This document shows positions 1-64,000 of a stretch of DNA of 64,000 bases, piece by piece. Origin of the DNA: Clostridiales bacterium (lineage in GTDB: Bacteria > Bacillota > Clostridia > Christensenellales > Borkfalkiaceae); the NCBI GenBank assembly GCA_015069465.1, contig SVIO01000003.1, forward strand, positions 62,001-126,000. The letters run 5' to 3'. The notes below the pieces were generated by a model. It did no database searches. It saw only the letters and a program-made list of their open reading frames with translations, and was not told where the DNA came from. A program made the translations under genes and the position numbers. The first letter of the stretch is position 1; every line of letters begins with the position of its first letter.

Positions 1-299
1 ACTGTGATTTTAACTTAAATCAAGTTCTTAACAGCGTTAATTATACAGAAGATTATATAAGAGAACGGTTTCGTTTGCAAACGGGAAAAACGCCTGTCAA
101 TTTTTTAACTGATGTAAGAATAGATTTTGCCCAGCAGTTGATAGAAATATATAACAAGCAAATGTCCTTAAATGAAGTGGCTTTGCAGTCTGGTTTTTAT
201 GATTATGCATATTTTTCAAGAAGGTTTTTTCAAAAAACAGGATTTTCACCACGAGAATATAAGAAAAACATTCTCAAAAAGATAGAAAAAGATAAATAA
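1..299 (+). CDS. AraC-family regulator, C-terminal part (cut by window start)
   Basis: The frame is open to the left edge (codons begin at base 3) and ends in TAA at 297-299, so the visible 98 codons are the C-terminus of a longer gene. They match the double helix-turn-helix of AraC regulators: a first HTH remnant (NYTEDYIRERF, then QTGKTPVNFLTDVRI) and a second HTH with the typical YDYAYFSRRFFQKTGFSPREY ending. A TTG at base 75 could be read as a start but sits inside the first HTH. Ligand and sensor domain lie outside the window. It ends at a hairpin shared with the convergent dUTPase. Confidence 0.85.
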   Translation, partial: CDFNLNQVLNSVNYTEDYIRERFRLQTGKTPVNFLTDVRIDFAQQLIEIYNKQMSLNEVALQSGFYDYAYFSRRFFQKTGFSPREYKKNILKKIEKDK

Positions 300-300
300 A

Positions 301-328
301 AAACCCCACCGAAAAATCGGTGGGGTTT
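301..328. terminator. Bidirectional terminator between araC-like gene and dut
   Basis: AAACCCCACCGA / TCGGTGGGGTTT forms a perfect hairpin with a short A-rich loop, flanked by A on one side and T on the other. It lies between convergent genes ending at 299 and 340 and can serve both. Confidence 0.8.
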
Positions 329-339
329 ATGTTATAAAA

Positions 340-816
340 TTACTGTTTGTCGGTGCTTCCAAGTCCACCAACTCTTTTAATTTCGCACTCATCGTCAATG
401 GTGATGCCATATTCAACGAACACGCCTTGAGCAAAAGCCTTGCCTTTTTCAACAAAAAGTTCTTTATCGCCACAGTTTGTTATCTTTATAAAAATATGCC
501 CTTCGTTATCGGCAAAGAAGTAGTCGCTGTCAATAATGCCCACGGTGTTATCTAGTCTTAAACGATATTTAAATCCTAAACTTGAGCGTGGATAAATTTT
601 AAGCACCCAGCCTTCATCGATTTTAACTCTAATTCCCGTTGCCACTTTTTCTGTTTGGTTTGGTTTAAGTGTAAATGAGTATGGTGCAAAAAAATCATAA
701 CCAGCACTGCCAGAAGTTGCCCTTTTTGGCAAGATTATTTCATTATAGCACTCAGCACTGCCACTTTTTAAGTATTCATCTAAACTAACTTTTTCAAACT
801 TTGCAATTCTTTTCAT
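340..816 (-). CDS. dut: dUTP diphosphatase (dUTPase)
   Basis: 158 aa, the usual size of a trimeric dUTPase, which hydrolyses dUTP to dUMP and PPi to keep uracil out of DNA. The five motifs are visible in order: AGYDFFA (38-44), PRSSLGFK (76-83), IIDSDY (94-99, with the catalytic Asp and base-stacking Tyr), KAFAQGVFV (126-134) and RVGGLGSTD (148-156). Motif 5 has Leu where Phe is usual (GFGST), and motif 3 has Phe where Arg often follows DSDY. The ATG has AAGGTG a few bases upstream. It is the last gene of a minus-strand run with two transporters and ends at the shared hairpin. Confidence 0.9.
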   Translation of the reverse strand: MKRIAKFEKVSLDEYLKSGSAECYNEIILPKRATSGSAGYDFFAPYSFTLKPNQTEKVATGIRVKIDEGWVLKIYPRSSLGFKYRLRLDNTVGIIDSDYFFADNEGHIFIKITNCGDKELFVEKGKAFAQGVFVEYGITIDDECEIKRVGGLGSTDKQ

Positions 817-868
817 AATTTCACCTTTTGATAATTATACCAAAAAATTCATTTAAAATCAATATAAA

Positions 869-2068
869 TTATAATTTTTTGTTTTCTTTTAACTCTAAAC
901 TCTTTCTTAAAGGATAGGTTTGTTTGCTATAGATAATTGTGCTTATTACCATAAAAATATATAGCAAGCCTAAGAATATAGGAAAGATATTAAGGCTTAA
1001 CTCTTGCGCCAAAAAGCCAAAAACAGGTGGCAATATTAAAATTCCAAGATTACATGTTGCCATTTGCAAGCCGATAATAGACTGAGAAACATCACTGCCA
1101 AAATTTTTTGGGGTAAGGTAAATAAGGTTAGGAAAGGTTGGTCCATTTCCAAAACCGACAAAGAATAATGACAAAGCCTTAAAGATAGGTGGCAGTGGAA
1201 TAAAGAGTAAAACAAGTGCCATTAAAACAATAGAATATCCACCATAAACAATTTTTTCCACATTGAGTTTTTTAGAAACAAACCCAGATATAAGCCTGCC
1301 TATAGTTATTCCTGCATAATAAAAGGTTAAATATCTTGACGCTAAGGCTTCGCTTAGATTTTTAACGTTAACAAGATATGTGCACGCCCAAATTCCACAA
1401 GTAAACTCTAAACCCACCGAGCAAAAAAAGGTAATAACAGACGACCTAACGGCTGGCATACAAAACATTTGTTTTATAGAAAGCGTTTTTTGTGGCACAT
1501 CTTTTTCAGGCTGTTTAGATTTAACCTTTTTCCAAAGTGGAAGGCTGATAAAAGAAATTAAGGTTATAACCATCATCGCAATAAAAACTAAGACATAACC
1601 TTTGCGCCAATTATTATCATCTCCCAAGGCAAAAGACATTAAAAACGGACTAATAGAAATACCCACGCCATAAAAACAATGTAGTAAACTCATGTGCAGA
1701 GAAGAATAGTTAGTTGCCGTGTAGTTATTAAGAGCCGTATCTATTGCTCCAGCGCCAAGTCCTAAAGGAATGGAGAGCAAACAGAAAAACAACATTGAAT
1801 TAGAAAAAGAAAAGGCAAAAAGGCATAGTGCAGAAAAAAGAGTGCTGACAAAGGTTACCTTTCCAACGCCAAACTTTGCAATAAGTTTTGCAGCGAATAA
1901 ACTTGAAAGAACTGTGCCAAGCGACACCAAAACGGTTATAAAATTAGCATAACTAAAAGGCAAATTAAGTTCAGCATAAATGGCAGGCCACGCCGAGTTC
2001 AAAACCGAGTCAGGAAGCCCTAAGCCCATAAAAATTATACAAATTGCCACGAATAAAATAGTTACCAT
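869..2068 (-). CDS. MFS transporter (FucP/COG0738-like)
   Basis: 399 aa with about 12 hydrophobic segments and a short central cytoplasmic loop (KKVKSKQPEKD). The first segment contains GLGLPDSVLNSAWP, a pattern of the fucose-permease-like MFS branch; the loop after helix 2 is KLIAKFGVGK. Substrate cannot be read from the sequence. The ATG at 2068 has AGGTG upstream. It starts 7 bases after the stop of the upstream permease, so the two are probably one transcript, with dut 52 bases further on. Confidence 0.8.
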   Translation of the reverse strand: MVTILFVAICIIFMGLGLPDSVLNSAWPAIYAELNLPFSYANFITVLVSLGTVLSSLFAAKLIAKFGVGKVTFVSTLFSALCLFAFSFSNSMLFFCLLSIPLGLGAGAIDTALNNYTATNYSSLHMSLLHCFYGVGISISPFLMSFALGDDNNWRKGYVLVFIAMMVITLISFISLPLWKKVKSKQPEKDVPQKTLSIKQMFCMPAVRSSVITFFCSVGLEFTCGIWACTYLVNVKNLSEALASRYLTFYYAGITIGRLISGFVSKKLNVEKIVYGGYSIVLMALVLLFIPLPPIFKALSLFFVGFGNGPTFPNLIYLTPKNFGSDVSQSIIGLQMATCNLGILILPPVFGFLAQELSLNIFPIFLGLLYIFMVISTIIYSKQTYPLRKSLELKENKKL

Positions 2069-2075
2069 AATTCAC

Positions 2076-3380
2076 CTAAACGATTAAAAGTAAAACGCCA
2101 ACCGAAGAAATAAGGGTTGGAAAAGCAATCATAAAGCCATAAAAAACAAACTTCTTAAAAGGCATATTTATTTGATACTTTTTTAGTATTTTGCTCCACA
2201 TAATACCTGCAAGCGCGCCCACAGGTGTTAAAAAAGCACCTATGTTAGAGCCGATTATAGTTGCATAAACACAAAGCATATTGTTACTTACAATAATCTT
2301 TTCAAAAAGCACGCTCATAGGAATATTATTTAATAGGTTAGCACTAATGGTTGATAAAAACCCAAAAGTAAGTCCATCGAGTTTTGAGCCACTGTATAAT
2401 GCTTTTGCCAAAATGTCGGTGATTCCATTATTTTTAAGTGCAAGCACTATAACGAACATCGAAAGAATAAATGGAATAAGTTCATAAGGCTCTTTCTTTA
2501 GACTTTTCAAAACGGGCGAAGCCGTGTGCATGGTTATAATGTCATACACTAAGTCGAAAGTCGTTAAAGATAAGGCAAGCACCAAACAAATTAAATACAT
2601 TTCTATTTGCAAAATGTCAGATATTGCAAGCAAAATTATGCCCACACATAAGTGACAAATGGCAACAAGCATTGGCACTTTTGAAATGCGTATGTTATGA
2701 GAAATCCCCTTTTCTTGTGTGCATATTGGTGCTAAAAGTTGTTTTCTAAACACTAATAAAAGAATAACAAGACTTGTAATTCCACCAGCAAGGGCAGGGA
2801 GAGCCATTACCGAAAAATATTGGGCAAAATTTATGCCAGCCGATTGAGCGAGATAAATATTAGTTGGGTTTCCAACAATAAGAGCCATGCTCCAAGTGTT
2901 TGCGGCAATAAACTCGCCAAAAAGAAAAGGTAGTGGCGAAATCTTTGCCTTTTTTGCAAAAATGCAAATTGGTGGGGTAAAGGTTAGAATTATTATATCG
3001 TTAGAAGTAAAGATTGTTAAAACCGATACAACGGCATATAAGATTAAAAAGAGTTTTAACTGGCCACCTTTGCTTTTAAGAAAAACCGAGTCGGCTATGT
3101 AATCAAAAAATCCAGCATCGCCAAGATAAACCGAAAGCAAGGTCATGGATAAAAACAGTGTTAATATTTTTAGGGGATTGACAGAAGAATCTGCAGTAAT
3201 ACCCTTAATCACGCTGTCAATACTTATCGAGCCCGATAAAAGCATTGCAGTAGCGCCAACAAGACAAATAAGCCAGTAAAGACCGACTTCGCTTTTGCCT
3301 ATTTTTATATATGGTTTTATCAGCACCGAGCAAACCATAAGAACTATGGTAATTATGGCAATAATAGCACAAACAAGCAT
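2076..3380 (-). CDS. ArsB/NhaD/SLC13-superfamily ion permease
   Basis: About 434 aa, 10-12 hydrophobic segments, with ion-transporter signatures: TSNDIIILTFTPP in the first half, GNPTNIYLAQSAGINF, and a second-half repeat SANLLNNIPMSVLFE followed by GSNIGAFLTPVGALAG. This inverted-repeat organisation is typical of arsenite/Na+/dicarboxylate permeases; the substrate is not resolved. A longer reading from GTG at 3485 exists, but its start has the purine run abutting it, whereas ATG 3380 has AAGGAAAG at good spacing and begins a clean transmembrane helix, so 3380 is chosen. First gene of the minus-strand run. Confidence 0.75.
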   Translation of the reverse strand: MLVCAIIAIITIVLMVCSVLIKPYIKIGKSEVGLYWLICLVGATAMLLSGSISIDSVIKGITADSSVNPLKILTLFLSMTLLSVYLGDAGFFDYIADSVFLKSKGGQLKLFLILYAVVSVLTIFTSNDIIILTFTPPICIFAKKAKISPLPFLFGEFIAANTWSMALIVGNPTNIYLAQSAGINFAQYFSVMALPALAGGITSLVILLLVFRKQLLAPICTQEKGISHNIRISKVPMLVAICHLCVGIILLAISDILQIEMYLICLVLALSLTTFDLVYDIITMHTASPVLKSLKKEPYELIPFILSMFVIVLALKNNGITDILAKALYSGSKLDGLTFGFLSTISANLLNNIPMSVLFEKIIVSNNMLCVYATIIGSNIGAFLTPVGALAGIMWSKILKKYQINMPFKKFVFYGFMIAFPTLISSVGVLLLIV

Positions 3381-3496
3381 AAAAACTTTCCTTAACAAAA
3401 AAGTAAAAATCCAAAAAAGATTATAGCACGGAAAAAGCAATTTATCAAGCAACAAAAAGGCAAGAAAAAAATTTATTTTACTCACCCCTTAAAAAG

Positions 3497-3525
3497 TTCA
3501 TAATAAAAAAGTTACAGCATAATAT
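3497..3525 (+). promoter_or_regulatory. Promoter TTCATA-17-TAATAT, very close to the next start codon
   Basis: -35 TTCATA (3497-3502), 17-base spacer, -10 TAATAT (3520-3525). Transcription would begin about 3531-3532, at the ATG of the PRC-barrel gene. Confidence 0.5.
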
Positions 3526-3530
3526 ATTAT

Positions 3531-3965
3531 ATGGAATTATCGTATAAAGAACTTGAAAAAAGAGATGTAATAAACATTGCAGACGGCAGATGTTTAGGCA
3601 GAATTATAGACATGAGGTTTAAGTTTCCACAAGGCGTAATCGTGGGGATTTATGTGCCTGCACGCAAAAACAAGGGCATTTTTTGGTTTTTAGATAAAAG
3701 TAAATTATATATAGATGTAAGCAAAATTATAAAAATAGGTGGAGACGTCATTTTAGTTGACATTAAGTGTGGGGATAGTTGTGCTGAGAATACTTCTATA
3801 GGAAGACCCCAAAAACCACAACCATGTCCACCACAGCATAATCAATGCCCACCGTCGCCATGCCCACCACCATGCCCACCAAACTTTAACAAAAAAGGTC
3901 AAGAAACGCTTGATTTAAGTGGGCTTTTTGACCAAAACGGAAACATCGATTTAGGCGACTATTAG
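3531..3965 (+). CDS. YlmC/YmxH-family PRC-barrel protein with Cys-Pro-rich tail
   Basis: 144 aa. Residues 1-80 form a PRC-barrel like YlmC/YmxH sporulation-associated proteins: MELSYKELEKRDVINIADGRCLGRI and a strand-rich stretch ending in ILVDIKCGD. Members are widespread in spore-formers but their role is poorly defined. After residue 90 comes a low-complexity tail with repeated Pro-Cys-Pro units (CPPQ, CPPSPCPPPCPP), then a short acidic end. The tail is not part of the usual YmxH protein. No ribosome site precedes the ATG, and a -10-like element ends only 5 bases before it. Confidence 0.75.
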   Translation: MELSYKELEKRDVINIADGRCLGRIIDMRFKFPQGVIVGIYVPARKNKGIFWFLDKSKLYIDVSKIIKIGGDVILVDIKCGDSCAENTSIGRPQKPQPCPPQHNQCPPSPCPPPCPPNFNKKGQETLDLSGLFDQNGNIDLGDY

Positions 3966-4006
3966 TGACAGAAAATAAAACCGAACAACTATTTTTTAAA
4001 ACCCCC

Positions 4007-4035
4007 TTGAAAAATGAAAAAATATGGGTTATAAT
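4007..4035 (+). promoter_or_regulatory. Sigma-A-type promoter of the EF-G-like gene
   Basis: TTGAAA (4007-4012), 17-base spacer, TATAAT (4030-4035). Predicted start about 4042, giving a 50-base leader to ATG 4093 and excluding an earlier ATG at 4024 as the real start. Confidence 0.7.
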
Positions 4036-4092
4036 AAATTTATCCGGAGTGATGACGGGATTTTACCAAAAGTAATAGGGGGACAAAAAATT

Positions 4093-6168
4093 ATGGGTAA
4101 AGTATTATCGGAAAATATTAGGAATATTGCTATAGTTGGGCATAGTGGCGCAGGAAAGACTTCTCTTGCAGAAGCCATTTTATTCAATGGTAAAAGTATA
4201 GATAGATTAGGAAAGACTGCAGATAAAAACACCGTTATGGACTATGATGAACAAGAAATGGCAAGGGGCATTTCAATTTCTCTTGCATGTGCGCACACCT
4301 ATTGGCGTGATATAAAAATCAACATTGTAGACGTTCCAGGTTTTTATGATTTTGAAGGCGAATTCGAACAAGCAATGCGTGCCGTTGGCTCTGCAATTTT
4401 AGTTGCCGATGCAAGTGGCGAAGTTGCTGTGGGTGCTGAAAAGGTTGTGGACTATTGCACAAGAAGACATATTCCACTTATGATTTTTGTTAATGGCATA
4501 GACAAGGAAAATGCTAACTACGTTGCAACGGTTGAAGCCTTTAGACAAAAATATGGCAGAAAAATTTCTCCAACGCACTTCCCAATTATAAGAGATGGCA
4601 AAATGAAAGGCTATGTTTCGGTTATTTCTGGAAAGGCTTTTGAATTTACTCAAGGTGGAAGAAACGAAATTGCTATTCCTGAAAATATGCTAGAAGATGT
4701 TAAACTTTTGAAAGATTCTTTAATGGAATCTGCTGCCGAATCTTCAGAAGCGCTTCTCGATAAATATTTATTAGAAGAAACGCTAACTAACGATGAAATA
4801 GTTAGTGGTGTTAAAAATGGTCTAAAACAAGGTGAAACTATTCCTATCATGGGTGGTTCTGCCCTTCAAAACATGGGTGTTATTAACCTAATGCACGAAA
4901 TAGTTGACCTTCTTCCATCTCCATTTGACAGAAGACCTGTTATGGCAACAAATATTATGCAAGGCGATAACTTGGGCGAAGTTAGTGAAGTTCGTTGCGA
5001 TGCAAATTTACCTTTTGCAGGACAAGTTTTCAAAACGGTTGCAGACCCATTTGTTGGCAAACTTAATATGGTTAGGGTGTTTACAGGTTCACTAAAGAGT
5101 GGTATGACCGTTTATAATGCTACAACAGGCGAAAAGGAAAGAATCAATACACTATATGTGATGAAAGGCAAAAAGCAAGAGCCTGTTGATGAACTTGTTG
5201 CAGGCGATATCGGTGCTGTAAACAAACTTAATAATACAAACACGGGCGATACGCTCTGTGATGAAAACAATTTAATCAAGTTCTTTGATATCCCACTTCC
5301 AAAACCTGTTATAACAATGGCAATTTCGGCAAAAAACAGTGGTGAAGAAGATAAGGTTTTCCAAGGACTAAATAGGCTTAGCGAAGAAGATTTAACATTT
5401 AAGGTTGAAAAAGATAAAGAGACAAACGAAATGGTAATTCGTGGCATGGGCGAAACTCAACTCGAAATACTTTGCAAAAAATTAAAGGCAAAATTCGGCT
5501 GTGAAGCAATTTTAAGTGCACCAAAAGTTGCATTTAAGGAAACTATTTTGGGAGTAGCAGAAGCCGAAGGTAAACACAAAAAGCAATCGGGTGGTGCTGG
5601 TCAATTCGGTGTGGTTAACATCAAGTTTGAACCGGGAGCAAGCGACGGCGAGTTCGAGTTTGTAAATGCAATCGTCGGTGGCGCTGTTTCAAAACCATTT
5701 GCTCAAGCGGCAGAAAAAGGTTTAAGAGAAGCAATGCAAAAGGGCGTTCTCGCTGGATATCCTATGACTAACTTAAAATGCACGCTGTTTGACGGAAAAG
5801 AACACCCTGTCGATAGCAAAGAAGTTGCCTTTATCTCTGCTGCAAAACTTGCTTATGACGAAGGTATTAGAAATGCAAAGCCTGTTATTTTAGAACCTGT
5901 TTATAGTTATAAGATTTTAGTTCCAGATAATTACACTGGCGATATTTTAGGTGATTTAAATAAGCGTAGGGGCAGAATTCTCGGCATGGAAATGGCTGAT
6001 AATCTTCAAGAAATATGCGCAGAAGTTCCACTTATTGAAATGCTTAAGTATGCAACCGATTTAAGAAGCATGACTCAAGGTCGTGGCAAATTCTCTAATG
6101 AATTCTTAAGGTATGAAGAAGTGCCTTATTCAGCGCAAGAAAAAATCATTGCTGATGCAAAAAAGTAA
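4093..6168 (+). CDS. EF-G-like translation-factor GTPase (EF-G paralogue)
   Basis: 691 aa with full EF-G domain order: GTPase domain, domain II, domain III (GMGETQLEILCKKL), domain IV (GAGQFGVVNIKFEPG) and domain V (EMLKYATDLRSMTQGRG). Switch region, DVPG (80-83) and the C-terminal half are well kept. Two features mark it as an EF-G-like paralogue rather than canonical FusA: the P-loop is GHSGAGKT (16-23) and the guanine-specificity NKxD reads NGID (134-137). Start chosen at 4093 because AGGGGGA lies about 9 bases upstream. It is monocistronic or joined with the sugar kinase 54 bases later. A TetM-like ribosome-protection protein is less likely given the EF-G-like P-loop and domain IV. Confidence 0.85.
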   Translation: MGKVLSENIRNIAIVGHSGAGKTSLAEAILFNGKSIDRLGKTADKNTVMDYDEQEMARGISISLACAHTYWRDIKINIVDVPGFYDFEGEFEQAMRAVGSAILVADASGEVAVGAEKVVDYCTRRHIPLMIFVNGIDKENANYVATVEAFRQKYGRKISPTHFPIIRDGKMKGYVSVISGKAFEFTQGGRNEIAIPENMLEDVKLLKDSLMESAAESSEALLDKYLLEETLTNDEIVSGVKNGLKQGETIPIMGGSALQNMGVINLMHEIVDLLPSPFDRRPVMATNIMQGDNLGEVSEVRCDANLPFAGQVFKTVADPFVGKLNMVRVFTGSLKSGMTVYNATTGEKERINTLYVMKGKKQEPVDELVAGDIGAVNKLNNTNTGDTLCDENNLIKFFDIPLPKPVITMAISAKNSGEEDKVFQGLNRLSEEDLTFKVEKDKETNEMVIRGMGETQLEILCKKLKAKFGCEAILSAPKVAFKETILGVAEAEGKHKKQSGGAGQFGVVNIKFEPGASDGEFEFVNAIVGGAVSKPFAQAAEKGLREAMQKGVLAGYPMTNLKCTLFDGKEHPVDSKEVAFISAAKLAYDEGIRNAKPVILEPVYSYKILVPDNYTGDILGDLNKRRGRILGMEMADNLQEICAEVPLIEMLKYATDLRSMTQGRGKFSNEFLRYEEVPYSAQEKIIADAKK

Positions 6169-6222
6169 GCTCTTAAGAAAAGTCCAAAAAATAAAATTAC
6201 CGATAGGTAAGGAGAATAAAAA

Positions 6223-7155
6223 ATGATACTAACAATATGCCCGAATCCAAGTATTGACTGCACGATAGAATTAGATAGCCTTAACGTTGGCAAACTAAAT
6301 CGTGTTGACAAAAAGGTGGAAACTTATTCGGGCAAGGCGTTAAACGTGGCAATGGGCGTTGCAAGACTTGGCGAAAAAAGTTATGCAACAGGCTTTATGT
6401 TTGATGCACACGCAAGGCTTTTTGAACAAGTTTTAGATAAAGAAGGCGTTAAGCACGACTTTGTTTACAACACGGGAAGCGCAAGAACAAACTATAAAAT
6501 TATAGACAAAAGGGCTATGCTCACCGAAATAAACGATAAGGGCGAATCTGTTAGTAAACTTAAGCAAACCGAACTTATCGACAAGGTCAAGGAAATATCT
6601 GGCGATTATGAAATTGCCGTTATGAGTGGTAGTTTACCTAAAGGGGTTGAACCATCTTTTTATGGCAAGGTTTTGTCGGTTATTCCAAGTCACGTTAAAG
6701 TTATTGTGGACACCGAAAAGTATAATATGCTTTCGGCACTAGATAGTAGAGAAGTGTTTATGGTAAAGCCTAACTTAAGAGAACTCGAAGAGTTTACAGG
6801 CAAAAGCATACACTCTCTTCAAGAAATGGTTTCTGCATCTAAAAAGTATTTGGATAGGGGGGTTAAACACGTTCTTATCTCATTAGGAAGCGAAGGTGCT
6901 GTTCTCACCGATGGAAGCGATAGTTATTTTTGTAAAAGTGCATCTGTTGCCGTTAACTCAACGGTTGGTGCTGGCGATAGTATGGTTGCTGCAACGTGCG
7001 TGGGCATTGAAAAGGGCGTGCCTATGCAAGAAATTCTAAGAATGGCAACTGCTGCAGGCACGGCTGCCGTTACAACTAGTGGAACTAACCTATTCTATAG
7101 GGATAAATATAAAGAAATTTATTCTAAAGTTTATTCGGAAAAGATTTATTTTTAG
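6223..7155 (+). CDS. PfkB-family hexose kinase (1-phosphofructokinase-like)
   Basis: 310 aa, the size of FruK/LacC kinases. Opens with ILTICPNPSIDCTIEL, has the substrate-loop motif GKALNVAMGVARLG and the PfkB signature STVGAGDSMVAATCVG near residues 247-262, with the catalytic Asp in GAGD. Such enzymes phosphorylate fructose-1-phosphate, tagatose-6-phosphate or similar; there is no PTS gene beside it to decide. ATG 6223 has TAAGGAG 8 bases before it. A strong hairpin follows at 7190. Confidence 0.85.
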   Translation: MILTICPNPSIDCTIELDSLNVGKLNRVDKKVETYSGKALNVAMGVARLGEKSYATGFMFDAHARLFEQVLDKEGVKHDFVYNTGSARTNYKIIDKRAMLTEINDKGESVSKLKQTELIDKVKEISGDYEIAVMSGSLPKGVEPSFYGKVLSVIPSHVKVIVDTEKYNMLSALDSREVFMVKPNLRELEEFTGKSIHSLQEMVSASKKYLDRGVKHVLISLGSEGAVLTDGSDSYFCKSASVAVNSTVGAGDSMVAATCVGIEKGVPMQEILRMATAAGTAAVTTSGTNLFYRDKYKEIYSKVYSEKIYF

Positions 7156-7189
7156 CCACATGAAAAACTAAATAAAAAAATAAAAGCAT

Positions 7190-7221
7190 AACCAGTTTGT
7201 GAATAGCACAAACTGGTTTTT
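7190..7221 (+). terminator. Terminator hairpin after the sugar kinase gene
   Basis: A perfect 12-bp stem, AACCAGTTTGTG (7190-7201) with CACAAACTGGTT (7207-7218), loop of 5, followed by TTT. Its 3' end is 2 bases from the ATG of the YihY gene. Confidence 0.85.
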
Positions 7222-7223
7222 GT

Positions 7224-8036
7224 ATGAAGAAAAACTTTTTTGTGTCGTTTTTTGACCTAATAAATCGAAAAAGGTTAACAACAGTTGCTGGGGCATGGGT
7301 GTATTACTTTTTAACAGCATTTGTGCCACTTCTTTTTTTGGTGGTTTCGGCATTTAGCGTGTTTGGGGTAAGTTTAACGCACGACCTTGTTTCAAGACTT
7401 CCAGAAGAATTTAGACTGGCTGGCGAAAAGGTTGTTGAAACGGCAGAAAATTCATCAAAAGGTGCAACAATTTTCTTTATTATAGCAGTTGTGTTTTCAT
7501 GCACAAACTTACTTAATCAAATGTCAAAAGACGGCGATTTTATTTATGAAGCACGCTCTAAAATAAAAAGGGGCATTTTTAGAAGGCTTTGGGCAATAGT
7601 TGCCCTTGCCATGCTCTTTGTTTTGTTTTTAGGGGTGGCGTTTTTGTTCGCCTTTTCTTCCAATATTAATCTAAAGGCTTTTCTTAATCCAAGAGAAGAC
7701 ATTTTTGTTACTATTTTTGTTTTTTTGTTTACAATAATTTTAGGATATGCTATTATATATGTATTAAATAAATTCATAAGTCCACTAAAAATGGGGTTTT
7801 CAGGCCTTGCAATCGGGGCGCTAGTTGCCCTTTTTATAATGGTTATTGGAACGATAGGGTTTATCATTTATTTAAAGTTTTTTTCTAACTACAACGCATT
7901 TTACGGCTCGCTTGCAGGGATTATTATATTCTTAGTTTGGGCGTATATTTTAATGCTTGGGCTATCTTTTGGCGCAATAATAAATATGCAACTTTATAAG
8001 CATAAAAAAGATAAGAAAAAGGCTAAGAAATTATAA
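7224..8036 (+). CDS. YihY/BrkB-family membrane protein
   Basis: 270 aa with six hydrophobic segments and a basic C-terminus (HKKDKKKAKKL). The N-terminus (KRLTTVAGAWVYYFLTAFVPLLFLVVSAF) matches the first helix of YihY (formerly called RNase BN), and the middle has NKFISPLKMGFSGLAIGALVA. Function in the family is unproven; it is an inner-membrane protein. The only reasonable start is ATG 7224, which has no ribosome site and lies directly behind a terminator-like hairpin. Confidence 0.8.
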   Translation: MKKNFFVSFFDLINRKRLTTVAGAWVYYFLTAFVPLLFLVVSAFSVFGVSLTHDLVSRLPEEFRLAGEKVVETAENSSKGATIFFIIAVVFSCTNLLNQMSKDGDFIYEARSKIKRGIFRRLWAIVALAMLFVLFLGVAFLFAFSSNINLKAFLNPREDIFVTIFVFLFTIILGYAIIYVLNKFISPLKMGFSGLAIGALVALFIMVIGTIGFIIYLKFFSNYNAFYGSLAGIIIFLVWAYILMLGLSFGAIINMQLYKHKKDKKKAKKL

Positions 8037-8052
8037 ATATTAAGGAGAAAAA

Positions 8053-8760
8053 ATGTTAAAAATTCAAAATTTATCAAAGTCATATCAAAAAGGCACTTAT
8101 GCCGTTAAAAACCTATCTTTAAATGTAAAGAGTGGCGAAATTTATGGCTTTGTTGGGCATAACGGCGCAGGTAAATCAACGGCAATTAAGTCAATAGTTG
8201 GCGCTTTAGGGTTTGATGCTGGCGAAATTTTAATAAATGGAAACAGCATTAAAGATGAGCCTATAAAGGCTAAAAAGGATATGGCTTATATCCCAGATAA
8301 CCCTGATATTTATGAATATTTAACGGGTATTCAATACATAAACTTTGTTTGCGACATCTATGGCGTGGGCGATGAAAGAAATGAAAAAATAGAAAAATAT
8401 GCAACCGATTTTCAAATAAAAGAAAATTTAGGCGACCTAATTTCAACCTATTCGCACGGCATGAAGCAAAAACTCGTTTTAATCTCGGCACTAGTTCATT
8501 CACCAAAACTTTTGGTGCTAGACGAGCCTTTTGTGGGGCTTGACCCAATTGCATCTTTTAGACTTAAAGAAATTATGAAAGAGCTTTGCAGTAACGGCTC
8601 GGCAATCTTTTTTTCAAGCCACGTTTTAGAAGTGGTTGAAAAACTTTGCGATAGAGTTGGCATCATCAAAAAGGGCGAACTTGTTAAAGAAGGTAAAATG
8701 CAAGAAATTATCGGCGATAAGTCCTTAGAAAAACTTTTCTTGGAGATTGCTGATGAATAA
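8053..8760 (+). CDS. ABC-2-type exporter ATP-binding protein
   Basis: 235 aa nucleotide-binding domain: Walker A GHNGAGKS (about 35-42), signature YSHGMKQK, Walker B LLVLDEPF and switch His in FFSSHVLE. Architecture is that of CcmA/NatA-like exporters. ATG 8053 is preceded by AAGGAG. It overlaps the next gene, a membrane partner, so the two form one exporter of unknown cargo. Confidence 0.9.
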   Translation: MLKIQNLSKSYQKGTYAVKNLSLNVKSGEIYGFVGHNGAGKSTAIKSIVGALGFDAGEILINGNSIKDEPIKAKKDMAYIPDNPDIYEYLTGIQYINFVCDIYGVGDERNEKIEKYATDFQIKENLGDLISTYSHGMKQKLVLISALVHSPKLLVLDEPFVGLDPIASFRLKEIMKELCSNGSAIFFSSHVLEVVEKLCDRVGIIKKGELVKEGKMQEIIGDKSLEKLFLEIADE

Positions 8761-10312
8761 TTTATTATCTTTAATAAAAATTCAATTTTTGTCACTTTTT
8801 GGCATAAATAAGATAGCCAACAAGAAAAAGGGCAAAAGCGCAAGCACTATAGGAATACTTGGTGTGGGGCTATTTTTTGTTGCAATAATTGTGTTGGTTG
8901 CCTATATCTATGCAAAAATGTTCGCTGAAATGTATGTTATGATGGGCAAAACAAAAGAATTTTTGCCAACCATTTTTGCTTTGATAAGCGTTATTTGTTT
9001 GGTATTTTCTTTTTATTCGGCAAGTGGAAATATCTATAGTGCAAAGGACTATGACCTTTTATCTGCAATGCCTATAAAAAAACACACGATAGTGCTTTCA
9101 AAACTAATATTTATGTATGTTGCAGATTTGCTTTTTGCAATTTTAGTGTTGGCAGTGGCTGTGTTCGTGCAGTTTGAAATTATAGGGGCTGTGTCGAGCA
9201 TAGAATTATTAAGACTTTTTATAATGACGCTTGCTCTCCCTGTTTATCCAATGCTCGTTTCAATTTTCTTAGGGGTTATCGTTAGTTATATTTCTTCAAA
9301 GTTTAGAAGAAAGTCGCTCGTTCAGTTTTTAATCTATGCCGTTTTATTTATAACAATGTATTCTATTTCTCTTATCGGCACAGACCTAAATGATAACCTT
9401 GGTGCAATAAGAAATATGTATTTTATCTATCCTTGGGTAGAAAAGGGCATAACAAGTTTTTCTTATGCACTTATATTTGTGGGTGTGGGAATTGCAATTT
9501 TGTCGATTTTAATTGTTTTTGTTAGTTATACTTACGATAAACTAAACACACTTTTAAAATCTGTTAAAAGGGCAAAGAATTATAAGTTTAAAAAGACAAA
9601 AAGTGGCACGCAGTTTAAGGCGCTTATGAAAAAAGAGTTTAGGCAACTATTTTCAACGCCAATTTATGCAATGAACACTCTTTTAGGCTCGATTTTTGCA
9701 ATAGCAGGCGCAATTTTGCTAACGGTTATGGCTTTTAGCACAAAAGATTTGTTAACTAAACTTATGTTTGCAATGATTTTGCAACCTATATTTGCTTTTA
9801 CATTTATGATTAGCCCAACAACGGCAGTAAGTTTAAATGTTGAAGGCAGTTGTTTTTATATAATGCGCACAAGCCCGATTTCTAGCAAAAGAATTTTTGG
9901 AACAAAATTATTTGTAAACTTTGTGGTGGCTGTTATTCCTGCGCTAATTTGTGGCATTGTTTTTTCAACAGCGCTTTTGTCATCGGCTCCAGCCCTAGTT
10001 ATAATTTTCACAATCTTAAACGCACCACTCTATGCAATTTTGGGTGGAAACTTGGGGCTTATGTTTAACCTTTTATTCCCTTATATGAAGTGGGATAATA
10101 TCACAAAGGCAGTTAAGCAAGGCGTTTCGGTGTTCTTTACAGTGCTTTGTGGCATGGCGCTTGCTGGCGCTGTGTTTGCGTTTTTATATTTTGTTAACCT
10201 TGACTTAGAGATAAAACTCATAATTGTCTTTGCTTTTTTATCTATTTTAAGCAATATTACATATATGATTATTTCAAAATATGGCGAAAGGTTAATTATC
10301 AAGAAAACTTAA
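8753..10312 (+). CDS. ABC-2-type exporter membrane subunit
   Basis: 519 aa from ATG 8753, which overlaps the ATPase stop by 8 bases; a TTG six bases earlier is in frame but less likely. About 12 hydrophobic segments with a basic cytoplasmic stretch near residues 265-295 (KRAKNYKFKKTKSG). It resembles large putative ABC-2 exporter permeases of Bacillota. The gene ends before a strong promoter at 10343, so transcription of the aro operon is independent. Confidence 0.75.
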   Translation: MNNLLSLIKIQFLSLFGINKIANKKKGKSASTIGILGVGLFFVAIIVLVAYIYAKMFAEMYVMMGKTKEFLPTIFALISVICLVFSFYSASGNIYSAKDYDLLSAMPIKKHTIVLSKLIFMYVADLLFAILVLAVAVFVQFEIIGAVSSIELLRLFIMTLALPVYPMLVSIFLGVIVSYISSKFRRKSLVQFLIYAVLFITMYSISLIGTDLNDNLGAIRNMYFIYPWVEKGITSFSYALIFVGVGIAILSILIVFVSYTYDKLNTLLKSVKRAKNYKFKKTKSGTQFKALMKKEFRQLFSTPIYAMNTLLGSIFAIAGAILLTVMAFSTKDLLTKLMFAMILQPIFAFTFMISPTTAVSLNVEGSCFYIMRTSPISSKRIFGTKLFVNFVVAVIPALICGIVFSTALLSSAPALVIIFTILNAPLYAILGGNLGLMFNLLFPYMKWDNITKAVKQGVSVFFTVLCGMALAGAVFAFLYFVNLDLEIKLIIVFAFLSILSNITYMIISKYGERLIIKKT

Positions 10313-10342
10313 TAAAAAACAAAAGAAAAATTTAAAAATTGC

Positions 10343-10371
10343 TTGACAACTTATATAATGGGGCGTATAAT
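10343..10371 (+). promoter_or_regulatory. Consensus promoter of the aro operon
   Basis: TTGACA (10343-10348), exactly 17 bases, TATAAT (10366-10371). A perfect sigma-A-type promoter, giving a leader of about 200 bases before aroF. Confidence 0.9.
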
Positions 10372-10394
10372 TGAGATAAATTGAGGCAAAAACT

Positions 10395-10457
10395 ATGAAA
10401 AAAACTAACGCTTATTTTTACTTTTATTTTAATAACAAGTTTTCTATATCGGATTAG
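10395..10457 (+). CDS. Tyr/Phe-rich leader peptide of the aro operon
   Basis: A 20-codon ORF reading MKKTNAYFYFYFNNKFSISD, with GAGG (10383-10386) eight bases before its ATG. It has an uninterrupted run of alternating Tyr and Phe codons (TAT TTT TAC TTT TAT TTT, 10413-10430) plus one more Phe codon: seven of 20 residues are the end products of the operon behind it. This is the hallmark of a ribosome-mediated attenuation leader, comparable in principle to PheL of enterobacteria. No similarity beyond that principle is claimed. Confidence 0.8.
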   Translation: MKKTNAYFYFYFNNKFSISD

Positions 10458-10534
10458 TAATTACTTATCGGTAGTTTTTGTGATGAAAAAAAATCAAGGG
10501 CTTTGTGGTAATTACTGCAAAGCCCTTTAGTTTT
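10456..10534 (+). promoter_or_regulatory. Putative aro attenuator: alternative pairing segments and terminator
   Basis: The 10-base self-complementary segment AGTAATTACT occurs at 10456-10465, overlapping the leader stop codon, and nearly again (GGTAATTACT) at 10507-10516. The second copy is the loop of a terminator hairpin, AAGGGCTTTG (10496-10505) with CAAAGCCCTT (10518-10527), followed by a T-containing tract. Copy 1 pairing with copy 2 (9-10 bp) would compete with the terminator, while a ribosome at the leader stop would cover copy 1 and let the terminator form. The T tract is imperfect (TAGTTTTA). Confidence 0.65.
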
Positions 10535-10574
10535 ATATCTAGAAAATTTAACCTTTTGGGGTAGGAGATAAAAA

Positions 10575-11594
10575 ATGATTATAGTTGTTAAAAATTCTTG
10601 CGAAAAAAATCAATACGATAACCTTGTCGATTGGATAAAGGAATTAGGACTTGACGTTCATGTAAGCCGTGGTGAAACTTCAACCGTTTTAGGGCTAGTT
10701 GGCGACACGAGTAGGGTGGATATTGACTTAATAAATTCACTCGATATTGTCGAGCAAGTTCAAAGGGTGCAAGAGCCATATAAAAATGCAAACAGAAAAT
10801 TTAATCCGTTAGACACTATAGTTAATATCGGTGGTCATAAGGTGGGTGGCAATATTTTTCAAGTTATCGCAGGCCCATGTTCGGTTGAAAGTGAAGAGCA
10901 AATTATAACGGTTGCAAAAGCCGTTAAAAAATCTGGCGCAACCATGCTTAGGGGTGGTGCATTTAAGCCAAGAACATCGCCATATGCTTTCCAAGGCTTA
11001 AAAAATCAAGGCATTGAACTACTTCTTAAAGCCAAAAAGGAAACGGGACTTCCTATTGTTACAGAACTACTTAACATTAACGATATAGACCTATTTGAAG
11101 ATGTAGACGTAATTCAAATCGGCGCAAGAAATATGCAAAATTTTGAACTACTTAAAGAAGTGGGAAAAATAGGCAAGCCAATTCTTCTTAAAAGGGGTCT
11201 TGCAAACACCTTGCAAGAACTTTTGATGAGCGCAGAATACATCATGGCAGAAGGAAATAATAAGGTTATTCTTTGCGAAAGGGGAATTAGAACTTTTGAA
11301 ACTATGACAAGAAATACCCTTGACCTTTCGGCAATTCCAGCGCTAAAAGAAAAAACACATTTACCTATTATCGTTGACCCAAGCCACTCTACAGGCGTTT
11401 CAAAATTCGTTCCATCAATGTCGCTTGCATCTGTTGGTGCTGGGGCAGACGGACTTATTATCGAAGTTCACAACAACCCTAAAAAGGCGTGGTGTGACGG
11501 CGCTCAGTCACTTGACTTAGAGCAGTTTGATAAGTTAATGATAAAGATTAAAAAGATGCTTAGCATTGTCGATAAAGTTTATGATGGTGAATAA
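10575..11594 (+). CDS. aroF: DAHP synthase, type I-beta with N-terminal regulatory domain
   Basis: 339 aa. Condenses phosphoenolpyruvate and erythrose 4-phosphate to DAHP, the first shikimate-pathway step. Residues 1-70 form a ferredoxin-like regulatory domain (MIIVVKNS, STVLGLVGDT) as in Thermotoga-type enzymes, where it mediates aromatic amino-acid feedback. The barrel shows AGPCSVES (with metal Cys), LRGGAFKPRTSPYAFQG, QIGARNMQNF, LLKRG and DPSHSTG. Metal-binding His and Glu appear in DPSHS and IIEVH. ATG 10575 has TAGGAG upstream. First structural gene after the Tyr/Phe attenuator. Confidence 0.95.
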   Translation: MIIVVKNSCEKNQYDNLVDWIKELGLDVHVSRGETSTVLGLVGDTSRVDIDLINSLDIVEQVQRVQEPYKNANRKFNPLDTIVNIGGHKVGGNIFQVIAGPCSVESEEQIITVAKAVKKSGATMLRGGAFKPRTSPYAFQGLKNQGIELLLKAKKETGLPIVTELLNINDIDLFEDVDVIQIGARNMQNFELLKEVGKIGKPILLKRGLANTLQELLMSAEYIMAEGNNKVILCERGIRTFETMTRNTLDLSAIPALKEKTHLPIIVDPSHSTGVSKFVPSMSLASVGAGADGLIIEVHNNPKKAWCDGAQSLDLEQFDKLMIKIKKMLSIVDKVYDGE

Positions 11595-12455
11595 ATGAAT
11601 ATAGCAATTATAGGGTTAGGACTTATAGGTGGCTCGCTTGGAAGGGTGCTTTGTAAAAAAACCGACCACACCGTTTTTGCAAACGATATAGATGCAAAGG
11701 CAATGAGTTTAGGAAGGCTTTTATCGGCATATCACCAGCCACTAACAAATGATAATATTGGGCAAATGGATTTAGTTATAGTTTCGCTTTATCCAGAGGC
11801 ATTAAAACAAAGTTTAGAAGAAATATGTCCATTGCTCAAAAAAGGTGCACTCGTTATGGACTGCTGTGGCAACAAAAGGCAAGTGGTACGCCAAATGAAA
11901 GCCTTAAGCCAAAAATATCCACACTTAGAGTTTATAAGTTCGCACCCTATGGCAGGCAGAGAGTTTTCTGGCGTGTCGCACTCAACGGCAAGTTTGTTCG
12001 ATAAAGCGTCTATGATTTTAGTGCCTGTTTCGGCAAGTTTAAAAACAACGCAAAGAATAAAAGAACTTTCTCTTTCGATTGGTTTTAATAGCGTAGTAAT
12101 CACCACGGCAAAAGAACACGATAGAATTATTGCATACACATCGCAACTTGCACACATTGTTTCAAGTTCATATATGAAAAGTCCAACGGCAACGAGTGTT
12201 ATGGGGTTTTCGGCAGGAAGTTTTAGGGATATGACAAGGGTTGCAAGACTTTCGCCTGAAATGTGGTCTGAGTTAACCATAGAAAACGCAGACTTTTTAG
12301 TGCAAGAAATAGATAATATTATAAACAATCTAACAGATTATAAAAAAGCACTTAAAAATGCTGACAAAGAGCAAATGAAAAAACTTCTTGCAGACGGCAA
12401 CGAGAAAAAACTCTTATCTGAAAAGATGAGAAGAAGTAAAATTAACGAAGAGTAG
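11595..12455 (+). CDS. tyrA: Prephenate dehydrogenase
   Basis: 286 aa. NAD(P)-dependent oxidative decarboxylation of prephenate to 4-hydroxyphenylpyruvate for tyrosine. Rossmann motif GLGLIGGS at residues 7-14, then SSHPMAGRE (catalytic His) and an all-helical C-terminal domain with SFRDMTRVA. There is no ACT domain, so feedback probably acts elsewhere. It begins one base after the aroF stop (TGA ATAA ATG arrangement), consistent with coupling. Confidence 0.93.
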   Translation: MNIAIIGLGLIGGSLGRVLCKKTDHTVFANDIDAKAMSLGRLLSAYHQPLTNDNIGQMDLVIVSLYPEALKQSLEEICPLLKKGALVMDCCGNKRQVVRQMKALSQKYPHLEFISSHPMAGREFSGVSHSTASLFDKASMILVPVSASLKTTQRIKELSLSIGFNSVVITTAKEHDRIIAYTSQLAHIVSSSYMKSPTATSVMGFSAGSFRDMTRVARLSPEMWSELTIENADFLVQEIDNIINNLTDYKKALKNADKEQMKKLLADGNEKKLLSEKMRRSKINEE

Positions 12456-12461
12456 AAAAAT

Positions 12462-13505
12462 ATGAGAGTAATAACAGTAAATGCATCAAAAAGTTATGAT
12501 ATTTTAGTGGGAAGTGGACTAATAGATATTGTTGGTGGCATTTTAACCCAATCGTTTGAGCCTTGTAAGGTGGCAGTGATAACAGACGATATCGTTGATG
12601 AAATCTATGGCGAAAGCGTAATGCAATCACTTGAAGAAAGTGGCTATGATGCAAGAAAATTCCTTTTTAAAAACGGAGAGAAGAGCAAAAACATAAACAC
12701 TTATATAGATATCCAAAACTTTTTGGCAAAGAACGAACTCACAAGAAAGGACATCGTTTTGGCGCTTGGTGGTGGCGTTGTTGGGGATATTGCAGGCTTT
12801 TCGGCAAGCACTTATCTTAGGGGCATAAACTACGTTCAAGTTCCAACAACCATTTTAGCGCAAATAGACTCGTCTGTTGGTGGAAAAACGGCAATCGACC
12901 TTGAGTGTGGAAAAAATCTTGTTGGTGCATTTCATCAACCATCGCTCGTTGTTTGCGATATAGAAGCCCTTTCAACTTTAACCGATGAAGTTATAGAAGA
13001 TGGACTTGGCGAAGGTGCAAAGTATGCACTTTTAGATAAAAGAGTGTTTATGCATATCTTAAACAAAAACTTTGACTTAGAAACTTTTGTAAGTTTATGT
13101 ATTGAATATAAAAAGCAAATTGTTGAAGGCGACGAGTTTGAAAGTGGAAATAGAAAACTTCTTAACTTAGGTCATACGATAGGTCACGCAATAGAAAAAT
13201 TATCTGGATATACTATTTCGCACGGAAAAGCCGTTGCAATCGGTTTAGATTATATTTTATCGGCATCGGTAAAGCACGGAAAAATCACAAGCGATGACTA
13301 TGAAAAAATCAAGGTGGTTTTATCACATTTAACAAAAAACGTTGATAAGTCGCTTTGTCCGTTTGACATAAAAGACATTGTAGAGTGCATGGTTTATGAC
13401 AAAAAGAGAGAAGGGGACAGCATTAGCCTTGTCGTATATAATGGTTTAGGTAATTGCGAGATAGAAAGCATTAAACTATGTGACCTTTTGGGGTATTTTC
13501 AATGA
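12462..13505 (+). CDS. aroB: 3-dehydroquinate synthase
   Basis: 347 aa, the family length. Converts DAHP to 3-dehydroquinate with NAD and a divalent metal. Motifs: NGEKSKN, LGGGVVGDIAGFSASTYLRG, QVPTTILAQIDSSVGGKTAID, GLGEGAKYALL, and metal ligands in NLGHTIGHAIE and SHGKAVAIG. It starts 6 bases after tyrA and overlaps aroA by four bases (ATGA). Confidence 0.95.
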   Translation: MRVITVNASKSYDILVGSGLIDIVGGILTQSFEPCKVAVITDDIVDEIYGESVMQSLEESGYDARKFLFKNGEKSKNINTYIDIQNFLAKNELTRKDIVLALGGGVVGDIAGFSASTYLRGINYVQVPTTILAQIDSSVGGKTAIDLECGKNLVGAFHQPSLVVCDIEALSTLTDEVIEDGLGEGAKYALLDKRVFMHILNKNFDLETFVSLCIEYKKQIVEGDEFESGNRKLLNLGHTIGHAIEKLSGYTISHGKAVAIGLDYILSASVKHGKITSDDYEKIKVVLSHLTKNVDKSLCPFDIKDIVECMVYDKKREGDSISLVVYNGLGNCEIESIKLCDLLGYFQ

Positions 13506-14698
13506 ATATAAGGGTTGAAAAATCTAAAACAAGTGGCGTTGTAGAAGCCATTGCATCTAAATCTTTTGCGCACAGAATTTTGATTTGCGACTTTCTTAGT
13601 GGCAATAATTTAAGAAAAGAGTTTAACGGCTTTTGTTCAAAAGATATTTTGGCAACATATAACTGCTTAAGCGATATAAAAAGTGGAAAAAGGGTTTTAG
13701 ATTGCGATGAATCTGGCTCAACGCTAAGATTTTTGCTTCCACTTTGCGCTGGGCTTGGTGGGGAATTTACTTTTTTAGGCAGGGGCAGGCTACTTTCTCG
13801 CCCAAACACCGAACTTCTTAATTCCCTTTCAAAAAACGGCATATCGTTTGAAGAAAATAAAGATAATATCAAAATTTGGGGCAAGTTAAAGGCTGGCGAA
13901 ATTGAAATAAGGGGAGATATAAGTTCGCAATATGTTTCGGGGCTTATTATGGCGCTTGCAACTTTGGATAGTGATAGCAAAATTATTTTAACTTCTCCAC
14001 TTGCATCAAAGCCTTATGTGGATATAACCTTAAGCGTGCTCAAAGGCTATGGCATTAAAGTCCAAAGCACCGATTATGGATATTTTATAAAAGGCAGTCA
14101 AAAATTTAGTGGAAGCCTTGATGCTGAAGGCGACTGGTCAAATATGGCGTTTTATTTAGTGCTTGGCGCTATAAATGGTGGCATAACGGTTAGTGGCTTA
14201 AACCTTCAAAGCGTTCAAGGTGATAAAAAGATATTAGATATCTTAAAAAGTGCAAATGCTGATATTACAGTGGGCGAAAATCAAATAACTGTTAGCAAAA
14301 GTCAGTTAAACGGCTTTAGTATGGATGCAAACGACTGCCCAGACTTAGTGCCAATATGCGCAGTTTTGGGTGCACTAGCAAGTGGCAAGACCATTATACA
14401 TAATATAGAAAGATTAAGGCTAAAAGAAAGCGATAGAGTTTTTTCTACTATAGAGATGCTAAAATCTTTTGGCATTAAGGCTGAAGAAAAAGAAAGTTCA
14501 ATGATAATTTATGGTGGAAAGGCAAGTGGTGGTGTGGTAAACTCATTTAACGACCACCGAATTGTAATGTCTAGTGCAGTTTTGGGGGCAGTGGCTTGTG
14601 GCGAAAGCAAAATTTTAGACGCTGGGGCTGTTAATAAGTCCTATCCAACATTTTTTGATGACTTTAAGAGCGTAGGGGGAAAAGCAAGTGAACTATAA
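13502..14698 (+). CDS. aroA: 5-enolpyruvylshikimate-3-phosphate synthase
   Basis: 398 aa, slightly shorter than the usual 425-430. Transfers enolpyruvyl to shikimate 3-phosphate. Start region KSFAHRILICDFLSG replaces the usual KSxxxRxLxLAALA; DESGSTLRFLLPLCAGLGG corresponds to the SGT(A)xR loop; also LLSRPNTELL, DGSDWSNMAFYLVLGA-type and ERLRLKESDR near the C-terminus, and FNDHRIVMSSAVLG. The glyphosate-loop is read as ESGSTLRFL, i.e. Gly followed by Ser-Thr rather than Gly-Asn-Ala-Gly. ATGA overlap with aroB and 11-base overlap with aroC show tight coupling. Confidence 0.9.
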   Translation: MNIRVEKSKTSGVVEAIASKSFAHRILICDFLSGNNLRKEFNGFCSKDILATYNCLSDIKSGKRVLDCDESGSTLRFLLPLCAGLGGEFTFLGRGRLLSRPNTELLNSLSKNGISFEENKDNIKIWGKLKAGEIEIRGDISSQYVSGLIMALATLDSDSKIILTSPLASKPYVDITLSVLKGYGIKVQSTDYGYFIKGSQKFSGSLDAEGDWSNMAFYLVLGAINGGITVSGLNLQSVQGDKKILDILKSANADITVGENQITVSKSQLNGFSMDANDCPDLVPICAVLGALASGKTIIHNIERLRLKESDRVFSTIEMLKSFGIKAEEKESSMIIYGGKASGGVVNSFNDHRIVMSSAVLGAVACGESKILDAGAVNKSYPTFFDDFKSVGGKASEL

Positions 14699-15764
14699 AG
14701 AAAGTTCTATCTTTAACGGAAGAAAACTTAAAATTGAAATTTTTGGCGCTTCACACTCAGAAGAGATTGGCGTTATAGTAAACGGCTTTAAGAAAGAAAA
14801 GGTTTGCCAAAGAAAATTGCAAAAATTTGTTGATAGAAGAAAGGCAAAAAACACTGCTTATTCCACAAAACGACTAGAGCAAGATAAAATTATCATAGAA
14901 AGTGGCAGAACTAACGGGTTTTTGGGTGGCGAGTTTAGGGCTGTTATAAAAAATACAAACCAAAACAGCAAAGACTATTCTAACCTAATAGTTACCCCAC
15001 GCCCATCGCACGCAGACTTTGTGGCTTGGCAAAAATATGGAAAAAAGTTTGATTATCGTGGTGGTGGCAAGTTTTCAGGAAGACTAACTGCGCCAATGTG
15101 CATTGCAGGTGGGCTTTGCAAACAAATTTTAGAAAAAAAAGGTATAAATATAAATGCTTATATCTCACAAATAGGTTTAGTTAAGGGCGCAAGTTATAAA
15201 GATACCGATATTGAGAAAATAGACCTAAATAATTTAGATGGTGATTTTCCACTTTTAGACGACTCTAAAAAAGAGCAAATGCTGGAAGTTATTGAAAGTG
15301 CAAGAAATGACTTAGATTCGGTTGGTGGCATAATAGAGTGCGTTATAAAAGGCGTGCCTATAGGTGCTGGCGAGTATATGTTTGACAGTTTAGAAAGTGT
15401 AATTTCAGGGCTTGCTTTTGCTGTTCCTGCAGTTAAGGGCATAGAGTTTGGCTCGGGCTTTGACCTTGCAAGTATGCTGGGAAGCACGGCTAACGACCCA
15501 TTTTATTATGACGGAGATAAAGTTAAAACAAAAACAAATAACAATGGTGGCATAAACGGGGGATTAGCAAACGGCATGCCAATAACCTTTAGGGTTGTTG
15601 TTAAACCAACACCATCTATTGCCAAAGAGCAAGACACAATAAATATTAAGACTAAAGAGAACGCAAAACTTAAAATAGAAGGAAGGCACGATGCTTGTAT
15701 TGTTCCAAGGGCAGTCCCTGTAATTGAAGCGATATCAGCCATTGCAATTTACGATAGCCTATAG
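14688..15764 (+). CDS. aroC: Chorismate synthase
   Basis: 358 aa, starting at GTG 14688 inside the aroA end, with AGGGGG upstream. Uses reduced FMN to eliminate phosphate from EPSP. Motifs: IFGASHSEEIG (first conserved His), SGRTNGF-type loop, RPSHADFVAWQKYGKKFDYRGGGKFSGRLTAP region (second His and Arg), NNGGINGGLANGMPI and a C-terminal RHDACIVPRAVPVIEA. The FDYRGGG...SGRLTA version is that of short Clostridia/Bacteroidetes-type enzymes rather than the RSSARET form. Confidence 0.93.
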   Translation: MNYKESSIFNGRKLKIEIFGASHSEEIGVIVNGFKKEKVCQRKLQKFVDRRKAKNTAYSTKRLEQDKIIIESGRTNGFLGGEFRAVIKNTNQNSKDYSNLIVTPRPSHADFVAWQKYGKKFDYRGGGKFSGRLTAPMCIAGGLCKQILEKKGININAYISQIGLVKGASYKDTDIEKIDLNNLDGDFPLLDDSKKEQMLEVIESARNDLDSVGGIIECVIKGVPIGAGEYMFDSLESVISGLAFAVPAVKGIEFGSGFDLASMLGSTANDPFYYDGDKVKTKTNNNGGINGGLANGMPITFRVVVKPTPSIAKEQDTINIKTKENAKLKIEGRHDACIVPRAVPVIEAISAIAIYDSL

Positions 15765-15774
15765 GAGAAAAAAT

Positions 15775-16920
15775 ATGGAACTAAATGAAATAAGAGAGAA
15801 GATAGACATTGTCGATGACAAGATTTCCAAACTTTATGCAGAGCGCATGGAACTTATTAAAGAAGTGAGTGTGGCAAAAGCAAAGTCTGGAAAGGCAGTT
15901 AACGACCCTGACAGAGAAAAGAAAATACTTTTAAGAGTTTCGGAAAATATTGGTGAAGATAAAAAGGTTTTCTTAAAGCGTGTTTTTGAAACCATTTTTG
16001 AAACGAGCAAGGCTTATCAAACGATTAGTGTAGAGCATCAATCTGAAGTGGGGGATAAAATTAAAAAGGCGTTAGAAAAAGGCGAACTTAAATTCCCTGT
16101 TAAAGCAAAGGTTGCTTGTCAAGGGGTGGCTGGGGCTTATTCTGGCATTGCTGCAGATAAACTTTTTGAACTTGCAGACGTAACCTACTTTAAGAATTTT
16201 GACGGAGTTTTTGGGGCAGTTGAAAAGGGTTTTTGTAAGTATGGGGTGCTACCTATTGAAAATAGTTCGGCAGGCTCAGTTAACCAAGTTTATGACCTTA
16301 TGAAAGAGCATAAGTTCTATATAGTTAAAAGTGTTAGACTTCCTGTTTTACACAATTTGGTGGTTAATAAGGATACTAAGAAAGAAGATATTAAAGAAAT
16401 TTATTCGCACGAGCAAGCACTTTCTCAATGCAAAAAATATCTTGAGCAGTTTAAAAATGCAACGATTATCGCTTGCCCAAACACTGCTTTAGCAGCACGC
16501 ACGGTGGCTGAGAGTGGAAGAAAAGACGTTGCTGCAATTTCTTCAAGAGAGTGCGCTGAACTTTACGGCTTAAAACTACTTGAGACAAACGTGCAAGATA
16601 GCGACAATAATTACACTCGCTTTATTCTCATTGCAAAGGACTTAGAGTTTTATCAAGGCTCAAATAAGATAAGCATTATGACAACCCTTCCACAAAACGC
16701 TCCGGGAAGTCTTAATAAACTTCTTGCAAAGTTTGCTAACCTTGGAATAAATTTGACCAAACTTGAATCTCGCCCAATAGTTGGCTCAAGTTTTGAGTTT
16801 ATGTTTTATTTTGACTTTAATTGCGACATCAAAGAAAAAGCAGTGCAAAATTTACTTTGCGAACTAGATAATTCAACCGAGCAATTTACTTTCCTCGGCG
16901 CTTATGGAGAAACAGTTTAA
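15775..16920 (+). CDS. pheA: Bifunctional chorismate mutase / prephenate dehydratase (P-protein)
   Basis: 381 aa. Residues 1-85 are an AroQ-type chorismate mutase (LNEIREKIDIVDDKI, RMELIKEV, KAVNDPDREKKIL). Residues 105-285 are the dehydratase: GVAGAYSGIAADKLF, GVLPIENSSAGSVNQVYDL and the catalytic NYTRFILIA. An ACT domain follows with GSLNKLLAKFANLGINLTKLESRP, the ESRP motif that senses phenylalanine. Start taken at ATG 15775 because AGGAG lies 8 bases before it; an earlier in-frame start lies inside aroC. Makes phenylpyruvate. Confidence 0.95.
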   Translation: MELNEIREKIDIVDDKISKLYAERMELIKEVSVAKAKSGKAVNDPDREKKILLRVSENIGEDKKVFLKRVFETIFETSKAYQTISVEHQSEVGDKIKKALEKGELKFPVKAKVACQGVAGAYSGIAADKLFELADVTYFKNFDGVFGAVEKGFCKYGVLPIENSSAGSVNQVYDLMKEHKFYIVKSVRLPVLHNLVVNKDTKKEDIKEIYSHEQALSQCKKYLEQFKNATIIACPNTALAARTVAESGRKDVAAISSRECAELYGLKLLETNVQDSDNNYTRFILIAKDLEFYQGSNKISIMTTLPQNAPGSLNKLLAKFANLGINLTKLESRPIVGSSFEFMFYFDFNCDIKEKAVQNLLCELDNSTEQFTFLGAYGETV

Positions 16921-16922
16921 TT

Positions 16923-18161
16923 ATGCAAAAATTTGCTCTTATTGGCAAAACATTAAAACACAGTTATTCTAAAAAAATCCACGCATTACTTGGTAGTTAT
17001 GACTATGACTTAGTTGAACTAGAAGAAAGTGAGTTAAAAGATTTTGTTTTAAGAAAAGAATATAAAGGTTTTAACGTTACCATACCATATAAAAAAAATA
17101 TAATTCCCTTTTTAGATGAAGTTGATGAAAGGGCTAAAAAAATCGGCGCAGTAAACACCGTCGTTTGCAAAAATGGCAAACTTTGTGGCTACAACACCGA
17201 TTTTGACGGCATGGTTTATGCCCTAAATAGTGCTAAAATTGAAATAAAAGGAAAAATCGTTTTAATTTTAGGCAGTGGTGGAACTTCTAACACGGCAAGG
17301 GCAGTTGCTGAATTTTTGGGAGCAAAAGAAATAAAAATCTTATCTCGCTCAGGCGAAATTAACTATCAAAACTATTTCGAAAAAGCAAAAGATGCTCAAG
17401 TTATTATCAACACAACGCCTGTTGGAATGTATCCTGATAATTATTCTTGTTTAATCGAACTAAGTAATTTTGCAAAGTTAGAAGGCGTTTTAGACGTTGT
17501 GTATAACCCAGCGATGACAATGCTACTAAATAAAGCAAAAGAATTGGGGATAAAGCACACAAACGGACTGCCTATGCTCGTTGCTCAAGCAAAGTTTGCA
17601 AGCCAATTATTTTTAGATAAAAAACTTGATGATAATTTAATCGAAAACATTATAAACAAGTTAAATAAAGAAAGTCAAAACCTAATTTTAATAGGTATGG
17701 CAGGCTGTGGAAAAACAACCATAGGAAAAATGGCCACTGATTTTTTAGGCAAAGAATTTATAGACACAGATGCTGTTATTGAGCAAAAGGCAGGAAAAAC
17801 AATCCCTGAAATTTTTGCTTTAGAAGGCGAAGAATATTTTAGAAAATTAGAAAGCGAAGTTTTAAGCGAAGTAGGCAAACTTTCAAACAAAGTCATCTCA
17901 ACAGGTGGTGGTGTGGTGACTAAAAGAGAAAACTATTTTTCACTTAAACAAAATGGCGTTATTATTTGGATAAAAAGAGATGTTGACCTTTTAGCAAGCG
18001 ATAATAGGCCACTTTCTAAAGATAGAGAAACGATAAAAAATCTTTACGAAAAGAGAAAAGAAAGTTACTCTCGCTTTGCTGATGGCGAAGTTACAAACAA
18101 TGACAGTTTGCAAAGTGCAGTAAATAAGGTGGTAAATTTTTATGAAAATTTTAGTAATTAA
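16923..18161 (+). CDS. aroEK: Fused shikimate dehydrogenase - shikimate kinase
   Basis: 412 aa. Residues 1-245 are shikimate dehydrogenase: NVTIPYK with catalytic Lys57, GAVNT (75-79), NTDFDG with Asp93, nucleotide loop GSGGTSNTA (117-125), and INTTPVGMYP. Residues 252-412 are shikimate kinase: P-loop GMAGCGKT (258-265), DTDAVIE (281-287), FRKLE and ISTGGGVV (326-332), then RPLS and SRFA near the lid and end. The fusion supplies steps 4 and 5 in one chain with a short linker (NKLNKESQN). Starts 2 bases after the pheA stop. Confidence 0.94.
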   Translation: MQKFALIGKTLKHSYSKKIHALLGSYDYDLVELEESELKDFVLRKEYKGFNVTIPYKKNIIPFLDEVDERAKKIGAVNTVVCKNGKLCGYNTDFDGMVYALNSAKIEIKGKIVLILGSGGTSNTARAVAEFLGAKEIKILSRSGEINYQNYFEKAKDAQVIINTTPVGMYPDNYSCLIELSNFAKLEGVLDVVYNPAMTMLLNKAKELGIKHTNGLPMLVAQAKFASQLFLDKKLDDNLIENIINKLNKESQNLILIGMAGCGKTTIGKMATDFLGKEFIDTDAVIEQKAGKTIPEIFALEGEEYFRKLESEVLSEVGKLSNKVISTGGGVVTKRENYFSLKQNGVIIWIKRDVDLLASDNRPLSKDRETIKNLYEKRKESYSRFADGEVTNNDSLQSAVNKVVNFYENFSN

Positions 18162-18573
18162 CGGACCAAACATAAATATGCTTGGCATAAGAGAAAAAGA
18201 AATTTATGGTGATAAAAGTTATAATTCGCTTATTAAACTTATCAAAAAAAGTGCAAAAGAAAAAGGGATTAAGGCAACTTGTTTTCAGTCTAACTATGAA
18301 GGCGCAATAGTTACTAAAATCCAAAATGCATATAAAAAGATTGACGGCATTATTATAAATCCAGCAGGTTATACCCACACGAGCGTTGCTATTTTAGATG
18401 CCTTAAAGGCAGTTAATATCCCAACCGTTGAAGTGCATATTTCAGCCGTAAATGAAAGGGAAGAATTTAGAAAAATTTCTTATGTTCGTGAATATGCCTT
18501 TTTAACCATTGCAGGCGAAGGTTTTGATGGATATATAAAAGCAATGGATAAACTAATTGAAAAATTAAACTAA
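18142..18573 (+). CDS. aroQ: 3-dehydroquinate dehydratase, type II
   Basis: 143 aa, typical of the dodecameric type II enzyme. N-terminus ILVINGPNINMLGIRE (NGPNLN-type motif with active Arg), FQSNYEGAIV (usual QSNHEG with His replaced by Tyr), INPAGYTHTSVAI (catalytic region) and EVHISAVNEREEFR. Makes 3-dehydroshikimate. Overlaps the end of the aroE-aroK gene by 20 bases and closes the operon, followed by a strong hairpin. Confidence 0.93.
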   Translation: MKILVINGPNINMLGIREKEIYGDKSYNSLIKLIKKSAKEKGIKATCFQSNYEGAIVTKIQNAYKKIDGIIINPAGYTHTSVAILDALKAVNIPTVEVHISAVNEREEFRKISYVREYAFLTIAGEGFDGYIKAMDKLIEKLN

Positions 18574-18586
18574 AATCAAATAAAAC

Positions 18587-18628
18587 AAAAACCCTTCTAA
18601 AAATGTTATGCTTTTTAGAAGGGTTTTT
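18587..18628. terminator. Terminator closing the aro operon (bidirectional)
   Basis: AAAAACCCTTCTAAAAA (18587-18603) pairs perfectly with TTTTTAGAAGGGTTTTT (18612-18628), 8-base loop. It lies between convergent aroQ and thiT and suits both directions. Confidence 0.9.
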
Positions 18629-18644
18629 AATTTGGTTATAAATT

Positions 18645-19796
18645 TTATTTATCTTGGTTTAACTTTTTAAGTTCGTGCAAAAAACTCTTTGATGAAAATA
18701 AAACTAAGCCAACAACCACAACGAGCGCGATGTCGATAAATACATAAGTATTATAAATTGCACTAAAAGTAAAGAAACTTGATGCACCTGCGTCGGCAGC
18801 ATATGCACCGAAAGCGAACACGCCAGAAATAACGTGTGCAATGTATCTAAATAGTCCAACAAGTATAGCACTGATTGTGAACTTTAATCTTGGCAAGTTG
18901 TTTAAAACATTTAGGTCGGTAAGAAGCCCAGCAAAAGTAATCATTGAAAATGCTATTGGATAGTCAAGCAAGAATTGACCTGGGTGAACGATAAATGGGT
19001 CTTGAATTGCTTGTAAAAGTCCATAAATAAAGCCGACGATTAAACCTTTCTTCATGCCATAAACATAACTGAACAAACAAATAGGCAAGAAAGAAACTAG
19101 TGTGATAGAACCACCTTGTAGCCATGCTGCTTCAAACTTAACATATGAAAGCACAAAAGAAAGGGCAATTGAAATGCCAGCCATAGAAATTGTTCTAGCA
19201 TCAAAAGGCGTTTTGTTTTTTCTGCCAACGATAAGAGATGTTGCAACGACAACTAAAATTAAAAGTGCAGAAAGGATATAAAGAACAGGTGAGTTTAGTT
19301 TTCCATAGTCGCCCGTATAGTATCCGTCGCCTAAAACGTTTTTAGAATAGAAAATTGCAATTAAAACTATAGTTATGGCAAGTGCCACGCCACAAACGAT
19401 TAGAGCGATGATGCTGGTCTTTTTGAAAATAACAGGTTTCTTTTTAGAAATTATAAATAGTGTAATCATGCTAACAAGGGTTAAAACAAGGGTAACAAGA
19501 ACAGGGATAAGTACAAAAGGGATTATTTTTTCGCTTACCCAGTTTCCTTCTAGATAGCCTTTGCTAAACTTTTTAGCCATTTCTAATGAAACGAGAACAA
19601 TTCCCATAACAACGGCATAAAAAACAGCAACCATGCCCACGGTTTTAACAAGTTCAGACTTAGAAAAAGATTCCTTCTTGCTAAAAAAGATAATGATGAG
19701 CGATAAAATCATCATACCGATAACGCCTACGCTAATCCACTTAGCAATAGGTTCAAGTGTGTCAAAAACATAACTTGACATTAAATTGTTTAACAT
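18645..19796 (-). CDS. thiT: ECF thiamine transporter substrate subunit (ThiT/YuaJ) with N-terminal membrane extension
   Basis: 383 aa, about twice the normal ThiT (about 190 aa). The C-terminal half, from about residue 195, is ThiT-like: FDARTISMAGISIALSF, EAAWLQGGSITLVSFLPI, YGMKKGLIVGFIYGLLQ and HPGQFLLDYPIAF. The N-terminal 190 residues add four or five hydrophobic segments with KKESFSKSELV and KKKPVIFKK loops. A TPP riboswitch directly upstream supports thiamine as substrate. AAGGAG precedes the ATG. It would use a shared ECF energising module encoded elsewhere. Confidence 0.88.
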   Translation of the reverse strand: MLNNLMSSYVFDTLEPIAKWISVGVIGMMILSLIIIFFSKKESFSKSELVKTVGMVAVFYAVVMGIVLVSLEMAKKFSKGYLEGNWVSEKIIPFVLIPVLVTLVLTLVSMITLFIISKKKPVIFKKTSIIALIVCGVALAITIVLIAIFYSKNVLGDGYYTGDYGKLNSPVLYILSALLILVVVATSLIVGRKNKTPFDARTISMAGISIALSFVLSYVKFEAAWLQGGSITLVSFLPICLFSYVYGMKKGLIVGFIYGLLQAIQDPFIVHPGQFLLDYPIAFSMITFAGLLTDLNVLNNLPRLKFTISAILVGLFRYIAHVISGVFAFGAYAADAGASSFFTFSAIYNTYVFIDIALVVVVGLVLFSSKSFLHELKKLNQDK

Positions 19797-19847
19797 TTTG
19801 TCTCCTTCTATTCGCTAAAAGTATAAGTGAAAATATTGCCTATAAAA

Positions 19848-19876
19848 CAAAAAAACACTTCCTATGGAAGCGTTTT
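19848..19876 (-). terminator. Intrinsic terminator between TPP riboswitch and thiT
   Basis: On the minus strand AACGCTTCC pairs with GGAAGTGTT (one G-U), 3-base loop, followed by a T run. It is placed to act as the expression platform of the riboswitch. Confidence 0.8.
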
Positions 19877-19891
19877 CTTTAGATACAATCT

Positions 19892-19962
19892 CTTGCTTTC
19901 CCTTCAAGCATAACCTTGCGGGTTCAAATGGTGTAATCTCAGCCTAACGGCACCCATAGCGA
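19892..19962 (-). promoter_or_regulatory. TPP riboswitch (THI element)
   Basis: The minus strand reads GGGTGCC...GGCTGAGA...ACACCATTTGAACCCG...TTGAAGGGAAAGC, the conserved THI-box segments in the right order, including CTGAGA and TTTGAACC. With the terminator at 19848-19876 it should switch off thiT when TPP is abundant. Confidence 0.93.
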
Positions 19963-19989
19963 ATATTCAAAAAATTTTTTAGTAAAAAT

Positions 19990-20018
19990 ATAATAACACT
20001 TTGATTTTATTGTGTCAA
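19990..20018 (-). promoter_or_regulatory. Promoter of the TPP-riboswitch/thiT transcript
   Basis: On the minus strand TTGACA (20018-20013), 17 bases, TATTAT (19995-19990). Start predicted about 19983, just before the riboswitch. The rest of 19797-20127 holds only this promoter, the riboswitch and AT-rich sequence. Confidence 0.75.
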
Positions 20019-20127
20019 GCAAAAAAATATGCTAAAATGTAAATCCAACTAAAAAATTAAAAACCTAACAAAACATTATATATAGAAAAAAAATTATATA
20101 AAAATTTTCAAAAAAGGGGAAAACAAA

Positions 20128-20703
20128 ATGAGCAAGTTTTTTGCATTTTTAAATCGTATGAAATATATAAGGCGCTGGTCGCTTATGCGCTCGGTTAGAG
20201 AAGAAAACATAATGGAACACTCTTTAGAAGTGTGTATCTTGGCGCATGCCTTAGCCGTTATTAAGAACAATATGTTTGGAGGACAAGTAAATATCGAAAA
20301 AGTCGTTCTTTTAGCGCAATATCACGAAGTTGGCGAAGTTATTACAGGCGATTTGCCAACACCTATAAAATATTTTAATCCAGAAATTAAAAACGCTTAT
20401 AAAGATTTGGAAACGCTTGCAAGCAAAAAGATTTTAGACACCCTTCCAGATAGCATAAAAGCCGAATACGAGCAGTATGTTTTGCCAGACGAAAATAGCG
20501 AAGAATATAAAATCGTAAAAGGCGCTGACAGGCTTTCGGCATATCTAAAGTGCGTTGAAGAACTAAAAGCAGGCAATACCGAATTCAAAAAAGCAAAAAG
20601 AACAATACTTAGTGACCTTAAAAATCTAAAGCGAGAAGAAATAGATTATTACCTAAAAGAATTTGCTCCAGCATACGAACTTACATTAGATGAATTGGAC
20701 TAG
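20128..20703 (+). CDS. YfbR-like HD-family 5'-deoxynucleotidase
   Basis: 191 aa. FFAFLNRMKYIRRWSLMRSVREENIMEHSLEV aligns with the start of YfbR, including metal His31 and the substrate loop RWSLMR. Later GDLPTPIKYF and KGADRLSAYLKCVEEL (second Asp) are kept. The central HD dyad reads His66-Glu67 (YHEVGEV) instead of His-Asp. Family members dephosphorylate deoxyribonucleoside 5'-monophosphates. AAGGGG precedes ATG 20128. Confidence 0.82.
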   Translation: MSKFFAFLNRMKYIRRWSLMRSVREENIMEHSLEVCILAHALAVIKNNMFGGQVNIEKVVLLAQYHEVGEVITGDLPTPIKYFNPEIKNAYKDLETLASKKILDTLPDSIKAEYEQYVLPDENSEEYKIVKGADRLSAYLKCVEELKAGNTEFKKAKRTILSDLKNLKREEIDYYLKEFAPAYELTLDELD

Positions 20704-20753
20704 TTTTTGTGCAATATATACAAAAATAGATTATATATTTGTTTACATTGTTG

Positions 20754-20782
20754 TTGCTATTGCACATAAAAAGTAGTAAAAT
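20754..20782 (+). promoter_or_regulatory. Promoter of the msmK-like gene
   Basis: TTGCTA (20754-20759), 17 bases, TAAAAT (20777-20782). The leader then contains AGTCAAAAAATTGACT, a 16-base palindrome ending just before the TGGAGG ribosome site. Confidence 0.65.
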
Positions 20783-20832
20783 AGAATAGTAAAAAATAAA
20801 CAAGTCAAAAAATTGACTATTGGAGGAAAATT

Positions 20833-22224
20833 ATGTCAAGCTTAAACTTAAAAAATGTTTACAAAGTTTATCCATCAGGCGTTGTTGCCGTAACAGACTT
20901 CACACTTGATATCGAAGACAAGGAATTTATCGTATTCGTTGGTCCATCAGGTTGTGGTAAATCAACAACACTTCGTATGATTGCTGGTCTTGAAGAAATT
21001 TCAGCTGGTGAACTTTATATCGACGGTACATATGTAAATAACCGTGCACCTAAAGATAGAGATATCGCAATGGTTTTCCAAAACTATGCACTTTATCCAC
21101 ACATGACAGTTTATGATAACATGGCTTTCGGTTTGAAACTTCGTAAAATGCCAAAAGCTCAAATTGACCAAAGAGTAAAAGAAGCAGCAAGAATCTTAGG
21201 TCTTGAAATGTATCTTTCAAGAAAACCAAAGGCATTATCTGGTGGTCAAAGACAACGTGTTGCTTTAGGCCGTGCTATCGTTCGTGAACCAAAGGTATTC
21301 TTACTTGACGAACCACTTTCTAACTTGGACGCTAAACTTCGTTCACAAATGAGAACAGAAATCACAAAACTCCACAACAGACTTGCAACAACATTTATCT
21401 ACGTTACTCACGACCAAGTTGAAGCTATGACAATGGGTACAAGAATCGTTGTTATGAAAGATGGTTTCATGCAACAAGTTGATACACCTATCAACCTTTA
21501 CGATTATCCAGTTAACCAATTCGTTGCTGGCTTTATCGGAACACCACAAATGAACTTCTTTACAGGTAAACTCACAGGCACAAAAGACCAAGTTTATGTA
21601 GAATTCGGTTTAAATAAAGTTGCTCTTTCAAAAGAAAAGATTGATTTAATTGTCAACCTTGATAAATATCTCAACACAGATAAAGAAATCGTATTCGGTG
21701 TTAGACCAGAAGACATCCACGAAGAAGAAAATTGGGTAAAAGAAAGTGGCAAACCGGTTATCGAAATTACAGTTGACGTAGCAGAACAACTCGGTGCTGA
21801 AACACTTATTTACTGCTCAACAGCAAAAGAAGAAGTTGTTAGTGAAGATGGATTTAAGAGTATCGATGATGAAACATCTGACCTTATCGCTAAAATTGAC
21901 TCTCGTTCACAAACAAAGAGAGGCGACAAGATTAAGGTTGCTCTTGATATCGACCACTGCCATATTTTCGATAAAGAAACAGAAATTACAATCGTAGCAA
22001 GAAACGAAGAAAACAAAGCACAAATTGAAGAATTACAAGCAAAGAGAGAAGCAGAAGAAGCAGAAAAGGCTGCTATCGCTGCTGCTAAACTTGCTGAAGA
22101 AGAAGCAAAGGCTGCTGCTATCGCTGAAAAACAACGCATTAAACTTGAAAAGAAATTAGCAAGACAAAACGCTAAAAACGCAAGCGCTGTTGAAGAAGTT
22201 AGCGAAGAAAAAACAGAAGAATAA
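20833..22224 (+). CDS. MsmK/UgpC-type sugar ABC transporter ATPase with long acidic-basic tail
   Basis: 463 aa versus about 370 for the family. Walker A GPSGCGKST, Q-loop VFQNYALYPHMTVYDN, signature LSGGQRQRVALGRA, Walker B VFLLDEPLSNLDAKLR, switch THDQVEAMTM, then an OB-fold regulatory domain to about residue 395. The last 70 residues are Ala/Glu/Lys-rich (KREAEEAEKAA, LAEEEAKAAA) and predict coiled coil, not part of known MsmK. It stands alone with its own promoter and terminator and no permeases, as expected for a shared ATPase energising several sugar importers. Codons such as GGT, CGT and GCT are more frequent than in neighbours, suggesting high expression. Confidence 0.9.
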   Translation: MSSLNLKNVYKVYPSGVVAVTDFTLDIEDKEFIVFVGPSGCGKSTTLRMIAGLEEISAGELYIDGTYVNNRAPKDRDIAMVFQNYALYPHMTVYDNMAFGLKLRKMPKAQIDQRVKEAARILGLEMYLSRKPKALSGGQRQRVALGRAIVREPKVFLLDEPLSNLDAKLRSQMRTEITKLHNRLATTFIYVTHDQVEAMTMGTRIVVMKDGFMQQVDTPINLYDYPVNQFVAGFIGTPQMNFFTGKLTGTKDQVYVEFGLNKVALSKEKIDLIVNLDKYLNTDKEIVFGVRPEDIHEEENWVKESGKPVIEITVDVAEQLGAETLIYCSTAKEEVVSEDGFKSIDDETSDLIAKIDSRSQTKRGDKIKVALDIDHCHIFDKETEITIVARNEENKAQIEELQAKREAEEAEKAAIAAAKLAEEEAKAAAIAEKQRIKLEKKLARQNAKNASAVEEVSEEKTEE

Positions 22225-22259
22225 TTGATTTTACACAAATTGTCTTTCGTAAAATTAAA

Positions 22260-22293
22260 AAAAGGTTGCACAAAAAAAGTGCAACCTTTTATT
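22260..22293 (+). terminator. Terminator of the msmK-like gene
   Basis: AAAAGGTTGCAC (22260-22271) pairs perfectly with GTGCAACCTTTT (22279-22290) around an A7 loop, followed by ATTTT. Confidence 0.88.
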
Positions 22294-22386
22294 TTGTTAG
22301 TAACTACTCGTTTTTATTTTAATAACGATAAAAAACAAAAAAATTATTTTTTTTGGGCAAGTTGCATAAAAATTTCATTTTTTCTA

Positions 22387-22415
22387 TTGTATTTTACATA
22401 AAAAGACTGTATAAT
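22387..22415 (+). promoter_or_regulatory. Promoter of the PucR/CdaR-like regulator gene
   Basis: TTGTAT (22387-22392), 17 bases, TATAAT (22410-22415). It rules out the in-frame start at 22353 and supports ATG 22455. Confidence 0.65.
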
Positions 22416-22454
22416 GTTTGTATAAAATATAAAATAGTTAGTTTGGGTGAAGTT

Positions 22455-23489
22455 ATGGAACAGGACATAAAGTTTTTTATCAACAGCATTAGAGAAAAAA
22501 CGGGCATTGAGTGTTCGGTTTATACAAGTGGTGGGGAGTTTATTGCAGGCGAAAATATCGATAAGATAAATATCCCTTTAGATTTTGATGGGGTTTTTGT
22601 TGATGAAAAAAACAACTACACGCTTTTTAATATTTTTTATAAGGGCAAAAAACTTATAGCAAAAATAAGTGGAAATAGTGACGCTGAAAAAAACTATGCA
22701 CATTTACTAAAAGAACTTGCTGAAAATTTCTTTTTCAAAGAAACGGCGCTTTCTCAAAGCGATTTATTTAAGGCAATCTTGCTTGGCGAGTTAAACAAAG
22801 CGCAAATAATAAAGCACATGCACAAATTTTCTATAAAAGATGCGCCTGCATTTGTTATACTCATCGATGTTGATGCTGGCCATTTAGAAGAAACAAAGAA
22901 TATGCTTACAAGTTGTGCAGATACGCTTGACGTTGTTGTTGAACTTGATAATCAAATAGCATTTATTAAGTTTATAGAAGGTGAAAATGCCGAATATCAA
23001 CCACCAATAGAGTATGCAGAATTCATAAAGCAGTCGGTTTATGAAGAAGTTGGCGCAAACGTAAAAATTGCCATAGGTAGCACGGTAAAAAGCGTGTTAG
23101 AACTAAGTGTTTCATTTTCTCAAGCCGTTTCCACATTTAGAATGGCACAGATTTTTGGGTCTAGGGGGGATATTCACTCGTTTAAGGAATTTATGCTTAT
23201 AAAAATGCTAGAAGACCTTCCAAAACACAAACTCAGCGAAAATTTACAAATGCTTATGGATTCTAGTGCAAATGAAATTTTTTCTGATGAAGAAATGCTG
23301 TCAACTGCTGAAGAATTTTTGGAAAGTAGCCTAAACACAAGCGAAACTTCAAGAAAGTTGTATTTGCATAGAAACACCCTTATTTATAGACTTGATAAGA
23401 TTGAAAAAGCAACGGGACTTAATATAAGAAAGTTTTCTGATGCAATTACATTTAGGTTGATTACAATTCTATCCAATTTGGTAAAATAA
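22455..23489 (+). CDS. PucR/CdaR-like transcriptional regulator
   Basis: 344 aa from ATG 22455. The C-terminal 60 residues are the PucR-type HTH: SLNTSETSRKLYLHRNTLIYRLDKIEKATGLNIRKFSDAITFRL. The middle (about 115-270) looks like the GGDEF-like CdaR domain (FVILIDVDAG, FSQAVSTFRMAQIFG). The N-terminus is a small sensor-like region (GIECSVYTSGGEFIAGE). Family members control sugar-acid, purine or carbohydrate genes; no target is evident. It is 5 bases from the protease gene. Confidence 0.8.
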   Translation: MEQDIKFFINSIREKTGIECSVYTSGGEFIAGENIDKINIPLDFDGVFVDEKNNYTLFNIFYKGKKLIAKISGNSDAEKNYAHLLKELAENFFFKETALSQSDLFKAILLGELNKAQIIKHMHKFSIKDAPAFVILIDVDAGHLEETKNMLTSCADTLDVVVELDNQIAFIKFIEGENAEYQPPIEYAEFIKQSVYEEVGANVKIAIGSTVKSVLELSVSFSQAVSTFRMAQIFGSRGDIHSFKEFMLIKMLEDLPKHKLSENLQMLMDSSANEIFSDEEMLSTAEEFLESSLNTSETSRKLYLHRNTLIYRLDKIEKATGLNIRKFSDAITFRLITILSNLVK

Positions 23490-23494
23490 ATAAT

Positions 23495-24790
23495 ATGGAA
23501 AATTTAGAAAAGAAAGAAATGAAAAAAAGCAAAAATAGTGCAAAAAAAGTTATTATAAGAATATCAATATTTTTATCAATAGTCATCGCCTTTTTGGGTG
23601 GGTTTTTCTTGCGCTCTCTTATCTTGCCAACCGAAGCAAATATTTCTGCAGAAATAATAGGGTATATAGAGCATTTTGGATATAGTTTTGATGAAAATGG
23701 CAACCCAATAAACCTAAATCAAAAAGATTATGCAAACGCACTAATTGCTGGGCTGAACGATGATTATGCAAGGTATTATACCAAAGAAGAATACGACAAA
23801 ATAAAAAAACAACAAGCAGGCAGTTATAGTGGTTTTGGTATGACCATAAACACCAGTGGAGAATATCCTATCATCACCAACCTTGTTGGAAATTCACCTG
23901 CTGACAGGTCGGGATTAAAAGTGGGGGATATTCTTATTTCTGCAACTGCAAACGGAAATACTGCTCAGTTTAACTCGGTTGATATCGGCGAATTTTTGGG
24001 CAACATAAAAACCGGCGAAGTTGTTGAGTTTGTAATTGAAAGGAATGGGCAAAATCAAACTATTAGCGTTATAAAATCAAACTATAAGGCAACCTATGTT
24101 AAGTATTTTGATAGTGATGGGCAAATTATTTTTGACTATGAGCGTGGGGGCACAACGCTTTTGCAAGCAAATAAAATAGATGTCGATAGCGACACGGCGC
24201 TTATAAAGATAGAAAGTTTTGAAAGCACTGTTGCCTATGAACTTGGCAAAGCAATGGACTATATGATAAGAAATAATAAAACCAAACTCATCTTAGACTT
24301 AAGAGATAATGGTGGTGGATATATGGATGACTTGCTTTCGGTTTCAAGGCACTTAATTTATAATGGTGGTGAGAAAGCGCTTATTGCATATGCTCAAGGC
24401 AAGACTAAGGGCGAAGAGTTTTATATGTATGGTCCAATAGAAAGAAAAAGCATAACAGATGTCGTTGTGCTTGCAAACGATGGCACGGCGTCTGCATCAG
24501 AATGTTTAATCGGCGCTATGCTTGATTATGGCGAAAAGGGTTTTACTAGAGAAAAGTTGGTTTTAGAAAAGAATACAGAAGGCGTTGCAAGAACTTATGG
24601 CAAGGGCATAATGCAATCGACCTTTTTGCTTTCAAACGGTGGGGCGTTTAAACTCACAACAGCACGCATTTTATGGCCAAAAAAGACAACATGTATTCAC
24701 GGCATAGGCATCAGAACTTTGCCAGAAAATGAAGTTAACGCTGGGGACGATGCTATAGTTAGAGCAAGGGAAATACTTTCTTCAACTTAA
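23495..24790 (+). CDS. ctpA: S41-family C-terminal processing protease (CtpA-like)
   Basis: 431 aa. Membrane anchor at 19-39, PDZ domain about 110-195 (SGFGMTINT, SPADRSGLKVGDIL), then the S41 core: LDLRDNGGGYMDD (267-279), catalytic Ser in NDGTASASE (328-336) and Lys370 in TYGKGIMQS. It would cleave C-termini of extracytoplasmic proteins; homologues process sporulation and envelope factors. No ribosome site is seen; a TAAAAT element ends 7 bases before the ATG. Its stop overlaps the convergent small gene by four bases. Confidence 0.9.
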   Translation: MENLEKKEMKKSKNSAKKVIIRISIFLSIVIAFLGGFFLRSLILPTEANISAEIIGYIEHFGYSFDENGNPINLNQKDYANALIAGLNDDYARYYTKEEYDKIKKQQAGSYSGFGMTINTSGEYPIITNLVGNSPADRSGLKVGDILISATANGNTAQFNSVDIGEFLGNIKTGEVVEFVIERNGQNQTISVIKSNYKATYVKYFDSDGQIIFDYERGGTTLLQANKIDVDSDTALIKIESFESTVAYELGKAMDYMIRNNKTKLILDLRDNGGGYMDDLLSVSRHLIYNGGEKALIAYAQGKTKGEEFYMYGPIERKSITDVVVLANDGTASASECLIGAMLDYGEKGFTREKLVLEKNTEGVARTYGKGIMQSTFLLSNGGAFKLTTARILWPKKTTCIHGIGIRTLPENEVNAGDDAIVRAREILSST

Positions 24791-25068
24791 GCATCGGCAA
24801 GATATTTGTTTAGTGCAAAAACAATATCTCTATCAGCAATGTTAGAAATTGGCTGTAAGCCATTGGTTCGCTCAGCACTTTGTGCTGGGCGATTATTTAT
24901 AGATTTCATAAATTCTTCTATAATAGGTTTTAGCATTTCAGGGTCAAGTGATGCTAAAACTTTTTTTATATCAAAAGAATTTTGCCTTAAAAGTTCAATT
25001 ATGGGCGATAAAAGTTTAACCATGTTGTCATTTCCTAATAAAGATGTAATAAATTGTAATAAATCCAT
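24787..25068 (-). CDS. Small hypothetical protein
   Basis: 93 aa from ATG 25068, which has GAGG 7 bases upstream; a longer reading from 25104 lacks that. Amphipathic helices dominate (LLQFITSLLG, LLSPIIELLRQ, MLKPIIEEFMKSI), followed by a polar linker and IADRDIVFALNKYLADA. No signal peptide or known domain recognised. It is convergent with ctpA (4-base overlap) and divergent from the next small gene. Confidence 0.55.
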   Translation of the reverse strand: MDLLQFITSLLGNDNMVKLLSPIIELLRQNSFDIKKVLASLDPEMLKPIIEEFMKSINNRPAQSAERTNGLQPISNIADRDIVFALNKYLADA

Positions 25069-25139
25069 ATAAACCTCGCTAACATTATAATATATGTAAA
25101 ACATACAATAAAATTGAAAACATTTTTAAGGGGTGAAAT

Positions 25140-25430
25140 ATGCAAGACTTTAATAGTTATGTAAACAGTCAAAAAGGCAAAGAAAAAAACTCGGCAAACG
25201 GCATGGATAAAAACCTATATAATCTTGTTGGTGCACTTGCTGGCAAGTTTGATGGCAAAAGCCAAAGCGAACTTATTAAGGCAATCTATGAAGAAGCCAA
25301 AAAAGGCAAACAAAAGGGCACTCTTACAAATAGTGAAATAGACAACTTTGTAAACATGCTTTCGCCTATGCTAGACGACAAAAAGAAAAAAATGCTATAT
25401 AAAATAGCAGAAGAACTAAAGAAGATATAA
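25140..25430 (+). CDS. Small hypothetical protein whose 3' end carries a 46-bp direct repeat
   Basis: 96 aa, helical and Lys-rich, e.g. LYNLVGALAGKFDGKSQSELIKAIYEEAKKGKQ, and a C-terminus KMLYKIAEELKKI. AAGGGGTG lies before the ATG. Family not recognised. The last 45 coding bases plus one are repeated exactly at 26535-26580, beyond an Xre/membrane-protein module. Confidence 0.6.
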   Translation: MQDFNSYVNSQKGKEKNSANGMDKNLYNLVGALAGKFDGKSQSELIKAIYEEAKKGKQKGTLTNSEIDNFVNMLSPMLDDKKKKMLYKIAEELKKI

Positions 25431-25431
25431 A
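25386..25431 (+). repeat. 46-bp direct repeat, left copy
   Basis: Perfect copy of 26535-26580, beginning with A7 and ending GATATAAA. It is the 3' end and stop codon of the 96-aa gene. Confidence 0.95.
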
Positions 25432-25436
25432 TACAT

Positions 25437-25470
25437 AAAAACTCGGCTTGAAAAAAAACCGAGTTTAACT
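25437..25470 (+). terminator. Hairpin downstream of the 96-aa gene
   Basis: AAACTCGG (25439-25446) with CCGAGTTT (25459-25466), 12-base loop, T-containing flank. It also lies downstream of nothing on the minus strand except the Xre gene start side. Confidence 0.6.
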
Positions 25471-25514
25471 TTTGTATAAAAGATATAATAGCAACAAAAA
25501 TTTAAAAATATCCG

Positions 25515-25715
25515 TTAATCACTTAAAAGATAATCAGTTGTTACTTCAAAAAATGTTGCTAATTTTAAGATAAAATCAATAGAAGGCTCGCTGTATCCAG
25601 TTTCCCAGTGAGACAAGGTCTTTACAGAAATTTCTAATTTTTCTGCAAGGTTTTTTTGAGAAAATCCGTTTTCTAGCCTTAATTTTTTTAAATTTTCTGC
25701 AAAAGAATTTTTCAT
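25515..25715 (-). CDS. Xre-family HTH regulator (module A)
   Basis: 66 aa, essentially one helix-turn-helix: ENLKKLRLENGFSQKNLAEKLEISVKTLSHWETG, then EPSIDFILKLATFF. It is divergent from a membrane-protein gene, with two similar operators between them, so autoregulation and control of the partner are likely. It lies inside the segment bounded by the 46-bp repeats. Confidence 0.85.
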   Translation of the reverse strand: MKNSFAENLKKLRLENGFSQKNLAEKLEISVKTLSHWETGYSEPSIDFILKLATFFEVTTDYLLSD

Positions 25716-25728
25716 AATAAGAACATGG

Positions 25729-25780
25729 TATCAAAAAATGAGAAAATTATGTTGACTTTCTCAAAAATTGAGAGTATAAT
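25729..25780 (+). promoter_or_regulatory. Promoter with twin Xre operators (module A)
   Basis: TTGACT (25752-25757), 17 bases, TATAAT (25775-25780). The spacer holds the palindrome TCTCAA-N3-TTGAGA (25759-25773). A 13/15 match, TATCAAAAAATGAGA, lies at 25729-25743, 30 bp upstream, close to the xre start. GGAGG precedes ATG 25799. Confidence 0.8.
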
Positions 25781-25798
25781 AATTGTCGGAGGGTTACT

Positions 25799-26536
25799 AT
25801 GGAAGAAAAATTAAAAAGAAAAAAATTTTTATTAAAATTGTTGGGCTTTGCTTTAGTTACTATTTGCGTTGTTGTTGTGTTTATTCCACTTTTTAGTATG
25901 ACAAAAACAGTAGAAATGTATGGAATAAAAGAAACAATAACTATAAGATTTAGTGCTTGGCAAATGTTAGTGCAAGAAGAAAAAATTGCGTTAGAATCAA
26001 CATCTGCACTAGGTGAATTTCAAGGATTTGCAACAATTAGTATGCAAGAATTGCTAGGTGGTGAAAAAATGGCATTATTTACAACAGGTGCTTTAATAGC
26101 TTTAGCCGTACCTTTTGTTTTTTATGCTATTGGAATGTTGTTTTTATGTCTTGTAGATTGTTTGCAAAGAGGAACTATGAAGTATTTTTTAATAAGTTTC
26201 TTGCTTTTTCTTGCTTTTCCTATCTTCGTACAAAGCGTTATTGAAGGCGATTATATTATGTCGCCACCGATAATACCTATATTAGTGATAGCTGTTGTTG
26301 GTCTTGTGTCAACAAGTCTTTTCGACACACTGATGTCGGGCATCTCTGTAATTAGCGCTGAAATTTTTATAAGAAAATATAAGAACGAAAACAAAAAATG
26401 GTTTGATGCTTTCTTAACAGATTTTGAGCAATATATGGATAATGCAAATATTCCGGTAGATATGGAAGGTTTTGTTAGATTTGTAGATGCGCAAGATAGA
26501 AAAGAGTTGCGTGAACAAATAGATGAGAATAATTAA
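25799..26536 (+). CDS. Four-helix membrane protein controlled by Xre (module A)
   Basis: 245 aa: hydrophobic segments at about 12-33, 90-118, 128-146 and 155-185. Between the first two is an extracytoplasmic region (about 35-90); the C-terminal 60 residues are polar (KYKNENKKWFDAFLTDFEQYM...ELREQIDENN). No family recognised. Codon use is less biased than neighbouring housekeeping genes. The stop codon abuts the right 46-bp repeat. Confidence 0.7.
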   Translation: MEEKLKRKKFLLKLLGFALVTICVVVVFIPLFSMTKTVEMYGIKETITIRFSAWQMLVQEEKIALESTSALGEFQGFATISMQELLGGEKMALFTTGALIALAVPFVFYAIGMLFLCLVDCLQRGTMKYFLISFLLFLAFPIFVQSVIEGDYIMSPPIIPILVIAVVGLVSTSLFDTLMSGISVISAEIFIRKYKNENKKWFDAFLTDFEQYMDNANIPVDMEGFVRFVDAQDRKELREQIDENN

Positions 26537-26580
26537 AAAAATGCTATATAAAATAGCAGAAGAACTAAAGAAGATATAAA
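26535..26580 (+). repeat. 46-bp direct repeat, right copy
   Basis: Identical to 25386-25431. Here it is no longer coding in the original frame; it follows the membrane-protein gene and leads into the terminator that presumably once served the 96-aa gene. Confidence 0.95.
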
Positions 26581-26603
26581 GAATTTTGAATTTAAAGCAG
26601 TAT

Positions 26604-26636
26604 AAAAGGCTAACGAATTTTCGTTAGCCTTCTTTT
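26604..26636. terminator. Bidirectional terminator
   Basis: AAGGCTAACGA (26606-26616) and TCGTTAGCCTT (26621-26631) with A and T flanks, between the module and the convergent araC-like gene. Confidence 0.85.
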
Positions 26637-27391
26637 TAAGTGTTTATTTCTGATGGGGCAAAGCCGTAAAGTTTCTTAAATGCTTTGCTAAAATATAGTG
26701 GGTCTTTATAACCAACGAGCTTGGCCACTTCGCTTATGCTTAAAAAATCACCACTTTCAATAATGCTCATTGCGTGGGATAAGCGTTTAGATATAACGTA
26801 TTCTTGTGGGGTGGCGTTATAGCGTGAAATAAAAAGTTTTCTAAAATATGTGTCAGAAATGCAACACAGCCTATGCAAATTATCAATTTTTAGATGACAA
26901 TCAAACAAATGCTCTTTTAAATAGTCTATTGCAGGCTCAATAATATAATATTTGTTTTTGCTTATGTTTGATAAATGGTCAACCCTTTGAATATACGCTA
27001 AAAAATCGTAAAAAGCAGATAAGCACTTATATCTATCTGAAAGAGAGCCAAATCTCCAAAACTCTGTAAAACTTTCATAAATAAAATCTGATGCTAAATA
27101 ATCTTCAAGAGAATAAACTAAGGGCGAAGGATTTTCTATATTTGCATAAAAATTGATAGAAGTATATAAAGTGTCGTCGCCATGCGAATAATATTTGTAA
27201 GAAGAGCCTTGTGGCAGAAAAATAACTTGACCAGCATTAACCGTTATTTTTTTATCTTCAAAGATATATTCCGAATAACCCTTTATCTTAAAGATAAAGC
27301 CGTGCGAAATTCTATTTTCTTTTTTTCCATAAGAACGGCTTTGTGCTTTAAATGAAGAACAAATATTAACGTTTTCAATAAGTCCAATCAT
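26636..27391 (-). CDS. AraC-family transcriptional regulator
   Basis: 251 aa. N-terminal cupin-like sensor (about 30-95, with VNAGQVIFLPQGSSYKYY) and a C-terminal double HTH (DTYFRKLFISRYNATPQEYVISKRL and EVAKLVGYKDPLYFSKAFKKLYGFAPSE). It is divergent from the OFA-type MFS gene, which it most likely regulates in response to a small molecule. Confidence 0.87.
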   Translation of the reverse strand: MIGLIENVNICSSFKAQSRSYGKKENRISHGFIFKIKGYSEYIFEDKKITVNAGQVIFLPQGSSYKYYSHGDDTLYTSINFYANIENPSPLVYSLEDYLASDFIYESFTEFWRFGSLSDRYKCLSAFYDFLAYIQRVDHLSNISKNKYYIIEPAIDYLKEHLFDCHLKIDNLHRLCCISDTYFRKLFISRYNATPQEYVISKRLSHAMSIIESGDFLSISEVAKLVGYKDPLYFSKAFKKLYGFAPSEINT

Positions 27392-27553
27392 GTTTTATAC
27401 CTTATATTTTGTGTTATTTTTTTCATAATTATATCATAATTTATAACAAATTTCAATAAATTTGTTCGAATTTTTCCATGTAGTGCTAATTAATCTATTT
27501 ACTTTTTTTAATAATTGTTAGATAATATAGAAAAACGGAAAAAGAGAGAAAAA

Positions 27554-28903
27554 ATGGAACAGTTAAATGCTAAAAAATCAAAATTTGATTATTCTTGGGT
27601 TATTATAGCCGTTTGCTTTTTAGTTGTTGGTGTATCGCTTGGATTTTGTTCAAGTGGCAGAACAATGTATCTTAACGCAATAACAGAAGCGCTTGGTTTT
27701 GGTCGTGGTGCGTTTTCGCTTAACGACACCTTTAGGTTTGCTTCAACAACTATTATCAACATTTTCTTTGGTACGCTTGTAAATAAGTTTGGTATCAAAA
27801 AACTTGTTTGCGCAGGGTTTATGTGCTTAATCTCTTTTGCACTTATCAATTCTTATGCCGACCAATTGTGGCAATTTTATATCGGTGGAATATTGCTCGG
27901 CGTTGGTCTTGCTTGGACAAGCACCACAATGGTTGGCGCAGTTATAAACATTTGGTGCAAAGAAGAGAATAGAGGTAAATTTACAGGCTTAATTCTTTCA
28001 GCAAATGGGCTTTTCGGTGCTATTGCCGTTCAAATTATTTCACCTATCATTTATCAAGAAGGCAATGCTTTTGGTTATCGTGATTCTTATAGGCTAGTTG
28101 CCATTATTCTTGCAGTTGTGCTTGCTCTTGTTGTTATATTCTTAAAAGATAGGCCAAAGGGTGCAGAGAAAACGGTTATAAAGAAAAAAGTTAAAAAAGC
28201 ACGTGGTCGTGGCTGGGTTGGTATGGAATATAAATCTATTGTTAAAAAACCATATTTTTACCTTGCTTGTGCGTGCATAGCACTTACGGGAATGACTCTT
28301 CAAGGGCTTGGTGGCATTGCCACCCCACACATGTATGACGTTGGACTTGCAAAGCCTCTTGTCGCAAGCATTACGTCGCTTTCAAGCCTTATTATGATGT
28401 TTACTAAGATATTTATAGGCTTTATGTATGACAAAAAGGGTATAAGAATAACGATGAACATTTGCTTTATTTGTTCGTTTATTTCTCAAATTTCCTTGGT
28501 GGCTATTACGAACACTCCTCTTGGAATTGGGCTTGCTTACGGAAGAATTGTTTTTGCTGCAATTGCTCTTCCACTTGAAACGGTTATGCTTCCACTTTAT
28601 GCAAGCGAACTTTTCGGAAACAAAAGTTATATGAGTGTTCTCGGTGTGTTCACTGCTGTAAACTATGCTGGCTATGCCGTGGGCGCACCTTTTGGAAACT
28701 TGATTTTTGACATTACGGGAAGTTATAATATTGCATTTATCATTTTTGGCTCATTAATGCTTTTTATTGCTATTTCAATGCAATTTGTTGTTAAAGCATC
28801 AAGAAAAGATAGAGCACTTATCGAACAAGAAGAAAATACAGAAGCAACTTGTGAAAAGAAAAAACCAAGTTTGTTTAAAGAATTAAATGGAATAAAAAAG
28901 TAA
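27554..28903 (+). CDS. OFA-family MFS transporter
   Basis: 449 aa from ATG 27554 (an in-frame TTG at 27515 has no ribosome site). Twelve hydrophobic segments; loop 2-3 has GTLVNKFGIKKLV; N-terminus KFDYSWVIIAVCFLVVGVSLGFCSSGRTMYL resembles oxalate/formate-antiporter-like carriers; central loop is basic (KKKVKKARGRGWVGMEYKSI). Carboxylate or monocarboxylate substrates are typical, unproven here. The end reads ATA AAA AAG TAA, an A-AAA-AAG slippery heptamer directly at the stop, with a hydrophobic -1 extension behind it. Confidence 0.85.
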   Translation: MEQLNAKKSKFDYSWVIIAVCFLVVGVSLGFCSSGRTMYLNAITEALGFGRGAFSLNDTFRFASTTIINIFFGTLVNKFGIKKLVCAGFMCLISFALINSYADQLWQFYIGGILLGVGLAWTSTTMVGAVINIWCKEENRGKFTGLILSANGLFGAIAVQIISPIIYQEGNAFGYRDSYRLVAIILAVVLALVVIFLKDRPKGAEKTVIKKKVKKARGRGWVGMEYKSIVKKPYFYLACACIALTGMTLQGLGGIATPHMYDVGLAKPLVASITSLSSLIMMFTKIFIGFMYDKKGIRITMNICFICSFISQISLVAITNTPLGIGLAYGRIVFAAIALPLETVMLPLYASELFGNKSYMSVLGVFTAVNYAGYAVGAPFGNLIFDITGSYNIAFIIFGSLMLFIAISMQFVVKASRKDRALIEQEENTEATCEKKKPSLFKELNGIKK

Positions 28904-28983
28904 GTTCTACAGTAGGCTATTCACTTTTTGGTGCAGTTCTTTCGCTTGCACTTTTAATTGGTGTATTAGTTATTTGCTTATAG
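28894..28983 (+). other. Possible -1 frameshift extension of the MFS gene (extra membrane helix)
   Basis: A AAA AAG occupies 28894-28900 in the zero frame, just before TAA 28901-28903. Slipping back one base continues as VSSTVGYSLFGAVLSLALL... for 27 codons to TAG 28981-28983, a clean transmembrane helix. That frame has no ATG, GTG or TTG start (only ATT at 28882), so an independent small subunit would need a rare start. A frameshift mutation is the alternative. Confidence 0.5.
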
Positions 28984-29054
28984 ATAAGAAAAAAAATAAA
29001 TAGAAAAAAAGAGTGGTTTAGGACGTTTCTCTTAGGGATTTTTTAGACAATATA

Positions 29055-29087
29055 AAAGGATAGCGAAATTTCGCTATCCTTTCCTTT
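29055..29087 (+). terminator. Terminator after the MFS gene
   Basis: AAAGGATAGCGAAA and TTTCGCTATCCTTT form a 28-base perfect palindrome (29055-29082) followed by CCTTTTT. Confidence 0.85.
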
Positions 29088-29100
29088 TTGATTTGCAAAA

Positions 29101-29131
29101 CACACGACTTTGCAGAGCAAAGTATAGTGTG
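29101..29131 (-). terminator. Terminator of the lipoprotein gene
   Basis: On the minus strand CACAC...ACTTTGC-loop-GCAAAGT...GTGTG folds as a two-part stem followed by TTTTG. It lies 20 bases after the minus-strand stop at 29151. Confidence 0.65.
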
Positions 29132-29150
29132 CTACACTTGTTTTCATTTT

Positions 29151-29894
29151 TTAGTTATAATTCCCCCATATAACTGCTAATTGCGTTGATTCATTGATAT
29201 AATTCCAATAACTATCCCAACCACTAGGCTTGGTTGAGTTTTCACAAAATATTGTCAGATTTTCGCAAGCAAGGAATGGTAAATCCTTAAACTTATCAGT
29301 ACTTGGTAAATTACCATTTACACCAATAGTAGTGCCACGTGTACCGTCTTCAATTTTAACAACCGTTGATGGTATATGTAATTCTTCTAAATACTTACAA
29401 TAGCGAAAACTTCTTGCAGATATTTTTTCGCAACCAGACGTTAAATAAATCTTCTTTAATGATTTTGGCAAAGGCTCTGTGTTTTTTTCATTGGCGCTAC
29501 CATAATCACTAAACAAATTTAGCACATCATCTGTTGCTAAAGTTAATTTTTCAATGTTTGTACAACCTAAAAAATATGATGTAAACAAGGGAATAGAAGT
29601 AATAGAATTAGGTAAAACAACTTCTTTCAGATTTGTTTTATTCTTAAATGCTTCGTCTTTTATCCCTAAAACAGAAAGTCCATTAATTTTTTCGGCTATT
29701 TGCAATATTTCAATATCATCATTACAACCAGAAGCATAATAACAATCAATGGTTATACCATCAACAGACTTTCTAGTTTTTTGGTAAATTACACCATCTT
29801 TAACTGTTTCATTTGAATTACTGCAAGAAACAAAACACAAAGAGCTAATCATTAAAACAAAAGCAAATAAAATAAAACTAATTTTTTTTGTCAT
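29151..29894 (-). CDS. BspA-type leucine-rich repeat lipoprotein
   Basis: 247 aa from ATG 29894, with GGAG 8 bases upstream (a TTG five codons earlier is rejected). Signal peptide of about 20 residues ends in FVSC, a lipobox. Repeats follow the LRR_5/BspA pattern: GIKDEAFKNKTNLKEVVLPNSITSI, ...NIEKLTL, LKKIYLTSGCEKISARSFRYCKYLEELHIPSTVVKIEDG. Such proteins are surface-exposed and often bind host or matrix components. It has its own hairpin and is more AT-rich with less biased codons than neighbours. Confidence 0.82.
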   Translation of the reverse strand: MTKKISFILFAFVLMISSLCFVSCSNSNETVKDGVIYQKTRKSVDGITIDCYYASGCNDDIEILQIAEKINGLSVLGIKDEAFKNKTNLKEVVLPNSITSIPLFTSYFLGCTNIEKLTLATDDVLNLFSDYGSANEKNTEPLPKSLKKIYLTSGCEKISARSFRYCKYLEELHIPSTVVKIEDGTRGTTIGVNGNLPSTDKFKDLPFLACENLTIFCENSTKPSGWDSYWNYINESTQLAVIWGNYN

Positions 29895-30074
29895 ATATAA
29901 TTTCTCCAATTTATAATTGAAAAAGTAGTTTTAAAATAAACCACTTATTATTTCCGCTGAAAAAACTAGAATTCTTAATATTCCTTATTTTTTATGTTGC
30001 CTATAAAAATTATATGTATAGATATTATAGCATACATAAAAAGTTTTATCAAGCAGTTTTGTGTGGATAAAAGA

Positions 30075-30101
30075 AAACTCGACTTATTAAAAGTCGAGTT
30101 T
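30075..30101 (-). terminator. Terminator of the class V aminotransferase gene
   Basis: Perfect 11-bp stem AAACTCGACTT / AAGTCGAGTTT, loop ATTAA; on the minus strand followed by TTCTTTT. Confidence 0.75.
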
Positions 30102-30125
30102 CTGAACTATTTAATTTAAATCCCT

Positions 30126-30150
30126 AAGAGTGGCTAGCCACTCTTTTTTA
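30126..30150 (+). terminator. Palindromic hairpin with T run
   Basis: AAGAGTGGCT / AGCCACTCTT is a 20-base perfect palindrome followed by TTTTTA in the plus direction. It lies immediately after the minus-strand stop. The stretch 29910-30074 otherwise shows only AT-rich sequence. Confidence 0.6.
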
Positions 30151-31272
30151 TTTTTTTACAATGTCTTTTAGGGCGTGGATAAGAAAAGAAAGTTCTCTTG
30201 AAGAGTTCTGCACGGCAAGGCTAACCCTAATAAGCCCACCATCAAGCGTGCCAAGATGTTTATGCATTAGTGGTGCACAATGCAGTCCACCACGCACGGC
30301 TATATCGTAGTTTTTATTAAGAAAGTCTGCCACTTGCTCGCTTGAAAAATCCTTAACCGAAAAGGCAACGATGCCACTTTTATTTGGCTGAGAAAAAATG
30401 GTAATTTCACTTATTTGTTTTAGGCTTTCAATAAGTTTTTCGGTCATTGAAAGCATGTGAAGGGCAAAGTTTTCTCTATTTGCCATAACGTATTTAACAC
30501 CTTCAAAAAGCGATGCGATTGCAGGTAGGTTAAGAGTGCCAGACTCTAGCCTTTCGGGATAGCAGGTGGGTTGAGAAAGGTTAAAAGACTCACTGCCTGT
30601 GCCACCATAAATTAACGGCTCTACATCTACATCATCTTCGATTAGTAAAACCCCACTCGTCATAATTCCATAAAGCCCTTTATGTCCTGCTAGGGCAAGC
30701 ATAGAAATATTGTTTTCTTTCATATCAAGGTTAATATGCCCACCACCTTGAGCGCCGTCAACCAAAAACAACAAGCCTTTTTCTTTAGCGAGTTTTCCTA
30801 TCTCGCCGACAGGAAGTTCAAAGCCTGTCACATTGGAAACGGCAGTGCAAACTATCATGTATGTAGTATCTTTAATTTTTTCTTTTATAGCGCTAACGAT
30901 GTCCACTTTTTCATAAGGCTCTACTATATCTAAAGTGATAAGTCCCTTTTCTTTTAGTGCAGAAAGTGGTCTAAGCACTGAGTTGTGCTCGTAAATGGTT
31001 GTAATTATATGCCCACCGACTTTTAGTGTGCCAAAAATAGCAATGTTAAGTGCTTCGGTGCAGTTTTTTGTAAATATAACTCTATCGCTCGTGCAAGAAA
31101 AATGCTCTGAAAAAGCGTTTCTAGTATTCACGATGGTTTGCATGCCTGTAACCGAAAGCCTGTGGGCACTTCGACCTGGGTTTGCTGAAAGATAGCGAAT
31201 AGTTGTTGTGGCGCAGTCTAAAACCGAGTGTGGCTTAAAACCACCGGTTGCAGAATTGTCAAAATATATCAT
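30148..31272 (-). CDS. Class V aminotransferase / cysteine-desulfurase-family protein
   Basis: 374 aa PLP enzyme of the cysteine desulfurase-related branch (EF2568-like): IYFDNSATGGFKP, NPGRSAHRLS, FTKNCTEALNIAIFG, VDGAQGGGHI, PLP Lys in LALAGHKGLYG and a Cys in RGGLHCAPLMHKHLG. It would mobilise sulfur or selenium from cysteine-like substrates. A DUF3343 gene, a frequent companion in sulfur/selenium loci, starts divergently 91 bases away. It is distinct from the iscS at 58712. Confidence 0.85.
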   Translation of the reverse strand: MIYFDNSATGGFKPHSVLDCATTTIRYLSANPGRSAHRLSVTGMQTIVNTRNAFSEHFSCTSDRVIFTKNCTEALNIAIFGTLKVGGHIITTIYEHNSVLRPLSALKEKGLITLDIVEPYEKVDIVSAIKEKIKDTTYMIVCTAVSNVTGFELPVGEIGKLAKEKGLLFLVDGAQGGGHINLDMKENNISMLALAGHKGLYGIMTSGVLLIEDDVDVEPLIYGGTGSESFNLSQPTCYPERLESGTLNLPAIASLFEGVKYVMANRENFALHMLSMTEKLIESLKQISEITIFSQPNKSGIVAFSVKDFSSEQVADFLNKNYDIAVRGGLHCAPLMHKHLGTLDGGLIRVSLAVQNSSRELSFLIHALKDIVKK

Positions 31273-31363
31273 AAAACCCCCTTAAAAAGCCGTCACAAAA
31301 AAATTTTAAATATAATATTATATTGTATAAAGCAAATATTGTTTTTATGCAAAGGAGAAAAAT

Positions 31364-31621
31364 ATGGATTATATAATAGTTGCATTTCGCTCTCGCTCAC
31401 ACACGATAAAGTTTGCAAACATTTTAAGAGAACAAGGCTTTGCAATGGAAATTATAAACACGCCAAAAGAAGCAGGGGTGGGGTGTGGCTTATCGGTTAA
31501 GTTTAGAAAAGAAAGTTTTGAAATGGCAAAACGGCTTGTGCTTATGGCAGGACTAACTACTTTTGCTGGATTTTTTAGCGTAAAAGAGATAGGGGGCAAG
31601 CGTTTTGTTAGAAGTGTTTAA
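31364..31621 (+). CDS. DUF3343-family small protein
   Basis: 85 aa: MDYIIVAFRSRSHTIKFANILREQGF...NTPKEAGVGCGLSVKF, the pattern of DUF3343 proteins, with a conserved Cys in GVGCGLS. These are found beside cysteine desulfurase-like and YedF-like genes and are suspected sulfur/selenium carriers. AAGGAG precedes the ATG. It is divergent from the aminotransferase. Confidence 0.8.
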   Translation: MDYIIVAFRSRSHTIKFANILREQGFAMEIINTPKEAGVGCGLSVKFRKESFEMAKRLVLMAGLTTFAGFFSVKEIGGKRFVRSV

Positions 31622-31716
31622 TTTTTTTGACCATTTTTAATAGGGCATTTTGTTTATCGCAAATAAAATACTCTCTAAAATGCTTGTAAAAAACAAGCCA
31701 TTGTGTTAAACTAATA

Positions 31717-32355
31717 ATGGTAAAGTTTATGAACAAAACAAAAGCAAAAGAAATAATAAATACGCTATCTAGTCAGTTTTTAGACAAGCCAGCGCTAAAC
31801 TTTTCAACGCCGTTTGAACTTTTGGTGGCTGTGGTTTTATCTGCTCAGTGCACAGACCAAAGGGTAAACTTGGTAACAAGAGAGTTGTTTAAGGGGCATA
31901 ACACGCCCGAAAAAATGCTTTTGCTTTCGCAAGAAGAACTTGAAAAATATATCTTTTCTTGTGGACTTTATCGTGCTAAGGCAGAGCATATTCTGTCTTT
32001 AAGCCGTGATATTATAGACAAGTTTAACGGACAAGTTCCAAGCACGTTAAAAGAGTTGCAAACACTTAGTGGCGTGGGCAGAAAAACTGCAAACGTTGTT
32101 TATAGCGTGGCTTTTAAGGGCGATGCTATCGCCGTGGATACCCACGTATTTAGGGTTGCAAATAGAATAGGGCTAGCAAGTGCAAAAAGTCCCCTTCAAA
32201 CCGAAAAGGGGCTTATGGAAATTTTAGATAAAAAAGACTGGTCGAAAGCCCACCACTATCTAATTTATTTAGGAAGAAGTTATTGTAAAGCACAAAGACC
32301 TAACTGTGAAAATTGCCCAATAAAAGATTTGTGCGAAAAGAAAATAAAAAAGTAA
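31717..32355 (+). CDS. nth: Endonuclease III
   Basis: 212 aa DNA glycosylase/AP lyase for oxidised pyrimidines. Helix-hairpin-helix LSGVGRKTANVVY with catalytic Lys, catalytic Asp in VDTHVFRVANRIG, and a C-terminal 4Fe-4S site C-x6-C-x2-C-x5-C (YCKAQRPNCENCPIKDLC). The start may be ATG 31717 or ATG 31729; a TTGTAA-17-TAAACT element puts the mRNA 5' end at about 31718. Confidence 0.94.
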   Translation: MVKFMNKTKAKEIINTLSSQFLDKPALNFSTPFELLVAVVLSAQCTDQRVNLVTRELFKGHNTPEKMLLLSQEELEKYIFSCGLYRAKAEHILSLSRDIIDKFNGQVPSTLKELQTLSGVGRKTANVVYSVAFKGDAIAVDTHVFRVANRIGLASAKSPLQTEKGLMEILDKKDWSKAHHYLIYLGRSYCKAQRPNCENCPIKDLCEKKIKK

Positions 32356-32364
32356 AGGTGAATT

Positions 32365-33627
32365 ATGTTTGTAGATAGAGCATTGATAACAATTAAAGCA
32401 GGCGATGGTGGAAGTGGTATCACTTCTTTCATACACTATAAAGGCAAGGTGTCTGGTGGCCCAGACGGTGGCGATGGTGGTAAGGGTGGCGATGTTGTTT
32501 TCGTTGCCGATAAATCGCTAAATAGTTTGATAGATTATTATTATAAAACCAAATACGTGGCAGAAAACGGCACTCAAGGTGGCTCTAAAAATTGCTTTGG
32601 TAAGGCTGGTGAGGACCTTGTTTTAAGAGTTCCACTTGGCACGGTTATTAGAGATAAAGAAACAGGCAACGTTATTGCCGACATGTTCACCGAAGGTCAA
32701 AGGAAGGTGGTTTTAGTCGGTGGTGATGGTGGCAAGGGTAACGCAAGGTTTGCCAATGCAAGAAGGCATACCCCACACTTTTCTCAAACGGGCGAAAAGA
32801 CGGAAGCACATAGAGTTGTGTTAGAACTTAAAACCATTGCCGATGTTGGACTTGTTGGTTTTCCTAACGTAGGAAAGTCAACCATTTTAAGCAAGATTAC
32901 AAGGGCAAGACCAAAGATTGCAAACTATCACTTTACAACACTTTCTCCAAACCTTGGCATTGCCGAATATTACGATAATCAGTTTGTAGTTGCCGATATT
33001 CCAGGGCTAATCGAAGGTGCAAGCGAAGGTGCAGGGCTTGGCATAGAGTTTCTAAAGCACATTGAAAGGACAAGAATGCTCATTCACGTTGTGGATATTT
33101 CTGGCGTTGAAGAAAGAGACCCTTATGATGATTTTGTTAAAATCAATACCGAACTAAAAAGTTATAGCAAAACGCTTTCAAAACTAAAACAAATCGTAGT
33201 TGCTAATAAGTGTGATATTTATGGTGCTGAAGAAAAATTAAAAGAGTTTAAGGAAAAAATCGGCAGAAAATATAGGGTAATACCTGTTTCTGCTATCACA
33301 GGTGAAGGGCTTGATAAACTTAAAAAAGTTATTTATGACACCCTTATAAAACTTCCACCTGTTAAGCCACTTGAGTATGAAGAGTTTAACTATACAAAAC
33401 CAGATAAACTCGATTATGAAATTTACAAAGAAGGCGAAACCTTTATTATCGAAGGCACGCTTGTCGATGTGCTTAAGAGAAACGTTGTTATGGATGATAT
33501 GCACTCGCTTGCATATCTTCACAAGGTTTTAAGGGATAGGGGCATTATAAAAGAACTTAGAAAAATGGGTGCAACTGATAAATCAACCGTTATTATAGGT
33601 GGCGAAGAATTCGAGTTCGTTGATTAA
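32365..33627 (+). CDS. obgE: Obg GTPase
   Basis: 420 aa: Gly-rich Obg fold (GGDGGKGGDVVFVAD, GKAGEDLVLRVPLGT), GTPase domain with GFPNVGKST, DIPGLIEGASEGAGLG and ANKCD, and a C-terminal OCT domain (about 350-420) with RNVVMDDMHSLAYLHKVLRDRG. Ribosome assembly and stress GTPase; in sporulating bacteria also needed for sporulation onset. Starts 9 bases after nth. Confidence 0.96.
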   Translation: MFVDRALITIKAGDGGSGITSFIHYKGKVSGGPDGGDGGKGGDVVFVADKSLNSLIDYYYKTKYVAENGTQGGSKNCFGKAGEDLVLRVPLGTVIRDKETGNVIADMFTEGQRKVVLVGGDGGKGNARFANARRHTPHFSQTGEKTEAHRVVLELKTIADVGLVGFPNVGKSTILSKITRARPKIANYHFTTLSPNLGIAEYYDNQFVVADIPGLIEGASEGAGLGIEFLKHIERTRMLIHVVDISGVEERDPYDDFVKINTELKSYSKTLSKLKQIVVANKCDIYGAEEKLKEFKEKIGRKYRVIPVSAITGEGLDKLKKVIYDTLIKLPPVKPLEYEEFNYTKPDKLDYEIYKEGETFIIEGTLVDVLKRNVVMDDMHSLAYLHKVLRDRGIIKELRKMGATDKSTVIIGGEEFEFVD

Positions 33628-33694
33628 GGCTATCTCGCACAATTTATGTAATAGCCTATATTAAGATTAAAATAAAATTTAAGGAAATAAAAAC

Positions 33695-33988
33695 ATGTTA
33701 ACATCAAAAGAAAGAAGTGCTTTAAGGTCAATAGCACAAAAAATAGAACCTATTACTCAAGTAGGAAAATTAGGCGTAAACGATGCACTAATAGACAGCC
33801 TTGATAAAGCCATAGAAAAAAGAGAGATTATAAAAATAACCGTTTTAGAAAACTCTGGGCTAGTTCCAAAAGAAGTTGGCTTTATCATTGCCGAAAAACT
33901 CGGTGCAGAATTCGTTTGTGCAACAGGCAGAAAATTAGTTTTCTATAGATTTAGTTCTAACCCAAAAGTAGAACACATCGTGTTTTAA
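33695..33988 (+). CDS. yhbY: CRM-domain RNA-binding protein YhbY
   Basis: 97 aa: LTSKERSALRSIAQKIEPITQVGKLGVNDALIDSLDKAIEKREIIKITVLENSG, the YhbY/CRM pattern with GKxG loop. Associates with pre-50S particles. TAAGGA precedes the ATG; it follows obgE as in many Bacillota. Bases 33628-33694 include a GGCTAT/ATAGCC stem-loop without T run. Confidence 0.92.
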   Translation: MLTSKERSALRSIAQKIEPITQVGKLGVNDALIDSLDKAIEKREIIKITVLENSGLVPKEVGFIIAEKLGAEFVCATGRKLVFYRFSSNPKVEHIVF

Positions 33989-34010
33989 GAAAGAATTAGA
34001 TTAAAATTCA

Positions 34011-34044
34011 AAAAAGGATAACGAGAGTTCGTTATCCTTTTATT
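34011..34044. terminator. Bidirectional terminator after yhbY
   Basis: GGATAACGA / TCGTTATCC (34016-34037) with A5 and T4 flanks. It overlaps the end of the minus-strand gene at 34032. Confidence 0.8.
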
Positions 34045-34808
34045 TCTTCTCTGCCGAAAAGGCGACAAAATAGCGATAGGGTTATAAAAATGCAGGCGCA
34101 TGTGATGTAATAAAATTTTATCACTACAAACCAACTCATAAGCAAAAAGAAAATGCCAAACAATAGATATTTTTTTGAGTTTTTTCTTACAAAAAGTCTT
34201 GATAAAACATCGCTAAAAATAAAAGGCTTTGTTTTAGCTAGTAGCATTTCTTTTGGAAGGCAGTTTGTTTGATTTAACAGTTCATAAGTTTTATTTGCAT
34301 CAATAAACTCTATTCTTCCATCAAACCTAGCAATAAAATCTAATAGTTCAGCGCTAGCACTCTCTCCAAAAATATACGCTTTATCTTTTTGGGTGATGCT
34401 ATTAAAAACCCTAACGACATCGGTTTTTGTTATTCCATCAAAAGAAAAAATAATAAACACTGCACATTTTTGTTCTTCGATAAAAATTCCACCTTTTTTC
34501 TTTAGCGTTCTATAGCCACGCCTATTTATAGCCCTTTCAAAAAGTTCTAAAGTCTTGTTTTTTTCTAATAAGCAAAGCGAACTGCACATGTTTTTAACGG
34601 CTTTATTTTTTTCTTTGTCTATGCTTTTTTTAGCCGACTTTTTCTTTATTTTATCAAGCGCAATCATAAAGACAGGGATTGCAATGCATGCCCCAAAAAT
34701 TACCGAATATGGTCTGTCAACATAAAAATTTATTATCAAAAAAGTGCTTATAAAACTTAAAAATGCAGTAAACGCACTATCTAAAATAGAGATAAAAGAA
34801 AGTTGCAT
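34032..34808 (-). CDS. Hypothetical membrane protein with cytoplasmic central domain
   Basis: 258 aa: two hydrophobic segments within 1-50, a basic linker (KIKKKSAKKSIDKEKNKAVK), a folded soluble domain about 75-210 with alternating strands (GIFIEEQKCAVFIIFSFDG, KAYIFGE, GRIEFIDA), and two more hydrophobic segments about 215-250. The middle superficially recalls restriction-endonuclease-like folds (an internal ERAINRRGYRTLKKKGGIFIEEQKCAVFI block) but I cannot confirm this. It interrupts the obg-yhbY-nadD order on the opposite strand. Confidence 0.6.
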   Translation of the reverse strand: MQLSFISILDSAFTAFLSFISTFLIINFYVDRPYSVIFGACIAIPVFMIALDKIKKKSAKKSIDKEKNKAVKNMCSSLCLLEKNKTLELFERAINRRGYRTLKKKGGIFIEEQKCAVFIIFSFDGITKTDVVRVFNSITQKDKAYIFGESASAELLDFIARFDGRIEFIDANKTYELLNQTNCLPKEMLLAKTKPFIFSDVLSRLFVRKNSKKYLLFGIFFLLMSWFVVIKFYYITCACIFITLSLFCRLFGREEIKG

Positions 34809-34940
34809 AATCTATCCTTTTTCGTATAGGTTTTTTCTATACAATATAGTTTTTTTATATAATTGCCATTAAAAGTATAAATTATACAAAAAATAGAGAT
34901 TTTCTTTTATTACTCTTTAAGGTAAATTGACTAAAAAATA

Positions 34941-34969
34941 TTGATTTTATTTACAAAATATGCAATAAT
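34941..34969 (+). promoter_or_regulatory. Promoter at the nadD-yqeK start codon
   Basis: TTGATT (34941-34946), 17 bases, AATAAT (34964-34969). The transcript would start at about 34976, the ATG. Confidence 0.5.
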
Positions 34970-34975
34970 ATAAGT

Positions 34976-36097
34976 ATGAAAAAGATTGCTATATTCGGTG
35001 GAACTTTTAACCCCGTTCACAGCGAGCACGTTTCACTTGTTAAAAGTGCTATAACCGAACTCGGCTTGGACAAGTTAATAGTTATGCCAACTTACATTTC
35101 TCCACATAAAACAAGTTCTCCAGCACCAGCCGAAGACAGACTGGCAATGCTTAAACTTGCGTTTAACGATGTGGAAAAGGTTGAGATTAGCGATTATGAA
35201 ATCTTAAAAAAGGGCAAAAGTTACACTTATCAAACGATAGAGCATTTTTATGATAAAGACACCACCCTTTATTTTTTGGTGGGTGGGGATATGCTTATCG
35301 ACTTTAAAAGGTGGAAATATCCAGAGCGAATTTTGGCGTGCGCAACCCTTGCCGTTTTTTCTAGGGAAAAGGTTTTTGTTGATTATCAAAAAGAGCAAGA
35401 CTATTTTATAAAAAACTTTAATAAAGAGTTTGTTCGTTTAAGATACGAGGGAAAAGACTATTCTTCAACAAAGATAAGAACTTATTTTAGGCTAAATATC
35501 CCTCTTGGCGATTTAATGCCAAAACTCGTTTGCGAATACGTGCAAAAAAACAAGGTTTACACGCCTGATATATATGAAAGTTTTATTCTTAAAACCTTGC
35601 CACCACATAGAATAAAGCACACGGCAGACGTGGTTATAACTGCGCTTAGAAAGGCAAGGGAACTAGGCTTAGACCAAGAAAAAGTTAGAATTTCGGCAAC
35701 GCTTCACGACTCGGCAAAATACTTAAACCCACAAGAAGAAAAAGGTTTTTGCCCACCAAAAGATGTGCCAAGCCCCGTAATGCACGCATTTTTGGGTGCA
35801 TATGTTGCTGAAAAATATCTAGGAATAACCGATAAGGAAATTATCGATGCAATACGCTATCATACTTCTGGAAAAGCAGATATGACGACTTTGGGAAAAC
35901 TAATTTTTGTTGCCGATATGATTGAAGAAGGAAGAGATTACGAAGGTGTGGATAAACTTCGTGACTTATATGAAAATTCTGATTTTGAAGTGTGCTTTAG
36001 AGAGTGCTTAAAAGAAGAATTTGTGCATTTAATAAACAAAAAAGCAAGCATTTATCACGAAACAATAAATGCTATAAACTATTACATAGAAAAATAA
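34976..36097 (+). CDS. nadD-yqeK: Fused nicotinate-nucleotide adenylyltransferase - YqeK HD phosphohydrolase
   Basis: 373 aa. Residues 1-195 are NadD: IAIFGGTFNPVHSEH (nucleotidyltransferase HxxH-type site), SPHKTSS and YSSTKIRTYF (ISSTxIR motif). Residues 205-373 are YqeK: HRIKHTADV, LHDSAKYLNP (HD), AIRYHTSGK and IFVADMIEEGRDYEGVD. NadD adenylates nicotinate mononucleotide for NAD synthesis; YqeK hydrolyses diadenosine tetraphosphate. In most relatives these are adjacent separate genes. No ribosome site before the ATG. Confidence 0.94.
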   Translation: MKKIAIFGGTFNPVHSEHVSLVKSAITELGLDKLIVMPTYISPHKTSSPAPAEDRLAMLKLAFNDVEKVEISDYEILKKGKSYTYQTIEHFYDKDTTLYFLVGGDMLIDFKRWKYPERILACATLAVFSREKVFVDYQKEQDYFIKNFNKEFVRLRYEGKDYSSTKIRTYFRLNIPLGDLMPKLVCEYVQKNKVYTPDIYESFILKTLPPHRIKHTADVVITALRKARELGLDQEKVRISATLHDSAKYLNPQEEKGFCPPKDVPSPVMHAFLGAYVAEKYLGITDKEIIDAIRYHTSGKADMTTLGKLIFVADMIEEGRDYEGVDKLRDLYENSDFEVCFRECLKEEFVHLINKKASIYHETINAINYYIEK

Positions 36098-36112
36098 AGG
36101 AAGGAATTAAAA

Positions 36113-36457
36113 GTGGAAGCAAAAGAATTTGCAAAAAAAGTATGCGAAACATTAGATAATCATAAGGCAGAAGACATAGTGTGTTTGGACGTTCGTGGAA
36201 AGACCGAAGTTGCCGACTATTACATTGTAGCTGGTGGAAGGTCAATGACACACACTCGTGCGCTTATTGAACACGTAGAAGAAGAAATGGATAAAATCGG
36301 CGTTGCACCAATTAGGCGTGAAGGCGTTAGAGAAGGTAGATGGGCAGTACTCGATTACGGCGATGTTTTAGTGCATATTTTCAATGACGAAACAAGACTT
36401 TTCTATCATTTAGAAAGCCTTTGGGGTGATGAGAAAAACACCGTTAAGTTTGACTAA
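36113..36457 (+). CDS. rsfS: Ribosome silencing factor RsfS
   Basis: 114 aa: DNHKAEDIVCLDVRGKTEVADYYIVAGGRSMTHTRALIEHVEEEM, then GREGRWAVLDYGDVLVHIF-type ending and FYHLESLW. Binds uL14 and blocks subunit joining. AAGGAAGG lies before the start; gene order nadD-yqeK-rsfS is classical. Confidence 0.95.
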   Translation: MEAKEFAKKVCETLDNHKAEDIVCLDVRGKTEVADYYIVAGGRSMTHTRALIEHVEEEMDKIGVAPIRREGVREGRWAVLDYGDVLVHIFNDETRLFYHLESLWGDEKNTVKFD

Positions 36458-36486
36458 ATTAACGGGCTTTTTCTAAAGCCTAAAAC

Positions 36487-36768
36487 TTAACTTGTTTTCT
36501 TAACATAAATTTTATCAATTTGCTCAGGGTCAATTTCTATACTGCGAATTGCTTTAGGGGTAGGCTTTGGCTTAGAGTCTTTTTTTGGAGATGGCTTTTT
36601 GCTTTTTGCCTTGTTTGGCTTTGAATCATTATCAGTTTCTTTGGTTTTAGCAAAGTCAAAGTGCATTAAGTATAGCATTTTAACGCCTAAAGTTATAATA
36701 ACGCTTAAAATAAACAAAAAGAGAGTGCAAACTAGCCCTAAGAGAAAACTTGATGCAAAATTATTCAT
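36487..36768 (-). CDS. Small single-span membrane protein with basic Lys/Pro tail
   Basis: 93 aa: one transmembrane helix at about 8-33 (LGLVCTLFLFILSVIITLGV), then a low-complexity Lys/Pro/Ser region (KPNKAKSKKPSPKKDSKPKPTPK) and a short end SIEIDPEQIDKIYVKKT. No family recognised. It is convergent with rsfS and divergent from the next gene; upstream TAATTATG region has no strong ribosome site. Confidence 0.5.
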   Translation of the reverse strand: MNNFASSFLLGLVCTLFLFILSVIITLGVKMLYLMHFDFAKTKETDNDSKPNKAKSKKPSPKKDSKPKPTPKAIRSIEIDPEQIDKIYVKKTS

Positions 36769-36887
36769 AATTATTACCTTACGTTAAGTTTAACACAAGA
36801 AAAATACCTTTTAGTGAAACTATTTGTTGATAAATAAGAAATTTTATCATAACTCATATCTTACCTTTAAGATTAAAGGAGAAAAAT

Positions 36888-37913
36888 ATGTTAAAAACTG
36901 AAATAAAAACTCAAGAAAAAGCTTTGCAAGAAGATTGCCCTATAGAGAAAATCGAGTTGGCGAAAGAAAATGTGGTAGAGCAAGGTGAATTAGTTAAAAT
37001 AGCAGATAATTGTGAACATGTAGTTTTAGAAAATTGCATGGAAACTATAAGTGCGCAAGAAATTGCCCAAGAAACAAGCAAAGAAAATGCAGAAAATAAA
37101 GATGAAAATGTTTTAGAAGAAGAACAAGCAAAAAAAGATTCTATTTACGATGACTTAAATCTTCTTGCATCTTTACTTGATAAAACGGTTGATGACTTAA
37201 AAGAAGAATTTTATCTTCTTCAAATAAGAAAAATAATGTCTAAACTACAAAAAGTCATAGTTAGATACAATATGACCGACCTTGAACTTGAAAACCTTTT
37301 TTATTGTGGTGGGCAATATGGCTTGGGTGGAATTACCGTTGCACCTGCATATTTAGATAGTCAAATAAAGCAAAATAAGAAAAATTTTACAGGCAGGCTA
37401 AAAATAACTTCGCTTATAGACTTTCCTTTTGGCGAAAGTTCGCTTAAGGGGAAAGTTGCAAACATAAAAGAAAGTTTAAGGTTGGGTGCAAACTCACTTG
37501 CCGTTTGCTTGCCATCATCTTTTGTTGATAAAGAGCAAAAAAAACAATTCAAAAAGCAATGCAAAAAAATTTATCGCCAAGCAAATTGGTGGAAAAAGAA
37601 CGAAATAGGCATTGTGCTTAATGCAAGCGACATAAATGAAGAAAATTTTTCTATAGCAGTAAAAGTTTTAAGAAAAATTAAACTTAGTTTCGTTGTTCTT
37701 GCTTTTGGCGATGCAAATATTGAAGAAGTTAAGCATAAACTCGTGGTTCTTAATGGTTTGGGCTTAAACAAAAAACTTTATGTTCTTGCAAATGTAGACA
37801 AGGTGGAAATGGCTGTTGAACTATTTAGATTAAAGGTGGACAGCATTTTAACCCCTTATGCAGATAGTATTGGCACTGACCTACTTAAAAGATTTAATTT
37901 AATAGCAAAATAG
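36888..37913 (+). CDS. DeoC-like TIM-barrel protein, probably catalytically altered, with acidic N-terminal extension
   Basis: 341 aa; AAGGAG precedes the ATG. Residues 1-95 are acidic, Glu/Gln-rich and likely disordered (EENVVEQGEL, AQEIAQETSKENAENKDEN). From about 120 the sequence follows deoxyribose-phosphate aldolase: GGITVAPAYLDSQIK, LKITSLIDFPFGESSLKGKVANIKESLRLGANSLAVCLPSSF. The later half (EIGIVLNASDINEENFSIAVKVLRKIKLSFVVLAFG) lacks a recognisable Schiff-base Lys motif of the FVKTSTGF type. I infer a pseudoenzyme or a new aldolase-like function. Confidence 0.6.
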   Translation: MLKTEIKTQEKALQEDCPIEKIELAKENVVEQGELVKIADNCEHVVLENCMETISAQEIAQETSKENAENKDENVLEEEQAKKDSIYDDLNLLASLLDKTVDDLKEEFYLLQIRKIMSKLQKVIVRYNMTDLELENLFYCGGQYGLGGITVAPAYLDSQIKQNKKNFTGRLKITSLIDFPFGESSLKGKVANIKESLRLGANSLAVCLPSSFVDKEQKKQFKKQCKKIYRQANWWKKNEIGIVLNASDINEENFSIAVKVLRKIKLSFVVLAFGDANIEEVKHKLVVLNGLGLNKKLYVLANVDKVEMAVELFRLKVDSILTPYADSIGTDLLKRFNLIAK

Positions 37914-37924
37914 GGCAAAATTAC

Positions 37925-37953
37925 TTTACAAAACTAAAAAATAATAATACAAT
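37925..37953 (+). promoter_or_regulatory. Promoter of the FMN-riboswitch/ribU transcript
   Basis: TTTACA (37925-37930), 17 bases, TACAAT (37948-37953). Start predicted about 37960. Confidence 0.6.
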
Positions 37954-37971
37954 TATAAAAAACAAAAAATA

Positions 37972-38152
37972 AAATTCTTTGGGGCAGGGTGAAATTCCCT
38001 ATCGGCAGTATAGTCTGCGACCACAAAAAATTTTTGTGCTGACAAGGTTTAATTCCTTGACCGACGGTTATAGTCCGGATGAGAAAAGAATTTGGGGCGA
38101 AGTCTTGCCCCGATATCTACTCGTGCGTCCCTATAGAATTTTAAAGGGGCGT
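37972..38152 (+). promoter_or_regulatory. FMN riboswitch (RFN element) with SD-sequestering platform
   Basis: Aptamer 37972-38093: closing stem AAATTCTTT/AAAGAATTT, and GGGGCAGGGTGAAATTCCC, ATCGGCAGT, AGTCTGCGACC, TTGACCGACGGTTATAGTCCGGATGAGA segments of RFN in order. Downstream, GCGTCCCT (38125-38132) can pair with AGGGGCGT (38145-38152), hiding the ribU ribosome site AAAGGGG, so control is probably translational. GGGGC/GCCCC at 38094-38112 offers an alternative stem. Confidence 0.93.
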
Positions 38153-38158
38153 ATTTTT

Positions 38159-38755
38159 ATGGACAAGAATATTAAACAAAAACAACCAATTTTTACAACA
38201 AAGACATTGACAGGTATGGCAATTTTTACAGCACTTGCATTTGTTACATATTGCATAGTTCCTGAAATTGTTATTTTCCCAGCTGCCGATTTTTTAAAGC
38301 TTGATTTTTCAAATGTTTTCATTATTTTAGCAGGCTTTATGTATGGGCCTATCCCTGCGGTAATTATAACTGTCGTTAAAGAAGTTTTGCACTTGCCATT
38401 TGGCACAACTCTTGGGGTTGGCGAACTTGCTAATATTATCATGACAACAGCGTATATAATATTTCCAACTATTATGTATCGTTATAAAAAAGGTTTAAAA
38501 GCAGTGGTGCTTTGCTTAATAGTGGCGTGCGTTATTCAAATTGCTGTTTCGCTTTTAGTAAATAGGTTTATAAATTTCCCATTTTTTATTTGGCTTTATA
38601 AAATACCTGCTTCACCATCGGCTTTTTTTGAAATGTATTGGTGGTATGTGCTTTTGTTTAACCTTATTAAAAGTATTTCAGTGAGTTTTTTAACTATCCT
38701 TTTATACAAGAGAATTAAATTCTTGTTCAAAGCAATAAACATTATGGAAAAATAA
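38159..38755 (+). CDS. ribU: ECF riboflavin transporter substrate subunit
   Basis: 198 aa with six hydrophobic segments: LTGMAIFTALAFVTYCIVPEIVIFP, FLKLDFSNVFIILAGFMYGPIPAV and a conserved KEVLHLPFGTTLGVGELANIIMT. RibU binds riboflavin and needs the shared ECF ATPases and T subunit, not in this window. Start set at ATG 38159 because AAAGGGG is 9 bases before it; an in-frame extension upstream would run through the riboswitch. The FMN riboswitch confirms the substrate. Confidence 0.93.
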   Translation: MDKNIKQKQPIFTTKTLTGMAIFTALAFVTYCIVPEIVIFPAADFLKLDFSNVFIILAGFMYGPIPAVIITVVKEVLHLPFGTTLGVGELANIIMTTAYIIFPTIMYRYKKGLKAVVLCLIVACVIQIAVSLLVNRFINFPFFIWLYKIPASPSAFFEMYWWYVLLFNLIKSISVSFLTILLYKRIKFLFKAINIMEK

Positions 38756-38756
38756 T

Positions 38757-39152
38757 ATGGAAATTATTTCAAAAAGCGAAAAAAACACGCAAGAAATTGC
38801 GTTTGAATATGCAAAAACCCTTTCTAAAGGCGACGTTATTCTGCTTAACGGCGACCTTGGTGCTGGAAAAACGGCTTTCACCAAAGGCGTTGCAAAATAT
38901 TTTGGTATTGACGGCGTTACAAGCCCAACTTATGCCTATCTTAACGTGTATAACGACCTAATTTATCATTACGACTGCTATCGTTTATCTTGTGGGGAAG
39001 ATGCCTTAATGCTTGGACTAACCGACTATTTTAACGGCGATAATATTTGCATAATAGAGTGGTCTGAAAATATTAAAGATGTTTTGCCAGAAAAGGTAAA
39101 GGTGGTTGAAATTCAAAAGATAGATGAAAGGATAAGGAAGATTATATTATGA
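38757..39152 (+). CDS. tsaE: tRNA threonylcarbamoyladenosine synthesis ATPase TsaE
   Basis: 131 aa: P-loop GDLGAGKTAFTKG, VTSPTYAYLNVY, HYDCYRL and CIIEWSENI, all TsaE hallmarks. Works with TsaB and TsaD in t6A37 synthesis. Begins 1 base after ribU and overlaps tsaB by four bases. Confidence 0.95.
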   Translation: MEIISKSEKNTQEIAFEYAKTLSKGDVILLNGDLGAGKTAFTKGVAKYFGIDGVTSPTYAYLNVYNDLIYHYDCYRLSCGEDALMLGLTDYFNGDNICIIEWSENIKDVLPEKVKVVEIQKIDERIRKIIL

Positions 39153-39757
39153 ACTATCTAGCAGTAGATACAAGTGGAAAAAACCTTACCATTTTGATTT
39201 GTAAGGAAGATAAGGTTTATAAATACTATGATAGCGAGTGTGGACACCAACACTCTACTACTCTTATGCCACAAATAGAAAAACTTGCTAGCGAAGTTGG
39301 GTTCGATTTTAAAAAAGCAGACTTTTTCTCTGCCGTTGTGGGCGCTGGCTCATTTACAGGCATAAGAATTGGCGTTTCCACTGTCAAGGCAATGTGCTTT
39401 GCATATAATAAGCCATGCCTAGCAATAACTTCTTTTGACACTTTGGCATATAATGACTTTAGTGGCAAGGTTTTGGCAATAATCGATGCAAAACACAACG
39501 GATTTTATGTTTGTGGATATGAAAATGGAAAAGTTTGTTTAGAGCCAAGTTATGTGGACAGAAGCGTGGTGGAAAACTTGCTAAGTGAATACACGGGCGT
39601 TGCAATAGAAGAAATTGATGGTCTTGATATAAAAAAGGTTGATATTGCCGATGGCTTAAATAACGCCATTATCAAAAATTTAGATAGGGTTACAAACGAA
39701 TTAGAGAGTTTATCGCCACTATACGTTAGAAAAAGTCAGGCTGAGGAAGGAAGATGA
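39149..39757 (+). CDS. tsaB: t6A synthesis protein TsaB
   Basis: 202 aa: MNYLAVDTSGKNLTI, then HSTTLMPQIEKL and AVVGAGSFTGIRIGVSTVKAMCFA, the TsaB signature. Inactive ASKHA-fold partner of TsaD, which is not in the window. ATG overlaps the tsaE stop; it overlaps rimI by four bases. Confidence 0.95.
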   Translation: MNYLAVDTSGKNLTILICKEDKVYKYYDSECGHQHSTTLMPQIEKLASEVGFDFKKADFFSAVVGAGSFTGIRIGVSTVKAMCFAYNKPCLAITSFDTLAYNDFSGKVLAIIDAKHNGFYVCGYENGKVCLEPSYVDRSVVENLLSEYTGVAIEEIDGLDIKKVDIADGLNNAIIKNLDRVTNELESLSPLYVRKSQAEEGR

Positions 39758-40191
39758 AACTAAGCTGGCTAGAAATAAAAGACACCCAAAAAATTATAAA
39801 TTTATATGGTGATGGCTTTGCTGATGGCTGGTCAAAAAAGATGCTTGAAGAGGCTTTTTTAACCAAAAGGTTTTTGGCACTTGGAATAAGCGATGAAAAC
39901 GAACTCGTTGGCGTTATAACATGCTCGACAACACTTTTCGATGCCGATATTGAAAGCGTGTATGTCAAAAAAGAGTTTAGAAAGCAAGGCTTAGGGGGGC
40001 TACTTATCGACGGACTTGAAAAAGAGTTAAAAGATAAGAATATAGAAAAGATATTTTTAGAAGTTAGAAAATCTAACCTTCCAGCACAAAACCTATATAT
40101 AAAGCACGGATTTGACAAAATTAGCGAGAGAAAAAATTACTATAGCGATGGGGAAGATGCCGTGATTATGGCAAAGGAGATGTCAAGATAG
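39754..40191 (+). CDS. rimI: GNAT N-acetyltransferase RimI-like
   Basis: 145 aa GNAT: VGVITCSTTLFDADIESVYVKKEFRKQGLGGLLIDGLE (acetyl-CoA loop RKQGLGG) and LEVRKSNLPAQNLYIKHGFDKISERKNYY. Acetylates protein N-termini, classically uS18; the tsaE-tsaB-rimI order is common. AAGGAAG lies upstream. Confidence 0.9.
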   Translation: MKLSWLEIKDTQKIINLYGDGFADGWSKKMLEEAFLTKRFLALGISDENELVGVITCSTTLFDADIESVYVKKEFRKQGLGGLLIDGLEKELKDKNIEKIFLEVRKSNLPAQNLYIKHGFDKISERKNYYSDGEDAVIMAKEMSR

Positions 40192-40895
40192 ATAAGAAAA
40201 TTGCCGATTTTACTTTAGAGAAAAGGCAAATTCTATTTTTGCACGGATATTTATCAAGTGGGCAAAGTTTTTTTAATCAAATTTCCCATTTTTCAAGAGA
40301 TTTTGAAGTTTATGCACCCGACCTAACGGGGTTTGGGGCAAATAAAGACATGCCACACCCATATTCGCTTGACGATTATATCGATAGCGTTAATAAGTAT
40401 ATGGAAGAAAATGAAATTGTTAACCCTTTTATAGTTGCCCACTCTTTTGGTGGAAGAATTGCAATAAAAGGCCTAGCAACAAAAAGGCTTAATGCAAAAA
40501 AACTCGTGCTGACAGGTTCGGCTGGGTTAAAGCCTAAATGGACGATAAAAAAAGGGGTAAAGAAAACTTGCTTTTCTATCCTTAAAAAGTTTATAAATAA
40601 AGATAAGTTAACAAGGTTTTATTCTAAAGATTACCTAAGTTTAGATAAAACCATGCAAGGTAGTTTTATAAAAATTGTTAACGAACATTTAGATGACTAT
40701 TTGCCACTAATAGATACCGAAACGCTTATTATAAACGGCAAGTTAGACAAAGAAACGCCATTATATATGGCAAAAAAGTTAAATAAAAACATTAAAAACA
40801 GCACCTTGAAAGTGTTTGACGGGTGTGGGCATTTTTGTTTTTTAGATAAACCAAACAAATTCAATATGGAGGTAAGGGAGTTCTTGCTCTCATAA
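40188..40895 (+). CDS. Alpha/beta hydrolase with non-canonical start
   Basis: About 235 aa. Fold elements: ILFLHGYLSSGQSFF (oxyanion region), nucleophile in VAHSFGGRIA and His in GCGHFCFLDKP; LIINGKLDKETP holds the acid. A TTG at 40239 would delete the first strand, and there is no ATG/GTG/TTG upstream before a stop-free region. The strong AAGGAG at 40174-40179 is 8 bases from ATA 40188, so ATA (or ATT 40200) is inferred. It overlaps the rimI stop. Substrate unknown. Confidence 0.75.
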   Translation: MDKKIADFTLEKRQILFLHGYLSSGQSFFNQISHFSRDFEVYAPDLTGFGANKDMPHPYSLDDYIDSVNKYMEENEIVNPFIVAHSFGGRIAIKGLATKRLNAKKLVLTGSAGLKPKWTIKKGVKKTCFSILKKFINKDKLTRFYSKDYLSLDKTMQGSFIKIVNEHLDDYLPLIDTETLIINGKLDKETPLYMAKKLNKNIKNSTLKVFDGCGHFCFLDKPNKFNMEVREFLLS

Positions 40896-40899
40896 AAAG

Positions 40900-42573
40900 A
40901 TGTTTCCGTTATTTGTAGAAAAATTTATAGAGTTGTTTTCGGGCGACCAGATGGCAACATACGTCACTTTAAGCATACTTAACGCCGTTGCACTACTATT
41001 TTGCTCAATGAAATTTATTCTTGTTATGCAACAATGTTCTTATAGGGGCAAGCGTTATTTTAAGTGGCTTTCTCATAAAGATACGCCTTATATGTCAAGG
41101 CTTATGCTTCTTTGTATGCTAGCATTTTTATTTTTCTGCGTTTTGAACATGACTTTTATCTCTATGCTTGGCGAAACTTTTGCTTCTTATATCGGTTTTT
41201 GTGCTTATATTCTTTTTATCATTATGTACATTAACTCTGAAAAGAACATAAACGCAAAAGTTCCACTCAAAAAAACAAGAAGACTTATTAGACTTTGCAT
41301 AACTTATACAATACTTCTATTCTTACTTACTTTTGGCACACTAACACTTCTTAACTATCTTGCTTTTGTAATTGACAATAAGGTGTTTGCACTTCTTAGG
41401 CTTTCAATTATTTGCTTATTGCCACTTTTAATTCCTGTTGTTTTGTTCTTGGCTTATGCCATAAACGAACCACTTGAATATTTGATAAGAAGATATTATA
41501 TTCGCAGGGCAGAGCAAATTTTAAACAAGTCTTCGGTTATAAAAATAGGTATAACGGGTAGTTTTGCTAAAACAAGCGTAAAAGAAATATTAAAAACTAT
41601 CTTAAGTCAAAAATATAGAGTTTTAGCAACCCCAAACTCATTTAACACACCACTTGGAATAGCAAGAACGGTTACAAAACTAGACAGCACGCACGATGTA
41701 TTCATTGCAGAAATGGGCGCAAGACAAAAGGGTGATATAAAAGAACTCGCAAAACTAGTTAAGCCAAGTATTGGCGTTTTGACAGGCGTAAATAATCAAC
41801 ACTTAGAATCTTTTGGCTCGGCAGAGAATATTGTTAGCACCAAGTTTGAACTATTTGAAAATCTTGCTCCAAACGGAATAGGTGTGTTTGCATCGGATAA
41901 CGAAAATTCGGTTAAACTTTTTGAAAGGTTTTATGGTGAAAAATATTTGGCAGGCTTAAACGGAAATGTTTTGGTTACTGCTAAAAACATAAAAACCGAT
42001 GAGCGAGGAACAACCTTTACACTTGATATCGATGGCGAAAAGGATATAAAATGTTCTACCGTTCTGCTCGGCTCGCATAGTGTTAAAAATATATGCTTAG
42101 CAGCAACCGTTGCTTATAAAATTGGGCTTACCCCAAAGGAAATTGTTGCTGGTATATCAAGGATTCAGTCCATTGGTCATAGGCTTGAACTTGTTCCTAA
42201 CAATAAAAATATCGTTATTATCGATGATAGTTACAACGCTAACGAAGAAGGAATTAAGTCTGCAATGGAAGTACTCGATAGTTTTAAGGGCAGAAAAATT
42301 GTTTTAACCCCAGGGCTTGTTGAACTTGGCAAGATAGAAAACCTTGTTAACTATGAGTTTGGCAAAACTCTTGCAATTCACGCAGATTTTGTTATCGTTG
42401 TTGGCAAACACAATGCCGAAATGATTATAAAAGGCTTGCTAGAAGGTGGTATGCCAAAAGAAAACATCAAGTTTGAAAAGACATTAAATAAGGGCAACAA
42501 AGTGCTTAACGATATGCTTTGTGACGGCGACGTTGTGCTCTTTGAAAACGACCTTCCTGACAACTATAACTAG
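40900..42573 (+). CDS. murF: Membrane-anchored MurF-like ligase
   Basis: 557 aa. Residues 1-190 carry five or six hydrophobic helices (VTLSILNAVALLFC, LLCMLAFLFFCVLNM, LSIICLLPLLIPVVLFLAY). From 210 a Mur ligase follows: GITGSFAKTS (217-226, unusual GxxxAKTS P-loop), NSFNTPLGIARTV, AEMGARQKGDI, GVLTGVNNQHLESFGS, GHRLEL and IIDDSYNANEEGIKSAMEVL. It would add D-Ala-D-Ala to the UDP-muramoyl tripeptide; ddl follows 95 bases later. Similar membrane-fused MurF proteins occur in Clostridia. Confidence 0.88.
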   Translation: MFPLFVEKFIELFSGDQMATYVTLSILNAVALLFCSMKFILVMQQCSYRGKRYFKWLSHKDTPYMSRLMLLCMLAFLFFCVLNMTFISMLGETFASYIGFCAYILFIIMYINSEKNINAKVPLKKTRRLIRLCITYTILLFLLTFGTLTLLNYLAFVIDNKVFALLRLSIICLLPLLIPVVLFLAYAINEPLEYLIRRYYIRRAEQILNKSSVIKIGITGSFAKTSVKEILKTILSQKYRVLATPNSFNTPLGIARTVTKLDSTHDVFIAEMGARQKGDIKELAKLVKPSIGVLTGVNNQHLESFGSAENIVSTKFELFENLAPNGIGVFASDNENSVKLFERFYGEKYLAGLNGNVLVTAKNIKTDERGTTFTLDIDGEKDIKCSTVLLGSHSVKNICLAATVAYKIGLTPKEIVAGISRIQSIGHRLELVPNNKNIVIIDDSYNANEEGIKSAMEVLDSFKGRKIVLTPGLVELGKIENLVNYEFGKTLAIHADFVIVVGKHNAEMIIKGLLEGGMPKENIKFEKTLNKGNKVLNDMLCDGDVVLFENDLPDNYN

Positions 42574-42626
42574 TTTGATAAAAAATTAACTATAAAATAT
42601 TTGATTTTAACATTTAGATAAAAAAT

Positions 42627-42667
42627 AAAAAGCACCAAAGCAAACAAAATTTGTGGAGGTGTTTTTT
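42627..42667 (+). promoter_or_regulatory. Hairpin covering the ddl ribosome site
   Basis: AAAAAGCACC (42627-42636) pairs with GGTGTTTTTT (42658-42667), ten pairs with one G-U, placing GGAGGTG in the 3' arm. It could be the murF terminator, a translational lock on ddl, or both. Confidence 0.4.
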
Positions 42668-42668
42668 A

Positions 42669-43766
42669 ATGAAAAATGTAGCAGTAATATTCGGTGGCAA
42701 GTCGGTTGAGCACGACATTTCTATTTTGACAGGGGTTATGGCGCTTAACTCTATTGAAAAGGATAAGTTTAACCCTATCCCTATTTACATATCGAAAAGT
42801 GGAGAGTGGTTTACATCTAAAGAATTATTTGACTTAGACGGCTATAAAAACATAAAAATAGAAAAACTAAAAAAAGTGTGCTTTATATCGGGCGACAATA
42901 CCCTTTATATGATAAAGGGCAAAAAACTTAAAAAACTAGAAAGCATATACTCGGTTGTTAATTGTTTGCACGGCGAAAGGGGAGAAGACGGGGCGCTTAG
43001 TGGCATGCTTAAAATGTGCAATATTCCACTCACTTCATCTAGCATATTGCCATCGGCAATTAGTATGGATAAGGGGTTTAGTGCCTTAGTTTTATCGGCA
43101 TTAAAAGTTCCCACTCTAAAAAGCGTGGTGGTAAACAGCACTGAGCAGGTGGATAGCGTTATGGAAAAAATGGAATTTCCACTAATAGTTAAGCCAAACC
43201 TACTTGGCTCTAGTATAGGCATAGGCAAGGCAAAAGATAAAAAAGAATTAACCATTGCCATAGAAAATGCCTTAAAGTATGGCGAAAAGGCTATAATTCA
43301 ACCATTTTTGCAAGACTTTATAGAAATAAATTGTGCAGTTTATCGTGATGAAAAGGGCGAGATAAAAGTATCCGAGTGTGAAAGACCTATTCCTAGAGAT
43401 AAAATTTTGTCGTTTGGGGATAAGTATAAAGACGGCAAAAGAGAATTCCCTGCAAATATAGACAAAAAAATATCTAATAAAATAAAAGAAATAACAAAAA
43501 AGGTTTATGTGGGACTAGATTTTTCTGGGGTTATAAGAATAGACTATTTTGTTAGCGATGGCAAGGTTTATCTAAACGAAATAAACTCTATCCCTGGCTC
43601 ACTATCATATTATTTATTCTTTGATACCATGAAAGGTTTTTCAAAAATGTTAACGAGTTTAATAATGGCAAGCGAGCAAAAATTCTTGCGTGAGCAAAGC
43701 CATATCACCGAGTATAATTCAGGAATACTAAGTTCAGTTGGAAGTAAGGGTGCAAAACGCTTGTAA
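42669..43766 (+). CDS. ddl: D-alanine--D-alanine ligase
   Basis: 365 aa ATP-grasp ligase: VAVIFGGKSVEHDISILTG, LHGERGEDGALSGML, SAISMDKGFSA, FPLIVKPNLLGSSIGIGKA, VIRIDYFV and LNEINSIPGSLSYYLF. Makes the dipeptide used by MurF. Start at ATG 42669, 8 bases after GGAGG. Confidence 0.95.
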   Translation: MKNVAVIFGGKSVEHDISILTGVMALNSIEKDKFNPIPIYISKSGEWFTSKELFDLDGYKNIKIEKLKKVCFISGDNTLYMIKGKKLKKLESIYSVVNCLHGERGEDGALSGMLKMCNIPLTSSSILPSAISMDKGFSALVLSALKVPTLKSVVVNSTEQVDSVMEKMEFPLIVKPNLLGSSIGIGKAKDKKELTIAIENALKYGEKAIIQPFLQDFIEINCAVYRDEKGEIKVSECERPIPRDKILSFGDKYKDGKREFPANIDKKISNKIKEITKKVYVGLDFSGVIRIDYFVSDGKVYLNEINSIPGSLSYYLFFDTMKGFSKMLTSLIMASEQKFLREQSHITEYNSGILSSVGSKGAKRL

Positions 43767-43816
43767 AAAAAACAAAAATATGCTAAAATTACTTATGAAA
43801 AATTAAGGAGAAAACT

Positions 43817-45016
43817 ATGGAAAAAATCAAGATGAAAACGCCACTCGTTGAAATGGATGGCGATGAAATGACAAGAGTTTTATGGGGTTGGATAAAAGAT
43901 ATTCTAATTTGCCCATTTGTTGACTTAAAGACAGAGTATTATGACTTAGGTTTGGTTGAAAGAGATAAAACCGACGATAAGGTGACTGTTGACAGTGCAA
44001 ACGCAACTAAAAAATATGGCGTTGCCGTTAAGTGTGCAACGATTACGCCAAACGCACAAAGAGTTGAAGAATATTCACTAAAGAAAATGTATAAAAGTCC
44101 TAACGGCACTATAAGGGCTATGCTTGACGGCACGGTTTTTAGAGCACCTATTTTAGTAGATGGCATAACGCCTTATATCCCAACTTGGAAAAAGCCAATA
44201 GTAATTGCAAGACACGCATACGGCGATATCTATAAGGCTGTCGATGGCTTGGCAGGAAATGGCGAGGCAAAACTTGTGTTTACCGATAGAGATGGCAGAG
44301 AAGTTACAAAAACTATACATAAGTTTGATGGTGACGGCGTTGTTATGGCAATGCATAACACCGATAAGTCTATTATGAGTTTTGCTCGTGCGTGCTTTAA
44401 CTATGCGCTCGACATGAAACTTCCATTATGGTTCTCTACAAAAGACACCATAAGCAAGGTTTATGACGGCAACTTTAAGGCTATCTTTGAAAAAATTTAT
44501 AATGAAGAATATAAAGAAAAATTTGCTAGTGCTGGCATCGAGTATATGTATACTTTAATCGATGACGTCGTTGCAAGAATAGTTAGAAGTGAAGGTGGCA
44601 TCGTTTGGGCGTGCAAAAACTACGATGGCGACGTTATGAGCGATATGGTTGCAACTGCTTATGGAAGCCTTGCAATGATGACAAGCGTTTTAGTTTCACC
44701 AGACGGAATTTATGAATATGAAGCAGCGCACGGCACGGTTACAAGGCATTATTATAAATATATTAAGGGTGAAGAAACTTCAACAAACCCTGTTGCAACA
44801 ATCTTTGCTTGGTCTGGCGCTCTTAGAAAGCGTGGCGAACTAGATAATCTTCCTGACCTTGTTGACTTTGCTAATAGGCTTGAAAAGGCAACTATCGACA
44901 CTATAGAAAGTGGCGAAATGACAGGCGACCTTGTTGGACTTTTCAAGAAAGAAGGGGTAACGCCAAACAAACTTTCTTCAAAAGAATTCTTAAAGGCAAT
45001 TGCAAAAAGAATTTAA
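43817..45016 (+). CDS. icd: NADP-dependent isocitrate dehydrogenase, homodimeric type
   Basis: 399 aa of the eukaryote-like/type [69 protein letters not shown], and [14 protein letters not shown]...[18 protein letters not shown]. Oxidatively decarboxylates isocitrate to 2-oxoglutarate for glutamate synthesis. Citrate synthase and aconitase are not adjacent. AAGGAG precedes the ATG. Confidence 0.96.
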
Positions 45017-45044
45017 GTTATAAACCCAAAAAAAGAACACAAAA

Positions 45045-45078
45045 ATAGCCAGCGAATTTTCGCTGGCTATTAGTTTTT
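45045..45078. terminator. Bidirectional terminator after icd
   Basis: ATAGCCAGCGAA / TTCGCTGGCTAT, two-base loop, followed by TAGTTTTT; between convergent icd and mntP. Confidence 0.85.
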
Positions 45079-45091
45079 AATTAAATTGGTG

Positions 45092-45700
45092 TTATATAAA
45101 TACTTCAACTAATGATTTTATTGCTAAAAACAAAAGGATAATTGCGCCCACAAAATCGGCGTATTTACCGAACAAATGCCCAAGTTTTTTGCCAAACAAA
45201 ACGCAAAGTCCAACAATTATAAAAGTTATAACTGCAATTACTAAAACTGCAAGCCAAATAGAAAATGTTAATTCAACAAAGGTTATTCCTATAACGAGAG
45301 CATCGATGCTCGTTGCAATGCCTTGCAAGATTAAAACCAAGAAAGTTAGGTTTTGAACTTTTTTATCCTTTTCACGCTCTTCTTTTGCCTCGGAAAAGGT
45401 CATGGTTTTTTCTTTTGCATCTTTAATAATGTCAATAAAGATTTTGCTAGAGAGAATAAAGAAAATGGCGCTTGAAAGATAACTTGCAACATTTTCGTTT
45501 TCTTTAATAAAGGTTAATAAACTTCCAAGAGCAAAGCCGATAAGTGGCATAATGCCCTGAAAAATTGCAAAAAAGACAGGCATTGCCCATTGTTTTTTTG
45601 CTGAAAGCGAGTTTTTATACACCGAGCAATTAGAAATTGTTATTGCACCAGCATCCATAGAAAGCGCAACTGCTATTAAAATAACATCGTATAAATTCAT
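45092..45700 (-). CDS. mntP: Manganese efflux pump MntP-like
   Basis: 202 aa with six hydrophobic helices. VILIAVALSMDAGAITIS and LQGIATSIDALVIGITF match the two MntP half-repeats with their membrane-embedded Asp residues. A charged loop (KDAKEKTMTFSEAKEEREKDKK) separates the halves. No Mn-sensing riboswitch is seen upstream. GGAAAAG precedes the ATG. Confidence 0.85.
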   Translation of the reverse strand: MNLYDVILIAVALSMDAGAITISNCSVYKNSLSAKKQWAMPVFFAIFQGIMPLIGFALGSLLTFIKENENVASYLSSAIFFILSSKIFIDIIKDAKEKTMTFSEAKEEREKDKKVQNLTFLVLILQGIATSIDALVIGITFVELTFSIWLAVLVIAVITFIIVGLCVLFGKKLGHLFGKYADFVGAIILLFLAIKSLVEVFI

Positions 45701-45813
45701 AATTTAACTTTTCCTTAAGTATATGTAAACAATTTAGGTTATTATATATAATTGGATTGATTTTGTCAATTGAAATGTGGTATTATAGAATAAATAGAAA
45801 TAAAGGAACTAAA

Positions 45814-46482
45814 ATGATAAAAATTACGCCCGAGTGGGATAAGATTTTAGAGCAAGAATTTTCTTCTAAAAGTTATTTAGAGTTAAGGGAGTTTTTGAAA
45901 AAAGAATATTCCACACACACAATTTATCCATCGATGTTTGATATTTTTAACAACATGAAACTAACGGCGTTTAGCGATGTAAAGGTTGTTATTATCGGTC
46001 AAGACCCATACCACAACGTAGGTCAAGCAATGGGCTTATCCTTTTCGGTGCCAAAAGGTGTGGACAGACCACCATCGCTCGTTAATATTTATAAAGAGAT
46101 AAATAGCGAACTCGGCATAGAAATGGGCGAAAGTGGCGATTTAACAGGTTGGGCAAAGCAAGGCGTATTGCTTCTTAACTCTGTGCTAACCGTTAGAGAG
46201 CATCAGGCGAACTCGCATAAAGGTAAAGGTTGGGAAGAGTTTACCGACAGCATTATCAAAAAGATTTCCTTATTAAAAAGTGGGGTAGTGTTCTTGCTTT
46301 GGGGTGCAAATGCAAGAAGCAAAAAATCGCTTATAGACCAAACAAAACATTTAGTTTTAGAAAGCGTTCACCCAAGTCCACTTTCGGCATATAACGGATT
46401 TTTTGGGTGTGGTCATTTTGTAAAAACTAACGAATATTTAACAAAAATAGGCAAAACGCCTATTGATTGGGGTGCATTATGA
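45814..46482 (+). CDS. ung: Uracil-DNA glycosylase
   Basis: 222 aa family 1 UDG: VIIGQDPYHNVGQAMGLSFSVPKGV with catalytic Asp in GQDPYH, PPSLVNIYKEI, LLLNSVLTV, LLWGANA and VHPSPLSAYNGFFGCGHF with catalytic His. Start ATG 45814 follows AAAGGA; an earlier in-frame TTG-type start is not used. Overlaps the next ATG by four bases. Confidence 0.97.
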   Translation: MIKITPEWDKILEQEFSSKSYLELREFLKKEYSTHTIYPSMFDIFNNMKLTAFSDVKVVIIGQDPYHNVGQAMGLSFSVPKGVDRPPSLVNIYKEINSELGIEMGESGDLTGWAKQGVLLLNSVLTVREHQANSHKGKGWEEFTDSIIKKISLLKSGVVFLLWGANARSKKSLIDQTKHLVLESVHPSPLSAYNGFFGCGHFVKTNEYLTKIGKTPIDWGAL

Positions 46483-47684
46483 AATACGTTGTAATTTTAG
46501 GGGACGGTATGGCAGATTATCGTCAAAGTTTTTTGGACAATAAAACGCCACTTATGGTTGCAAACAAGCCTTTTATTGATTCTTTGGCAAAGGTCAGCGA
46601 AGTGGGGCTTTGTCAAACTGTGCCTTGTTCATTAAAACCAGGTAGTGACGTTGCCAACCTTTCGGTTTTAGGATATAATCCACTAGAGTGCTATTCTGGT
46701 CGTTCGCCACTTGAAGCAGCATCTATCGGCATAGCATTAAAAGATACGGACATCACGGCAAGGGCAAATCTTGTTACCCTTTCAAACGAAAAAGAATATG
46801 CTGATAAAACTATGATAGATTATAGCGCTGGCGAAATAACAACGGCTGAAGCAACCGAACTTATCGGTTATTTAGCAAGTCATCTTAATAATGACAAATA
46901 TTCGCTCTATGCTGGAATCAGTTACAGGCATTGTATGGTTATTGACAATGGCAGTTTAATGGGCGATTTAACTCCACCACACGACATAACGGGTAAGCCT
47001 ATAAAAGAACACTTGCCAACAAGCGAAGGGGGAAAGGAACTTCTTGAGATTATGAAAAAATCTTATGAACTTTTAAGCAACCACCCTATCAACAAAAAAA
47101 GGATAGAAGAAGGCAAAAACCCTGCAAACTCACTTTGGTTTTGGGGTGATGGCACAAAACCTAACTTAGAGAGTTTTTATGATAAATTCTCGCTTAAAGG
47201 TGGCATAATTTCTGCAGTAGATTTACTTAAGGGTATAGGCAAACTTGCAAAAATGCAAGTAATTGAAGTTGAAGGTGCAACGGGGAATTATGACACCAAC
47301 TTTGTTGGAAAGGCAAACGCTTGCGTTGAAGGGCTCAAAAATGGTTTAGACTTTGTGTATCTTCATATGGAAGCGCCAGACGAGTGTGGACACCACGGCG
47401 ATGCGAAAAACAAGATTTATTCAATAGAACAAATAGATAACGTTGTTAAAATCATTTATGACGGCTTAAAGGAAATGGGCGAAGATTTTGCTTTCTTGAT
47501 TTTACCAGACCATCCAACCCCACTTTCTATAATGACCCACTGCTCAGACCCTGTTCCATATTTGCTTTATAATAGCAAAAACAAGGTTAAGGGCGTGCAG
47601 AGTTATGATGAACAAAATGCTTCAGATACAAAAATTTTTGAAAAAGAAGGGTATAAGTTAATCCAAAAATTGTTTAACTGTTAA
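46479..47684 (+). CDS. ApgM-family (AlkP superfamily) phosphoglycerate mutase / proposed homoserine kinase
   Basis: 401 aa: KYVVILGDGMADYRQ (metal Asp), CSLKPGSDVANLSVLGYNPLECYSGRSPLEAA with nucleophile in GSDVAN, RANLVTL, YAGISYRHCMV, HMEAPDECGHHGD and LILPDHPTPL. Family COG3635 covers cofactor-independent phosphoglycerate mutases and a subgroup proposed to be a homoserine kinase; the sequence does not settle this. ATGA overlap with ung. A strong hairpin follows. Confidence 0.85.
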   Translation: MKYVVILGDGMADYRQSFLDNKTPLMVANKPFIDSLAKVSEVGLCQTVPCSLKPGSDVANLSVLGYNPLECYSGRSPLEAASIGIALKDTDITARANLVTLSNEKEYADKTMIDYSAGEITTAEATELIGYLASHLNNDKYSLYAGISYRHCMVIDNGSLMGDLTPPHDITGKPIKEHLPTSEGGKELLEIMKKSYELLSNHPINKKRIEEGKNPANSLWFWGDGTKPNLESFYDKFSLKGGIISAVDLLKGIGKLAKMQVIEVEGATGNYDTNFVGKANACVEGLKNGLDFVYLHMEAPDECGHHGDAKNKIYSIEQIDNVVKIIYDGLKEMGEDFAFLILPDHPTPLSIMTHCSDPVPYLLYNSKNKVKGVQSYDEQNASDTKIFEKEGYKLIQKLFNC

Positions 47685-47721
47685 AAACCGACAAAAAAAT
47701 AAAAATTTATGCAAAATAATT

Positions 47722-47755
47722 GCCACAAGGTAAATTCGCCTTGTGGCTTTTTTGT
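47722..47755 (+). terminator. Terminator after the ApgM-family gene
   Basis: GCCACAAGG / CCTTGTGGC with loop TAAATTCG, followed by TTTTTTG. Confidence 0.9.
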
Positions 47756-47813
47756 CATATCAGCCAAAAAAATCACATATAGTTTTATAAATGAACGATT
47801 AGGAGAACAAAAA

Positions 47814-48647
47814 ATGAACGAAAAATTACAATATGCCACCATGCTTGATATTCCTATTTGCACAACGAGTGTCAGCCCTATAGCAAAAAAAAGAAAGACT
47901 AGAAAAAAGAAAAGAGTTAATGATGAACTAGTTAAAGCCGAACTACTAAAAAAGGTTAATTCTGAACAAGATTTAAAAGAAAACTTAATCGATAGTCAAG
48001 ATACAAGTTTGGTTGCAGTTAATAACCAAACTGACCTTGCGCTTCAAGATGGTCAAGAACTAGTTGGTCAAGAAATTATTATAGATGAAAACACATCTAA
48101 CGTGTTTGTAGCAAAAAACAAAGGCAAGAAATCGCCTTTTAAGATTACCGTTGTGGGTGTGCAACTTGTAATAATAGGCGTGCTTGTTATGACAATTTTC
48201 TTAACAAACGCCCTTTATAAAGATAGTGGAATAAACGTCTTTTTGCGTGGGGTGTTCGGCACGGAAAGCGCTGTGGTGGACACTCGTGAGTATAGCGAAT
48301 TTTCGCCTGTCATTTCTATGGGTGATAATAATGGCGTTATGGTAAGCAACGGCATGATTACTTTTGCAGGCGAAGGTAGTGTGTATGCACCTTGCGATGG
48401 CATTGTAAAAAGCATTTCGGTAACCGAAAACGGCAGATATAACATCGAAATCGAGCATAGCCAAAACTTTAAAAGCACAATTTTAGATGTAGAACATGTC
48501 TATGTTAATGAAGGTGACATCGTTTATGGCAATATTCCTGTGGGATACTTAGAGTCTGATGGCGCAAGTATGTGCTTTACTAATGGCTCTGGTGAAGTTT
48601 TAGATGATTATGAAATAGTTGGCAACATGGTGGTATGGCAGGAATAA
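47814..48647 (+). CDS. spoIVFA: SpoIVFA-like membrane-anchored LytM-domain protein
   Basis: 277 aa from ATG 47814 (GGAG 8 bases upstream). Residues 1-108 are basic and polar, TM 111-133, then a linker and a LytM/M23-like domain (about 185-265): VSNGMITFAGEGSVYAPCDGIVKSI, YNIEIEHSQNFKSTILDVEHVYVNEGDIVYG. The zinc ligands of active M23 peptidases are missing. Position directly before an M50 protease makes this the SpoIVFA partner, which in Bacillus restrains SpoIVFB until the forespore signal. Confidence 0.8.
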   Translation: MNEKLQYATMLDIPICTTSVSPIAKKRKTRKKKRVNDELVKAELLKKVNSEQDLKENLIDSQDTSLVAVNNQTDLALQDGQELVGQEIIIDENTSNVFVAKNKGKKSPFKITVVGVQLVIIGVLVMTIFLTNALYKDSGINVFLRGVFGTESAVVDTREYSEFSPVISMGDNNGVMVSNGMITFAGEGSVYAPCDGIVKSISVTENGRYNIEIEHSQNFKSTILDVEHVYVNEGDIVYGNIPVGYLESDGASMCFTNGSGEVLDDYEIVGNMVVWQE

Positions 48648-49474
48648 GGTTGTCAATTCACCCACTGTTTTTCGTGCTCGGCTTTTTCTATGCAATAACA
48701 GGTCAAATTTTTATATTCGTAATATGCACGGCAACGGCAATCGTGCACGAACTCGGTCATTCTTTTGTCAGTGCAAACTTGGGGTATAGGCTTAATAAAA
48801 TAACGCTTATGCCCTTTGGCGCTGTGGTCGTTGGCAATATCGAAGGGCTAAAGTTTAGTGACCAAATGAAAATCGCACTTGCTGGGCCTATAATAAACAT
48901 TGCAGTCAGCCTATTTTTTATAGCAGTGTGGTGGATATATCCAAATTGTTATGCATATACCGACGTGGTGGTTTATGCAAATCTTTCAATGGCTGTAGTT
49001 AACTTGTTACCTATTTATCCACTCGATGGTGGAAGAATTGTATTTTGTTTTCTTGCCGAAAGAGTTGGCTATGACAAGGCTTTTACTTTTTGCAAAATTT
49101 TAGGTGGGGTTTTTGCAACCCTTTTACTTTCTATGTTTGTTTTAAGCATTACAAACGGCGTAATAAACTTTTCGCTTTTATTCTTTTCGCTATTTGTTTG
49201 CTTTGGAACGTTTAGTAGGGAAAGGGAAAACAAATACATAAAAATATTTTCAAGTTTGTCTAATCAAAACTTAAAAAGGGGCATGCCCTTTATATCGCAC
49301 GCAGTACATAAGGATATAACTATAAAAAGGCTTGTGTCCATTTTAGACGTTAGGGCAGCAAATCAAGTTATAGTTTACGATAACGAAAGAAAAATTGCTT
49401 CCCTTGGTCAAGAAAGGGTGGAAGAAATTATAAAAAAGGCAAGTATATATTCAAAACTATCGCAATTTTTGTAA
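48635..49474 (+). CDS. spoIVFB: SpoIVFB-like intramembrane metalloprotease (M50)
   Basis: 279 aa. Zinc site HELGH (38-42) in helix 2 and NLLPIYPLDGGRI (123-135) with the third ligand Asp131; five to six hydrophobic segments and a C-terminal domain with HAVHKDITIKRLVSILDVRAANQVIVYD, a CBS-like region as in SpoIVFB. In Bacillus it cleaves pro-sigma-K. Overlaps the spoIVFA gene by 13 bases. Confidence 0.88.
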   Translation: MAGIRLSIHPLFFVLGFFYAITGQIFIFVICTATAIVHELGHSFVSANLGYRLNKITLMPFGAVVVGNIEGLKFSDQMKIALAGPIINIAVSLFFIAVWWIYPNCYAYTDVVVYANLSMAVVNLLPIYPLDGGRIVFCFLAERVGYDKAFTFCKILGGVFATLLLSMFVLSITNGVINFSLLFFSLFVCFGTFSRERENKYIKIFSSLSNQNLKRGMPFISHAVHKDITIKRLVSILDVRAANQVIVYDNERKIASLGQERVEEIIKKASIYSKLSQFL

Positions 49475-49593
49475 AAAAATGCCAAAAATAAATCTATATA
49501 TTGTGGTGAAAAATAGTCATAGAGCAAAATGTAGTAAAAGTCATAAAAAATTATATTTTTTCTTTAAAAAGTTGTAAAAAACCTTAAAAAAAC

Positions 49594-49622
49594 TTGACAT
49601 AATTTTATATTTTTGGTAAAAT
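49594..49622 (+). promoter_or_regulatory. Promoter of rpmG-secE-nusG
   Basis: TTGACA (49594-49599), 17 bases, TAAAAT (49617-49622); start about 49629. Confidence 0.85.
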
Positions 49623-49625
49623 CAA

Positions 49626-49656
49626 TTAGCATCTCGTTTCGGGGTGTTAATTTTTT
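49626..49656 (+). promoter_or_regulatory. 5'-terminal hairpin with U run upstream of rpmG
   Basis: TTAGCATCTCG (49626-49636) and CGGGGTGTTAA (49640-49650) pair over 11 positions (three G-U), then TTTTTT. It starts at the predicted transcript 5' end, so it may stabilise the mRNA rather than terminate. Confidence 0.5.
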
Positions 49657-49675
49657 GATGTTCGGAAGGTGCATT

Positions 49676-49840
49676 ATGGCAGCAAAAGGCGCAAGACAAA
49701 AGATAACTCTCGCTTGCACAGAGTGTAAACAGAGAAACTATGATACTTTTAAAAATAAGAAGAACGATGCAGAAAGATTAGAAATGCAAAAATATTGCAA
49801 ATTCTGTAAAAAGCATACTACTCATAAGGAAGCGAAGTAA
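49676..49840 (+). CDS. rpmG: 50S ribosomal protein bL33
   Basis: 54 aa: [30 protein letters not shown]...[16 protein letters not shown]. Two CxxC pairs mark the zinc-binding form. ATG 49676 follows GGAAGGT. Its place before secE-nusG is standard. Confidence 0.95.
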
Positions 49841-49898
49841 GAATTTTTTCTTTGCTGACTTACCTTTTTAAAGGTATAAATTTTAAGGGGCAATAGTA

Positions 49899-50189
49899 AT
49901 GAAAAAGAATAAAGACCTTGCTAAGGGTGATTTTGTAGAACAAACACCTGTGCAAAAAGAAGTAAAAAAAGACAAAAAGAAAGACAAAAAACCAGGTTTC
50001 TTTAAAAGATTTGGCATGAAGGCTAAAGATATTTTTTCAGAATTGAAAAAAGTTAATTGGCCTAATTTTGCTAAGGTCGTAAAAAAGACTGGCATTGTGC
50101 TTGCTGTGGTTCTTTGTTTCTTAGTTGTTATTTTTGCTTTTGATACAGGCTTGCTCGAGTTATTAAAACTCGTAGCTCCAAGGGGTTAG
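49899..50189 (+). CDS. secE: Preprotein translocase subunit SecE
   Basis: 96 aa: basic N-terminal extension (VKKDKKKDKKPGFFKRF), ELKKVNWPNFAKVVKKTGIVLAVVLCFLVVIFAFDTGL with one transmembrane helix. The KKVxWP motif is diagnostic. Confidence 0.95.
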   Translation: MKKNKDLAKGDFVEQTPVQKEVKKDKKKDKKPGFFKRFGMKAKDIFSELKKVNWPNFAKVVKKTGIVLAVVLCFLVVIFAFDTGLLELLKLVAPRG

Positions 50190-50193
50190 TTAT

Positions 50194-50742
50194 ATGGCAG
50201 AACAACCAAGATGGTATGTTATTCACACTTATTCAAGTTATGAAGCTATGGTTAAAGATAGCCTTGAAAAACTTATTGAGAATAACAACTTACAAGAAAA
50301 CATTTTTGAAATTAAAATTCCAACAGAAGAAACTTTGGAAGAAAAGGCAAGTGGCAAGAAGAAAATTGTTGAAAGAAAGAAATTCCCTTGCTATGTGTTC
50401 TTAAAAATGATTTACTCTAACGACATTTGGTATTTAGTAACAAATACTAGGGGCGTTACAGGTTTCGTTGGTCCACAAGGCAGACCACTTCCACTTACTG
50501 ATGAAGAAGTTGCAAGAATGGGTTTAGAAGAAGTTGCTGTTGAAATTGACTTTACTGTTGGCGACACAGTTCAAATTGTGTCTGGTCCACTTGAATCTTT
50601 TGTGGGCGTTGTTACTTCAATTATTGAAGGTCAACAAAAGGTTATGGTAAATGTTGAAATGTTCGGCAGAAAAACTGATGTAGAATTAACTTTTGTTCAA
50701 GTTAAAAAGGTTAACGTAGCAAGCGAACAAGAACAAAACTAG
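50194..50742 (+). CDS. nusG: Transcription elongation/termination factor NusG
   Basis: 182 aa: RWYVIHTYSSYEAMVKDSLEKLIE, FPCYVFLKMIYSNDIWYLVTNTRGVTGFVG, and the KOW motif VGDTVQIVSGPLESFVGVV. Starts 4 bases after secE. Confidence 0.97.
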   Translation: MAEQPRWYVIHTYSSYEAMVKDSLEKLIENNNLQENIFEIKIPTEETLEEKASGKKKIVERKKFPCYVFLKMIYSNDIWYLVTNTRGVTGFVGPQGRPLPLTDEEVARMGLEEVAVEIDFTVGDTVQIVSGPLESFVGVVTSIIEGQQKVMVNVEMFGRKTDVELTFVQVKKVNVASEQEQN

Positions 50743-50845
50743 TTAAGTTTGCTTAAAAAAGTGCGAAAGCGCTAAACATAATATATATAATATATATATA
50801 CAAAACGAAAAAAACAAACAATCGGCTTTAGGCCGTTGTTATAAA

Positions 50846-50902
50846 GTGGGAGTTGTGTTAAATTCTTTACACTGACACAACGAAAGCACCACCAAATGGA
50901 GG
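50846..50902 (+). promoter_or_regulatory. L1-binding-site mimic overlapping the rplK ribosome site
   Basis: GTGGGAG (50846-50852), stem GTTGTGT/ACACAAC (50852-50858, 50875-50881), then GAAAGCA and CCAC (50889-50892), followed at once by TGGAGG (50897-50902). The asymmetric loop GA / GAAAGCA between GTGG-CCAC and the stem copies the L1 site of 23S rRNA. Upstream, 50743-50845 contains an AT-only run and an ACAATCGGC...GCCGTTGT hairpin. Confidence 0.65.
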
Positions 50903-50910
50903 AAAAAATT

Positions 50911-51336
50911 ATGGCAAAGAAAGTGACGGCAATCGTTAAATTACAACTTCCTGCGGGCAAGGCAACACCTGGTCCACCGGTTGGTTCAACATTAGGTCCT
51001 CACGGTATCAATATTCCTGGATTTACAAAGGAATTCAATGCTAAGACTCAAGACCAAGCTGGCCTTATAATTCCTGTTGTAATGACAATTTATCAAGACC
51101 GTTCGTTCACATTTATCTTGAAGACACCACCAGCACCAGTTCTTATCAAGAAGGCTTGTGGAATTGAAAGCGCAAGTGCTACACCAAACAAGAACAAGGT
51201 TGCAAAGATTACTAAGGCACAAGTTGAAGAAATCGCAAAACTTAAGATGCCAGACCTTAACGCAAACACTATCGAAGCTGCTATTAGCATGATTGCTGGT
51301 ACTGCAAGAAGCATGGGCGTTGAAGTAGTAGACTAA
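50911..51336 (+). CDS. rplK: 50S ribosomal protein uL11
   Basis: 141 aa: [65 protein letters not shown], then the RNA-binding C-domain ending [13 protein letters not shown] 50911 has GGAGG 8 bases before. Confidence 0.98.
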
Positions 51337-51346
51337 TAACAGAAAA

Positions 51347-51384
51347 GTGGGAGGACAAGTTTTGTCCGAGCGTACCACAGGAGG
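51347..51384 (+). promoter_or_regulatory. Second L1-binding-site mimic, before rplA
   Basis: GTGGGAG (51347-51353), stem GGACAA/TTGTCC (51353-51358, 51362-51367), then GAGCGTA and CCAC (51375-51378), directly abutting AGGAGG (51379-51384). Same plan as 50846-50902 and as the L1 site in 23S rRNA. Confidence 0.7.
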
Positions 51385-51394
51385 TAAAAGAAAA

Positions 51395-52081
51395 ATGAAA
51401 CACGGAAAAAAATATGTTGATAGTGCAAAAACTATCGAAGCAGCAAAACTTTATGAAGTAAATGAAGCAATTGACATTGTACTCAATACTGCAAAAGCAA
51501 AGTTTGATGAAACAGTTGAACTTCACGTTCGTTTAGGTGTTGACCCAAAACAAGCTGACCAACAAGTTAGAGGCGTTTTAGTTCTTCCTAACGGAACAGG
51601 CAAAAACGTAAGAGTATTAGTTCTTGCTAAAGGTGAAAAAGCAGACCAAGCAAAAGAAGCAGGTGCAGATTTTGTTGGCGCAGAAGAAATGATTCAAAAA
51701 ATTCAATCAGAAAACTGGTTTGACTATGATGTTATCATCACAACACCAGACATGATGGGTTTAGTTGGTCGTATCGGTAAGGTTTTAGGTCCTAAAGGTC
51801 TTATGCCAAACCCTAAGTCAGGAACAGTAACAATGGATGTTGTTAAGGCAATCAAAGATACAAAAGCAGGTAAGGTTGAATATAGACTTGACAAAAATGC
51901 TATTATCCACTGCGCTATCGGTAAGAAATCTTTTGGCCAAGAAAAACTTAAAGAAAACTACGAAGCACTTATGGAAGCAATCGTTAAGGCTAAACCAGCT
52001 GCCGCTAAAGGTCAATATGTTAAGAGCGTTGCTCTTGCAAGCACAATGGGCCCTGGCGTAAAAATTAACGCTAAAATTTAG
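51395..52081 (+). CDS. rplA: 50S ribosomal protein uL1
   Basis: 228 aa: [65 protein letters not shown] and [22 protein letters not shown], the L1 signature. Start ATG 51395, 10 bases after AGGAGG. Likely translational autoregulator of rplK-rplA. Confidence 0.98.
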
Positions 52082-52110
52082 TTGACAATTAAAATTTTTA
52101 GTGTTATAAT
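52082..52110 (+). promoter_or_regulatory. Promoter of rplJ-rplL
   Basis: TTGACA (52082-52087), 17 bases, TATAAT (52105-52110), starting one base after the rplA stop. Confidence 0.9.
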
Positions 52111-52124
52111 CTCAAAGTAAACTA

Positions 52125-52249
52125 AATAGCCCAAGACAGTAGGTAATATGTAATTGTGATTTATCGCAAACCTGCCGAGGCAGAAATTAAGTAGTATAAA
52201 AATCAGTTTTTATGCCCTTGCGTTCTGTTTCGGAGTGCAAGGGCTTTTT
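52125..52249 (+). promoter_or_regulatory. L10 leader RNA with terminator
   Basis: Contains AGACAGTAGGTAAT, TTATCGCAAACCTGCCGAGG and ATTAAGT, the conserved blocks of the L10 (rplJ) leader bound by the L10-L12 complex, then a terminator GCCCTTGC/GCAAGGGC (52214-52244) with a T5 run. Confidence 0.88.
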
Positions 52250-52272
52250 CATTAAATCAAGGAGGTAATAAA

Positions 52273-52761
52273 ATGTCAGCAAATAAAGAGGCTAGAATAG
52301 AATTATCTGGTGTTATTAAAGAAAAAATTCAAGACGCTAAATCAGTTGTTTTCGTAAAATTCAGTGGTTTAACTGTTGCAGAAGACACAGAACTTCGTCG
52401 TGAATTTAGAAAGAACAATGTTGAATATAAGGTGTACAAAAACACACTTATTAGAAAAGCGTTTGAATCTTTAGGAATTACCGATTTTAACGACGATTTG
52501 AACGGCCCAACAGCTGTTGCTTTCGGTTCTGATGAAACTGGTGCTGCTAAAGTAGTTGTAGACGCAGCAAAGAAATATCAAGATAAGGTAGTTGTTAAGA
52601 GCGCTTATTTTGAAGAAAAGAGATTGGATGTAAACGGCGTTAAAGCGCTTGCTGCAATCCCATCAAAGCAACAACTTTATGCTATGCTTGCAAGTGCATT
52701 ACTTGGTGTTCCAAGAGCACTCGCTATTGCACTTAATCAAGTTGCAGAAAAAAATGCTTAA
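52273..52761 (+). CDS. rplJ: 50S ribosomal protein uL10
   Basis: 162 aa: KEARIELSGVIKEKIQDAKSVVFVKFSGLTVAEDTELRREFRKNNVEYKVYKNTLIRKAFE, then GPTAVAFGSDE and a helical stalk base. AGGAGG precedes the ATG. Confidence 0.97.
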   Translation: MSANKEARIELSGVIKEKIQDAKSVVFVKFSGLTVAEDTELRREFRKNNVEYKVYKNTLIRKAFESLGITDFNDDLNGPTAVAFGSDETGAAKVVVDAAKKYQDKVVVKSAYFEEKRLDVNGVKALAAIPSKQQLYAMLASALLGVPRALAIALNQVAEKNA

Positions 52762-52813
52762 TAGCAAAAATTATTAAATTAAAAAATTAACCCATTATTA
52801 GGAGGAAAGAAAA

Positions 52814-53182
52814 ATGGCAGATATTCAAAAAATGTTAGAAGAAATTAAAGGCATGAGCGTTATGGAACTTAACGAACTCGTTAAAGCAATAGAAGAAGAA
52901 TTTGGTGTAAGTGCCGCTGCATCTGTTGCAGTTGCTGCTGCTCCAGCTGAAGCTGCTCCTGCTGCTGAAGAAAAGACAGAATTCAAAGTAGTTCTTAAAG
53001 AAGTTGGTGGCAACAAGATTGGTGTTATCAAAGTTATTAAGGAAGTTACAGGTTTAGGTCTTGTTGAATCTAAGGCTCTTGCTGAAGATGGCAAAGTAAT
53101 CAAAGAAAGCGCTTCTAAAGAAGAAGCTGACGCTATGATTGCTAAGTTCAAGGAAGCTGGCGCTACAGTTGTTGCTGAATAA
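52814..53182 (+). CDS. rplL: 50S ribosomal protein bL12
   Basis: 122 aa: N-terminal dimerisation helices, Ala/Glu hinge ([18 protein letters not shown]), and the C-domain [41 protein letters not shown] lies before the start. rpoB is not downstream; a terminator is. Confidence 0.98.
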
Positions 53183-53209
53183 TTTTATTCTACTAACAAA
53201 ATCAAAAAT

Positions 53210-53246
53210 AAAGTGGACTTAATTTTTAAGTCCACTTTGTTTTTTT
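53210..53246 (+). terminator. Terminator after rplL
   Basis: AAAGTGGACTT (53210-53220) / AAGTCCACTTT (53228-53238), loop AATTTTT, then GTTTTTTT. Confidence 0.9.
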
Positions 53247-53308
53247 GCAAAAAATGACCAAAAAAACACAAACTAGCAATTTAAATGCAAGGAAAGCCAT
53301 AAGTTTTA

Positions 53309-53337
53309 TTGACAAAATGTGAAAAAATAAGTAAAAT
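53309..53337 (+). promoter_or_regulatory. Promoter of the cyclophilin-like lipoprotein gene
   Basis: TTGACA (53309-53314), 17 bases, TAAAAT (53332-53337). Confidence 0.8.
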
Positions 53338-53387
53338 AGTTCTATACACTATTTATATACTTATATAATATTGTTTTGGAGAATTTT

Positions 53388-54242
53388 ATGAATAAACTTA
53401 AAAAACTTTTTATTAGCGCAGTTGCAATTTTGCTATCTTTAATATGCGTATTTGGGCTAACTGCGTGTGGGGAAGATATCGATGAAGTTGATATAAAGGT
53501 TGCTCTTTACAACTTTGAAGATGAAGAAGTTGACAACTATACTTTTGAAATAGAACTTTATCGTCACCTTGCACCTAAAACAGTTGATGCAATAGCAAAA
53601 TATCTTAAAGCAGGATATTATAACGGCGCTGTTTTTTATAGACATGCAAAGTATAAAAACCAAATTATGATTGGCGACATAATGTATAACCCAGCATTAA
53701 ACGAAAACGAAGGTTTTTATCTAAACGATAAAAAGCCTAACCTTGAAGGCGAATTCAAAAATGGTGGAACTGTTGGTTCAAACTTAAAGGCTGAAAAAGG
53801 TTCTATCGGTCTTTGGAGAACTTGGATGGCTCAAGACAGCAATTATAATCAAGGTAGCACAGGCTTTAACACAGGTAGCGCAACTTGGTTTATTCCTAAC
53901 TATGATATTACAACATATAACGATTACTTCTGTATCTTTGCTAAATATGACCCAGAAGCAAGTGGCAACAAAAAAATGTTAGAAGCATTAAACAAACTTT
54001 TCACTTCTGATGTGTATTATCAAACGTACACAATCTATTATACAGGTGAATATGGCGAAAATGGCGAAGGCTTAACCTTCCACTGTGTAAAGAGTGAAGA
54101 CTTTAACGAAAACGATGAAAACATTTTCAAAGCAGAAGAAAATAGCAGTCAATATGTTTGTTATAATGCTTATGAAATTCAAGTGCCTATGACAAGTGAT
54201 GGACAAATTGCTGCATCAATATCAAGTGCTAAGGTTAAATAA
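53388..54242 (+). CDS. Cyclophilin-like lipoprotein
   Basis: 284 aa from ATG 53388 (GGAG upstream). Signal peptide with lipobox GLTAC; mature protein starts CGEDIDE. FEIELYRHLAPKTVDAIAKYLKAGYYNGAVFYRH parallels the cyclophilin start (xELxPxxAPKTVxNFxxLxxxGxYxGxxFHR), with insertion of extra loops and weak match to the FMxQGGD and later active-site blocks. A surface peptidyl-prolyl isomerase, perhaps inactive. Followed by the CotH-domain gene 72 bases later. Confidence 0.75.
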   Translation: MNKLKKLFISAVAILLSLICVFGLTACGEDIDEVDIKVALYNFEDEEVDNYTFEIELYRHLAPKTVDAIAKYLKAGYYNGAVFYRHAKYKNQIMIGDIMYNPALNENEGFYLNDKKPNLEGEFKNGGTVGSNLKAEKGSIGLWRTWMAQDSNYNQGSTGFNTGSATWFIPNYDITTYNDYFCIFAKYDPEASGNKKMLEALNKLFTSDVYYQTYTIYYTGEYGENGEGLTFHCVKSEDFNENDENIFKAEENSSQYVCYNAYEIQVPMTSDGQIAASISSAKVK

Positions 54243-54314
54243 ATATAAAAACAAAAATGGTTTGGCTAAGCACCAAATCATTTTTTGATTTAAAAACGAT
54301 ATAAAGGAAAAAAT

Positions 54315-56417
54315 ATGAAAAAGCATATAGCAGTTATAATTGCAATTTTTAGTATTCTTGGGGGAGCGTGTGGATTTTACGACTTTTTAGTTGATGAATC
54401 TCTTTATAGAGCGCTTGGTGGCGTTTCTTTAATGCTTGTTGGTGCAACATTGTTTATTTATGCCATTTTGGCAAAGAAAAAGTCTTGGCTAAATAAAGTT
54501 ATTGACCTTTTGATAGTTTTATTGGTTGCCACAAGTTACATTTTCTTAACAAGTAATTACCTTTTAGGCGCAGTGTTTATGTTTGTTGCAAGTGCCTTAG
54601 TTATTGCAGGGCACTTTATCAAATGCCAAAAACTAAAACCTATAATTTTCTTAAGCATAGCAATTTCGCTTCCAACAACTTTGGTTTTAATTTTTGCAAA
54701 GTTTTATGGTTTTGATAGTGTTTTGTGCCAAATTGCAAACATCATTTATATGGTGGCAGTAAGCACCGTTTTGGCTATATCAATTTATAGATTTTATAAA
54801 AAGCAAAGTTTAAGTTCAGTTTTTGGTTTGGTTTTTGGCATAATCTTTTATGTCCTTAACTTCTTAATCGTTCTAAACAGGTTTTCTAACTTGTCAAGAT
54901 ATTATGGATATACGATAACGGCGCTATATGTGGTTTGCATTTTCATCTTTGCGCTAAGCAAACTTTATAAAAAGTGTTGCTGTAGTGAAAAACTTGGCTC
55001 GTGCCAAAACAAAGAAAAAACATGCTTTGGTTCAAATAAAGGCATTATAAAATTTAGCATTTCTATGCTTTTAGTGGTGACGTTTGTGCTTTCTTCATTT
55101 GTGGGCACTTTCAACGCATTAAACGTGGCTGGCCCAAAAGTTACAAAAGAACAATTTATAAGCACTTATAAAAAAGATTTACAAATACCTATCGTTGAAA
55201 TCAACACCGAAAATAACCAACTTCCAAAAACAAAAGAAGAATACTTAAATTGTTCTTTCTCAATAACAAATTGTGCTAACCCAGACCACAACTTTTCGGT
55301 TGATATGAAAGAAAGTTATGGCGATAGTGACAGCGTGGGAATAAGACTTCGTGGAAACAGCACAAAACTTCTTAAAAAACAACCATTTAGAATTAAATTT
55401 GACAAAAAGAAGTCGGTTTTAGGTTTAGAAAAGAATAAAAGTTGGGTTTTACTTGCAGACCATCTTGATATCTCTTATATAAAGAATTTTACAGCATTTA
55501 ATCTTGCAAAGGGGTTTGACAACCTTGACTTTACACCAACGCCAAACCACGTTGCCTTGATTATAAATAATCAGTTTAAGGGCTTATACCTTTTGTGCGA
55601 ACAAATTGATGAAAAAGAAGGCAGGGCTAATGTAGAAGCCGACTTTGACGCAAGTATTGATAACGATTTTCCTTTCCTAATTGAAATGGATAGAAATGCC
55701 CACTTAGAAGGGGTGACAGGCGTTGATAACTTTTATGTAGAAGATTTTTATCCTGTTGAAATTAAATATCCAGAAAGCGATGAAAGGGGCAAAACGGCAA
55801 CCGAAGATAGAGTTTATGACTATATAAAAGAGTATGTAAACGCAGTGTTTGAATCGTTAAAAACGGGCGAAAAGGTAAACACAAGTTTTTCTAGTCAACC
55901 TGTTGGGTTTAACGATTTAGTTGATATAGATAGCCTAGTTGATTATTATCTTGTTAACGAAATAATGCACAGCCAAGACAATGCTTGGGGAAGCATATAT
56001 TTGCATAAAGAAAAGGGTGGCAAGTTAAAGTTCGGTCCTGTTTGGGATTTTGACTGGTCCATGTCAAACACTTTTGATGGTGGCTATGACGTTTCGGATA
56101 TAGAAAGCGCTAAAAATCTTACGCTTATGAAAACTTCGCCAATTTACTCAAAATTCTTTAGCAACGAGCAAAATTATGGGCTTTTACAAACAAGATTTAA
56201 TCAAATAAAAGAGCAAATTATAAATGTTGCAAACTATTTGGGCGAATATAAGTCGTCGATTGAAAAAGTTGCGCTTTTAGATAGCAAAATGTGGCACGGC
56301 ATAACGGGTGAATTAAACTATGACTATGTAAGATTATATCTACTTGATAGATATTCTTATATGCAAGATGTGTTTAGTTTAGGTTACTCTCAATTTATTG
56401 CTCAAATAAATCAATAA
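54315..56417 (+). CDS. Membrane protein with extracytoplasmic CotH-kinase domain
   Basis: 700 aa. Residues 1-270 contain about eight hydrophobic helices and a Cys-rich loop (KKCCCSEKLGSCQNKEKTC); another helix at about 240-265. The rest is CotH: SVGIRLRGNSTKLLKKQPFRIKFDKKKSVLGLEKNKSWVLLAD, SYIKNFTAFNLA, IINNQFKGLYLLCEQIDEKEGR, IDSLVDYYLVNEIMHSQDNAWGSIYLHKEK and KFGPVWDFDWSM. CotH kinases phosphorylate spore-coat or surface proteins. The polytopic N-terminus is not usual. AAGGA precedes the ATG. Confidence 0.85.
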   Translation: MKKHIAVIIAIFSILGGACGFYDFLVDESLYRALGGVSLMLVGATLFIYAILAKKKSWLNKVIDLLIVLLVATSYIFLTSNYLLGAVFMFVASALVIAGHFIKCQKLKPIIFLSIAISLPTTLVLIFAKFYGFDSVLCQIANIIYMVAVSTVLAISIYRFYKKQSLSSVFGLVFGIIFYVLNFLIVLNRFSNLSRYYGYTITALYVVCIFIFALSKLYKKCCCSEKLGSCQNKEKTCFGSNKGIIKFSISMLLVVTFVLSSFVGTFNALNVAGPKVTKEQFISTYKKDLQIPIVEINTENNQLPKTKEEYLNCSFSITNCANPDHNFSVDMKESYGDSDSVGIRLRGNSTKLLKKQPFRIKFDKKKSVLGLEKNKSWVLLADHLDISYIKNFTAFNLAKGFDNLDFTPTPNHVALIINNQFKGLYLLCEQIDEKEGRANVEADFDASIDNDFPFLIEMDRNAHLEGVTGVDNFYVEDFYPVEIKYPESDERGKTATEDRVYDYIKEYVNAVFESLKTGEKVNTSFSSQPVGFNDLVDIDSLVDYYLVNEIMHSQDNAWGSIYLHKEKGGKLKFGPVWDFDWSMSNTFDGGYDVSDIESAKNLTLMKTSPIYSKFFSNEQNYGLLQTRFNQIKEQIINVANYLGEYKSSIEKVALLDSKMWHGITGELNYDYVRLYLLDRYSYMQDVFSLGYSQFIAQINQ

Positions 56418-56443
56418 TTAAAATTAGTGATAAATGCAAAACA

Positions 56444-56474
56444 AAAGGTCTAGTGAATAACTAGACCTTTTTTA
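56444..56474. terminator. Bidirectional terminator after the CotH gene
   Basis: AAAGGTCTAG / CTAGACCTTT (56444-56453, 56461-56470) then TTT. Confidence 0.85.
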
Positions 56475-57393
56475 TGTTGCAAATTTTTTTATTTTTTGTG
56501 TCAAAAGAAAAATACTCGGCAAAATACTCGTTTTGGCTTTTAATATAAATGAGCCCCACTTCATTAAGGCATCTAAACTCTGGTGGGGGGAATACGCCTA
56601 TAAAGTCACCAAAAAAGCCTTTAAGGTGGCTAGAATTTTGCTTTAAGTCCTCGCTTAAAAACTCATCGACATTGCCACCGACTAAAAATTCTTCTAAAAA
56701 AGCGTAGGGGATAACGGCATCGCTTAAATCTTCTACTTTATAATTTTCATCTCGTTCTACAAGAGTGTTTTTGGCGATTAAGTTTTTGCCCAAAAAATCC
56801 CACTCTATAGTTAGTTTGTGTTTAGCAATATCCAAAAACTTTTGTGTGGTTTTTAAGCCGTTTTCAAAGCACACGGCATCAATATTTTTAGAAAAAACTT
56901 TGCTAATTTTATCTTCAAGTAAATAGCAAGTTAAAAGATTTTTCTCAACAAAATGCACGGCTATAAATTGATAATTGTTTATAACGAAAGGGGTGATGTC
57001 GGCATGGCTATCGGTCATAAAAAAGGTTTGGGCAACAAAATCGGTTGGCGTTTCGATAGAGAGTTTAAGTCCGTTTTCTCTAAACACGGTGACAACGGCA
57101 AAAGGAAATTTTTGCTGATTTATTATGCTAAAGGGCGCAAATGAAGATAGGCAAACAAAACTTATAACATATGCGCCTTTTAGGTCTGTTATGATAGTTC
57201 CGTTAGGTGGATTTATCAAAAAGTCATTATCTAGCATAAAACTAATAGGATATTCCGTTCGGTTTAGTGGGCAAACTTCAACAAAGGCATTATTGTCTAA
57301 ACTAAATTTTTTCATAGCCTTGTCAATCTTGCCACTATACACACCGTTTACTTTTATAATTGCAGGAAATTCCGAAATAAAATAAAATTGCAT
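56461..57393 (-). CDS. Hypothetical protein, no family recognised
   Basis: 310 aa, predicted cytoplasmic and strand-rich, without signal peptide or transmembrane helix. Opens MQFYFISEFPAIIKVNGVYSGKIDKAMKKF, which looks like a short beta-domain of PEGA-like type; later TIITDLKGAYVISFVCLS, IIAKNTLVERDENYKVEDL and a C-terminal FPPPEFRCLNEVGLIYIKSQNEYFAEYFSF. Divergent from the putative DNA-binding gene at 57467. Codon use matches the resident genome, so it is likely a lineage protein. Confidence 0.6.
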   Translation of the reverse strand: MQFYFISEFPAIIKVNGVYSGKIDKAMKKFSLDNNAFVEVCPLNRTEYPISFMLDNDFLINPPNGTIITDLKGAYVISFVCLSSFAPFSIINQQKFPFAVVTVFRENGLKLSIETPTDFVAQTFFMTDSHADITPFVINNYQFIAVHFVEKNLLTCYLLEDKISKVFSKNIDAVCFENGLKTTQKFLDIAKHKLTIEWDFLGKNLIAKNTLVERDENYKVEDLSDAVIPYAFLEEFLVGGNVDEFLSEDLKQNSSHLKGFFGDFIGVFPPPEFRCLNEVGLIYIKSQNEYFAEYFSFDTKNKKICNIKKV

Positions 57394-57466
57394 TATATTA
57401 AAGGGTATGTATAATTTAACTTTATTATGTCAATAATCTTGAGGCAAAGACTTTTAGGGGGAAATT

Positions 57467-58168
57467 ATGGATAAGATATATGGATATAAACAAAAAGACA
57501 TCGTTGGCCTAGCAAAATTTTTAATGGAAAAACAAAATTGTTCGCTGTCAAATATTTTTGAAGAGTATGGCGCACTTAACGGCAAGGCAAAAGGCACGGT
57601 TAGAAATTTATATTATGCCCTAGCCAAAAAAAGCATAGAAGATAAAGATTTTTGCCAAAAACACCTTGGTGGAAATCCTATTAAAATAAGCAAAGGCAAA
57701 GAGTTTGATGAAAAGGAAGAAAGAAATTTGATTAAAACAATTTTAGCGTCCAAAACAAATGGGAACTCGGTTAGAAGCATTATAATGCAAATGGCTGGTG
57801 GCGATGCAAAACTTGCACTAAGATATCAAAACAAATTTCGAAATGCAGTTAAGTATAAGCCACAACTAATTGCCCAAATAATAAGCGAAATTCAGGGCGA
57901 AGGAAAAAGTGTTAGTTTTAATCTTGAAAAGAAAACAAGCCCTTGTGTAATAAGCGAGCATCAATTTGATAAACTTAAGTTTGAAATAGACGGACTTGTT
58001 CAAAGAATATCTCTTAAAATTCAAAAAGAAAACGAATATTTAAGGCAAAGAATTGGCGTTTTAGAAAACGAAAACCTTAAACTTATTGCACTTTTATATG
58101 GTAGTGAAAGTGCTGGCGATGCACGAAAATTTTTTAAGTCAAACACAAAAAAACAATTTATAAATTAA
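57467..58168 (+). CDS. Putative DNA-binding protein with C-terminal coiled coil
   Basis: 233 aa, basic and helical. YKQKDIVGLAKFLMEKQNCSLSNIFEEYGALNGKAKGTVRNLYYALAKK resembles a tandem HTH; EFDEKEERNLIKTILASKTNGNSVRSIIMQMAGGD repeats the style; residues 165-215 form a heptad-like helix (EIDGLVQRISLKIQKENEYLRQRIGVLENENLKLIALLYG). AGGGGGA precedes the ATG. Role unknown; the overall plan suggests a regulator, possibly developmental. Confidence 0.6.
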   Translation: MDKIYGYKQKDIVGLAKFLMEKQNCSLSNIFEEYGALNGKAKGTVRNLYYALAKKSIEDKDFCQKHLGGNPIKISKGKEFDEKEERNLIKTILASKTNGNSVRSIIMQMAGGDAKLALRYQNKFRNAVKYKPQLIAQIISEIQGEGKSVSFNLEKKTSPCVISEHQFDKLKFEIDGLVQRISLKIQKENEYLRQRIGVLENENLKLIALLYGSESAGDARKFFKSNTKKQFIN

Positions 58169-58226
58169 ATGTTAAAATGAATAATGCCCAAACAAAAATA
58201 ATCTTTTTTAAGTGGGCATTTTTTGT

Positions 58227-58283
58227 TTGACTTTTACGCAATATATGTTTATAATATCAATTGCAACCAAAATAGTTGCAATT
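58227..58283 (+). promoter_or_regulatory. Promoter and palindromic operator of the isc operon
   Basis: TTGACT (58227-58232), 17 bases, TATAAT (58250-58255), then AATTGCAAC-N7-GTTGCAATT (58259-58283), a perfect 9-bp inverted repeat covering the start site, probably bound by the Rrf2 regulator encoded next. Confidence 0.8.
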
Positions 58284-58298
58284 AAGGAATTAACAAAA

Positions 58299-58700
58299 AT
58301 GAAACTATCTTCAAAAACACATTATGGGCTTATAGCATGCCACATTTTGGCAAAAAACTATCCCGATGGGTTAGTGAGTGCAAGCATGCTAGAAAAATAT
58401 ATTGCCGTATCTGGCAAATATTTAGAAAAGATTTTAAGAATGTTATCAAAAAGGAATATCGTGTGTGCTAGTCGTGGGGCTAGTGGTGGATATTTTCTTG
58501 CAAGAGAGCCAAAGGACATTACTATTGGCGAAGTGGTAAGAGCCTTAGAAGATGATATGGAAATTATAGAGTGTGTAAGCAAAGATAGTAAATGTAAGTG
58601 CTGTCCAACAAGCAATGTTTGGAAAAAACTTTACGATGGAATAAACCAATTATTAGACAGCATGAACTTAGAGCAAATGATAAAAGGTGAACTAAGATAA
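58299..58700 (+). CDS. iscR: Rrf2/IscR-family Fe-S regulator
   Basis: 133 aa from ATG 58299 (TAAGGA upstream). Winged HTH SAKTHYG-type start (LSSKTHYGLIACHILAKN), VSGKYLEKILRMLSKRNIVCASRGASGGYFLAREPKDITIGEVVRALE, and a Cys cluster Cys92, Cys99, Cys101, Cys102 that could bind an Fe-S cluster. Leads iscS-iscU; autorepression via the palindrome is inferred. Confidence 0.9.
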   Translation: MKLSSKTHYGLIACHILAKNYPDGLVSASMLEKYIAVSGKYLEKILRMLSKRNIVCASRGASGGYFLAREPKDITIGEVVRALEDDMEIIECVSKDSKCKCCPTSNVWKKLYDGINQLLDSMNLEQMIKGELR

Positions 58701-58711
58701 AAGGAGCGCTA

Positions 58712-59893
58712 ATGAAACCTATATATTTTGACCACGCTGCAACAACACCTGTTTGCAAAGAAGCGTTAGAAAAGATGTTGCCATATTTTAGTGACGTGTT
58801 TGGAAATCCAAACAGTCAGCACGCTTTTGGCAGAGAGAGTGCAAAGGCTGTTGATGGGGCAAGGGATAGCATTGCAAAAATTATAAACTGCAAGCCAAAC
58901 GAACTTTATTTTACTGCTGGTGGCACAGAAAGTGACAACTGGGCATTAAGGGGTGTTGCGCATGCTTATAAGGATAAAGGCAACCACATTGTAATAAGTC
59001 CAATAGAGCACGCTGCAATGATAGTAACGGCAAAGGAACTTAAAAAAGAAGGCTTTGATGTCGACTTTATGAAGGTTGATGAATATGGCTTTGTCGACCT
59101 TGACCACTTAAAGAGCATAGTTAAAAAAGGCACAATTTTTGTGGGTTGTATGCTTGCTAATAACGAAGTGGGAACTATAGAACCTATAAAAGAAATTGCC
59201 GAAATAGCACACTCAGTTGGGGCAATTTGCTTTACCGATGCTGTTCAAGCGGCTGGCGTTCTTAAAATCGACGTAAAAGATTTGGGCGTTGACCTTATGA
59301 GCATGAGTTCACATAAGATTTATGGACCAAAAGGCGTTGGCGCACTTTATATTAGAAACGGCGTTAAAGTTCAAAGCATTTTAACGGGTGGTCACCAAGA
59401 AAGAACAAAGCGTGGTGGCACAACAAACGTTGCTGGTATAGTCGGCTTTGCCACGGCGTTTGAAATTGCCGATAAAGAAATGCAAAAGAATTTTGAATAT
59501 GTGTCAAGTTTAAGAGACCACTTTATCGATAGAGTGCTCAGCGAAGTTTCATTTGTTAAACTTAACGGACCAAGAGAAAATAGACTTCCTGCAAATGCAG
59601 ACTTTTCGTTTAAGTTCATAGAAGGCGAATCAATCTTGTTTAGCCTTGACCTAGCAGGCATATGCGTTTCTTCAGGCTCGGCTTGTTCTTCAGGCTCGTT
59701 AGAACCATCGCACGTGCTACTTAGTTTAGGACTTCCAGAAGAACTTGCGCACGGCTCAATAAGATTTTCATTTGGCAAGCACAACACTATAGAAGAAGTT
59801 GACTATGCAGTAGACACGATAAAAACGGCAGTTTCTCGCCTTAGAGAAATGTCACCACTATTTAAAAGCGAAGGAGAAATAAAATATGTATAA
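58712..59893 (+). CDS. iscS: Cysteine desulfurase
   Basis: 393 aa: IYFDHAATTPVCKEALEKM, GNPNSQHAFGRESAKAV, FTAGGTESDNWAL, DAVQAAGVL, PLP Lys in SSHKIYGPKGVGALY, and persulfide Cys in SSGSACSSGSLEPSHVLL. Supplies sulfur for Fe-S assembly on IscU. AAGGAG lies before the start. Confidence 0.96.
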   Translation: MKPIYFDHAATTPVCKEALEKMLPYFSDVFGNPNSQHAFGRESAKAVDGARDSIAKIINCKPNELYFTAGGTESDNWALRGVAHAYKDKGNHIVISPIEHAAMIVTAKELKKEGFDVDFMKVDEYGFVDLDHLKSIVKKGTIFVGCMLANNEVGTIEPIKEIAEIAHSVGAICFTDAVQAAGVLKIDVKDLGVDLMSMSSHKIYGPKGVGALYIRNGVKVQSILTGGHQERTKRGGTTNVAGIVGFATAFEIADKEMQKNFEYVSSLRDHFIDRVLSEVSFVKLNGPRENRLPANADFSFKFIEGESILFSLDLAGICVSSGSACSSGSLEPSHVLLSLGLPEELAHGSIRFSFGKHNTIEEVDYAVDTIKTAVSRLREMSPLFKSEGEIKYV

Positions 59894-60257
59894 CGAAAAG
59901 GTAATGCAAGCGTTCCAAAACCCAAAAAACGTTGGAGAAATAGAAAATGCAAGTGGTGTTGGCACAGTTGGTAATGCAAGTTGTGGAGACATTATGCAAA
60001 TTTCACTTAAAATTGAAAACGATATTATCGTTGATGCTAAATTTAAGACTTTTGGCTGTGCTGCAGCAATCGCAACAAGTTCAACAGCAACAGATATGAT
60101 TATCGGTATGACCGTTGAAGAAGCGCTAAAAGTAACAAACAAAAAAGTTATAGAGTGTTTAGGTGGCCTTCCATCACAAAAAATCCACTGCTCAGTATTG
60201 GCAGAAGAAGCGATAAAAAAGGCTATAGACGATTATTTAGCAAAAAAGAACGCTTAA
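59886..60257 (+). CDS. iscU: Fe-S scaffold protein IscU
   Basis: 123 aa: YNEKVMQAFQNPKNVGEIENASGVGTVGNASCGDIMQ with Cys33 and Asp35, FKTFGCAAAIATSS with Cys58 and IHCSVLAEEAI with Cys102. IscU/NifU N-type scaffold. Overlaps iscS by 8 bases. Confidence 0.96.
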   Translation: MYNEKVMQAFQNPKNVGEIENASGVGTVGNASCGDIMQISLKIENDIIVDAKFKTFGCAAAIATSSTATDMIIGMTVEEALKVTNKKVIECLGGLPSQKIHCSVLAEEAIKKAIDDYLAKKNA

Positions 60258-60375
60258 GCGTGCCTAAACTTCGTTATGCTTCGTTTACTGACTGCATTGC
60301 AGACTTCGATGACCAACAAGGTCTATCTCACCCTGCAATTTGTCGAGCCTTGCCTAACTCGTTTATGCGCACTTA
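60255..60375. repeat. 121-nt palindromic/structured element behind iscU
   Basis: Ends TAAGCGTGCCTAAAC (60255-60269) and GTTTATGCGCACTTA (60361-60375) pair at 13 of 15 positions. Inside, ATTGCAG (60296-60302) pairs with CTGCAAT, and GACC-AACAA-GGTC forms an inner hairpin. It is richer in GC than its surroundings and shows no believable gene. It starts at the iscU stop codon. Possibly a dispersed palindromic repeat or structured RNA. Confidence 0.55.
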
Positions 60376-60397
60376 GATAAATTGATAAAAACAAATT

Positions 60398-60434
60398 AAA
60401 AACGCACTATTTATTCAAAATAGTGCGTTTTTTG
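60398..60434. terminator. Bidirectional terminator
   Basis: AAAAACGCACTAT / ATAGTGCGTTTTTT around TTATTCAAA, between the isc operon and the convergent xre gene. Confidence 0.85.
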
Positions 60435-60437
60435 TAT

Positions 60438-60653
60438 TTAATATTCTTCTCTGCCACAAACAATGTCAATGCTTACGCCAAAAAAATCAGCAATTTTCCA
60501 ACACTCTAAAACGCTGGGTTCAATTATGCCTTTTTCCCAACGAGATACATTTGCTTGACTTGTTCCCAATTCCTTTGCAAGTTTAGACTGCGATAAATGG
60601 GCATTTTGTCTAAGTTCTAGGATGTTATTTTTCTTAAAATCAAGTTTTTTCAT
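60438..60653 (-). CDS. Xre-family HTH regulator (module B)
   Basis: 71 aa: NILELRQNAHLSQSKLAKELGTSQANVSRWEKGIIEPSVLECWKIADFFGVSIDIVCGREEY, a single HTH. Divergent from a membrane-protein gene with two TATAC-N6-GTATA operators between them. It differs in sequence from the module A Xre but has the same genetic arrangement. Confidence 0.87.
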   Translation of the reverse strand: MKKLDFKKNNILELRQNAHLSQSKLAKELGTSQANVSRWEKGIIEPSVLECWKIADFFGVSIDIVCGREEY

Positions 60654-60665
60654 ATATTTATATTT

Positions 60666-60718
60666 TATACATTTTTGTATATAAAATGATTGACATATAC
60701 ATATTTGTATAGTATAAT
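60666..60718 (+). promoter_or_regulatory. Promoter with twin Xre operators (module B)
   Basis: TTGACA (60690-60695), 17 bases, TATAAT (60713-60718). Operators TATAC-N6-GTATA at 60666-60681 and 60696-60711, 30 bp apart; the second fills the spacer. Confidence 0.85.
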
Positions 60719-60766
60719 TCGATTATTGTTGAGCGTTCAACAAAAAAACTATACAGAGGTAGAAAT

Positions 60767-61702
60767 ATGAAAAACATTACAGCAAGAAAAATTGTACTTT
60801 ATTCAGTTGCTTTATTATCAGCAATTATGCTAATCGTAGGACTTTCGTTTAGTGTTACTTTCCTATCGTTGTCTGGCGAAAAAGAAGGGGTGAGTGGATT
60901 TGAACTACTTGCTTTTAAATTTCCTGAAGAGTTTAGGTTGTTTATAATTTCTGTATGCAATGATAAGGCTTTTATTGAATTTTATGAAGTGTTCTTTGGA
61001 ATTACTTCTTTATTAACACTTGTATTATCTATTGTATCTATAGGGCTAATGATTTTGGCATTTTTCAAGTTTGATAAAAAGAAAGAAGAAATAACTTCGA
61101 TAATATTATTGGCAGTGTCGTTGCTTGTTTCAATAGGTTATGCAGTGTTGCCTGTGTTTTTTAATAGAGAAATAAGTCTAAGTATAAAAAGGCTAGCAGA
61201 ACAAATGTCTGGCACAGGATATGATGAAATTTTTAAACATATGACAACAGGAACGTCGGCTTTTATTTCGGCAATTATTCAAGCTGTTATTTTTGTCGGC
61301 TATATTGTTTGTTTAATAGTATTTAAGGAGAAAAAAGCAAGTAAAAAAGGTACTATAGAAAAAGCAAAGCAAAAACATAGAGATTTAGAAGTTGATAAAG
61401 TTTTTTCTTTTGAATATTCTATAATTGAACTATTAAAAGAATATAAAAATTTACATAACGAAGGTGTTATCACTCAAGAAGAGTATTTTAATAAAAAAGA
61501 AGAAGTGTTAAATTCTTCTAACGAAAAGATAAAAGAAATATCTTCGCTTATAAAAAACATACCATTTGAAGAAGTAATTAAAACAAGAAAAATTGCAGTT
61601 GAAGTATTAAGAGAGTATAAAAAACTTTTAGAGAGTCAAACTATTTTAGAAAATGAGTATGACGCTAAAAAAGAAGCATTACTTTATTGTGTAATTGACT
61701 AA
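60767..61702 (+). CDS. Four-helix membrane protein with SHOCT-like tail (module B)
   Basis: 311 aa: hydrophobic segments at about 10-32, 82-106, 114-132 and 172-193, with an extracytoplasmic region between the first two. The cytoplasmic tail includes LLKEYKNLHNEGVITQEEYFNKKEEVLN, a SHOCT-like short helical-hairpin domain, and a second similar unit near the end (LREYKKLLESQTILENEYDAKKEALL). No known overall family. GAGG lies before the ATG. Confidence 0.7.
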   Translation: MKNITARKIVLYSVALLSAIMLIVGLSFSVTFLSLSGEKEGVSGFELLAFKFPEEFRLFIISVCNDKAFIEFYEVFFGITSLLTLVLSIVSIGLMILAFFKFDKKKEEITSIILLAVSLLVSIGYAVLPVFFNREISLSIKRLAEQMSGTGYDEIFKHMTTGTSAFISAIIQAVIFVGYIVCLIVFKEKKASKKGTIEKAKQKHRDLEVDKVFSFEYSIIELLKEYKNLHNEGVITQEEYFNKKEEVLNSSNEKIKEISSLIKNIPFEEVIKTRKIAVEVLREYKKLLESQTILENEYDAKKEALLYCVID

Positions 61703-61757
61703 AGTAAAGTATAATATCGACAAAATTCGCACATAATAACTCTTAAAAGGGGGAGTT

Positions 61758-61922
61758 ATGGACGATAAGTTTTTATGTGGTATGCTACTTGGCGTTTTAG
61801 GTGGCGCAGTGTTAGCAACAAAATCAGCAAAAACTCGCCAAATGGTTAGAGATGGCGAGGAGCAGATTAAACAAAAGGTTGAAGAAATGTCTAAGTCTTC
61901 AAAGAAAAATAATCAAGAATAA
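61758..61922 (+). CDS. YtxH-like small membrane protein
   Basis: 54 aa: MDDKFLCGMLLGVLGGAVLATKSAKTRQMVRDGEEQ, then a charged helix. The Gly-rich single helix followed by a Lys/Arg-starting amphipathic helix is the YtxH pattern. AAAGGGGGAG precedes the ATG. Probably on the module B transcript or its own. Confidence 0.7.
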   Translation: MDDKFLCGMLLGVLGGAVLATKSAKTRQMVRDGEEQIKQKVEEMSKSSKKNNQE

Positions 61923-61929
61923 AAATAAG

Positions 61930-61957
61930 ATGGCAGTGGTAATCACTGCCATTTTTA
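61930..61957 (+). terminator. Terminator after the YtxH-like gene
   Basis: ATGGCAGTG / CACTGCCAT (61930-61952), loop GTAAT, then TTTTATTTT. Confidence 0.85.
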
Positions 61958-61968
61958 TTTTAAAATCA

Positions 61969-61998
61969 TTGCATTATTTATTAAAAATATGTTATAAT
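61969..61998 (+). promoter_or_regulatory. Promoter abutting the ruvX start
   Basis: TTGCAT (61969-61974), 18 bases, TATAAT (61993-61998); start predicted at about 62005, the GTG codon. Confidence 0.6.
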
Positions 61999-62004
61999 AA
62001 AAAA

Positions 62005-62829
62005 GTGGAAAGATTCTTATGTTTAGATATAGGCGATAAAAGGATAGGCGTTGCCGTTTCAGACCCGTTTAACACTTATTCTTTGCCGGTTGAAACCTAT
62101 TCTAGAAAAACCCTAAAAACCGATTTAGAGCATATTGCTAGTCTTGTTAAGCAAAAAGAAATAACGGCGCTTGTTTGTGGGCTTCCCGTCAACTTTGACG
62201 GAAGCGATTCAATTCAAACGACAAGGGCAAAGTTTTTTATTGACAAACTTAAAGAATTGCTTAAAATTGAAATATTTTCGGTTGATGAAAGGTGCACTTC
62301 TATAGAAGCCGAAGAAACATTGATTTCTCAAGGCAAAAGTAGAAAGGAGCGCAAGTTATATGTGGATAGTTTGGCTGCTGCATCTATTCTGCAAGGATTT
62401 TTAAACGATAAAAATAGAAAATTTAATAAAGGAGACATAAAAATGAGCGATAAAGAAAAGAAATGTACTTGTGGTTGCGATGAACATTGCGACTGCGAAC
62501 ACGAACATGACCATGACTGCGATTGTGGTTTAGAAGATGAAATTGTTGAACTTACAACAGAAGACGGAAAAAAACTTAAGTTCTATTTTGTTGGAACAAT
62601 AGAATATAAGGGCAAAAATTATTCTGCTTTTGAACCTGCTGAACAAATTGACGGAATTGAAGATGATGACCTTATTATCTTTGAACTTTCTGGCGATGAT
62701 GAAGAAACAGCAGACCTTCTTCCTGTAGAAGATGAAGCACTTTTAGACGAAGTGTTTGAAGAATTCTGCAGAATCTTAGAAGAAGACGAAGCGGCAGATG
62801 AAGCAATGAGTTTAGAAACAGACAAATAA
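62005..62829 (+). CDS. ruvX: RuvX/YqgF nuclease fused in frame to a DUF1292 protein
   Basis: 274 aa from GTG 62005. Residues 1-140 are RuvX/YqgF: FLCLDIGDKRIGVAVSDPF, VCGLPVNFDGSDS, SVDERCTSIEAEE and VDSLAAASILQGFL (RNase H-like acidic residues), which processes pre-16S rRNA ends. No stop codon separates it from the next gene: translation continues through NKGDIK into a Cys/His-rich stretch (154-174) and a DUF1292 domain (about 176-262). There is no ribosome site before GTG. Confidence 0.82.
   Translation: MERFLCLDIGDKRIGVAVSDPFNTYSLPVETYSRKTLKTDLEHIASLVKQKEITALVCGLPVNFDGSDSIQTTRAKFFIDKLKELLKIEIFSVDERCTSIEAEETLISQGKSRKERKLYVDSLAAASILQGFLNDKNRKFNKGDIKMSDKEKKCTCGCDEHCDCEHEHDHDCDCGLEDEIVELTTEDGKKLKFYFVGTIEYKGKNYSAFEPAEQIDGIEDDDLIIFELSGDDEETADLLPVEDEALLDEVFEEFCRILEEDEAADEAMSLETDK
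62443..62829 (+). CDS. DUF1292-family protein, probably also made from an internal start
   Basis: 128 aa from ATG 62443 with AAAGGAG 8 bases upstream, in the same frame as ruvX. N-terminus is a metal-binding-like run (CTCGCDEHCDCEHEHDHD), then IVELTTEDGKKLKFYFVGTIEYKGKNYSAFEPAEQIDGIEDDDLIIFELSGDD, typical DUF1292/YrzB, and an acidic tail. In Bacillota this gene normally follows ruvX as a separate ORF. Confidence 0.75.
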   Translation: MSDKEKKCTCGCDEHCDCEHEHDHDCDCGLEDEIVELTTEDGKKLKFYFVGTIEYKGKNYSAFEPAEQIDGIEDDDLIIFELSGDDEETADLLPVEDEALLDEVFEEFCRILEEDEAADEAMSLETDK

Positions 62830-62843
62830 TTAAAAACACAAGA

Positions 62844-62877
62844 AAGAAACAGTTGAAAAGGCTGTTTCTTTTTTTTT
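62844..62877 (+). terminator. Terminator after ruvX-DUF1292
   Basis: AGAAACAG / CTGTTTCT around TTGAAAAGG, then T9. Confidence 0.85.
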
Positions 62878-62998
62878 ACAAAAAATTCCAAAAAAACAAG
62901 GCTAAATGTTAAAGCACAACAATAAATGTTAGTTATTCACAAATTAAAAAAATAATTAAAAAAATTGTTTAAAATTTTCAAAAATCGGTTAAAATAAC

Positions 62999-63027
62999 TT
63001 TACAAATTTTGTCGAATAATGTATATT
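62999..63027 (+). promoter_or_regulatory. Promoter of a candidate small RNA
   Basis: TTTACA (62999-63004), 17 bases, TATATT (63022-63027). No gene follows for 270 bases. The stretch 62830-63301 otherwise contains AT-rich sequence only. Confidence 0.55.
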
Positions 63028-63033
63028 ATTACT

Positions 63034-63131
63034 GTCAAAAGGCGAAAGTCGTTTTGGCATTGAAATCACTCATCATTTTCCCCCTTATCATATATTATTC
63101 AGGAAGCAGTAACTTGTAGTTATTGCTTTTT
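63034..63131 (+). ncRNA. Candidate ~98-nt small RNA
   Basis: Bounded by the promoter at 62999 and a hairpin AGCAGTAAC / GTTATTGCT (63105-63127) followed by TTTT. No start codon with ribosome site lies inside. It exposes TTTCCCCCTT (63077-63086), which is complementary to AAGGGGGAAA (63287-63296) at the next gene's ribosome site. Confidence 0.45.
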
Positions 63132-63301
63132 GAATTTTTAAATTACTTTTTTCTAAAATATGTAAATATTTCACATTGGACACTGCTTACCTCTTATACG
63201 CTAACAAGCCTAAAGCACTAAGATAAAAAACATTTTAATTTACAAAGGGTATTGAAATAAACAACAAAATATGTTAAAATATACAAAAGGGGGAAATGAA
63301 A

Positions 63302-63670
63302 ATGCAAAAAATTGAAAATAGCAATAGTGTAAAGAAAAGTACGAGTTACAAGGTTTTAAAAATTATATCTTTACTAATATACATTGTTCTTCTTGCTTTT
63401 TTACTTATTGAGTTTATTCCAATAATTTTAGAAACAGATATAACAAAGCAAAAAACAATGCTTGTCTTTTTTATTATGTTTATTTTAATTATAATCGGTG
63501 GCATAGGGGCAATATTAAACACTATCGTTTCTTTGATAGGTTTATCATTGACAATTAAAAACAGAAAAAAAGAAGACAATAAAGGCAGTTTGATATTTTT
63601 TATAATAATGACAATTTTGCCAATATTTACAGAAATTATATTTTTTATAGCCTGCAAACTAATATCTTAA
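63302..63670 (+). CDS. Small polytopic membrane protein
   Basis: 122 aa from ATG 63302; ATG 63296 is too close to the AAGGGGGAA ribosome site. Three hydrophobic segments: ISLLIYIVLLAFLLIEFIPII, VFFIMFILIIIGGIGAILNTIVSLIGLSL and IFFIIMTILPIFTEIIFFIACK, with short basic loops (KNRKKEDNKG). No family recognised. A weak GCGCTCC/GGGGCGC hairpin follows at 63678-63702. Confidence 0.65.
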   Translation: MQKIENSNSVKKSTSYKVLKIISLLIYIVLLAFLLIEFIPIILETDITKQKTMLVFFIMFILIIIGGIGAILNTIVSLIGLSLTIKNRKKEDNKGSLIFFIIMTILPIFTEIIFFIACKLIS

Positions 63671-63732
63671 AATTAAAGCGCTCCAATTTTTTGAAGGGGC
63701 GCATTAAATTTTTAAAAACTTATAAAAAATAG

Positions 63733-63767
63733 TTGACTTTATCACTTTAGCGTGCTAAAATGATAAA
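63733..63767 (+). promoter_or_regulatory. Promoter with large palindromic operator before the YerC-like gene
   Basis: TTGACT (63733-63738), 17 bases, TAAAAT (63756-63761). An inverted repeat, TTTATCACTTTAGC / GCTAAAATGATAAA, spans 63738-63767 with 13 of 14 positions matched about a 2-base centre, covering spacer and -10. Confidence 0.8.
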
Positions 63768-63820
63768 GCGAAATAAAGGAAACAGATAAAATAAAAGCAA
63801 TTTTATAAAGGGAAGTAGAT

Positions 63821-64000
63821 ATGGAAAATTTTGATATTAAAAAATTTGACGGATTATTTAAGGCAATACTTAAACTAAAAAGCACAGATGAGTGCAGAAG
63901 GTTTTTTGAAGATGTTTGCACTATAAAAGAACTTGAAGATATATCGCAAAGGTTAGAAGTCGCAATGCTACTTAGTGAAGGCAATAACTATCAAGAAGTT
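63821..64000 (+). CDS. YerC/YecD-family TrpR-like regulator (cut by window end)
   Basis: 60 codons visible, open at the right edge. MENFDIKKFDGLFKAILKLKSTDECRRFFEDVCTIKELEDISQRLEVAMLLSEGNNYQEV matches the start of YerC/YecD TrpR-related proteins (LxTxxExRxFFxDLCT, QRLxVAxLLxxGxxYxEI). The HTH is beyond the window. AAGGGA is upstream. Regulated by the palindrome at its promoter, perhaps by itself. Confidence 0.85.
   Translation, partial: MENFDIKKFDGLFKAILKLKSTDECRRFFEDVCTIKELEDISQRLEVAMLLSEGNNYQEV

Follow-up and report, generated by a model that had tools for sequence, protein, structure and literature searches.

Leader peptides with tyrosine and phenylalanine codons as predicted attenuators of DAHP synthase operons in Clostridia

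Introduction

Leader-peptide attenuation is a classical mode of gene control, represented by the enteric trp, pheA and pheST attenuators, in which the ribosome acts as the mediator. For the control of aromatic amino-acid synthesis in Clostridia, T-boxes are the usual assumption. In Bacillota, the T-box riboswitch (RF00230) likewise regulates amino-acid genes in response to tRNA charging, but it binds uncharged tRNA directly, without translation.

Among leader-peptide systems, the pheST and Phe attenuators are mentioned in PMC1262725. Bacilli have His leader peptides (Naville and Gautheret 2010, PMC2965389) and Staphylococcus aureus has a Leu-rich ilv leader (PMC5794164); these are likewise regular leader-peptide attenuators of Bacillota, for other amino acids and other genes. 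Two published descriptions come closest to the system analysed here. A screen of five genomes including Clostridium novyi lists, in the legend of its Fig. 6b, two F/Y upstream open reading frame (uORF) candidates near shikimate metabolism genes (Stav et al. 2019, PMC6429828). The uORFC-13-1 motif is described as lying exclusively upstream of aroF, in 24 sequences from Acholeplasma and unassigned environmental sources (PMC8632094).

Here, we analysed a 64,000-nt stretch of DNA (the window) from a Clostridiales bacterium (GCA_015069465.1, contig SVIO01000003.1, 62,001–126,000 of the forward strand), in which a leader region at 10343–10574 lies directly ahead of the eight genes aroF-tyrA-aroB-aroA-aroC-pheA-aroEK-aroQ. 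It has in common with the enteric trp, pheA and pheST attenuators the codons for pathway products, the alternative antiterminator and terminator hairpins and a biosynthetic operon downstream; unlike in those systems, Tyr and Phe codons alternate within one leader, the host is clostridial and the controlled gene is a DAHP synthase heading a whole aro operon. Compared by description, the F/Y uORFs of PMC6429828 share the short upstream ORF, the notable Phe and Tyr codons and the adjacent shikimate genes, while the main text there contains no analysis of competing hairpins and gives neither sequences, host nor distribution. The uORFC-13-1 motif, again as described, shares the position before aroF, an intrinsic terminator, promoter, ribosome binding site, start codon and U-rich Phe codons; its description gives at least one Phe and states no Tyr run. 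This kind of leader is thus already known, at least as Phe/Tyr uORFs near shikimate genes in the first of these publications and as a Phe uORF before aroF in the second. A preliminary description of the locus had called combined Tyr and Phe sensing noteworthy for Bacillota, which was too strong in view of these reports and of how common such leaders proved to be in Clostridia. In the searchable open-access literature we did not find their Clostridia-wide extent, their presence in other phyla or the two geometries with one ruler described below, and the spread is much wider than searchable open-access papers report.

Results

Family-model matches confirm that the operon carries the complete aromatic gene content from aroF to aroQ (Table 1). 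Sensing of both Tyr and Phe would fit this operon, since tyrA and pheA both lie inside it and it makes both amino acids. The promoter matches the consensus at every position, as had been proposed, and is the best among 46 promoter-like sites in 9900–20200. The same TTGACA...TATAAT arrangement was found in the aligned close relatives, with TATACT in one of them (L093).

The leader ORF starts with ATG at 10395 and ends with TAG at 10455–10457. Its Tyr and Phe codons (YFYFYF) occupy 10413–10430, and a further Phe codon lies at 10440. The predicted 20-codon peptide with alternating Tyr and Phe codons and a proper ribosome site is present as first described, and it shows conservation at the peptide level. 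Two other upstream regions of the window that score for Tyr and Phe, at 60767 and 27515, were rejected, as they have neither a ribosome binding site nor a neighbouring attenuator nor a link to the pathway.

Table 1. Features of the aro leader and operon, in window coordinates
Feature	Position	Strand	Basis
Sigma-70 type promoter, TTGACA-17 nt-TATAAT	10343..10371	+	12/12 consensus positions
Ribosome binding site GAGG of leader	10383..10386	+	sequence reading, 8 nt before ATG
Strand 1, predicted partner of 10471-10481 (1:2 helix)	10386..10396	+	MFE fold
Leader peptide ORF MKKTNAYFYFYFNNKFSISD*, 20 codons	10395..10457	+	translation; Y/F run conserved before aroF in relatives
Strand 2, predicted antiterminator strand from stop codon onward	10455..10478	+	fold; shuffle test
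Intrinsic terminator AAGGGCTTTGTGGT-AATT-ACTGCAAAGCCCTT, 14 bp, then TAGTTTT (T-rich tail)	10496..10527	+	terminator scan; folds
Strand 3, terminator 5' half + top	10497..10517	+	pairs with strand 2 or strand 4
aroF, type I-beta DAHP synthase with N-terminal ferredoxin-like (FL) domain	10575..11594	+	NF006421, TIGR01361 above cut-off; PF18152 + PF00793
tyrA, prephenate dehydrogenase family	11595..12455	+	best E 5e-47, below equivalog cut-offs
aroB, 3-dehydroquinate synthase	12462..13505	+	TIGR01357 above cut-off
aroA, EPSP synthase	13502..14698	+	TIGR01356 above cut-off
aroC, chorismate synthase	14688..15764	+	TIGR00033 above cut-off
pheA, chorismate mutase-prephenate dehydratase-ACT fusion	15724..16920	+	PF01817, PF00800; ACT just under cut-off
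aroE-aroK fusion, shikimate dehydrogenase + shikimate kinase	16923..18161	+	both halves matched, below equivalog cut-offs
aroQ, type II 3-dehydroquinate dehydratase	18142..18573	+	TIGR01088 above cut-off
Terminator-like hairpin, operon end	18587..18628	+	terminator scan

Downstream of the Tyr/Phe run lies a self-complementary 10-mer, AGTAATTACT, at 10456–10465, with a near copy, GGTAATTACT, at 10507–10516. Both had been noted before, and two details of that account need correction. The stop codon does not lie fully inside the first 10-mer, which it overlaps by two bases, and the loop of the terminator, a hairpin that is indeed present, consists only of AATT of the second copy, the rest of which tops the 14-bp stem. 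The predicted antiterminator strand is made up of TAGTAATTACT (10455–10465), CGG (10469–10471) and AGTTTT (10473–10478). Its fold with strand 3 (10448–10522) was calculated at -15.7 kcal/mol, the terminator competes for the same strand 3, and the pairing of strands 2 and 3 exceeds that in shuffled sequences (z -3.5, p 0.007).

We also predicted a helix between strands 1 and 2, absent from the preliminary description, that covers the leader start codon. Among the nearest relatives the exact helix of the window is not kept (alignment; z 0.3), and pairing of this type is modestly enriched over 111 leaders (mean z -1.28 versus 0.0 for a control segment), which makes a conserved role of strand 1 a weak idea.

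We then folded the window RNA at equilibrium with a ribosome placed at the stop codon, on the Tyr/Phe codons, or absent, a calculation that had been put forward as a check of the proposed switch. With RNA up to nt 10519, a ribosome at the stop codon reduced the probability of the antiterminator to 0.00, while a ribosome stalled on any of the Tyr/Phe codons left it at 0.92–0.99. The calculation bore out the effect of the stop-codon ribosome; it did not distinguish stalled from ribosome-free RNA, for which the probability was 0.94. From nt 10525 onward the terminator won in every ribosome setting. Since the finished terminator always wins, the switch would have to be kinetic; according to the model, fast translation keeps it closed and stalling opens it for a limited time.

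Is the Tyr/Phe leader a common element upstream of aroF? An AroF search provided 80 loci from other genomes, giving 81 upstream regions of 330 nt with that of the window, in which we counted as a leader any ATG-initiated ORF with at least 6 Tyr or Phe in 12 residues. Such a leader was found in 59 of the 81 loci, compared with 0.75 expected from dinucleotide-preserving shuffles, and Tyr plus Phe was the most enriched of all 190 amino-acid pairs. The possibility that the Tyr/Phe run has no counterpart in relatives, named earlier as the result that would speak against the attenuator, is contradicted by these counts. As a control, we scored 844 upstream regions that belong to other genes at the same loci, and 8 of them reached this threshold. 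Leaders were present in 20 of 29 upstream regions of a family sample and in 37 of 65 of a class sample, and a phylum sample scored for Tyr, Phe and Trp yielded more, down to about 54% AroF identity (L196–L201, L203, L208); these three samples partly overlap with the first set. One locus, L153, was left out of the analysis.

About a quarter of the 81 loci have no leader by this definition, some genuinely and some with the leader farther upstream (L009, L010, L090). In two of them, both close relatives (L009:1064-1570 and L010:4442-5001), an insertion between terminator and gene that contains repeated GAGCCTCGTCTTGCT-like stretches places leader and terminator more than 400 nt ahead of aroF. In a genome of the same genus, the leader is kept although a stop or frameshift interrupts the DAHP synthase frame (L115, G039:C9:28230-29230). 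Several genomes, among them G202, G190 and G074, carry two full-length DAHP synthase genes.

What is kept among these leaders is the coding content. The RNA sequence diverges widely among relatives while the Tyr/Phe codons stay, and variation within the run is synonymous: the 18-nt YFYFYF run shared by the window and five of its closest relatives (L009, L010, L011, L090, L091) has three variable positions, all of them third positions of Tyr codons. Over 111 leaders, Tyr and Phe together make up 34% of the residues and Trp 0.4% (means of 4.0 Tyr, 5.2 Phe and 0.12 Trp per leader), with Tyr and Phe each occurring at least twice in 108 and Tyr encoded by TAT 246 times and by TAC 203 times. Any Trp occurs in 13 of the 111; some leaders (L149, L126, L162, L166, L168) have it beside Tyr or Phe and possibly sense all three aromatic amino acids.

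The predicted hairpins recur as well. A terminator of -6 kcal/mol or better followed 111 of 114 leaders; with shuffled downstream sequence, the figure fell to 20 of 114. A few of the 114 upstream regions are near-duplicates. The strand after the Tyr/Phe run pairs with the 5' half and top of the terminator with a mean z of -2.56, a value pooled over related sequences that does not stand for a probability, and with p<=0.05 in 69 of 111; the tested region, from the last Tyr/Phe codon onward and including four bases of the terminator 3' arm, was picked after two earlier versions and not blind, so these numbers are descriptive. An earlier version, which began three codons ahead of the stop and used only the terminator 5' arm and loop, gave a weaker signal (median z -1.0; p<=0.05 in 15 of 51), because the pairing strand of long leaders lies in the coding sequence and that of the window reaches into the 3' arm. 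The excess is consistent in sign and size over very different sequences; a predicted, mutually exclusive antiterminator/terminator pair thus keeps its position even where the letters that form it differ.

The position of this pair revealed two geometries. The antiterminator core starts about 5 nt after the stop codon if the leader has up to 24 residues, and about 22 nt before it, within the coding sequence, if the leader is longer, as in Oscillibacter valericigenes (L047). Measured from the last Tyr/Phe codon, the core starts at a median of 18 nt in short and 20 nt in long leaders, the latter with a wide spread (interquartile 13.5–34). These medians suggest that the fixed point of reference is the stalling place rather than the stop codon.

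Discussion

From the elements of the leader, their conservation, the excess of Tyr and Phe codons and the conserved exclusive pairing, we infer ribosome stalling, read-through and a response to the Tyr and Phe supply. The leader very probably acts as a ribosome-mediated transcription attenuator that senses the charging of Tyr-tRNA and Phe-tRNA; we regard a real starvation sensor as this likely because the same kind of switch recurs before aroF in many gut Clostridia. The ribosome would trail RNA polymerase from the promoter through the 20-codon leader. When charged Tyr- or Phe-tRNA is scarce, it would pause on the YFYFYF codons and leave strand 2 free to pair with strand 3, so that the terminator would form too late and the eight-gene operon would be transcribed. 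When both tRNAs are plentiful, it would reach the stop codon, where its footprint would mask strand 2; strand 3 would then pair with strand 4 and transcription would end near 10530. The conserved Tyr/Phe run and the predicted exclusive hairpin pair support the logic first proposed, in which stalling at Tyr/Phe codons opens the operon and free translation closes it.

Could the leader be a more general sensor of translation? Any ribosome slowed by an antibiotic, low energy or general starvation might open the operon, with the Tyr and Phe codons merely setting the place of the pause, and the same RNA switch would indeed respond mechanically. A general sensor would have no need for such codons, however, and the marked excess of Tyr and Phe over Trp, together with the identity of the controlled gene as the first enzyme of the pathway, makes this reading improbable. 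We consider it still less probable that a small molecule or a protein binds the RNA, as in a riboswitch or a protein-dependent antiterminator, with the ORF incidental. The alternative folds would suit such a mechanism, but an Rfam search of 10343–10574 found neither a T-box (RF00230) nor any other family at the gathering threshold, a scan of the leaders of 20 relatives gave sub-threshold noise only, and the wide variation of the RNA around kept codons with synonymous changes argues for the peptide as the conserved feature. That a T-rich intergenic region encodes Tyr and Phe by chance before the terminator of the upstream gene is hardly credible, even in an AT-rich genome and with eight other upstream regions scoring equally. 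The shuffled expectation, the control upstream regions and the terminator and pairing tests all contradict it, and the promoter sits downstream of the preceding gene but ahead of that terminator.

How far does this predicted dual attenuator extend? Leaders before aroF were also found on contigs titled Lentisphaerae (L025, L030, L053), Oligosphaeraceae (L046), Victivallales (L064), Thermoguttaceae (L065) and Treponemataceae (L078), whose AroF proteins are 64–68% identical to that of the window. The simplest reading is that gene and leader were transferred together to other phyla; alternatively, the contigs may be mis-binned. Tentatively, we see it as quite possible, if short of probable, that dual Tyr and Phe attenuation is how DAHP synthase is commonly controlled in much of Clostridia, that it moved with its gene into other phyla, and that it takes as its ruler the spacing between the Tyr/Phe codons and the antiterminator rather than the stop codon. 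If so, long leaders, with the antiterminator strand in the coding sequence, cannot end the signal by the same masking at the stop codon. For the uncultured Clostridia of gut and rumen, the leader would offer a concrete control element of aromatic amino-acid synthesis that can be put to the test. More than 100 natural variants in two geometries could show how one leader balances its two amino acids and what sets the distance between regulatory codons and antiterminator.

T-boxes are found in these organisms too. Three relatives carry one directly upstream of the DAHP synthase gene in place of the leader (L185, L204, L210). In the genome that contains the window there are seven T-box matches alongside the aro leader, so both kinds of sensor would coexist in one genome. 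One of the seven lies directly before pheS (L005:1501-1718; G000:C2:110347-110564), which apparently places the Phe-tRNA synthetase under T-box control; the aro operon of the same genome would be under a leader peptide. A tandem pair (L003 and L008, G000:C2:18323-18842) precedes an isopropylmalate/citramalate synthase-like gene. Other RNA elements of the window are a ribosomal protein L10 leader (RF00557) at 52112–52259 and an FMN riboswitch (RF00050) at 37971–38094, upstream of an ECF transporter substrate-binding component that probably belongs to a riboflavin transporter.
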